Source: Branchiostoma floridae
Lineage: Eukaryota; Chordata; Leptocardii; Amphioxiformes; Branchiostomatidae
Assembly: GCF_000003815.2 (NCBI RefSeq)
Contig: NC_049987.1
Coordinates: 14,106,266-14,170,265 of the forward strand
DNA: 64,000 bases
Reading direction: 5' to 3'
Notes under the pieces: model-generated
The model's input: the letters and a program-made list of their open reading frames with translations, nothing else
Databases searched by the model: none
What the model was told of the DNA's origin: nothing
Part shown: piece after piece, positions 1-64,000 of the stretch
Layout: the number at the start of each line of letters is the position of its first letter
Position numbering within the stretch: position 1 is the first letter of the stretch
Made by a program: the position numbers and the translations under genes

Positions 1-307
1 TATGATTTAAGAAAAAAGAAGAAAGCAATCATGGGCAACGGTACGGCATTCCGTTGACGAAATGTACACACATTTTTGAATGTCAATGGACGAATCATAT
101 AGCGTTTTATAACAATTGCAATCCTCAAAGGACATTTCAAATTGTAATTAAAAAATAATAAATGTTATAAACGTCCAAATAGTTATCTAAAAAGTGCTTT
201 CATTGTAAGACCATTTCCAAGTCTTTCTATATTTCAAAGTGCCGGAAGACTTCATGATAAAGCCTTATAAACTTTTCCCTTCTATACATCTTAAGGTTGG
301 AACCTGA
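1..307. other. Flank 3' of CatL-1, no gene seen
   Basis: AT-rich sequence downstream of the minus-strand gene CatL-1. No credible open reading frame or recognised element was seen. Confidence 0.5.
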
Positions 308-520
308 ATTTCATATCATGCCTTTCTTGAATGATTTTCAAGCCTGGTCTCTTTAGACATCACTTATGTACAGCATTATCGTTCATGTTAAGATACGTAC
401 TGCAAGACAGCGGATTACAATGTCTTATAATACACAGGAATGAAGACATTATATACCAAAACACAAGATTTTCATCAACATTTTTTTTATTGTTTTCTTT
501 CATAAAATACCGTAAAATCT
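308..520 (+). repeat. Direct repeat copy A (3' UTR of CatL-1)
   Basis: This roughly 210-bp block matches 1124-1333 in the same orientation. Both start with the stretch around 'catatcatgcctttcttga' and end near 'tttcataaaat', with scattered substitutions and small indels. Copy A overlaps the expected 3' UTR and poly(A) site of CatL-1; copy B is in its last intron. The short open frames in each copy are not conserved and are not called as genes. Confidence 0.8.
486..491 (-). terminator. AATAAA poly(A) signal, CatL-1
   Basis: A canonical AATAAA on the minus strand about 60 nt beyond the stop codon of CatL-1, the position expected for its cleavage signal. It lies inside direct repeat copy A. Confidence 0.6.
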
Positions 521-549
521 AAAGAGTTAAGAAGCATGGTCAGTTTAAA

Positions 550-4595
<4,046 letters not shown>

Positions 4596-5758
4596 CTTGA
4601 TGTATAGCGTCTGAAATGATGATAAGGAGATGTTTATTACAATTTGTTTCACATGGATTCCATAAGTGTTACTTACACTAGCTTGATCTTGGCATGAAAA
4701 CACAAGACATGTGCTGTCGTAATACGTTGAAATTGTCCTTTTAATCTACGAGCAAATGTTAAAACTTACTTATTTTGCCGTTCTTAACATGCCTTTGGAA
4801 CTGTTTATTTGTAAACCTCGTATTTATTTGTAAAGATCGCAACAAAGCCCCCCTCCCCTTTCATTGAATGGAGACCGAAGAGAGACTGAATTCAGATTTT
4901 ACAACATTATCATTGCTCCCACTACCCGCTAACTCACTACTGTAGTGGCCCAAGGGCTATAGAAAAGGGAACGGGCACTGCCCCTATACACCTAAAGCTG
5001 AGGTCAAGTCAAGTCAAATTTTATTGCACATCATTTGTAAAACGGGTACAAACGTAAGGCAAACTTAAGTATATTGTATAAGACAAATAGCTACATGTCT
5101 ATAGTAACAATAGTCTAATACTGTAACAATAAAATGTAGATTCTAGTCTATGCAATATTGGAAGAAACAACATTGTACAAAATTCAGAATGCTGTGCCAG
5201 ACTACTTTCTGATAACATATAGTGCATACTACACCCAGGTTCTATTTTATGCATACAATATTGAAAGGAGACACAGGGAGGATCTTTAAATCTTGCAGGT
5301 GTTTGAAGGATTTCAATTGTCATCTAGATTAATATTTATGACTTGGTCACATGAGGTCCACGAGACTCCGGTTGGTGAATATTTAACAAAGGTGCCGCAG
5401 GTAGGTGTGCCGTTGTTTGCTGAGGTAAAAGGTCGTCTGTCACGAGGACCTCATGTGGCGGCAAACACCTTCGGTGAAACGTGTACATCATAGACACTGC
5501 ATAGAACTATTACTACACCACTACAGAAGGGACACTTACAAAGTTTAAACAAAGTTTTTCAGTAAAGGAATTTTGTTCAAACGTCGGTCTACACATTTCG
5601 ATGAACAGACCTTCCATTATCTCAACTTTTGACCGAGCAGGGGAAGATACATTTGGACTTTCTGAATGTTGACTCTCACTGCAATGTTTTGTTGAATACC
5701 TGTAGCGTTGTGGTGCGTTTGATCGTATGAAGGGTTTCGGAATACATACTGTCATTCT

Positions 5759-5813
5759 CACATACACACACGCACGCACGCACGCACATGCACGAACACA
5801 CACACACACATTT
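5759..5813 (+). repeat. CA/CGCA microsatellite
   Basis: An alternating purine-pyrimidine tract (cacacgcacg followed by acacacac) inside the long 5' UTR intron of CatL-1 (4611-5875). The same intron contains AT-rich repeat-like sequence near 4990-5160. Confidence 0.85.
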
Positions 5814-5875
5814 GAAATTGCATTGCAGTCTCAAACAAGAAATGAATACTAGAAATAGCAGGCCAGTTCCCTTAC

Positions 5876-5925
5876 CTCAGAGTCGAAGATTCTGGTCACC
5901 TTAGGTGTCTTTTCCCTACCGCCGG
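5876..5925 (-). other. Noncoding first exon of CatL-1 (5' UTR)
   Basis: A good donor (GAG|GTAAGG on the minus strand) ends at 5876, and the matching acceptor (TTTCAG) lies at 4611, 15 nt before the ATG. The 5' limit near 5925 is estimated from the TATA box at 5949-5956. CatL-3 and CatL-4 have the same arrangement of a short noncoding exon plus a roughly 1 kb intron. Confidence 0.7.
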
Positions 5926-5948
5926 TTGGTCTAAAGTCCCCAGAGACC

Positions 5949-5956
5949 TTTATATA
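5949..5956 (-). promoter_or_regulatory. TATA box of CatL-1
   Basis: Minus strand reads TATATAAAGG here, about 25-30 bp upstream of the inferred noncoding first exon. Confidence 0.75.
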
Positions 5957-6011
5957 CTAGCTCTTTAAGCCGGAACACCTGAACTGAACACCAATGAGAA
6001 CACTTCAAGCT

Positions 6012-6021
6012 ATCACGTGAC
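6012..6021 (-). promoter_or_regulatory. CLEAR-like E-box upstream of CatL-1
   Basis: Minus strand reads GTCACGTGAT, nine of ten bases of the vertebrate CLEAR element GTCACGTGAC bound by TFEB/MITF factors at lysosomal genes. It lies about 56 bp upstream of the TATA box. The function is inferred from motif and position. Confidence 0.5.
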
Positions 6022-8974
6022 CACAAGGCTGCGTTTTACGCGTGACTTTCATGTGATAAAATTGCAATATTTCAAGACAGTTGCATCACTGAAGACATTT
6101 TAGCAAAACAGAAGTCTTTATCACATGATTTTAGTTGAAAGGCTAGTGACCTGATAATTAACAATGCTATCGTAAGTTCAACTGGTGTCCATAGTAGCGC
6201 TTGTTCATATACTAGTCTGACATGCCTTCTGAAGGTGTTAAATCAATGTATTGTTTATGGTAGACGATAAACATCAACAGGAAAGGACAAGAAAGGTCAA
6301 TGGCCTTGAAATGAAAAAAAAAGTAAGAACGCCGGGTTAAATAAACTTCATGCCATAGATTTATGACCCCCCCTCCCCATCTTACACAAGTCTTCTCCCC
6401 TTTATCTGATATTCCGGCAAATATTGATTGAACGGTTTTATCCTTGTAGTGATCTATTTGTAAATATACCTCAAGTCAACTCTAACGTAATGACTAAGGG
6501 CATGGGGCAAGTCAGCTATTTGAGCTACCATGTGTGAGGCAACGTTGCTTTTTTTTTTCGAAATAGACCATTCACACAAGCTGCCAAAATGGCGAGCTTC
6601 GTTGTGCAAATAGCAAAGGTCGAGGCGTCCAGGGACTTAAAAAGTGCGAACGTTGAAAAAAAGCCAACGTCACAAGAAAGTCATGAGGGCGAGCTCGATT
6701 ATTGCGTTATTGCAAACATTTGAGTTTATATGCTGATTGTAAGCATGACGAAGCAAGATGAAAGCAATATTTTGAAGATCTCTCAAAAATATTTCACTGT
6801 GTGTCCATTGATGACTTCCTGTCACTCTACAGTGAAGGTGACAAGCATATGGAAAATACAGAACTGAGAAAACACAGACAAACAGGCTGACCCAAACACA
6901 ATGCCTCCTTTCAAATGAATATAGCCTATTCCAGATATTCAGATAAAAGTGATAAAAGGTTAATTCTACGAACTTTGAACTTCGCTACCTCCCTCTCTCT
7001 GCAACTCCTTTGTCCTTCACTTTCTCTCACTGTGGCCGGACGTGCGGAACTAACTGCGGACACAGACAGACGGACACACCGAAAACAATACCTCCGGTTC
7101 CTACACGGAAGTGATAAGCACTGTTTCTAACTGTAGGTACTATTTCCTAGATGACTGCCGGTTGAAATACAAGTAGACACAAACTATCTTTGCTACGTTT
7201 GCGCCGGCATGTTTGGCAGTTAAAGAAGACGAACATACTATATATAGGTATAACGTAAAAGAACGAAGCATTGAGACTTCAACGTATTTCGGGTAAATGG
7301 GAAAGCTAGCACTTCCCTCTTTTTGTGATGGTTGATCTAATGTTTTTACATTTTACCAATTTAATTCTTTTGGGGATTCCCGGCATTAACCCAACCACTA
7401 TTTCCTGACAGCTATAATTAGTATCTGCCAAACAAGTTCCTCATTGCCACACCGGTTTTGCGGAAGTACTGTAAAACTGTGTAAGCAGCTGTCATACTAG
7501 CATTGAAGAGACTGGGCCTATAAACATTTGCTATAGTTTGAACTCCCAACCAAATTTGATACCACTAGTTCACCTTTATCTGCGGGCTTTATCTATATCG
7601 ATGTATTTAAAAAAGGAAGATTTAGGGATTATATTAGACGACGGACGGTGGTTCCAGTTGCATTGTTTTCAAAATATTGCAGTTTCAGCCTTGAAACCAC
7701 CGTCCGTCGACTTGATATCCTTAAGCTTAAGTTCCCTGTTTTAAATACATCGGGTATATGTTTCCTCACGGACTCAATGTGAACTAGCATTATAGTTTCA
7801 TGAATATCAAACCGACAGTTTTGTTTAAATAATAGCCATATAGTATAAATGGGTATAGTTGGTTGTCTTAAGTCTACCATTACAAACATGTATACGTATG
7901 TACTTAATGTATACAGTTAAAAAAGCCCGCTGAATTTCTTTTCGTCCCAGACTACATGCCAAACAGGAATGCCCATTCTACAGTGTTACAGAAAAAAAGC
8001 AGTTGAGTAGTAAGAAGATAATCTACACAAAGAAATTGGAGCAGTATTAACTACTACCTCACCTCTTGGGGCGTCTGTTCAAAATAACATAAAACTTCCG
8101 TTTTTTTTCGCTTCCTGATCAACATGCATGACTGCGCATGTCCGTTAGCATTGGTGAGTAATGAACTTGAATAAATGCTCTTCTATTTAAAATTAAAAGC
8201 TTCAAGAGACTCATAACCTAGAACAAAAACGAACAAACAAAGAAACAAAGAAAACAAATTCCAAAAGCTTCCTAACAGCTTTTTATTCCACAATACAACG
8301 ACAATTGCTTGCTAGATTAAATAGAGTAAGAAAATATATAGAACGGAACAGCACTAACAAGATACTTAACGTTACAAAACTATTGAAATTACTTGTGTTT
8401 AGTCGTGAGGTAGATATTAACAAGAACAAAACGACATTCAAATAGGGTACAAATGTATCACTTTAGATGGAAGGAAGTAAAATAAATATATTTTTTAGCC
8501 AATGGCTAGTTCTAAGTGGCTGTATAACTTGTTCCAGCAAAACAAATATTTGTCTTTATATGTTATACAATCTTCCGTGAACTTCCTTTTTTAATTTTAG
8601 TCCACTAGTTCATTGTCTTTATGCTTTGATTTTTAATTTTTATCCAACCCTCACCCATCCATTTCCATTTGGAATATTTTTCAGTATTGAGACGACTAGA
8701 AAAAATCTTCAATGTCTTCAAAACAAATGTTTACCGTTATCTCGTAGCATACTGGTTTTAACCACCCATCCCCTAAGTTCATTGCCTAGAACTTGGCCAA
8801 GTTACCTTGCATTGAAGAAACCCGCTGAAAAAACAAAATTACTCTTTTTATGAGTATTATATCTGTCTTACACCGTATATGTTACAAACACAGGTCTCGC
8901 CTCTTTGCAAACCACCGTTTGGAATCTTTTCTTTTCAACTTGTGAATTGATGTACAGTACACGAAGTCAAACTA
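6022..8974. other. Spacer between CatL-1 and the receptor gene
   Basis: No gene is supported here. Short open frames lack codon structure or known motifs. The only structure seen is the foldback element at about 7555-7815. Confidence 0.5.
7555..7815. mobile_element. Foldback (MITE-like) element
   Basis: Two arms form an imperfect long hairpin. The inner arms share GACGGACGGTGGTT (around 7640) and its complement (around 7695-7711). The similarity continues outward through 'cgatgtatttaaaa' at about 7598 and its complement at about 7740, to 'ctagttcac' near 7565 and 'gtgaactag' near 7790. No coding capacity and no clear target-site duplication were seen. Confidence 0.65.
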
Positions 8975-11900
8975 TCATGCGGCGATAGTGTCAGCTAACG
9001 ACATGGTAGGAGCGGCCACCATTTTGAATGTGACGTAATGTACCCCGGACTTGATGATCATCCAGCATCCTCTGCGGCACGACTGCCTCATTATGATGTA
9101 GATGACGGGGTTGATGATGCTGTTAAACGTCATCAGTCTTGCGCCAAGGTAGTCCAGATCTTTGTCCGGCCACGTCCCGATTTGGTTGGCCAGAATACGT
9201 GTCTATAATAGAGAATTTGGGGGAGTTTAGTGTAAATGGTAGGGGTGTGTGAGTGTCTGTCTGTGTGTGCGTATGTGTGATTTCAGACCATTGCATCTTA
9301 ATCATTACACATTAAAGCAATGCCAGTGCGGTTCAAAATAAGTCAATCGCTACATTTTGCCGTTTCAAACGGCAAAATCATTAAAGTTTATATGTATATG
9401 CACTCGAATGGCATACAAAAATGAAAACACAGTCCATATTTGTTACTACTAAACCTCTGTAATAGCATAGAACTGCACACATCACCCAAACGACATCCAA
9501 ACGTGACATGGTGCACACATCACCCAAACGACGTCCAAACGTGACATGGTGCACACATCAGCCAAACGACATCCAAACGTGACATGGTGCACACATCACC
9601 CAAACGACATCCAAACGTGACATGGTGCACACATCACCCAAACGACATCCAAACGTGGTGCACACAACGTCGAACAAAATACTTCTGTGAGAAATTAGCA
9701 ATTTCAAGTGCAAAAATGACAAAGACTTTTTTATTGGTTGATCATATATGAGCTGATATCCTGTAGTCTTCTAGCAAGGGAGTCTTGAAGTTTTATGCAA
9801 ACAAGATCCTACATTTGGCAGCAGTCGCAACCACAGCACTTACACCCGTGTCACGATGGCGCCAAAATCGATCGGCAGACGAGTCTGAGAGCTCGAAATG
9901 GCATTTTCCGCAGTGAAACTCTCGGTGTGTTCTCGATCAGAACGCGATTCTTAGGGATCGTTTGTGATTCCTAGGAGTCGGCCGATGCTCACTGTTCACC
10001 GAAACTTGTTCTTAACATCAGCGTATTATACTAGGATAAACCTACTGTTTTCATATATAATGAATAGAATATACTGTTATTAATTGGGCAATATGTAATA
10101 TTTTATTCCATATCAGTATTCCATACCATATAGTAGTCTAATCGGGATGATTTTATGACATGTGGGAAACAATAGGCTATAGCTCTATCGGCATTGTCAC
10201 CTCGCCTCTTTGAATTTTACGTGCTCTTCATACCGTAAGGCATTACGACATTTTGTTCTGCCACGTTTTCAACACTAAAGTGGTAGCAAATTTGCACTCT
10301 AGCGTCCAGCTATGGTTTCATAAAAGCAATATTCCTTGTATAAACACATACTGTCCTGTGTCAATTTCACTCGTAAGAGAAATTTGCTTTTGAAAATATA
10401 TCAAATCCACCTGTCACGTAGAGAGGTGTTTGCAAACTATTGATATTAATTTTCGAAGGTAATACGTAGGCGTAGTTTATTCATAGTACACCTTCATTTT
10501 CTATTGATTGAACTACATTTGTCTACTACATAGTATTGAAAATGTCCAATATTGTCGTCGAAGTTTGAAGTATTTTGTGATATCAAAGGTGCGCGACGAA
10601 ACTGTTGGTAACACTACTTCAATATTCCTCCGCATATATTTAACCCTTCAAGTGTTGTGTTTTAGACCATTTGATGTATAACGTTATCAGGAGGAAGTTT
10701 ACTAAGCACTCAGTGGTAGGGAAATTTTAATTACAACGCACAATAAAAGGGTGTGTCGTGTCATCTAAGGTTACTAAGAGTATTTCAATAATTTCTTTAG
10801 ATAAACTAGTCATTTCTCTTCAACAGAATTTTAGAAAACCTTGTAAAGGAGAAGAAAAATAATACAAAACTGCAGAATAGATTTTAACAAGGAAAGGGCA
10901 ACTTCATCACTTTGACAGTTCAAGTCATTTTCAAAGTAAATTTTCTTACCAAGAATTTTTACCTTGTCACATGTTGTAATTTTGATATCCTGCTATAGGT
11001 TCATTCTCGTATAGGACTGTTTAACCATAGCCGAAGCTGTAAGGCTGGTATTAATTTTACCATGGTGATTATTGCCCAAAGGCGGCATATTGAAGTGTCA
11101 CAATGATTGTACTACATGTTCGATGCACTAGGTTTTATACAATATTTTTCATGATTCAACTAGAGGGCCCAAACCTATACCACTTACTTTTGATATCAAG
11201 AGCTATCTACTACTAAAAATATCATGCCCACGGCATGTTCAGAACTCCAAATAGCAAAACCGGAAGTTCCACTGCAGTACTGTTACAGCACACTAGGGGG
11301 CCCAAAAATCTAATCGTTTCTGATATAAATCTCATCAAGACTTACCCACGTGCCAAATATCAAGACAAGCTATCTAGGCGTTCTGGACTTATGCTGGTAA
11401 ACTACATACATACATGCATGCGTACACACACACATAGACAGACAGACACAAAAACACCTACTGAAAACATAACCTTCTAGCGAAGGTAACAATCATATAG
11501 TTGAAGAACTGTATACAATGAACGGTAACGGCTGCACTACTCACAGCAAAGAGGAACCAGGAACAGAAGAATGCCACAGCCACCACAAGTGTCAACTTGG
11601 CCACCTGTATCTCCAACCTGGAAACGGACACGTGGACGGACTTCAGTACTGTAGGCTTGTAGGTTATACGATGATGCCAATATTTTATTATTCAAACCTA
11701 AATCTTCAACTGCCTTTTCTAAAAATTCAAAAAAATTGGTCAATCATGAAAAAGTTCATAAATAGATGGATGGACGGATGAATGAATGAATGAATCTACG
11801 GGTATATTGAAAGAATGGATGGAAGGATGGATGGAAGGATGGACGGATGGATGAATGGATAGATGGATGGATGAATTAATGAGAGATTTACCTGCATTCC

Positions 11901-13874
11901 TGCACACCTGCTGGCCTTGTAGCGCCCATCTCCGAGTCCCTGCTTGAGAGTCGGGGCCGCACTCGTCTCAACCGGAGCATGTACGCAGCAACAATGGCGT
12001 TTACTACCTGGGGTAACATGATATTTCTTTCAGCACCATTTCCAACTTCCGCTTCTTAATCTATTCATAGTTATTGAAATTTTGTTCATTTGTTCATCGT
12101 TACTTTGATCATTACTATTATCGTCATCACGGTTGTCTTTGCTAGAGTTATCTTTCCTTAGTATTGTTGTAGTCTTTCAATATTATCATTATCTCAGAAG
12201 GTGGGATCTACGCCTCTTTGTTTTATCTTGTGTGCTGATTGTATAGCTACACCGGAGGCCGGTGATGCTACGGGACCGGGTGAAGTGAGGTTTTGTTTGA
12301 TCTTATTACTGATTCTGGCATGATGTTGTCTGCTTCCTCAAAGTTTAAATAAAGGAAGAAATATTGTTACAAATACCAAACCGTCTGTGGTAACAACACT
12401 ACACTGAAAGTGGTTTGGCGCTAAATGTGTCTGTTTGGGAAGTGATAAACTTTTAAAAAGTGTTTGGGCAAAGTGATTACCAAGTCAAATGGAGTACAGG
12501 TTATCCTTGGTACGCCGTACCTATCAAAGTAGACGTATACAAAACGAATACACGGGTAGCTAAGCAATAAAACCACGGAATTCTTTCTCCTGTAAAAATG
12601 GAGGGGTGTCTGTCAAGAATTTAGCTTACATTCTGTCATTTTGCATGTTTAAGCTAGCTAGTTGTAAACGCGAGGCTTAAAGTGTTTGTACAAAAAAGTT
12701 TTGTCATGTAGCACTTGTACCCATTTTCTATTGCAAATATCGTCCAAACAACTAAAACCACAGCTTTAGTGCCTTTTTACACAAGGGTTTAACACAAGGG
12801 TTTTACACACAAAAAGTTGGCCTTTCAGATTGTATACGAATATCCTCTCTCGCCTGTTTTTGCATGTACTAAAATTAGGTTTCAGCCGATCGACTATGTT
12901 TGAAAAATATATCCTAATCGCCTTGTAGAGTACGTCAGTTTGATAGACCTAAAAGTCTACCTTTAACATGGATAACTCAATCGCAGTACCACGCACAATA
13001 TCGGCTGCTCCCTTGAAGCGTAAAAGTAGGCTAACAATGTTATATCACGCGTATTTCAGTGAGTGCAAATAAATATAATATTCCTCTCTTTTTCATCAAC
13101 TGTAATAATAAATCAATGACAGGCGTTGTGTTTTGTATATCTTATAAAAAATACACTAATAACAGAACTCACCACTATGATGAAGAGGCACAGAAACATG
13201 TTGACAACGTTGATGTACACAACCACCCTCCCGCTCGAGCTTTCGTCAGTCCAGTCGAACATACAGTACGAGTTGGGATACTGGGGTACGTTCTGAACCA
13301 AGCCGAACAGGGGGAGGACAGAAACAACTATCGTGTAGAGAAAGATGAAAATCAAGGCGGGATAGATTTTCGACTTCTCGTAACCAAAATGGCGGTTGTA
13401 GGAGAAGGGGTGCAGCAATGCCCAGTATCTATCGATCGACATGAGGGCTACGATCATTTGGGACGCCACGCTAAGCGCTAAGAGTACCGTGGCGTTAAAG
13501 TCACACATGGCTTGGTTAACGTAGATTTTGAAATAGTAGGATAACGCCAGTGGCGCTACGCCAAGTGAGCAGTTTAGAACGTCCGTCCAGGAAAGGTAGA
13601 TCAGCAGAAGGTTTGGCATGTTTGGTCTTTGTCGGAAAACTTCTCGGCTCACGACGATGATGAGAGAGTTGCCGAACAATCCAACAACTGCAACTATGAT
13701 TATTGACGTCGAGGCCAGCACCCACACCGTTTCTCCGAGTTCTTCTCTGTCCACTCCTAACGGAAAATCAACGCCCGTAACATCTGTGCTTTCCGTCGTC
13801 AAGTTAGCATCTGGTGAGTTTTCCTCAGGAGTTCTAAGGGAGTACCCTCCTTGGTCAGCCATGGCATTTGCCAT
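8975..13874 (-). CDS. Class A GPCR, prostanoid receptor-like
   Basis: A seven-transmembrane receptor of 372 residues. Four coding exons on the complement: 13173-13874, 11892-12007, 11545-11617, 8975-9202 (1119 nt, consistent phases, GT-AG borders). Exon 1 encodes an N-terminal region with the sequon NLT, TM1 (GNSLIIVVS), TM2, TM3 ending SIDRYWALLHPF, TM4 and the second loop. Exon 2 carries the end of TM5 and a basic third loop, exon 3 TM6 (VAFFCSWFLF), and exon 4 TM7 with NPVIY and a Cys-rich tail. Prostanoid-like traits: the loop QYPNSYCMFDW resembles the family's QYPGTWCFxxW; TM7 has an Arg (GARLMTFNSIINP) where prostanoid receptors keep a ligand-binding Arg; and an intron falls at the end of TM6, a known shared site in prostanoid receptor genes. 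The DRY-type motif differs from the usual prostanoid ERC. The ligand is inferred, not shown. Confidence 0.85.
9475..9668 (+). repeat. 38-bp minisatellite, five copies
   Basis: Units start at 9475, 9513, 9551, 9589 and 9627 (gcacacatcacccaaacgac...); the last is truncated. Near-identical copies imply recent expansion. It lies in the last receptor intron (9203-11544). Confidence 0.95.
9849..10027 (+). repeat. Dispersed repeat fragment related to 42013-42190
   Basis: Shares ordered blocks with the left part of the 42013-42833 element: 'cgatcgg.agac.agt', 'tagggatcg', 'aggagtc' and 'cgaaac.tgttcttaaca'. It is probably a degraded copy inserted in the receptor gene's last intron. Confidence 0.6.
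11757..11881 (+). repeat. GGAT/GAAT tetranucleotide tract
   Basis: Degenerate gatg/gaat/ggat repeats in the receptor intron 11618-11891. Confidence 0.9.
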
Positions 13875-13916
13875 AACTTATGCCCGGGTCTGTCAGAAGA
13901 TCTGTATAAGTATCTG

Positions 13917-13967
13917 TATATAGCTTTCAATGATCACGTGACGGCAGGTTGTGTGATCACGTGATCA
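13917..13967 (-). promoter_or_regulatory. Promoter of the receptor gene: TATA plus paired CACGTG
   Basis: TATATA at 13917-13922 lies 43 bp before the ATG. Upstream are CACGTG at 13935-13940 and, at 13954-13967, the perfect 14-bp palindrome TGATCACGTGATCA. This suits bHLH-zip factors such as USF or MITF/TFE, but factor identity is inference. Confidence 0.6.
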
Positions 13968-14602
13968 GGCGAGATGTCGTGCTGTCACAGTAACTATCAC
14001 TGTGATGACACTGACCATGCTATCACCGTACTGTCACAGGAGCAAAACGAGACTGCGTGCTTGAAACCTTGTCCAGAGGAATCTCTAAAATCTGTAGTAT
14101 AGTCCAAGAATTGAACCTTGACTGAGAGACACGTGTACGTGCCTAATGTAACGTGACGTCGTCATGTGGAAATAAATATCTACCACTTCCTCCGGTGCAA
14201 CTGTGTTAGTGTGTATGACATTTGCTCTCCTACGCACAGGTCTGTTTGCCGTAGTGAAGTGTTTCCTTTTCTCGCCACATGAGAGTAAACACCAGCAGAC
14301 AGACGTGGGAGTCACCCGTGTCGATATCCTCTCCAGGGTGAGTCACGACCGTCCAGAAACAGACTCGGAGTTTAATAACCCCGACAACAAAGCAATTTAG
14401 GACTGTACCACTACTATGGTAGGTTTGAATTCTGGCTTATGAGTTGAAGTTCTAAACCCTCGTTATCACATATTTTGACTTATCCGTTGAAGTTCCAAAC
14501 GCGTTACTATCAGAGTAGTGCTCGGGGATTTTTACCGGTTACTCCGCTATCTAACCTCTGCTTGGAGAATGCCTCTGCGACTGGTGTCTGAAGCCGCTGT
14601 GC

Positions 14603-14830
14603 GACCAAACGTTTGATTTTGACGGGTTTCTTACAGAATTTCGTAAATATATAAAAGAACGCTTATTCCGTTTTGTACCTTTTGTTGTCTTTTAAATGGG
14701 ACTTTTACACCGTGCATCAATGATAGACTATGTCGTATGACCAAACGTTTGATTTTGACGGGTAGATATATAAAAGAAAGAATCTTATTAAGTTTTGCAT
14801 CTTTTTTTGTCTTAACATCGTGCATCATTC
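14603..14830 (+). repeat. Local direct duplication
   Basis: The stretch starting 'gaccaaacgtttgattttga' at about 14603 recurs at about 14740. Both copies continue with 'atatataaaagaa', a run of 't' with 'ttgtctt', and 'cgtgcatca'. The second copy is shorter. Period is about 138 bp. Confidence 0.8.
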
Positions 14831-15193
14831 TCCAATAAGAAAATTAAGGACCACACAGATTCAATGTTAGTGATCATAATCTGACAGAAAGGGGGACCGC
14901 ACTTTTTAATAAGTGGTATCGGCTGTTTGTATATGATTTCCACTGCTCGGGTACGACCCCATTGAAGTCCTTGCTTACACTGGCATTCCTAATTAAGCAA
15001 TGTTTGTAGATGTACCTGTGGGTGAAAAAATAGCAGTGACCAAGTGGTGCCACACATCGGAAATAACTAACACCGTACCATTTCCAATGTAGAGGGTACA
15101 TGAGCTAAGAGTTTTTTTGAGCAAAAAAGAAACAAAAAAATTCAAAGGACTAAGTTGATGGTGATAAAACGAGATATGACTTCATAATTAAGG

Positions 15194-15366
15194 GTTAATG
15201 ACCCGCCTCGAGGTGTGTACGGTGTCATAACGCCTGGTCCTTTGCTATAACCACCGAATAAAACCACCGAGTGAGCGAAGCGAACGAGGTGGTTTTATGA
15301 GGTGGTCATAGCAAAGGACCAGGCGTTATGACACCATGTACAACGAGGAACAGGCGGGTCATTAAC
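15194..15366. mobile_element. Long hairpin / foldback element
   Basis: Arms of about 75 bp (15194-15268 and 15288-15366) pair with few mismatches around a 19-bp loop (gagtgagcgaagcgaacga). The outer ends are GTTAATGACCCGCCT and its complement. There is no coding capacity; a MITE-like origin is inferred. Confidence 0.8.
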
Positions 15367-15683
15367 GTTATTATCATATAGCCTACCCAAACTTGCAAAC
15401 TCTTGTATAACGCATAGATCCCTTGGTACTATACGTGTGAATTCCTTTGTCGAATGTCTGAAATTCACTTTTTTTCTTTGGTACATACATTTGTAAGAAG
15501 ATTAAAGATTGCATTTTGAAACCAACATTTCCACAGAAAATATTCGAAACATTGCAGTCTTTGGCTTTTTAGAACAACAAAAATCATTATCAATGTAAAC
15601 AGAATGAGCCATTCTGTACTTATTCCCTCTGCTCTGTCATATGTTTTGCTCCTTGGCCAATGCTTGCATATACCTTACTTTCG

Positions 15684-15752
15684 CTCCTTCTGATTGGTCA
15701 AAACGAATCGACACCGGTGCCGTTGTCGATTCATTCTGACCAATCAGAGGAG
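15684..15752. promoter_or_regulatory. CCAAT-bearing inverted repeat
   Basis: Arms CTCCTTCTGATTGGTC and its near complement flank ACACCGGTG. A third CTTCTGATTGGTC lies at 15816-15828. Each arm holds a CCAAT box (ATTGG at 15693-15697, CCAAT at 15740-15744). The cluster could be an NF-Y-type control region or the core of a foldback repeat; no adjacent gene was found. Confidence 0.35.
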
Positions 15753-17433
15753 AGATACACACCTGCCTGGCCGGAATCTATGTGTTACTGCGTCATAACC
15801 AACGTGGAACAGGGACTTCTGATTGGTCCGCGGCGCCTGGATAATGGAAAATCATGACGACTTTGGCATGGGGAAAACATGAAAATGGCTAACATGAGAG
15901 AAATGGCTGCATGGTGGCGCTTCTAGCTAGTTTCACAAGCGAGAAAACAAAACATGAATGTAAAATGATAAGAGCAATGAGTTAAGGATTTAGGCAGTAC
16001 AAAAATTAATATTTCCAATGCTGTATTCAGTACTAAAGCGCATATAGCAAAACCCGTCCGCTGTACGGCGTAGGTATACAGAGCAGAGTGATTTCTTAAA
16101 TATAATCAAGTTCTAATGAGAGGCAACATCTGTTTCAAAAAGAGATACCCCCAATTCAGTTCTCACGGATCTTACGTGCCTGCACGTCATAAGCGCACAG
16201 CATATCGAGTATGATTAAACCCCCCCTCCCCATTTCAAAACAATAACGGAGACGTTGATAAGTTGAAATGTGTCGATTCATCGTACGATCATCGTACGAT
16301 CGCAAACCGAGAGCACTCTTGGGGAAGTCGTGCATACGTAGGTCGTACAGAATGCTGCTTTCTCGTTGCGGAGACGACTGTCTTATATCCTTCCTTTCAG
16401 CGACCTAAGACGATTGAGGCCGTAGACAAGGATTGAATATTATATATTTTAGACTTTCTCATTTGTTATTTGCCATATTCTTGGCCCGAAACTGTGGGGA
16501 AGCACAGCAAGGTTACACAGTACTGTAGGGAGTACTTTTTAACGATTTACCTGTTTTCCCCTCCTTATCACTACGTCACATTGGGCCATGTTGATTTGGT
16601 TTATATGGACGACATCCTCTGGGAACCATAAAACTGATGCGAGCGTACGAATTAAAAAAAGACAACAACATTTGTCCAAAGTCATCTAAGTGGTCAGGAA
16701 GGTTGAACAAATGACTGAACAAACAGAGTATGGTATACTGGACAATAGATTCATCATTTTTGTTCATCTTCTTTGACCTTGGAATATTTTATGACACCAG
16801 TATACGTTTCCCGATATCTTTTTGCAATCTACGGCATATACTAGTATATCTGCTTATTTTGTACCTGATTAGTACAATTTACAGTATGGTTGAAAACGTT
16901 TGTGGAAACGACCGAAAATTGATGTGCGTCCGGACGACATCTATATAATCAAATCCACATAGTCTTGATGATATCAAAAGTCCCCCATTGGAAGTTATCG
17001 TCCTTCAATCAAATGGGCTAGAAGTCGAAAAATAGTAGCACTAATATATCTGTTTACCCGGGTGCCATGCACCAAAACAACGTATTATAAATAAGATAAT
17101 ATTCCCATGCTCCACTTACGGTGTCGGGTCAAAGGTTAGCCAACATAACAGACGTTGTGATTTTAGTATCTGCCGTGCAATGACAGAGTTACCCTCATCT
17201 TTTGTATATTTGCGTGGGTGGAAATATTGACCCAATTTATTCATGTTATTGTGCTTTTTTCCTCTTTGGAAATACTTCTATGTACTTGTATACCCTACAT
17301 ATGAAGTGTATTTGCAAGTTCGTGCCCGAGGGCTAATTGCAAGTACATGGTATGAACATAGTAGATATACAAGTGACAATAAACAATTATAAACAATATT
17401 CTACTCTAATAGTAGTACTAGTGTTGGCTATTT

Positions 17434-17913
17434 CTAATCAGGTTGGGTTTGACTTCTTTTTTGGAAGCAGAGGGAGACAAAAAGCCCCACCTTTTCTAAA
17501 ATTTGTGGGTTCTGCGATTTCAAGAGAAAAGTGGCTTTCTGTTCGTCTGTCAATGTGGGGAAGTTGGGATAAGTCTTTGTGACTTCTCTAAACAGAGTGA
17601 TTCTTTCGGTTTCGTTGTATGAACATTTGGAAATGAAATGTGTTTCGTCTCCCACTACTTTAGATGTACAGCATTTACAAATTCTTTCACACACTGGTAA
17701 TCTCTTATATCTCCCTCTTTCTACTTCAAGAGGATGAGCGTTAATTCTGACTTTGCTTATTGCGGAGCGCAGCTCGAAATCAACTAGTTCTAGGTACTTC
17801 TCTCTAGCGTATACAGATTTACAAGTTTTGTAGAACCTCAGCTTACCGGTATCTATACTTATATTATGTAGAGACGTCTGGATATACATATTGGTAATTC
17901 TATACATAGACAT
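17434..17913 (-). pseudogene. LINE-type reverse transcriptase C-terminal remnant
   Basis: The minus-strand frame encodes about 159 residues resembling the domain after the reverse transcriptase in many metazoan non-LTR elements. Visible markers are ISKVRINAHPLEVERGRYK, then a Cys cluster (CERICKCC), then GDETHFISKC followed by tyrosine- and arginine-rich sequence. No polymerase core or endonuclease was seen nearby, so it is a 5'-truncated relic. Assignment rests on recalled pattern, not a search. Confidence 0.6.
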
Positions 17914-19041
17914 TGTGTCATGAAAAGATTTTATGTTCGTTTGTGAGGAAATAAATTATGTCGTCAACATGCTGATGGAGGACTCATTTATCTCTCTGTT
18001 TCCGTCTGTAACTTAGAAATAAAGCGGCAAACTTACTAAAATAAATTGAGTACTTTTCAAAGTGTGTTGCCGCGGCACCTGGACTTGATGAAACTGTGCT
18101 TCAGTCTTTTGTATGAGAGCCATTTTGAAATTCCTGGCTTACTGTTACTTCACATTATTGTCATAGTTTACATTAGGCCAATGTCATGAACTTGGCATAT
18201 TCTTACGTAGCCTATTTGACACACTATTCGCAAAGAATACCACCAGTGACACAGAACTGCGGTGAAGCATTTTTATTGCATTTATCCTACTGATAGATAA
18301 AAGATGAAAAACTAAAAGAGAAGGCGTCATATCGTGTCATTGCTAACTTGTTTGTGCCATTGCGTTATTGTTTGCTTACTCCTCTGTATGATTATAATAT
18401 AGAGTTTATGGCAATAACCAAATGTTTTAGGACATATTTGTTTACAGATAAGCATTTTGTTGACTTATGACTAGGCGTGGTACATGGCTTGTACTTGGAT
18501 TCTACAAACGATGACATTATTCAGAGATAGGATGACTAAAGTATTTGGAATGTTTTTACTTATTTCACAACAAGATGGCGGATCGACATAAATAATCAGC
18601 AACACTACATTCCAAAAGAAGGAGAAGATAAATAATTCTACGGTTTCTCTCGCAGTCGCTAGCGAGGATACGTATCACCATGTCTCGCCCCACTTAAGGC
18701 CCCTGGCACCGTCGATATATGAATACATGTTGTTACGAAACCAGAATTTGCATGATTGGTATTTTTTCTGTTGAAAGGGGTAAGAATTTTCTTATACAAC
18801 TTATCAGAAATGTCGTGGACTGTTTCGGTTGTAGAGAGTTCTGCAAGTGAACTTCACATGCACAGATGTGTCAAAAAGTTCTAACTGTTGAGTTAAACGT
18901 ACAATGTACGGAACCAGATCGTGTCTATATGATGATAAAGACTTGTTTTTACATGAAGAGGGAATTACAATAGATTCTTGCTTAAAAGTAAACCGACTAG
19001 GTGAGTCTTGGGGGTGGGGTGGCGGCGGTACTTTGTGCAGC

Positions 19042-22743
<3,702 letters not shown>

Positions 22744-22879
22744 GATGGTAGCTGAAATAGAAGAAGAGATACCGCCGCTGTAAATCATAATTCTCGTGTA
22801 GATGTGATCAAACAGTACCTACGATTTGCATAAATCGCAACACGCGTTCTGCTTGAAACATAACCATGACTTGTTTCAT

Positions 22880-25800
22880 ACTGTTTGAAAACTCGCTATA
22901 CTGTGATGCGCCTTTCGGTGACACCGAGGACAGGCAGTTTTCTGTCAATGAACCAAAGAATTTTCATGTTGTCGGTAAGATATCGAAGTATGATGTATGG
23001 GGAGGTGTCGCAAGGTTTGGTGAAGAACTGGTTTGTATTGTAGGTCCGCGTGGGAAATAAATCTGTGTAGCGAAGGGATGAAAGTATTTGCCTCAACCAT
23101 AGACAGCTGTGACATATGGTAATGTTATATACCATATAAAAGATATAATTCGAACCTTGATAAAGCACTTTGACATCCAAGATATCTTATACCGTAAAGG
23201 CAAGATTGCCCTGATGTTACCAGGGATTAGATACCGTCGCAGAGGAAGAAATTTACGAATACCCGACATGTTGTTCCAAGTTACCACGGATTCGCGCGCG
23301 GGGACGAAGAAAGATATAACAGAGTGTCCAACATGAAGGTATGAGGGGAACGCCTACTTTTGTACCCGTGAGAAATTGTAAGTTGTGTGGCAATCATGGC
23401 AAATGAGAACACAAATAGCTACCTGAGCCTCGGAGTTATGAAACTCGCCGCTACCTGAAAAATTTACCGTTACAAAACTTGAAGGGTAACAAATGATAAA
23501 TATAATTGCGCAGTGATTCAAGTGAAGACCAGTAGGCTGGGCGGTAGGACACGCCATAGTTAAGAGTGTGCATTCCGGTGTGGAAAATAGCAAAGTCTCG
23601 CGAGATTACCAAGGGGTTTGGGGTGTGACGCAGAAGAAAATGATTACAGAAAAACGGCCCAAAAATCCTGTTTGTAAAAGTGGATTCCCAGTTCCGAAAA
23701 AAATTACCTTTCTTTTTCCTGCATTTGCTTGCTTTAAAAAGCCCTAGTTACGGTTGCAAATAGAACTTCTCGGTTTTTAACTAAAACATTGCGGTGTGGG
23801 GAGGTAACGTTTAACAGTGCTGAAGATCTGAACTTTACCAGACATGTGCAGATCACGGTATTCTTTAATGATTGTCACTGAATTTTTTCGGAAGTTTGCT
23901 GACAAAAAATCAGATACAATCTAATCGGCCAACAAGCCACACCATTTTACGCAAGATAGTTTAGTCAGTAGAATGTTTAAACAGAACGTGTAACGGGACA
24001 AACGCAGGAAAGTTCAGACAGTTGAAGGTGAAGATAGAAACTACTCGCGACGCACAGATAAATATTCTGACTGAAAGAAATTCCATACCTGTTTGTGAGC
24101 AGTTTGATGTGCGGGAACAGAAGAATTTTCGTGTCGTCAGTCAGAAACTAAAGTTGAGAATGGAGCGGTGTCGTACGGTACTAGTTTGTATTGTGTGTCC
24201 AACGTGGGAAAGAAATCTGTGTAGGCGGAGGGATGAAGTCTTCCGCTAAACTACAAGCGGGGAGGGGGCATAGGGGAAAATTTCCATTTTACCGCCGTAA
24301 TTTAAAATATCTGTTAATATTTTGCTTTGTATCCTGATATTTTGACATTTACGATGTATTCTAGCGTAAAAGGAGCTCTACGGACAGCACAGATTTGACA
24401 TCGGTGCGGTGGGACGAATATCTTAGGTGTGCGCCATGTTGGATTGATGGGAAACGCCCCTTCTGTACGCATGAGAATAGTATACCGTCGTCCATCTTCC
24501 ACGTCACACGGATAGCTACAAATGTAACTTTAGTAATGAAACCCGCCGATACACGGAATGTTTACCGACCGCGTTTTCTGGTCCGTTACGAGCCTCTGAG
24601 GCAATCTAATCATTTATAAGTTCACAGAACAGTGTTAGACCTCTCGGTAGGACCAAGGAGGTTAAAAATCTTGGTAGGACACTTCATAGATAAGTTTGCC
24701 TTGCTGTGGAGAACAGCAAAGTCTCGCGAGATTACAACGGGATTACAAGGCGTGACACAGCAGAAAATATGGACAGGAAATTATTCTTTTCAAAAGTCGG
24801 TTTTTATTCCCAAGTTTTACCATTCGTATTCTTGTCTTAACACCGTTTTTAAAACTCTCCATGTACCGTTTGAGATAGAATTCCGCCTTTAAACCTAACC
24901 ATTAGTCCATTACGGAGTGGGAGGGCGACATTATCTAACAATGCCGAACTTTTAACCGGAAAACAAAGAAACGCGGAAATGCTGGGCTTGGCACACGAGC
25001 AGAACAAAAATGTGGATATGTCGCCATTCTTTAATGACTGTCATTACATAAGAATGAATTTCTTTCTGTAGTTTTTAAAAGAAAAATCGAATGCGACCAA
25101 TCGAAAAGCCCGTCACGCACGCAGTATTAGACAGTAAAAGGTGAGGATAGAGACGACTCGGGCCTACAAATGAATATCCGTACTTAATGAAACTCCGTTC
25201 CTGCCTGTGAGCGGTTTGCTCTGCGGAACCCGAAGAATGTTTGTGTCGTCGATCATAGAACGAAACAGCGAATGGGAGAGGTGTCGTAGGGTTTGGTGAA
25301 GAACTAGTTTTCTATTGCAGGTCCACGTGAGAAAGGAGTTTGTAATGGCGGACCTATGGACCCTTCTGCCAAACTATAGACCAGCGAGGAGCTTATAGCG
25401 ATCTTTGCATTGTACTGTAGTGATTTTTAATGTATGGCAAAATTTATTTTGTATCTTGATAAAACAATGGATATCCACGATGTTTCAGAGCTTCAAGAGA
25501 GCCTTCAGCTCAAGTTACCACGGATTCGGCACCGGTGCGGGGGACGCATATCCCAGAGTATCCAACATGTTGCTTTGATGGGGACGCTCGACGTTGTGTT
25601 CTAATAACATGAACACTTCGTCCATCTGCCGCGTCACACGAATTTTCAGCTCAGGAGTTATGAAACTCGACGCTGTATTAGCATACTCGAAATGTTTAAC
25701 GTGCACCGTCCGCGTTTTCTAGTCCATTACAATTGTCCAAAGAGGGTCAAATGATAGATCTAAGTACACAGAACAGCTTTAAGGTGGCAGTAGGGCGCTC

Positions 25801-28080
25801 CACATTTCAGTGTGTTCATTCTGCCGAAAATTGAAAAGTCTCGCGAGATTACAACGCAGATTTAAGGCTGTGACGCAGCAGAAAATAGCGACAGAAAAAT
25901 AGCCCAAAATCCTAGTAAGTTTTTCATTTTACTGCTATAATTGAGAATACATGACAAAAAGTTTACTTTGTATCTTAGAAAGGCACTTTGACATCATGAC
26001 GTTAACAGGACCCTCAGGTTACGTTCTTGACACCGGGACAGGGAACAAATATGCCAGGGTGTGCCTGACAGGGTTTGATGGGAAACGCCCAGTTTAGCAC
26101 TCGTGAGAAATCTGATATTTTGTTGCAACTGTGACACGTAAGAATCTGCCACGTCACATGAATTTGTAGATATAAAACTCATCATACCACATGAAATGTT
26201 TACCAACCGCGTTTTTACTTTGTTACAACTATTTGAAGGGTGACGAATGATAGATGTAAGTACCATGATTTAAATGAACAACGTTAGGCCGGCTGGAACG
26301 ACTGATCATAGTTACGAGTTTACTTTCTGTCGAAAATAGCGCAAGATTACTACGGGTTTAGGGTGCGACACAGTAGAAAAAAACACAGAAACAGTAAAAA
26401 AGATCCTGTTTGGATTCCAAGTTCCGACAAAGCCACCCTAGCACTTGCATTGCTTTGTATTATAAGGCCATAGTTAGTAAGTTACTGTTGCCAATAGAAC
26501 TTAGCCGGTTTTAACCAAAACATTGATGCGTGGGAAGGTCTCCCTGAACAGCAATGGAGATCTGATCTTTGACAGACATGTGCATATCACAGATTTCTTT
26601 GGTTTTCGTGATAGCAAAGCGATGAATTCCGATCGGTAGTTTACTTACAAAAAATGAGATGCAATCTAATCGACCAACGACTCGTGCCATTGTACGCAAG
26701 ATAGTTTAGACAGGAGAATGTTAGTTTAAACAGTAGAAGTTGTCTCGGGGCAAACGCAGGAGAGGTTAGACAATAGAAGATAAAGATAGAGAGATCGGCG
26801 CGCACGAATAGATATTTGTACTGAATGAAACTCCATACCTGTTTGTGAGCAGTTTGTTGCACGGTAACGGAAGAATTTTCGTGTCGTCAGTCAGAAACCA
26901 AAGTTACAAATGGACTGGTGTCGTACGGTACTAGTTTGTGTTGTAGGCCAAACGTGGGAAAGAAATCTGTGACGAAGCCTTCGGCTAAACCACAAGCCAG
27001 CGTGTAACGGGGATATATGGCAAGTCCCCCATTTTACTACTGCACTTCTAAATTGCAGATAAAAGTTTTATTTTGTATCTTGATATTTTTACATCCACGA
27101 TGTTTTATAGCCGCGGTTAAGAGAGCCTTCAGGTTAGCAAGGATTCAATACCACCGAGTAGGACGAATATCGAATATCCCTGGCAGGGTGTGCGACATGT
27201 TGGCTAGGTGGGAAACGCCTCTTTTTTTGGTACGCATGAAAATTACACCGTCCATCTTCCACGTCACACGGATAGCTACTGTACATATAACGTTTAGTAT
27301 AAGGAATCCCGCCGCTACTCGAAATGTTTACCGACCGCGTTTTCTGGATCCAATTTAATCGCAAGAGATTCATTTAAGTGCACAGAACAGTGTTAGACCT
27401 CTCGGTAGGACACTTTGGGCTTGCTGTGGAGGTCAGCAAAGTCTCGCGAGATTACAACGGGATTACAAAGTGTGACGCAGCAGAAAATTTCGACAGAAAA
27501 TTATTCTATTCAAAAGTGGGTTCCTATTCCAAAGTTCTATTTTTCTTAGTTTTGCTTTAAATTTACACATTGTTTAAAACTCTCCGGTTACCGTTTGAGG
27601 TAGAATTCCGCTCCTGAGCCCCTTAAACCAAAACCGTTTGCGGAGTGGGAGGGTGACATGACCTAATTTGGTTCTAACAATGCCGAACTTTTCAACCGGA
27701 AAACAAAGAAACGCGGAAATGCTGGGCTTGGCACACGAGCAGAACAAAAAATGTACTAATTTCGTCATTTCTTGATGACTGTCATTATTTAAGAACGGAT
27801 TTCTTCCGGATGTTTGCTAGCGAAAGACCAAATGCGACAAGCGCCCAATCAGACACATCAAGTTTAGACAGTACAGGTTGTGAATAGAGACCACTTGGGG
27901 CTACAAATGAATATTCTTAATGAAAGTCCGTACCTGTTTTTGAGCGGTTTGCTGTGCAGATCCCGAAGAATTGTCGTGTCGTCAGTCAGAATCCGAAGTT
28001 GCGAGTGGAGCGGTGTCGTAAGATTTGGATTGTAGGTCCGCGTGGGAAAATATCAGAGTAGGCGGAGTCAAGAAACATTT
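22880..28080. repeat. Tandem array of diverged ~1.1 kb units
   Basis: At least four units and a partial repeat the same landmarks in order. One is 'gaagaattttcgtgtcgtc' or variants at about 22962, 24118, 25230, 26868 and 27964. Another is 'ggtttg(t)attgtagg..cgtgggaaa' about 90 bp later; then 'gaaatgtttaccgaccgcg' variants; and 'gtctcgcgagattac' at 23595, 24721, 25838 and 27441. Spacing is 1.09-1.17 kb, with one 1.6 kb interval containing an internal partial duplication. Short open frames are not conserved between units, so no coding role is proposed. The array occupies the 5' flank or 5' UTR intron of CatL-2. Confidence 0.85.
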
Positions 28081-28426
28081 CCATCAACACCAGACACGTT
28101 TTTTTTATGCCGCGATATTCAAATATGTCGTACATGTACATAATTCCCATAGAAGAGCGACTGTGAACTACCTGTTTCACTCGTACTAGATACAGGCAAG
28201 ATTTTCTCCATGATGGCACTTCAGCACCATGGAGCATAGATCTCCTCACTCTGACATGCTAAAAAGTGTCCTTTTTGTGATGTTTGGCCATCGGTCCTCC
28301 GATATGAAGTGATGCGGAAATCACGACGTATGGAGCTCATAAAGTCTCCTATGTGCTGAGACGACCGCTTTAGGCTCCAGACGTGTCCGGAGGACCGCAG
28401 TCAGAGGGTGTATCCCTGCGCCACAT

Positions 28427-28460
28427 CTTTATATACTTTGGGGTCAAAAGGTCAATGACC
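28427..28460 (-). promoter_or_regulatory. Candidate TATA box with DR2-type element (possible CatL-2 promoter)
   Basis: Minus strand reads TATATAAAG at 28427-28435, as in the CatL-1 promoter. Just upstream, plus-strand 28441-28454 reads GGGTCA-AA-AGGTCA, a direct repeat of nuclear receptor half-sites, followed by an inverted TGACC. If it drives CatL-2, its 5' UTR intron is over 5 kb and contains the tandem array. No single convincing splice donor was found downstream, so the link is weak. Confidence 0.35.
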
Positions 28461-29469
28461 GAACAGAATACATTGTGTAGATAGAAAATGTGAACGGATC
28501 TTGCTATTATTTTGTGACATCAATAATAGTCTAGCTCCAGTTTGCTAGTCTGATCGTATCGCTCAAGGCGGAATTTGACTCCCCCGAAGTTGATTTGTGA
28601 AAAGTATAACGGGCTGATACGCAGGCGACTTTTAACGACCAGCAAACAACCTAGCCTCGCCGACCAACTCCCAAACTGACGACTAGGTTCCAACCAAGGC
28701 ATATAGTGGGTGGGGAGGACATGGTCGGCTATGTACACTTAACTTTCGGGTTGAACGTCAAGTTGATGTGAAGGAAGGCCTTTACGAGATGGCCTGCAGT
28801 TAAGACTTAGTCTGATAACGAAAGGGTAAAACATTTGGTAAACAAAAAACAAAAGAAAACGGAGTTATAGGTGTCGATAAAAGTTTAGTGAAATCTTTAC
28901 TAGGCAAGAAAAGGCGCTGTTCTGTAGAGTCTACACATCATTTCTAACAAGAGATAAACTACAAAATTTAGACTAGTTAGCGATATAAAAGCACGATTGT
29001 TTCTAATAAGAAATGCTCAACATTTTCTCAATACTAATGGGATAGTTGTGCCGTATTACTATTGCAAAGGTGTCCCGACAGCTGTGTAAACTAAAAGTTA
29101 AGAAATTTGATAACCAAGTACTCAGTATTCACATAATTGTATTTTCATACATTTTACAATAAGCATTCAAACACCCAGTGTTGTGGCAGGGCGTTTCTAA
29201 TACGTCGCTAGATTTTAAATCTTCGAAACGTTTTCCTACATCGAGTAATGCGTTAAGCTATTCTACTCAACAGTTCAAAAGAATGTAGAACTGTGTGTGA
29301 TCCGTTTTCTTAACTGTTGGCTTATTACTCTTGAATAGTTGCGAGTAATTATCGACCATCTTGTATTCGTCAACAGTAGTTCAAAATCGGAACATGCTTC
29401 ATTCTTAAAATCTGAATTCCAGGCTACATTTGTTGTGTCTATGATTCTGTGGGATTTGCTGTGTAAAGT
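28461..29469. other. Spacer 3' of CatL-3
   Basis: AT-rich sequence without recognised genes; it includes the CatL-3 3' UTR, whose poly(A) signal I could not fix. Confidence 0.4.
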
Positions 29470-34330
<4,861 letters not shown>

Positions 34331-35230
34331 GATGACAGCTGGCAAGACAATGGTAAACATGTTAGGTTGTGTAAAGAAGTAAAGTCCATAGATATATATG
34401 ATCGGACTTTTACCTTAGTTATATAAGGATCCCATGACGCATCTACGTTCTGTATTGATTAGGGACAATGAAGAGGTAAGGAAGGGGGAAAATTGGTAAA
34501 TTTCAAAATTATTGCTCTGGAAACTTTCGAATAAAAGGAGCCGAGGAGAATTCTTGAACAAGAATATGTAAAAAATGAGGAGGGAACAAAACTGTACTAG
34601 CTTTTTACATGAAAAAATGCTACAGACTTTTGAGCACCGCTTCATGATTTTACGGTTCTCATCATAAATTATATCTATATATATCCAAGCCCTTTTTCGC
34701 CAATGAAGATTAGACGTCCAGGTAGTACGATATGCTAAATAGCAGTTACTCAAGCAATTGGATATGATTTAAGAAACGGTGAGGCGTTTTAAATAGTAAC
34801 TTTACGTACTCGATAGAGGTCCCTTTCTCCTGGAGGAGATAGTTGAACGACTAAATTAGATTTGTATGGCCCACGACTTTATACGTTGAATATATATATG
34901 ATCCATGATGTGTGATTCGAAAGACAACAAAATAGAAAAAGAAAACTACAGAAATTACTTTTTTTCACAAATGAAATTAGTTTCTACATAAGGAATTCGT
35001 ATAATAGCGCATCGTTCTAAGTGTAGAGGATTTGTCTTTTTTAAACTAGAGTGACAAGGTAGGGGCGTCAAAGTTGTGTCCTCAAGGGTCCAGAGGTCAA
35101 GACTAACTCCTTTTAGACTAGTCTGTACTTAGACAAACATGTTAGACTAAATTTGTTCCTACTCGGTCTAAGGCATGATCTGCTCGTACCGTTTTGTGAC
35201 GTACTGCATTCTGAAACGTTACATTGTTTT

Positions 35231-35610
35231 CAAAACCAGAGGGTCGTGAAGTTAAAACCAACCGTGGAACGACACAGTCTGGTGGTTTGTTGGAACGTTC
35301 ACTTTTGTCAGAACAAGACAGAACGCAGCCGGCCATTTTAGTAGGCGAACATTTTTGTACAGGGCTCAAATGTGCATGTGTGTAGTCCCGAACAACTTGG
35401 ACAGACTCAACTTCTTTGTCAGTTGTAAAGGGTTAAGAATTAAAACCGGCCGTGGAGTTAACGATACAGCCTGATTTGTTAGAACATTCACAAGTAAGAA
35501 CAAAACAGAACTTAGCCATTTTAGTATGCTGACATTTTGTACAGTGGTCAAAATGTGCATATGTGTAGTACTAGTGCCGAACAACTTGGACAAACTCACC
35601 TTTATTATCA
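35231..35610 (+). repeat. Two ~189-bp tandem units over the CatL-3 first-exon border
   Basis: Blocks repeat with a 189-bp period: 'gttaaaacc.accgtgga' / 'attaaaaccggccgtgga', 'gccattttagta', 'gtgcat.tgtgtagt' and 'cgaacaacttggaca' (35388 and 35577). The second unit contains the CatL-3 5' UTR splice donor; in the first, the matching position is mutated. Confidence 0.85.
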
Positions 35611-35667
35611 GTTGAATTTCTAGAACAGGGGAGCGCCGCTTGTCTGAGTGAGGAGTTGAATCGAGTG
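35600..35667 (-). other. Noncoding first exon of CatL-3 (5' UTR)
   Basis: Donor AAAG|GTGAGT ends at 35600 on the minus strand; the acceptor (TTGCCAG) is at 34339, 8 nt before the ATG. The 5' limit is estimated from the TATA box. Confidence 0.65.
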
Positions 35668-35692
35668 ACAAGGAATTCAGGTCTCGTGACTG

Positions 35693-35699
35693 TTTTATA
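35693..35699 (-). promoter_or_regulatory. TATA box of CatL-3
   Basis: TATAAAA on the minus strand. Upstream at about 35713-35721 is GTCACATGG, an E-box that matches CLEAR only weakly. Confidence 0.65.
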
Positions 35700-35721
35700 G
35701 CAGCCAGGGGGACCATGTGAC

Positions 35722-36687
35722 TGTTGACTTTACCCAGGTGACGCCAGGTTACCCCGAGGTGACGCAAACAAAGTCCACCATCTTGTGACTTAAATCAATA
35801 TGGCGGCAATGCTTTGTCATCATGGCTTGCCAACACAGCTACGTTTACTTATAGAGGGGTTAACTTATTATTACTTTTAATCTTGAATATCTTTAAGATA
35901 TCTGAATATATTATCAAGAAAGTAAAAGATATGGATACGGAAGGTAAGAGCAACAGACTCCCTTTTCCACTTTGGAGAGTTAATGGATTTAGTACATGTA
36001 CTTTTATGCCAAAAGGTTTCAATGGTGGTATAGTGAGAGGTGGTTACTTGCCTTACCAAAGTTAATGGCCACCTTTGTAGCTTTTGTGCTGTAATTGTTT
36101 TTTGTTTTGAGGAACGTTATAACGCGTTACGGTAAAAGACGTAACATAGCTCGTCCTTGTGCGATGTTTTCTGCTGATTTGACGGTTTTATAGTGTCTTT
36201 GCGATTGTTTGTCTTGCTCAAAGGTTTGATAATACAAAGGTCATCACATACAACGGACGGCTCTCTATACACATTGGCCCATAATTGGAACTGTGCTCAT
36301 TTGCATATCTCTGGACAGATTTAATACGACACTGATTTAGTTGAAGAAGTGAGAAACACAACAGCACGACATCAGTAACTTTTACTGAGAGCCCGATCTC
36401 ATGCGTCGTAAGATCGTCGTACGATAGCCGTGCATATTTTATGCAAAATGTACGAGACTGTCTCAGATCATCGTCGACGGTGTGGTTCTGTCACGGTCTA
36501 CAAAAGTGGTCATGCGGTTACTGACTTCAAGTACAGAGTGTTGCGTCATGTTGCTGTTCACTGCATATGAAACGCAGATATAATCTAGATCGTAATTGCA
36601 TATGTCTACACGTACCACAGAGATATAGCATCGTCCTATTATAGTAGATAAAGCTCGAGTAATACGTACAAATTCCATTTTGTAAAG
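35722..36687. other. Spacer between CatL-3 and CatL-4
   Basis: No gene seen. The sequence is AT-rich, with a GCCGCCATA-like motif (complement of 'tatggcggc') near 35800. Confidence 0.4.
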
Positions 36688-36693
36688 TTTATT
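36688..36693 (-). terminator. AATAAA poly(A) signal, CatL-4
   Basis: Canonical AATAAA on the minus strand about 270 nt beyond the CatL-4 stop codon. Confidence 0.55.
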
Positions 36694-36959
36694 TGTCTCA
36701 GTAAAATGAAAATCAACATAGTCGGGGCACTACACTGATTTGTATGTAAACACTGTTAAGAAATATGTAAATGACGAAGATTAATTTTGAAGGCATCAAG
36801 GTGAACCAGCACCGCTAAACAAGAACCTTTAACTATAAACGTTGTTGTGAATATATTTCTTCAGGAAATGGCCATTCAAATCAAGAGAGTAAGGTTTATC
36901 TAATCAAGGAGTCAAATCATCATAGAAGAAACATGGCGACATGAGTAGTATAGTGAGAG

Positions 36960-40767
<3,808 letters not shown>

Positions 40768-41731
40768 CGTGCCTATTGTCTTCTTACCTGTCGGGGTCAA
40801 AGGTGAGAAGAAGATTACAAGACGACCAACCATCCCCTGATCTGATTTTATGGCAAATGATAAGCGAGGTACACCTTGGGATTTTAGCAAAGTTAGCAGG
40901 GTTATCCTTTTGCAATTCAGAGGGATGCGATTTGTGTTGTTATGTCTTTCTTGTTCTTTTTAAAGAGAGATTCGGAACGGATTCAATCTATGACGTAAGC
41001 CTATAGCTACTTTGTTCTCGTGAAACGGTCCTTGTTTGGTGTTCATACAAATCACCTTGCAGCAATGTCACGCCAGGTGTTTGAAACAAGGGATGAATGT
41101 TTTGCCATAACATTTTCAAAAATTTAATGTGCATATTTCTTTTTCATGCGCATTACAGTAGAATTTTCAATGCACAAGAACTGATGTGTACACGGTCCTG
41201 TTACACTCGTCGATTGATGTTAGTACGATTTGCCGTTTGTTTCAAGCTGATGATGTTGTAGAGGCATTAAGCAACCTGTGACAGAACCAACTACCGACTA
41301 TGATCTAAAAAAGCTTTGTCCTTAAAATTAGATATTTAAGTTGTGTGCAAAACTAACCCAGGAATACTCTGGGTGTGCGATCGTGCGTCGTGTGCGTGTC
41401 CTGGCCTTTCGTCTAGAAAAGAGGAGTTATCAGACGGCCTAGAATCATCTACGGGTTTATAAATGCGGACTAGTACTAGTGCATGTGCTGACTGAATAAA
41501 TAGGTGACTACTCCACATTTTACCGAGACAAACAAGAAATCCTGCCCGCTGTACAATCCTTACATGTGAAAGCATTTCGACTTTGGTAAATAGCAGCTAG
41601 AATACTGAACAAGAACATCGTTTGCCACACAAAGAACGCAAAAGAAATAGAATCTGTGTGACTGCGTTTGTGAGAAATCACGAATTCCATTTTTGTAAGT
41701 CAAGAAAGAAGAAGAAACTCGAAAATCTTAC

Positions 41732-41785
41732 CTGTCCAGATTCAAGAAGGACGAACGTCTTCACCTGGTGGACTCCTTGTCGGTA
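41732..41785 (-). other. Noncoding first exon of CatL-4 (5' UTR)
   Basis: Donor GGACAG|GTAAGA ends at 41732 on the minus strand; the acceptor (CGACAG) is at 40788, 20 nt before the ATG. The 5' limit is inferred from the TATA-like box. Confidence 0.6.
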
Positions 41786-41810
41786 AGAACGCAGGTTGGG
41801 TACAGGTTTC

Positions 41811-41820
41811 CCTTTTATTA
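41811..41820 (-). promoter_or_regulatory. TATA-like box of CatL-4
   Basis: Minus strand reads TAATAAAAGG, a weaker TATA element placed as in CatL-1 and CatL-3. No CACGTG was seen nearby. Confidence 0.45.
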
Positions 41821-42012
41821 CCTCTTACCTTGTGACTTGTGTTAACTTAGGGCGGAGTGGCGGCAAACAGCGCTGTCGTGTGCAAACAGTCTTTTCTGAT
41901 GCAATATTTCACTTGTGTCAGGAGTGCTTAGCTGTCGAAAATAGCCAACTTTAATTACATTTCTAAATCTTAGTACATAAGATGGGTTGTACGGGTACGA
42001 AAAACGCACGGG

Positions 42013-42833
42013 TTATACCCCCTTCACAATAGGCGCGATTCGATCGGAAGACTAGTTTACGAACTCTGATTGACATTTTCGTGAGTAAGACGTCCGGTGT
42101 TCTCACGATCATCTTGCGATTTTTAGGGATCGCCGGCAGTTTCCAGGAGTCTTACGACGGTCGCGGTGCAGCGAAACATGTTCTTAACATATGCGACTAG
42201 TCGAAGGAAATCTCCAAAATCGCACAGCTGTTACCGAGTCGCAGATTGTGCGTACAAATCGTGCGTACCTTGCAAGGGTATCGGTCAATAGTCTTGCGTC
42301 AATCCAACGATTGAAGACCGATAGGCGAGCAAAGACATAGTTATTAATCATCGAGCGTAAATCGGATGGCGAACGCCCGTCAGTTGGGCAACGTTCGGGC
42401 GACGTTCGTCCGACTTCCGTTTGTTTACAAATATTGAATTTCTGGGAATGCGAGGGTAATTCTAACATTGTGGCCCCTGTGGCAGTATGTAGGCTGACTT
42501 TGTGACACACTTTCTTTTCTTGCGTCATTTCTATTATGCCCGCGCATTCCATTCATTGTTTAAAAAGATTACGACAACAAAATAAGCAACATTTATTGAT
42601 CTCTTGCCTTTTTTTAGGAACGTTTTGTGTTACATTGTCCGCGTGCAAGAGGTCATGGGAGGTTTATTATCATAGATTTATTCACCGTCGATCTCACGAG
42701 CCTCGCGTATATGTGAGGGGGACAGTTTTGAGGCGAAAAATACGCAAGACCATCTTAAGATCTTAAAATCAGCCGACCTTCCTGCGATCGCGAAGAACGT
42801 CCGAAGATCGTATATAATGTGAAGGGGGTATAA
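42013..42833. mobile_element. Nonautonomous DNA transposon with 16-bp terminal inverted repeats
   Basis: Starts TTATACCCCCTTCACA (42013-42028) and ends with the exact complement (42818-42833). Subterminal GATCG-rich sequence follows on both sides. The 821-bp interior has no recognised transposase; the longest minus-strand frame (about 120 residues) has no motif I know. A degraded relative of the left end occurs at 9849-10027. The element lies just upstream of the CatL-4 promoter. Confidence 0.75.
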
Positions 42834-44047
42834 GGGCGCGGTAACATTCGCCGTGCTATCGCCGAACGGTCACAACTCGGTGCTTTCTTTGGACAGCCGT
42901 TCATACAAAATGTAGATATCTTGTTACGGAAAAGGTTGTCTTATCCTTGCCCTACAGTTGCCACCACCTAGAAGAGAGGGGGTCATTAACCCCAGCCAGC
43001 GAGGGATTATGTAAACACAGACTAGTTCTGTCCCAGCATTCTACGACCTATAAATCGTACGACGCCCAACGACAAATTTCACCGTCATGGTCATGCAACG
43101 ATACATGGAATATAGGATTCCTGCATCTCGTTAAGAACTAGCATCTGGTTACCGTTTTAGTGCACAGTGTCATGTTTTGCTCAGAATTGTGACAGGTTGA
43201 CACCCGCCAAAATACCACACATCCAAAATGACAAATGAAATTAACTATAGCTAGTTGTGCAAAAGAAAGCTCTGCGATCCTATCACCTACCAACCTGATG
43301 AAATTATTTTCGGAAGTATAACAAATATCGTTTGAAAGAACTAACATTGACTACCATGGACACGGCTGTAGCAACAACGCGTAACAGACATGTGTGTGTA
43401 TACCTGACAAGCCCGAATGATTTACGGCAACACGCTACGATTACGAAACAGCACGTGGCTATCTTATATCAATTTGTGGTGTTTTCTCTGCAAACTAAAT
43501 TGCGATGGTACGATCCTCGTGACCATTACATGACACACGTGATATCGTAATTTCATACCCATTGCAAATATTAATTATTTCCCGACATTAAACTAGTTTG
43601 TGCCTTATTTCTTTATTTCACTTTATGATCCAGAAATGTCTTGGATCATCTAATTTCTTGATAGTCTATAGGATGCTTGCCATCCGTTTAAAAAAAATAA
43701 ATAATGTAAAGAAAAGATAAATCAATTGATCTGAAATCAGAACAATGTAAAGAACATATAATCTCTATCTATCAGTATGTTATAGAATATCGTCATAACA
43801 GATCGTTATATCATAGCTCATGAACATCAAGTGGTATGTCAACGTAACGATACTGAAACCCCAGCTTTTATTAGCAAGAGATTCATGAGTAAACGTTACA
43901 TAATTACGTAAATAGGTTGCATATATTTGGCCACAAACGCATGAAAGTGAACGAGCCGAAACGCTATACATATCATGAGTTTTCCACACATATAATCTTG
44001 TTAATCCAAGCATCTATGACTGGCGCTCATGCTTATTATATTACACC

Positions 44048-44089
<42 letters not shown>

Positions 44090-45087
44090 AAACAGCATTT
44101 CGAAGAGAAATTAGACCTATTGATAAATATGGACAGTTCACGTTTCATCCGTCAGATGGCGTCCCTGCAACACAATACACACAAATCAGCCAGTATTCGG
44201 AAAACAAACAAGCACGAAGTATGACGTATTGCCATTACAGAGTAACACATTTTAAATCAGCTTCAGAAATGTATGTTTGTCATAAACAAATTTAAAGGTC
44301 TCTCGGATATGATGCTTTATTTGCTAAATAGGAACACAGCACATTATCATAATGGTTCATCGTCACGAAGATGGCAGTCACTAACAAAGCCTCGACCCCT
44401 CTATGCGGTCATATGCACACCATTAACTATCCCGAATACCAATCATTAAAAATACTAAAATACTGAACATATACCGGAGCAAAAATCACACACATTTAGT
44501 CCCACATCTTATACATAGCAGTGCTCTTGAGAACTCATCCGTAACTGATAGTTTGAAGGAAGATGAACCACCATGTGTGGTGACCTTCCCGGTGCAATGT
44601 CATAATTGGAGAAGGGAGTGGGTGTAGCTGTTTATGGGTAATCTCAGTCAAATCTCTTAGAAGAAGTATTTTGGCCAAAGGCTACTCACTTAAAGGCACA
44701 GTCACTGCAACATTCTTCACTTTACTTGCGGGAACTGTTAAAAGTCTCCTCCGGTATGTGTAGGTCTTGCATTATCTGTCATTTACAATGTGAATATATG
44801 TTGTAGGTTGCATGTGTTGTATTCTTGTTCAAACAAGTTCAAAAAGTTAACGTTCTTTAATTAGAGGGCATAGATAATGTGAGGGTGAGTGTTGGGAGCA
44901 CTTTCATTACATACTATGCATGGCGGAGGGTTTGTTTACCAACATACTCGAAGTGTAACAGAAGAAGATAATTTCAATTCTTATCAGGGAAATCGGACTA
45001 GCTTCCATGTGCCAAAACATGCAATCAAACACAACGATTCAATTCTGCGGTAGCTTTAATGTTTCGCAAATATTTCTCTAACCAGGT
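42834..45087. other. Spacer between cathepsin cluster and filament genes
   Basis: No gene supported. It contains a CA microsatellite at 44047-44090 and AT-rich sequence. Confidence 0.5.
44047..44090 (+). repeat. CA microsatellite
   Basis: About twenty uninterrupted CA dinucleotides. Confidence 0.95.
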
Positions 45088-45099
45088 GCCGCCATATTG
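45088..45099 (+). promoter_or_regulatory. YY1-like motif near start of coiled-coil gene
   Basis: Reads GCCGCCATATTG, close to the YY1 consensus that often lies at or just after the start site of TATA-less promoters. It is 33 bp before the ATG at 45132. Confidence 0.4.
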
Positions 45100-45131
45100 T
45101 ACAGTGAAGGGAATTAAACAATCGTCGTAAA

Positions 45132-45614
45132 ATGGCCAAGGTTTCTCCTCGAAGAAAGAACGACAACTTGAACGAGTTTAAGGCGATCATCGCCGAGGTG
45201 GAAGCCTTGCAGAGGGAAAATACGGAGCTACGGGCACAGCTGGAAGAATTTACCCGCCAAGCCAAAAAGGTGATCGAAGGGAAGGAGAATGGGGCCGAAC
45301 TCGACGGAACGTCACCCGTCATTCTAGCCGACGAGGGCACGAAGGTGACCGACGGAGACACGAAGGTGACCGACGGGGATACGAAGGTGACGGACGGGGA
45401 CACGAAGGTGACCAACGGGGAAACGAAGGTGACCGATGAGGACGAGAAGGTGATCGACGCTGAAGACGAAGAAAAGCTTCAGGAGAAGGTGGATAAGATG
45501 ACCGAAGAGAACAAACTGTTGAAGATTTTGTTACACGAGGGGTCTAACCTGGTAACAGACTTCAGGAAACTCCTTGAGGAGAACAAACAGCTTAAGGGTA
45601 GCATGAAATACTAA
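45132..45614 (+). CDS. Small intronless coiled-coil protein with heptapeptide repeats
   Basis: 160 residues in a single frame with a good start context (AAAATGG) and a stop at 45612-45614. Family not recognised. Residues 13-50 form a charged heptad-patterned coil (NEFKAIIAEVEALQRENTEL). Residues 70-110 are TKVTDGD-type heptapeptides (four near-exact, then TKVTNGE, TKVTDED, EKVIDAE) encoded by a 21-bp minisatellite. Residues 113-157 form a second coil ending in LLEENKQL. That phrase resembles the LMEENRRLE motif in the filament-like gene 3.2 kb downstream on the same strand, so the two may be related or co-regulated. ATTAAA follows at 45654. Probably cytoplasmic; role unknown. It could instead be an expressed retrocopy or an alternative exon. 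Confidence 0.6.
   Translation: MAKVSPRRKNDNLNEFKAIIAEVEALQRENTELRAQLEEFTRQAKKVIEGKENGAELDGTSPVILADEGTKVTDGDTKVTDGDTKVTDGDTKVTNGETKVTDEDEKVIDAEDEEKLQEKVDKMTEENKLLKILLHEGSNLVTDFRKLLEENKQLKGSMKY
45339..45450 (+). repeat. 21-bp coding minisatellite
   Basis: About five units of 'acgaaggtgaccgacgggga' plus one base, in frame inside the coiled-coil gene. Confidence 0.9.
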
Positions 45615-45653
45615 GGAGAGTCAGACCGATATTACCATGGTAACTAATCAGAC

Positions 45654-45659
45654 ATTAAA
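45654..45659 (+). terminator. ATTAAA poly(A) signal
   Basis: A common variant poly(A) signal, 40 nt after the stop codon of the coiled-coil gene. Confidence 0.5.
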
Positions 45660-46533
45660 GTTTATGGGTGTTATTGAAAATATGATTATTAGAATATTAA
45701 GTCACACATGAAATATAAAAGGACGAATATGTTAAAACATTCAAGATACTTAAAAAAATGAATTGTATACAACCACTACGTCATTCAGGACTGTAGCGTG
45801 GAGTCTTGAATCACTTAGAGATGAACCATTTATATTTGAACAAGTATTGAACATTTTACCTTATAACTTACTAGTAGCAAGGAATGTGGAGAGGATGGCA
45901 CTCCATGAAGCCGTCTGTTTATTTGTTTGGGTAATAATATTTACCGTGTATCCTTTATCATACATCGCATAAGCACTTCTATCCGCTCATTGCAGGATGT
46001 TAGGTTGAATTTATATCCACAAATTTATCTCTTAGCACAACACAATCGAAAAAGACCAGTTGTAGGACATCATGGCAGTCTTGCCGCAAAATGACTGTTG
46101 TTTACATCGCGTGGAAGCAAACTGTCGTAAATGTCAAATGTCATAAATAACGAGTGCTTGATGGGTGAGGGTGCCTCCTTACTTGATGTTATCCCGGGGT
46201 GGTGTAAGGCAGTGATTTACAGGGAACGATGAAAGGGGTGGAGAAAAAAATGTGCTTTCAACAACAAGCACCCCTCATCAATCATGCACGCCGCCTGTCG
46301 CCCTCGGCCAAACATTGCACCCATGGAATGCTGCCCTGCAGGCTGACGCTGCGCACGTATGTTACAATCTGGTCACAATGTTCTGCGTTTTTTTTAACAT
46401 TCCGCTTTGTATCCGCGCCCTATCACCGCGTTGTGACAAGAATTTAACCCAATGTTTGTCAGGAGACAAATCTTTTCTTTTAGAGGAGAGACAGAGGAAT
46501 ATGTATCTCTCGTCCCGCCAAGGCAGTCACCCG
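45660..46533. other. Spacer, no gene seen
   Basis: Short open frames on both strands lack known motifs. Confidence 0.4.
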
Positions 46534-46561
46534 TATAAAGAGGCGACTGTTGTCATCAGTC
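46534..46561 (+). promoter_or_regulatory. Candidate TATA plus initiator (filament-like gene)
   Basis: TATAAAG at 46534-46540 and TCAGTC at 46556-46561 are spaced as a TATA-Inr core promoter. A possible donor (CCCAG|GTGACC) lies at 46591/46592, and an acceptor (CTCCAG) lies 9 nt before the ATG at 48785. A 5' UTR intron for the filament-like gene is therefore possible; unproven. Confidence 0.35.
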
Positions 46562-47351
46562 TTTTGTTCTCTGGCGCATCTCTCAGCCCAGGTGACCGCA
46601 GCACCGGGGGCGATGACACCTGGGGGTCACCAGGGGTCAGAGGTTGAACAAAGGCTGTAAAGCCGGTTTGGGACGTGACAGGACAGCAGAGTAGGGGACT
46701 TCTGCAGAAAAACAACGTTCGAAAGGTCACTGTGTGGGAGACAGACTGTTACTTTAATATTGGGTGACATTTGAAGGTTCTGCAAATTGTTGACATTTGG
46801 AAGTTCTGCAAATTGTTCACATTTGGAAGTTCTGAAAATAAAATAGATTTGAAAAGATGTAAAGCGGTTATCCTTGATGAGTCCCATCTAAAATGTCACA
46901 GGTTTCAATTTCGTCTATATCTGAAAAGAAAATGAATAAACAGGGCAAAAAGTGCCAAAAAGGGACAGTATGCCTCCAGAGTTTTAGCCCCATGTGGGTA
47001 TCATTAAAGGACTTAAGAAATAACAGCAACAGCACCCAGATCCACTTCAATGAATGCATATACATACTGGGCTGAGTACAAGTCACGGCATAAGGATACT
47101 ATAACAGTTGTAGGTTGAATTGATATTTTATTTTACACATATCATATTATTACTACACATCTATTTCTGGGTGTACGGTTGAAGGTTGCTTTGTGACAAA
47201 AAGAAGAACTCTTTATTAGTTTTGAATCATCTCGGACATAAAGTCAGACCTTTTCTATATGGATTTACAGTTCAATAGTAACTTTTCTCATTAGACTAAA
47301 CAGACACCTTCCGGTTGGGCACTTCCTCTCACGAACCTACAAGAACTGTAC

Positions 47352-47451
47352 NNNNNNNNNNNNNNNNNNNNNNNNNNNNNNNNNNNNNNNNNNNNNNNNN
47401 NNNNNNNNNNNNNNNNNNNNNNNNNNNNNNNNNNNNNNNNNNNNNNNNNNN
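47352..47451. other. Assembly gap (100 N)
   Basis: Run of 100 N, the usual placeholder for an unsized gap, in the spacer upstream of the filament-like gene. Confidence 1.
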
Positions 47452-48784
47452 TTGGGGGTGGGGTTTGTGGGGGTTGTACGGGGCCGTTGTGTGTGGATAT
47501 TAAAGTCATATCCTAACCACTAAGGATGTTTAATTCAACGAGTTCTGTTTTGAGTTCTTCCCTTTTCATTGATTCAACCTACTAAATTCAATTACACAAT
47601 GTTTTCTCTTGAAATTTTGAAATAATATCTTGTCATCAAATTGACTGTTTTCAACACATCTCACGCCATTCATTTCAAATATAATCTGACGGATTCTCTT
47701 AACAACATTTTTCCAAAATTCTCATGCAATTATCAGATTAAAAAAAAAATCTCATCTGTTCCAACAAGGAACAGTGTTGGTTTTGCTACATTCACTGCAG
47801 AGTTTTGAATAATATGCAATCTTCCAACCTGAAGTATAAACACTCCTCTATACACGGCAGATATGTTTTCTGCACAACATGGTTCGTCGTTAGGGGGCGT
47901 AGCTGTCGAAACCTTGCTCAATTCAATCAAGGACGTTATCAATTCGGCTCGCCATGTCTGTGTGGGAAGTACACAAGATTGATTTACCCCATGTTCTTGG
48001 TAACTGGGATTCTTTTGTTGTTTGCACATTGATTGAAGAACCCGTATCATTAGCAGAGACAGGGAAGTGAAAGGAGACAGAGTCTGGCCCCGGGGTGAGA
48101 TTCAGCCGGAGTTTGCTTGTGTTACCCGACACCTTTTGTATCACGATACAATCAGTTTTCACTTTCAATAAACACTAGACCGTAAATAGAACACTGTGTA
48201 ACATTCTGGTTGAAAGTATCGCGGGAAAATAGTGTCAGGCGTTAGGTTTTAAAATGTTCCTTTAGTTCAAGCCTGGGGCCTCACATTCTCTTTAATTCTC
48301 GACACCAGTCCCTGTGACCCCGGGCGCATTAAAGCTCAACACAAAGACGACAAAGTGTGTTCTCCTACACAATAACAGCCTCTGTTTTCCCAGCTTAGGC
48401 CAGATTATATTAGGATAGCGTGTGGCGTACACTGAAGTTTATGCAGAATGGGGTGACTTTGGTGTGAGACTTCAAAGAAATATGTACCCAGCCTATGCAG
48501 GTATGTGCCCACAAATTGCACATGCCGGTCCTTTGTTCCTCAGTGGTCGGGCAACTCTCCCGCAGGTCACTGGGCTTTAGCGGCAACACGAGTGAAAGGT
48601 TGTCGCGTGGACCAATCACAGCGGACCTGTGACACAAAAGGTGAAAGCTGCTGTGATAAGCAGCCTGTAGACTGAGTCCACCCTGCCTGTTGTGTTTTTT
48701 AAGGCGTACTAAAACGCACGGGTAGAGAGGAGACACTGGTTGTCAGTAGTTTTCGTCCGCTTTGGTAAGCTCCAGGCCGCCTCC

Positions 48785-51700
48785 ATGTCCCACTACGCCA
48801 GCCAGCTGAGGGGGGACGCTCAGGTCCCGATTGGGACGCGGTACACCGTACACAGCAGCAGGATTAGCGGCAGCCAGGCGGCTTCCGCCGGGGCCAGCTA
48901 CAGCGCGACACGAGTGAAACAGAGCAGCCATTACAGCCATGGCGTGGCCAGCGCGAACGCCTACCATTACGAGAGCGACCTCACGGATCGCTTCAACTCC
49001 TACGCCGTCAAAGTGCGTCTCCTGGAGGACGACAACAGGAGGATCGGGATTCGTAACGAGGAGCTGGAGATAGTTATCAAGGAGCTGAGAACCAAGCTGA
49101 CCGAGCTCAGCCATTTAAACGGCATCATGTCCACCGAGCTGGAGTTCTATCGTGGCGAGAATGGGAAGCTCGCACACGTCATTGAAACGCTGGAGCTGAG
49201 GAATTCCGGCTTACAGTCGCAGGTGAACGAAGCCATAGAGGCCGGCGAGCGGGCAAAGGCGAGGATCAACGAACTGATGNNNNNNNNNNNNNNNNNNNNN
49301 NNNNNNNNNNNNNNNNNNNNNNNNNNNNNNNNNNNNNNNNNNNNNNNNNNNNNNNNNNNNNNNNNNNNNNNNNNNNNNNNNNNNNNNNNNNNNNNNNNNN
49401 NNNNNNNNNNNNNNNNNNNNNNNNNNNNNNNNNNNNNNNNNNNNNNNNNNNNNNNNNNNNNNNNNNNNNNNNNNNNNNNNNNNNNNNNNNNNNNNNNNNN
49501 NNNNNNNNNNNNNNNNNNNNNNNNNNNNNNNNNNNNNNNNNNNNNNNNNNNNNNNNNNNNNNNNNNNNNNNNNNNNNCTACTTGAGCAGATCAGCTCGCT
49601 GACGGAAAGCAAACGTCTGCTTGAGCTAGAGATCATCAAATTTAGAGAGGAGTCGATGAACGCCAGCATCACCATCCACCAAACTTCCGAGAGCTATTCC
49701 GCATCCCCATCGAGTGACCTGAAGGATAGGGAGATAGAGGACCTGATGAACGAGCTGCAGAGGATGAGGGACATGAATGACAGCCTGAAGAAGGACATGA
49801 CGACCATGGAGCTGAAGATGGAAGAAGCCGGCAGTAGAGATGCGGCAGGTGGATTCGGAGTAGGTGGATTCGGAGTGGATCAGGGAGGCGTGTCCATTGA
49901 AGACGTCCAGAGGAAGGACAGGGAGCTGGACGACGCCAAGGACGAGCTAGCAAGGTTGAAGGCAGAGCTGGACAAGGCGAACGCAGACAACATGAGGATA
50001 CAAGGAGACATGGGGAAAATGAAAATGCAGCTGGATTCCACACAAAAAGAGATGCAGAATGCTCAACAAAATGCCAGAGCATCGGCCCAGAAAGAAGGAG
50101 GCGAAGCCAAGAGACTCCAAGGCGAGCTGGACCGACTACGTGCCCAACTGGAGGCAAAGGACAGAGAAGCTAAGGCCTTGAAGGACAAGGTAGACGGTCT
50201 CAATAACGAAAAAAGAAATCTCCAACGCAAGTTGGAAGACACGGAGAGAGAGGCAGGAAAACAGAGAAAACAGATGGATGATTTGAAGAGACAGAAGGAG
50301 AGAAGTGCAAGTCAAAGTGCAGAAGGAGAGAAGATGAGACAAGAGAACAGGGAGCTATCACTGAAGATGAGCAGGTTCGAGTCGCGGATAGGAGAGCTCC
50401 AGTCTGAGCTTGATATCGCCCTGAGGAAGATTGAAGAGTTGGCTAGAGAAAATGAAACACTGGATGCTGACAATGAAAACCTGAAGTCAGAGAGAGATCT
50501 ACTGAAGAATCGTCTGGCCGACAAGGAAAGCGAGCTACAAGACGTCCTAGATGAGTTGGCGAGGCTACGAAAGGAGAGGCTAGAGTTTGAGACGATGACG
50601 AAAGAGGTCAGTCATACGGAGGTCGCGTTCCAGGGCAAGGTCCAAGACTTGGAGGATCAGCTGGCCAATCTTCAAAGGAGGCTGAAAGACGCTCAGGCAG
50701 AGAACGACGCCAAGGATAGGGAGCTGAGAGAAGCACAGATGGATCTTGAGAGCGCCGAACGTAAGATAACCATCATATCGGAGGAGAAAGGTAGATTAGA
50801 GAGCGACTCAGATAGCATAAAAGATGCAGAGAAGGGCCTGGAAGATAAGTGCTTCACGCTGGAGAGCAGGTGCACTTCCTTACAGGCTGAGCTAGATGCA
50901 CTCAGGAAGCAGCTTCAAGACAAAGACGACGCTCTTAAGGAAGTAGAGGACGAGAGGGCGAGGCTAGAGATAGAGAAAGGAGACATAGAGAACAGGATGC
51001 ACGGGATGGAAAGAGAAATGAAGAAGATCAAGGTTGACCTAGACAGCGCGAGGGGTCAAGTAGAACAACTGTCAGGACCAATGCAGGAACAGCAGTCGTC
51101 ACTCAGCCAATTCGAACAGAAAAACGTCCAACTTCAGAAGAAGANNNNNNNNNNNNNNNNNNNNNNNNNNNNNNNNNNNNNNNNNNNNNNNNNNNNNNNN
51201 NNNNNNNNNNNNNNNNNNNNNNNNNNNNNNNNNNNNNNNNNNNNTTCCAGGTTCTTTCTTAATAGTAAATTGTGTAAACCGCTAAAACTACCATACATGG
51301 CCTGCTAGCATGCTGTTTCATACTCGGTCTGGGTGTATACATGTTGGTAACTTGAAAGAAGTCCTTGTGTCAATGTGTGCAATGGGGATTGCATTTTCGG
51401 AGCTTGAAGTATTCGAAATTTCAGGAGTACTGATCACAACATTTGTACTATCAACAATAGTACAACAGTAATCGACGTCTTTACAAGCGATACCATATAA
51501 TCATTTAGCTCCTGATTGTCTGGGAATGGCCGTAACTGTGACAGGAAGTAAGCTGAAAAGGCCTAATTGAATCACGTACCATTACATCCGTGAACGTGAC
51601 TTTTAAGTCTAATCAAGTCTGGAGTGAGGGGCAGGTTTTTGTTGTACAGGACTTGCAACCGGAATCCATCAGAGAAATGGACGAACCTTTTTGTTGTTTT

Positions 51701-54700
51701 CTATTGTCCACCTAAAAGTTTCTTGCAACGTTTTCTTTCTATTCTTACACCCCTCCCCCAATGTTTTGTGCGTTTTGTAAAAATCTCTTGGCCCGTATGT
51801 CGACATACCTTCCTGGAAGGGGATAAGCGCTTTTAGAAAAAAAACACTTGTTTTTTGTTAAAGGATTTGTTATATATATTGTTGCATGCAACCCTGATAA
51901 TTATAAATGCATGCAGCAAATGTTCACAAAAACGGACTTCCGGTAGGCGTGGGCCAAGTATAAGTTAGAGGGAGTATGGGTGGGACATGGTCATATCCGG
52001 TATTTCAGGCATGCCAAATATTCGTTCTCTGGTCCGGGCAAAATGTCACAAGTGTCGTTGGTAGACCTGGATACCTGTTTATTCATGCAATAACAATTAG
52101 ACTTCGAAAACGCCCACCGAATAAACTTTATCCAGCTGTGCAAAAGTGACTAAACAAAGTAACACTTAGTTAAACATTATGTTAAACGTTAGAATGTTAG
52201 GTGAACTGTATTTGTTTGTTTGTTTGTTTATTCATTTATTTATCCATGGGTGACAGGGGTTTATCTTGGTGCTTTTTATTGTATCGGGGGTGGGGGGTAT
52301 ACATATACATAAACATTAGTATCAAATTAAAAAAAGTAATATTACATGTGAAAATTAACATTAACGCATATACCTGTCAAAACAAATCATAGCAACTTAA
52401 TATCATCTTACGATATAAGTAAATAAAAAATGTGGTGTCTATATAACGAATATATATATAGAATATATGAGATAAATACATAGATATAATTAACCACATA
52501 TGTAACTACTGGTATACATTCCTTCAAAAATATGTGATTCGATTACATGACATTTACCTCCATTATTTCTTTCATACCGCAGGTGAAAGTAACCGAAGGT
52601 GAGGAGGCCATTGTCAAGGTGCAGAGTCTGTCCTTGAAGACATCACACCTGGAGAAACAAGTAGAGATGTACAGGGTCAAGCTTGAAGGATCTTCGAAGG
52701 AGGTAAGTAGTACAAACCACTGACAAAATCGCATCGCCAAACTTATTGCATAGCACTATCTACACAGAGAATGTCAATTCTGTCGAGTCTTTCCATTCAC
52801 TTACATGTAACTGCACAAAGTTATCTTTGAGAATTGCTAAGACTTATTTCTTACATGAGATGATATGTAAACACAATCTAAACTGACAAGCACAGTTGCA
52901 CAGAACCTAGTACCTAATCCATACAGATAATATGACACTGAGATGTATACATGTAGCACATGTATGAGGGGCCTTATGTATCACAATGTCGTCTGTTGCG
53001 AATGGGATTTAATCTCGCGTCTTCTCGCTATATTTCACAGATAAAGGAACTGGAGAACGAGATCGAGAGGCTGATGGAGGAGAACAGGGAGATGAAGAGG
53101 ACCATCATCCGGCTGGGTGATCAGGACCAGTACAACCTGGAACAGGTAAGCTATAAAGCATTGTGCATCGTACAGTATAAAGGGGGTGGCGAGGAGAGGA
53201 TGCAATCGGCATGGTAAAAAGAACTCCGATATGTTGTGTATCCACAATATACTTTGACATGAGTTGACATTTGCCAGATGATTTTGTCGACTTGCTATGG
53301 TGGTATATAAAACAGATGGTCGACCGCCGAAAGTTACTTAACACGACTTTCCTCACCTCATTCAGGTGTAAAAAGGGGTACCTGGGGAGGTAAAAGACAG
53401 TGGAAGGAGAGAGTTTCAATACCGTATCCTAGACACAGTGAATAACAACTTACTATCCCTACGGCATCAAAAAGGCTAGGGGCTACCTTTACATTTACCA
53501 ACGGCCAAGCAGATTGAAACACAGTCCTGAGGAATGTCAGGTCGACCTAACTAAACCAAGCATGACAAACAAGTAAATGTAACAAAGCACGGGAGCAGAC
53601 TACTTCTAGCAACGTTAGAAGAGTTGATTATTTTGGCCCCGGGACAAATAAAAACACACAAAAGGGGGCGGGGCTGGACCAGCGACAAACAACAACCACA
53701 GTATTCATAAACTTCAATTCAATCTATAGAATGGAAAGATAATGCTAATAATGGCTGTTTTATATGCAACACGATTCGCTTGATACGAGTAAATTCTAGT
53801 TTTTGCTACACAAATAGTGATATGTAATTTGAATCAAACGTTTAGAGGGGGTACCGGTAATGTAAAGTCCACGTATGTATATGTTAAATGATCAGTTGAT
53901 GATACTGTGAGGACCTATCAACACTACAGGTGGGTTTTTGTCATAGAAACGGCACTAAATGTTTTGGGTAAAGACCTGTATGTAATCACATTTACGGGGG
54001 ACCTTTTCAATACNNNNNNNNNNNNNNNNNNNNNNNNNNNNNNNNNNNNNNNNNNNNNNNNNNNNNNNNNNNNNNNNNNNNNNNNNNNNNNNNNNNNNNN
54101 NNNNNNNNNNNNNGTACCTTTTGATTGACACGGACTTGTTGACAGCCTGCAGGCATACTTTCTCAAATAACTGCAGTAATTTTCTCCCTCTGACAGCTTC
54201 TCTTCTGCTTTGTGTAAATCGAGTTGTGGAATTCGCGTAAGGCCGACATGAGAGGTTCCATTATGTCACAAATACCTTAATGACACCAAAATCATGATAA
54301 ATCGATTACAAACATTGGACGAGTACAAACTCCAAAACATACAGACATAATTAGCATTTGTGTAAGCAAATACACCAGTTGATTGTTCTTTCCTCATTAT
54401 TTAAGAGGGGTCATTTAGTAGCTTCTTACAAACGTGCAGTGTTTTTTTTAAATATCTTTGTTTAACACTGCCTGGCAAAGTTTGAAATCGTGCCGTCAGG
54501 ATTTAGACACGTGATTGCTGCAGCCATCACTTTACCCATTTCATATTGAGAAAGTTGTGAAAATTCAGGCCTATAGCATCATCCAGACTGATAGTTACAT
54601 AGCGTTTCTATAACTGCGCCGTTTTTGTCTATAGGCTATTAGACAAATTGACGATCTGTCCGGCCGAATCGACAACCAGCAGATTGATGACGTCAGAAAG

Positions 54701-57700
54701 ATGGTGGCATCAAAAGACTTGCAGGTATGACCTCTGACCTCCATTGCATGATAGTGTCATGATAGTGTCATTGGATTGATGTACTAGTATATAAGGTATA
54801 CTGTACACGAGTATACATGTATGTCGTAGATACCTAATACCAGCATATTTCATAATCTTAATTTTAATCAAGAATGTGTACTCAAGAGCTCCGTCTATGC
54901 GAACGTTTAGCCACCAGTACCGTAAATGTAAGGCTTTTCCATGCTACAGGATAAAAAGGCAAGATAGCTCTTGCTGTACTTATCGTACTGTGTATCGCCG
55001 TTACAATCTATGGTCCATATAATAGATGTACTGTTTTTCTTTCCCTTCTTTCTCTCTTTCTCTCAATACTCCCAGGTGAAGACTCTCACTGCCCAGATCG
55101 AGGTTTTAATGGAAGAAAACAGACGTCTTGAGGCTTCGGTTCTATCCTTCCGTGACGGCGCTAGCTCTCCTCCTGGCTCATCAACACAAAACGGGCCTTC
55201 AAGTCCACCTCTCCTTGACCTTGATTCCTAGCCCTATCTTTCTTAGCTACACCCTGTTCTTTTCCTTCCAGTAGATGCAGCCAGAGTAGACTAGACCATC
55301 ATTCATCTGTACCCACGACAAATTCCTTTCTGTTGTAGATTTTAGACTAAATCACCATTCCACAGCATAAAAATCTTAAAAGCATATGTGATGTGTCCTT
55401 CATATCACTTCTTTTAGGTTAAATTGAACCCTCTCCACATTGGTTATATTTAGTTTTACACTGCTCTATGCTACAGGCAAGAAACATTAACCTGCTAATA
55501 TTTTGACAACGCTTTAGGGGCGGCGCCAGCCTGTTCTTTGTTTGTAGTGATTTTGCTTCACCTGCATGCTAATCTACTGCTTGTCGGCCTGTCGCGTAGG
55601 TGAGGCAGCTCGGGGAGCAGATCAAAGTGCTCATGGAGGAGAACTCGCGGCTAGAGACAGCTTTAATCAGCGCTAACACCACCACACATACCACCACCAC
55701 CATCCTCCAGAACGGTGGTGTGTCCTCCCATGGGTCTAGTGTTGGGAAGTGGTCAGGGGGGAACACTACCATTTCAGGGGGGACGATGAACTTCACGACA
55801 CAACAGCATGGCGGATCGACGACGTTCTCACAACATGGTGGATCAGTGAGTCAGCACAGCGTGACGTCACATCAGAAACAAACGACCAATGAGATGCACG
55901 GAGTGGCGACGCATGGACATCACGTGACACACCTACAACAGGGAAAAGCAGTGTCAAGCTCCACAATGACAGGACAGGTGGGAATTACTAAAGTACGATC
56001 AGAATCTTTTGAACGGCAGAATGCAGCAGTGGTTTCGGGGGCTTTCGAGCAAGCTGGGTTGCATAATGTAAAGGTGTCAGCTACAGGGGCAATGCAAAGT
56101 AAAACGCAAGCAAGCAAGGTGTCGGGCAGCACTATCGCCGCAGAAAGTGTCCTTGACAATTCTCATAAAACAGAAACTTCCACTGTTACCCTATCCAAGG
56201 GTGTTGAGAGTACTGATACCAAAGTCGCTTTGACCTCTCTGTCGCATGAGTCTCATTCAAGTGTTGACACATCTTCCGTCAATATAGTTACACACGCTAC
56301 AGAACACGTTACTACAGTCACCGATCCTTCTGAGTTGTCTGAAAGTGTAGGTGTAGCACAGAAAGCAGTTGAGAATACTGCTATCTCTACAGGGTCTGGT
56401 ACAGAATCAGTCACCATAATTACAACATCTTCTGAAACTACTGACGAGGCATCGAAAGTATCAGGTGTGTTGACAGAAAACATAACCGTTGTCCTAAATG
56501 AAACAGATACAGGTGCCATGAGTATAGTTACTGGGGAGTCAGACACAACTTCCAAGGGCGCTGACAAAGTAGCAGAAAAATCCCAAAGTTCTAGTGTTTT
56601 ATCGTCAGGGGAAGAGGTGACAGTGATAGTGCGTGCACCTGAAGCTACTACAGATGTTGTGACAGAAACATCGATGACGTCAGTGGTAGAGTCAGAGCAG
56701 GCAACTTTGTCGTCTGTAAAATCACAGGCAATTGGAAATGTAACAGTGAGCAACTCATCAGTAGTAGGAGGTGAGCAAGCTGCTATTTCAGCCGTTGGGT
56801 CCCAGTCCGTGTCAGTCGTTGGGTCCCACTCTGAGTCAGTCGTTGTGTCAACATCAGAGTCAGTCGTTGGGTCGCAGTCTGAGTCAGTTGTTGGGTCTGT
56901 ATCGGAATCAGTTGCTGGGTCCCAGTCGGAGTCAGTTGTTGTGTCTGTATCAGAATCAGTTGCTGGGTCCCAGTCGGAGTCAGTTGCTGAGTCCCAGTCC
57001 GTGTCAGTCGCTGGGTCCCAGTCCGTGTCAGTCGTTGGGTCAGAATCAACAGTTGTGTCTATATCGGAGTCCGTCGGTGGGTCCCGGTCCGAGTCAGTTG
57101 CTGATTCCCAGTCTGAGTCAGTCGTTGGGTCGCAGTCTGAGTCAGTTGTTGTGTCTGTATCGGAGTCAGTCGTTGGGTCGCAGTCTGAGTCAGTTGTTGT
57201 GTCTGTATCGGAGTCAGTCGTTGGGTCCCAGTCTGAGTCAGTTGTTGTGTCTGTATCGGAATCAGTTGCTGGGTCCCAGTCCGAGTCAGTTGCTGATTCC
57301 CAGTCTGAGTCAGTCGCTGGGTCCCAGTCCGTGTCAGTCGTTGGGTCCCAGTCTGAATCAGTCGTTGTGTCTACATCAGAGTCAGTCGTTGGGTCCCAGT
57401 CAGAGTCAGTCGCTGAGTCTAAATCGGAGTCAGTCACTCAGTCCGAATCTAAATCAGTCGTTTTGTCGTCCGATACAGTGACTGAGGGGTCCGCAATGAC
57501 ATTATCAGATGGTAGCACAAAACAGATTGACGCAGTGACAGAAGAGTCGGTGGCTGTAGTTTCGCAAACTGCAGCGGTATCAGAAACACATACAGAAAAT
57601 TCTACTGTGGTGACAACATTAGAAAGTATCCATGAGGTCACATCATCTTCAGAAATGAAAGATTCTGTGCAAGCTTCTTTGGTGTCAGGCACGGCAATGC

Positions 57701-58740
57701 TTTCTGAAGCGGTGGCATCAACCTCTTCTTCGGCTGAAGCGGTGAAGGACTCATCGGAATCGTCACAGAACATTGATACTTACGACTTCGTTACCAACGC
57801 ACAGATGGTGACATCAGGTGAGACACACAGTACCACTGTCATGGGGGGAACAGTGACATCATCAACTACCGCTGAAAAAATCGTGGTGAACGTGCCGACT
57901 AGCAAGAGTGTCGTTGTGCATGGAGCAGGAGAGCTCGCAGCTGGGAAGAAGATATCAGTAAAAGTGCCACATGCACAAAGTGTCGCGGTACCCAACGCTT
58001 CCGGTGGTGGTCAAACGATCAATGTCAATGTTCCCATGTCCACTAATCAAACCGTCACTACTCACGAGGCACAGAAGATCATGGTGAACGTTCCCATGGC
58101 AACATCGCACACAGCCCACACCACGTCCAGTGAGAAGATCATGGTGAACGTTCCAATGGCAGCATCGCACACAACATCAAGTGAGAAGATCACGGTGAAC
58201 GTTCCCATGGCAACCACCCAGACCGTCACAACTCACACAGGTTCGGATCAGAAGATCATGGTCAATGTCCCCATGGCAACAGCGCATACGACTCACACCA
58301 CGTCCAGTGAGAAGATCATGGTGAACGTTCCCATGGCAACCACGCAGACCGTCACGAATCAGGAGCACCACGTGATGGTGAACGTCTCCGGAGGAGGAAC
58401 ACAGACCGCAGCAGGCGGCGCGCACGTGGCAATGGCAGGTGGTCACGCGTCAGCATCGACGGGGCAAAGCGTCACGGTCCATGGAGGACACGCGGCAACA
58501 GGAGCAGCGCAGAAGATCATGGTCAACGTGCCAATGCCGGGTGGATCGGAAGCACACACCGTTACGGTAGGGGGAGGAGCAAGCCAGGCAGCCGGTCAGA
58601 AAATCATGGTCAACGTGCCCACATCGGCGGTAAGCACGGGCACCAGCGGGGCACAGAAGGTCATGGTCAACGTACCAGTCACGCAGACTGTAACTGTGTC
58701 TCCAAAAGTTACAGTTAATGTTCCTGTTACCAAAAGCTGA
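48785..58740 (+). CDS. Intermediate-filament-like long coiled-coil protein
   Basis: Coding segments: 48785-49279 (165 residues), gap, 49578-51144 (about 522), gap, 52583-52702 (40), 53041-53145 (35), 54635-54724 (30), then alternative last exons 55076-55231 or 55600-58740. The later exons are all phase 0 with GT-AG borders. The ATG at 48785 follows GCCTCC; the frame upstream has no ATG. Residues 1-62 form a Ser/Ala/Tyr-rich head as in intermediate filaments. DLTDRFNSYAVKVRLLEDDN (65-84) matches the start of coil 1A (LNDRFASYIxKVRFLEQQN). A very long acidic/basic heptad coil follows, interrupted by a Gly linker with two GGFGV units (about 49846-49890). The rod-end consensus (IATYRKLLEGE) was not seen; it may be in a gap or absent. 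Probably a cytoskeletal filament or filament-associated protein. Total length is uncertain because of the gaps. Confidence 0.75.
49280..49577. other. Assembly gap inside the filament-like gene (298 N)
   Basis: 298 N. The frames on each side are open, but 298 is not a multiple of three, so the gap holds an intron or its size is only estimated. Confidence 1.
51145..51244. other. Assembly gap inside the filament-like gene (100 N)
   Basis: The coding frame is open to the last base before the N run; after it the sequence looks intronic. The exon end and possibly further exons are missing. Confidence 1.
54014..54113. other. Assembly gap in an intron (100 N)
   Basis: Lies between the exons at 53041-53145 and 54635-54724; an exon could be hidden in it. 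Confidence 1.
55076..55231 (+). CDS. Alternative last exon A: short tail
   Basis: After a pyrimidine-rich acceptor (CCCAG at 55071-55075), the frame encodes VKTLTAQIEVLMEENRRLE, then a Ser/Pro-rich end LLDLDS and a stop: 51 residues. It is phase 0, compatible with the donor at 54724. Its first 19 residues align without gaps to the start of exon B, which implies exon duplication. No donor precedes the stop, so use of this exon ends the protein here. Confidence 0.7.
   Translation: MKTLTAQIEVLMEENRRLEASVLSFRDGASSPPGSSTQNGPSSPPLLDLDS
55600..58740 (+). CDS. Alternative last exon B: 1046-residue repetitive tail
   Basis: After the acceptor (GCGTAG) the frame runs open for 1046 codons. It begins VRQLGEQIKVLMEENSRLE, parallel to exon A. 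Next comes a Ser/Thr/His-rich region, then (residues about 397-627) a Ser/Val/Glu repeat of 8-residue units (SESVVGSQ), then a Ser/Thr spacer, then (about 757-1046) some 13 copies of a K-I-M-V-N-V-P-M unit joined by Thr/His/Ser linkers. Such a tail is unlike vertebrate filament tails except in being long and repetitive. Phosphorylation or O-glycosylation of the Ser/Thr runs is possible but only inferred. One uninterrupted frame over 3.1 kb despite heavy repetition argues for real coding selection. Confidence 0.75.
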   Translation: MRQLGEQIKVLMEENSRLETALISANTTTHTTTTILQNGGVSSHGSSVGKWSGGNTTISGGTMNFTTQQHGGSTTFSQHGGSVSQHSVTSHQKQTTNEMHGVATHGHHVTHLQQGKAVSSSTMTGQVGITKVRSESFERQNAAVVSGAFEQAGLHNVKVSATGAMQSKTQASKVSGSTIAAESVLDNSHKTETSTVTLSKGVESTDTKVALTSLSHESHSSVDTSSVNIVTHATEHVTTVTDPSELSESVGVAQKAVENTAISTGSGTESVTIITTSSETTDEASKVSGVLTENITVVLNETDTGAMSIVTGESDTTSKGADKVAEKSQSSSVLSSGEEVTVIVRAPEATTDVVTETSMTSVVESEQATLSSVKSQAIGNVTVSNSSVVGGEQAAISAVGSQSVSVVGSHSESVVVSTSESVVGSQSESVVGSVSESVAGSQSESVVVSVSESVAGSQSESVAESQSVSVAGSQSVSVVGSESTVVSISESVGGSRSESVADSQSESVVGSQSESVVVSVSESVVGSQSESVVVSVSESVVGSQSESVVVSVSESVAGSQSESVADSQSESVAGSQSVSVVGSQSESVVVSTSESVVGSQSESVAESKSESVTQSESKSVVLSSDTVTEGSAMTLSDGSTKQIDAVTEESVAVVSQTAAVSETHTENSTVVTTLESIHEVTSSSEMKDSVQASLVSGTAMLSEAVASTSSSAEAVKDSSESSQNIDTYDFVTNAQMVTSGETHSTTVMGGTVTSSTTAEKIVVNVPTSKSVVVHGAGELAAGKKISVKVPHAQSVAVPNASGGGQTINVNVPMSTNQTVTTHEAQKIMVNVPMATSHTAHTTSSEKIMVNVPMAASHTTSSEKITVNVPMATTQTVTTHTGSDQKIMVNVPMATAHTTHTTSSEKIMVNVPMATTQTVTNQEHHVMVNVSGGGTQTAAGGAHVAMAGGHASASTGQSVTVHGGHAATGAAQKIMVNVPMPGGSEAHTVTVGGGASQAAGQKIMVNVPTSAVSTGTSGAQKVMVNVPVTQTVTVSPKVTVNVPVTKS
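56791..57480 (+). repeat. 24/48-bp coding repeat (SESVVGSQ units)
   Basis: Degenerate 24-bp units group into 48-bp higher-order units; three near-identical 48-bp units run from 57121 to 57264. The period is a multiple of three, so copy changes keep the frame. The long antisense frame over this region is a by-product. Confidence 0.95.
57868..58740 (+). repeat. Coding repeat of KIMVNVP units
   Basis: About thirteen copies of [KQ]-[IV]-[MT]-V-N-V-P-[MT], spaced 15-30 residues. Nucleotide copies such as 'aagatcatggtgaacgt' are highly similar. The unit looks like a short beta-strand followed by a disordered linker; no domain is recognised. Confidence 0.95.
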
Positions 58741-59044
58741 TGAACAATAGCTCTCTAGCGAGTTGGTGATATATAACATAAGTTTAAACCAATAGCATGG
58801 AGGATGACCTATTAAGACATTGTTGATGGTGTGGTGTAAGTTTAAGAAAAGAGAAGGCAGCAGAAATATCACGATAACAACTGTGAAAATAGATAATTTG
58901 GCAAAGACAATGGGAAAAAAAATTCTTGCTCTATTATGGTGCCATTTGTGGGTTTGGGTTTGATCTACTATGTAATAGCTTGTTCCAAACAACGCTGTCC
59001 ATAATTGCGACGTTATCTTCGATACTATCTACATAGCCTTTTAC

Positions 59045-59050
59045 AATAAA
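59045..59050 (+). terminator. AATAAA, proximal poly(A) signal of exon B transcript
   Basis: First canonical AATAAA, about 305 nt after the stop codon. A second lies at 59707-59712; either or both could be used. Confidence 0.45.
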
Positions 59051-59706
59051 ATTTACGACATAAGCTAGCCATAGAATAGGTGCTTATTTGTGGTACCAAA
59101 CCAATAATTAGCTTGTCAGAAAGAGGAACATAATAAACGTTTATGCTTCAACAATTGTATGTTGTAGCCCGTTAAAACAATCGTAATCGGCGAGATACAG
59201 AACTGTTGAGAAAAGTATTTTGGCATGGCGTTTACCTGCACAACAGAGTTAAGAAGTTGAATAATAACCCAGGCATTTTTTGTCTTTCCCCTGCCATTCC
59301 CAAGTAGATTGGTATCACGATTTGGCCAGATACAAATGTAATACAATGGGGCCATACTAGTACTGCTAGCTGCGTATAAAAAGTATTTTCATTGACCATG
59401 TGTTAACATCTGGAGGTGTATTGGTGATATATTTTGAAAATTGAACAGTCGCTGATTTGAAGGAGGTGTTGGTAAGCCTGTATCATCATAGTTTTGGGTT
59501 TAGGATGATGGTGTATAGTTTTATTTCATAATAGTCAATACTTGCATATGGGAATTGCAGTAGACATTCTGTGAAAATATATATGTGCACACGATAAAGC
59601 TGACTACTGGCAAAGTTTATACTTAAAATCATACGAACCATCTTGGTAATGACGACATGACTGTCCAAAACAGTGACTATTCAATTTTGTTTTTCTAATA
59701 TCAATG

Positions 59707-59712
59707 AATAAA
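59707..59712 (+). terminator. AATAAA, distal poly(A) signal candidate
   Basis: Canonical signal followed by a GT-rich stretch (gtgtatttgtgg) that suits cleavage. Confidence 0.45.
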
Positions 59713-59739
59713 AGCTATATGTGTATTTGTGGAATATTT

Positions 59740-62393
59740 GTTTGTTTGCTTGTCCTCAATCAAATAGAAAGGTAAACCACTTACAAAGTTTCTTCTTCAT
59801 TTTAGTTTTCCACATTATCCTTGCAGAATATGGTCTTTAGGCTTACACTGGTGGATATCTTTAGGTTTACACTGTTCAGTGTCTGACATGCTTGACTCAT
59901 GAAATGTTGATGGATATCGATAAAATCTTTTCGGTGCGACCTTTAAATATGTCCTCAAGATGACACATACCAAACAAAATGGATGACTCTTATTGTTTTA
60001 ATAGTTGCTGAGGCCCATTCACGAGAGATAGAATTCGACCTTTCCTATCTGTAGGCGACCAAAACCTGTTTTACCAGTAGACCATCCATCTTTAAATCTT
60101 TGAAAGGGAACTTTAATGATAACACATGGACAAAGAAACCTTTAGCCCTATTGTTGTTAAGGACGTATATTAGATACAAATTTGTTAGGGTTACTTAAAC
60201 GCAAAAAAATGTGTTGCCATCGGAGTTAATTTGCCTGAAAGATGTCTTGGGATCTGCAATAATATAGTGGCGTCTTAACGTTTGTAGGTTAGGGGTCATT
60301 TGACAGCCCAACACAAACAGAATCATCCATCTTTTTATAAAATCATTCTGACGTCGTTACACATGACACCCATCGTCTGTCATATTTCTAATATTAGGGG
60401 AGTCTTTGTATATGTATGCATAAACTGAAACAAGATTGATGAGTTTCTCGGAGTGACCTTCAAACACGATGAGAGGATGACGACAAAATAAAAACAAACC
60501 AAAACAAAGCACACAAAGATCCTGGTTATCCAGGTGTTTATATCATCCAGGTGTCCAGTTGAATGGAAAGCCATCCACTTAGTACAAAATCTGCTGCATA
60601 TGACACGTTCCGTCCATTCTTTGTTCACAGGCCTACTTTTTTCTAAACGATTACATGAGAAGTCTTTGTTTCGAGGTCTTCTGTTTTCGAAACAATCACA
60701 TGAGAAGTGAATGCATACTACTCTATGGAATATTTCATTATGCCAAACTTGGAATTCAGCTATAGTTACGTATACGGCTTTGACTGGTAAAGAAGCGTCT
60801 TGAAAACAGACCTTAGAAATTTCCAAACGACATATATACTCTATGTGAACAATCATAATAACAATATTCATTGTAAATTCCAACACCGGTTGGACGTCAT
60901 TCTTGATACGGGGCATGGCAATTGCATCAGGAAAAGGAACATCTATAGTGCCATATATGGATCCAACACAAGGTCGCAGTTAAAACGTACTTTGCCGTGA
61001 GAACGGGACCACCCTGTTAACAATGTGAAGAATTTATACGTCAGAGTCCCACATGAGGTTGGGCAATGACGTGTCATTGACGCAGGCACCTGCAAGGCCA
61101 CTCCTACAGGCGGCGCTTTTGAAGCCCTTTGTGTGAATGTGGGATGGTCTCCAGCTAACACCTGGCGAGAGAATGTATCATGAGTCATCTCTACTCGTCA
61201 TAACGACATGAACTCTCTTCTTTTGTTCAAGCTTCTGCCGTTAATGATGCGATAGAATAGTTAAAGGTCAATGATTATGATTCAGAAATCATTTTACAAC
61301 ATATCATTGGTGAGCCTAACTGTTCCTATACATAACCCTTCCCCTATTTCTATTAGAGGGGAAGCCCAGCTCAGGAAAATTGTCATCCTTATATCATTTG
61401 GATACCTAGTCGACTTTTCAGATTGTTGGGCAGCTTCTTTTTTCATTGTGCTCTCTAAGTACATCTTTGTATTTTCAGACATAGTTCACCCCTACTAAAA
61501 GCCTTGATAAGCCACAGGCATGACTTTAATAGCCAGTATATCAGTTTGTCCCTCCAGCATGTTTCCACCCAATGCGCACACATAAAACCTCGCTTAGCTT
61601 CTCCATGCTACACAAATGCGGGATCCCCGGGCCTCCCTTAGCCCATAATTGCTTCGGCTTAGTCATGCGGTGTGAAGACAGGGGTAATCTTAATTCTGTT
61701 GGCGAAGCCAGGTGCAAGCCTTGTTTAGGCTTTCACCGAAGCGAGACAGCCAAGTTGGTAATTTAGGGTTATTTTCTCGAAAGCTCTCGACCTAGTCTCT
61801 GCTCTGTTTATTTGGCAAGCACTGGAAGAATGCGCCCAACGACACATAAACAACTCAAAGGTTAAGGCCAAATGACACAGTATCTAATGACTTCGACGAA
61901 GTCGACGCCCCTTGGGCGGTGTTTTCCCGCCTTTTTCTTTGTCGAAATTGTCAGATGACGCGGCTCTCCTTTTAGTTCGTGTGAGAAATTCGCGCCTTCT
62001 GTAATCTGTACTGGCGATTAATGTCTGTTGTGATCGTGTCAGTCGTCTACACAACGACTAACACTACAAGTATTCAGTACCACTCTGATCTACAAGGCTG
62101 TCTACTCGCACAATAAGAGTCTATGCCGCTGATCAGATACGTAGAACGTACGTGCACTGCAGCTGTCAATGCAATGTATCACCGACATTCTGTAATTGTG
62201 TGAAAATAGAAATAGCAGAGTACTTACCCTGCTAAACGGAGTGGATATAATTCGTACTGGGGTGGGAACTCCTTTGTGTATATTTCTTTCGAGCCCATAA
62301 TTTCTCTTATGAAATACTTTTTGAATTACGTATTGAAGTATTGAAGGCTCCCATACAGCTACACACACAAACACAAACACAAACATACACACA

Positions 62394-62429
<36 letters not shown>

Positions 62430-64000
62430 CCGAGTATCGAAATTGCCAGACTGTATCATCTGACAATGATTGACACTTATTACCACAGCAACGTAAGATT
62501 GTCCTGAAAACAGGTGGTGAAAAATTCAAACAGGAGATATGACACAATTTCACATCACACATTGCCCTTTAATATGCCATAAATGTTTAACCACTCAAAA
62601 TGCTATGTTTACAAACTGAACAATGCACAAAATGACCCGCTGACATAGAGCATGTATGCAGGCGCTATTAGGGTTGTTGTAAAAGTCGACTTTTGGGTCA
62701 AAATATCTCATGGGAATTGCCGATCTAGGTCAGTAATTGTAATATTTATAACATTATGTATTATGTATCATGTTTCGTATTATATAAGCATTGTCCTTAG
62801 TGTTAGTAGGACTCATTCGCTTCCCAACAAACAAATTACCTATCATGGAATAAAGTCATTTTCTCTGAATGGTCTTACTAATCAAAAAGGTCTGTCACTT
62901 TAGTTTCATTGTGACTCAGTTTAAAGTTCGTAAAACCATACTTTAAACAATGCAGATTCAACGGGGCGACAAACAACAAAAATGCCTGTATGTCATCGTT
63001 GGTAATAATTTTAATAGGTAATTTAACTTTATTGTCCAACGTATAATATATTCTGCCAACAATTCCCTGAAAATAATCTACGCAGTTATGAAAGAATATG
63101 GAGTATGGGATAACAATGTGCTTTTACAATCATTACTGAAATTTCTACCGTCCAGTCAATTCTATGTGGGGGTTAGCAGATGTCAATACGTACTTTGATT
63201 TGCTATTTGAATCAATTGCGATAAACCATAGCCCGGTATGAAATATTATATACTTGCATATGGTGAACCTATACATACCAAAATATAAAAAGAATATTTG
63301 TATATTTGTATAATGCTTTGAATATGATCCAGTCATCTAATAAAGTTTAATCACTTCTCTCTAAGGCTAATAAACGTATATGCCTTCATGACTTCTTAAG
63401 CCATATAGTTTGCGTACTGTTAGACTGTATACAGACGTGTGGTTAAGAACACATAACCTCTTTTCTGGAGATAATGAATAAATCGTTGAAGACCTAACAG
63501 ATAAGTAACTCCTATAGGTTATAGATAAGTACCAAGCTTGTTATCGAACAAAGGCGGAATTTAAGTGTTTTGTTCCACTTGGTGTCGTCTTTGTCCACCG
63601 AAGGATGTTGCTTGAGGGGACGTCGAGGCTTGGTGCCTATGACGTCGACACAGACAATTACTCTACAGAATGCAAGACGTTGTTGCAAATAAACTTGACT
63701 TCAGAAACAACAGTCTGAATGTAATAAAAAGAATGACCAAGACGGTATAAAAACGTCCAAGAAACGAAAAAGTAACCATCTAAAATGCATCTAAGAGAAA
63801 TTCTTTACTTTTACCATCTAATAAGTCCCTTACATGAAAAGCTACCCGTCACCAAATAACCATGACCTCGAACGTAAGATACTGTTTCTGCTGCAGTACT
63901 AAGTCAGCCGCCAGTACGCGCAAAATCAACCTTCACCTTCGGGCTACACCACCTACCTACCTACCAAATATATAAATATTCGTAATCCATACATTACACA
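59740..64000. other. Right flank, no gene seen
   Basis: The longest open frame (minus, 60380-60916) has no recognisable motif or splice context. A CA microsatellite lies near 62360-62426, and two E2F-like sites lie at about 61922-61931 and 61988-61997. Otherwise AT-rich. Confidence 0.5.
62360..62426 (+). repeat. CA/CAAA microsatellite
   Basis: acacaaacac units passing into a pure CA run. Confidence 0.95.

Follow-up and report, generated by a model that had tools for sequence, protein, structure and literature searches.

Two candidate alternative last exons with related heads, and tails of 51 and 1046 residues, in an intermediate filament-like coiled-coil gene of the lancelet Branchiostoma floridae

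Alternative tails on one rod are already a known kind of arrangement. In tropomyosin, the alternative last exons 9a-9d are duplicated terminal exons that complete the coiled coil in alternative ways, and the resulting ends are similar in length, unlike the two considered in this work. Among intermediate filament (IF) proteins, the section of the GFAP paper cited here describes how GFAP delta arises when exon 7a, with an acceptor and a poly(A) signal of its own, substitutes for exons 8 and 9 (PMC8971704). The synemins (alpha, beta and L) are, in the cited section of another paper, IF proteins with very long tails that also include a splice form with a small and different tail (PMC7090255). The same section presents synemin as the sole alternatively spliced cytoplasmic IF protein, a statement contradicted by the cited section of the GFAP paper (PMC8971704). 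For both GFAP and synemin, these sections report that the alternative ends alter assembly and binding partners (PMC8971704, PMC7090255). Cytoplasmic IF proteins of Branchiostoma have also been described (Karabinos 2023), and the genome studied here holds a large Filament family, with 108 exon-level matches genome-wide. Among the matches listed, most are on contig C2, where a dense array of canonical Filament exons is found around 27.68-27.85 Mb.

Here, we describe a gene in a window of 64,000 nucleotides of B. floridae DNA (the whole stretch analysed, C9:14106266-14170265), together with searches over the genome of 513,431,437 bases in 431 contigs. Our literature search recognised no description of this gene. 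Like GFAP alpha and GFAP delta, it would place two alternative C-terminal ends on one rod. Unlike GFAP exon 7a, which is not described as a duplicate in the cited section, the two candidate last exons found here, A and B, have related heads; moreover, their tails measure 51 and 1046 residues, and, in contrast to GFAP, the two isoforms are predicted from the sequence. The synemin case differs as well, synemin L being made, according to the section cited above, by exon skipping and a change of frame and not by two homologous last exons. Our main reading, to which we give a probability of about 0.5, is that A and B would be mutually exclusive last exons, both of them used, with the end of the rod kept and the tail swapped. 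The features of the gene are collected in Table 1.

Table 1. Positions (numbered within the window) of the exons of the gene, the repeats of tail B and the candidate poly(A) hexamers
Feature	Position	Strand	Remarks
Exon 1, coding part	48785..49279	+	ATG at 48785; Ser-rich head, then IF-like coiled-coil start (LTDRFNSYAVKVRLLEDDN)
Large coiled-coil exon	49578..51144	+	522 residues visible; N runs at both ends
Exon E	52583..52702	+	40 residues, phase 0; CAG acceptor, GTAAGT donor, donor score 7.68
Exon C	53041..53145	+	35 residues, phase 0; internal relative of A and B; donor score 7.19
Exon D	54635..54724	+	30 residues, phase 0; donor common to A and B, score 4.21
Exon A	55076..55231	+	candidate alternative last exon; AG acceptor, phase 0; 51 residues, then TAG
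CATAAA	55366..55371	+	candidate variant poly(A) hexamer after A; GT-rich stretch behind it
Exon B	55600..58740	+	last exon; AG acceptor, phase 0; 1046 residues, then TGA
24-base (8-residue) tandem repeats	56788..57435	+	in tail B; about 27 copies, SV[VA]GSQSE-like
VNV motif	57886..58740	+	in tail B; 12 copies, mostly KIMVNVPMA-like
First AATAAA after B	59045..59050	+	further AATAAA at 59132 and 59707

The positions, phases and stops of A and B had been proposed in an earlier, sequence-only reading of this DNA and were borne out, both exons opening in phase 0 behind an AG acceptor. The internal exons E, C and D each lie between an AG acceptor and a GT donor in the same phase. N runs occur only at 47352-47451, 49280-49577, 51145-51244 and 54014-54113. 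The second of them (298 bases) takes in the missing 3' end of exon 1 and, with the third (100 bases), breaks the rod, whereas none falls between D and B, so that the sequence from D through A to B is unbroken. Donors were scored with a weight table drawn up from general knowledge. On this scale the donors of E, C and D score 4.2-7.7, and the best donors in 19 overlapping stretches of intron, each as long as the interval 55077-55599, score 1.7-5.8; the best donor in that interval itself reaches -0.51. Without a good donor behind it, A should be terminal if it is spliced in, and the candidate arrangement of A as an internal exon joined to B was rejected, since no donor in that interval exceeds -0.51. 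The alternative-last-exon layout put forward from the letters alone fits all of this: A and B share one donor and one phase, each has its own acceptor and stop, and neither A nor the sequence after it offers a good donor.

The heads of A and B follow a single heptad pattern (V/I1, L4, I8, L11, N15, L/M18). Over the first 19 residues, the identities number 13 for A/B, 10 for A/C and 7 for B/C (14, 10 and 8 over 24 residues), and the corresponding 19-mer pair scores of 58, 49 and 40 were equalled in 0/5000, 0/5000 and 1/5000 shuffles. Within the coiled coil of the gene itself, none of 173,755 pairs of non-overlapping 19-mers is as alike as A/B. As a control, the 132,106 open 19-mers of a coiled-coil-rich region of 173.5 kb, with ~80 kb of coiled-coil ORFs downstream, were scored against A and against B; apart from A, B and C themselves, the best reached 37 and 36, and no further copies of the motif were found in these 173.5 kb. 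Random coiled-coil 19-mer pairs taken from 11 ORFs (19,818,032 pairs) include 401 that score at least 58 and 286 with at least 13 identities; our guess is that internal repeats account for such pairs.

Three leucine-zipper-like segments might resemble one another through convergence, without common descent. It is consistent with this explanation that A, B and C all show a canonical a/d core in which one a position is Asn and that B and C, once the zipper core positions are removed, agree at 3 of 13 positions, which is not significant (p 0.16). However, A/B and A/C stay significant outside the core (7/13, p 5.5e-5, and 6/13, p 7e-4, respectively), nothing comparable is present in ~9,000 residues of adjoining coiled coil, and the three matches all start exactly at the exon boundary, at residue 1 after the AG, in one heptad register. 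Because of this common start and register, we prefer exon duplication and regard convergence as very improbable. The claim of the sequence-only reading that exon duplication gave rise to A and B is well supported, with 13 of 19 residues identical and the top score among all the open 19-mers. The kinship with the internal exon C, claimed at the same time, holds for A and is weaker for B; given the faint B/C agreement outside the core, the link from B to C leans mainly on A.

Database searches with these short segments have a limited reach. A phmmer search with the 24-mer of A returned no match at E 10 from 177,635 PDB sequences, which makes a weak control because queries this short are poorly detected. 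In the whole genome, a query made of C, D and the head of B returned three matches, all of them the gene's own exons, and exon A returned a single match, itself. As the former missed A and the latter missed B, these searches rule out close copies only.

The similarity between A and B stops at residue 24. The remainders of the two exons show no similarity (719/2000 protein shuffles and 271/300 DNA shuffles do equally well), nor do the introns that precede them (37/300 shuffles), and a QNG common to both tails was rejected as a sign of homology past residue 24 on the strength of the same protein shuffles. In the aligned codons, positions 1 and 2 agree in 28/38 cases and position 3 in 8/19; dN is 0.42, and dS is incalculable owing to saturation. 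The early end of the similarity, together with the saturated synonymous divergence, indicates an old duplication, after which homologous flanks, whether introns or the rest of the exon, would not be expected to persist. An allelic or assembly origin of the pair was also rejected, with no gap between the two exons and 36/57 bases identical, which is too diverged for alleles.

From these elements, we propose that a zipper-like coiled-coil exon from the lineage of exon C could have been duplicated in tandem long ago, giving rise to the terminal exons A and B, which would then compete for the exon D donor at 54724. When A is chosen, the protein would end after 51 residues; when A is skipped and B is chosen, 1046 residues would be added. 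Each exon would rebuild the same last three heptads, so that the rod would end properly either way, and only the part past residue 24 would differ, being a short Ser/Pro-rich end in one case and a giant low-complexity tail in the other, which could space, cross-link or dock rods. Pyrimidines occupy 17/20 of the positions -23 to -4 before A and 13/20 before B, and the choice between a near strong acceptor and a far weaker one would set the ratio of the isoforms.

Exon A may also have its own poly(A) site. The interval from A to B (55232-55599) contains no AATAAA or ATTAAA, an absence expected in 75% of shuffles, and three variant hexamers are seen in it versus 1.1 in shuffles. A different outcome would be that A is spliced in without such a site and the transcript continues, leaving B as 3' untranslated sequence of an mRNA for the short protein. 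This would agree with the lack of a canonical signal between the exons, with the AATAAA hexamers that follow B (Table 1) and with the weaker acceptor of B by pyrimidine count, but the CATAAA after A and its neighbouring GT-rich stretch could serve as a site, and we find read-through rather improbable. It predicts, in any event, the same protein outcome as mutually exclusive last exons.

The synonymous codon usage of exon A is intron-like. Its first 24 codons score -1.16, the values being 3.49 for codons 1-24 of B, 7.97 for C, 3.05 for D and 4.24 for E; windows scoring as low as A make up 0.2% of the left-out 24-codon rod windows and 9% of the tail-B windows, and of 252 open intron windows, 71% match or exceed A. 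Exon A could accordingly be read as a relic, a true duplicate that is no longer spliced in and that leaves B as the sole working last exon. The absence of a canonical poly(A) signal before B points the same way, as does a model of neutral drift in A, in which the observed 28/38 agreement has p values of 0.33, 0.13, 0.04 and 0.006 at divergences D of 0.8, 1.0, 1.2 and 1.5, the third codon positions being fitted by D 1.0-1.2. A frame open over 51 codons has p ~0.09 under the same drift. With these values, selection on A is only weakly indicated. Nevertheless, that frame is open, the AG acceptor of A is intact with its pyrimidine-rich tract, A and B agree at the protein level despite their saturated synonymous divergence, and the region downstream lacks a competitive donor, all of which speaks against a relic. 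The intron-like codons and the neutral p values of 0.04-0.13 at the fitted divergence are the reason why we place the use of both exons no higher than stated above, and why we take the relic as a serious possibility, albeit one towards which we do not lean.

The rod itself had been called filament-like in the sequence-only reading, and a part of this description stands. Exon 1 contains an IF-like helix-initiation motif (LTDRFNSYAVKVRLLEDDN, read by eye), with a modest match, and an HMM built from seven coil-1A pieces taken from this genome detects the exon 1 ORF at E 5.6e-6 (best stretch 0.0022, among 1993 ORFs), the same HMM also matching other coiled-coil ORFs at 2.1e-4 to 4.1e-10. AlphaFold2 run without an alignment gives, for exon 1, disorder over residues 1-58 and one helix over 58-164. 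The Pfam Filament model (PF00038) scores exon 1 at 18.5 bits (E 0.0017), below its cut-off of 40, and at 15.3 bits with the N run entered as X, a gap that conceals some of the region. On their own, low Filament scores mean little, since 6/14 control genomes give Filament matches at E 0.01, with 0 above the cut-off. Unlike the Branchiostoma cytoplasmic intermediate filaments, the gene is absent from its own genome's Filament list at E 0.01, and an HMM of the rod end (11 pieces, YRKLLEGEE type) finds nothing in it, the best score being 1.9 bits in a gene where two N runs could hide sequence. In IF proteins this motif is expected once the rod has run for about 310 residues; the coiled coil of the window gene runs on for hundreds of residues. 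Given the missed Filament cut-off and the lack of a rod-end match, we call the protein IF-like and not a family member, with a putative filament function.

Tail B consists of 24 residues of coil followed by a sequence rich in Ser (204), Val (174) and Thr (133), with no Cys. Its octad repeats are predicted to be disordered by AlphaFold2 without an alignment, with a mean pLDDT of 32. Two candidate identities were rejected for the repeats: a phage-spike gp5-like beta-helix for the octads (56767-57480, VxGxxxxx-like), where Gp5_trimer_C gave 24 bits and E 4.7e-5 with a cut-off of 30.9 and no structure was predicted, and the MSCRAMM models (NCBIfam) for the Ser-rich repeats, whose scores are far below the cut-offs. 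A genome search with tail B produced 21 matches, two of them B itself or a shifted frame and the others down to E 3e-11, and a second search for relatives produced three. The putative relatives at five loci (L002, L003, L005, L055 and L056) were translated into repetitive, low-complexity frames, none of which was counted as real, and no convincing relative of tail B was found in the genome, Pfam or PDB (best PDB E 0.075). On the minus strand, an antisense open frame of 394 residues (TDSDWDPTTDSD-like) spans 56253-57437 over the octad repeats and is probably a by-product of the repeat.

Downstream of the window, C9:14174777-14227629 (L009, L011, L012 and L043-L045) holds a row of giant coiled-coil ORFs on the plus strand. 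Counting the window's rod exon, 11 ORFs that are 200 residues or longer and rich in E, K, R, D and Q sum to 9,075 residues. With the Filament cut-off at 40 bits, the model gives 43.2 bits at L045:5860-7626, 59.1 bits at L045:798-2591 (where PUMA_CC gives 70.3) and 25.5 bits at L009:4512-5912, and these downstream ORFs may form a local cluster of genes derived from IFs. Within the window, a 168-residue open frame on the plus strand at 45108-45614, with coiled-coil ends flanking KVTDGDT repeats, may be an exon belonging to another gene. The minus strand carries a rhodopsin-type GPCR exon at 13113-13877 (Pfam 7tm_1, 72 bits) and several copies of a papain-family (cathepsin L-like) gene, at about 2000-4700, 19400-22000, 30700-33000 and 37000-41000, recognised by eye from motifs that include GCxGG.

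The contrast in size between the two tails and the homologous cap in front of them are what is unusual here. A bolder idea, which we consider doubtful, is that the gene is one of a lancelet cluster encoding giant coiled-coil proteins derived from IFs and that its last three heptads would be a duplicated “zipper cap”, a socket exon where new tails could plug in behind a fresh cap without disturbing the rod, the splicing of A and B setting the fraction of rods with a brush of 1046 residues. If mutually exclusive use of A and B is true, tails that differ about twenty-fold in length would sit on two homologous exons that complete the rod, and the locus would show how a filament gene tests an extreme tail while retaining a safe short form.
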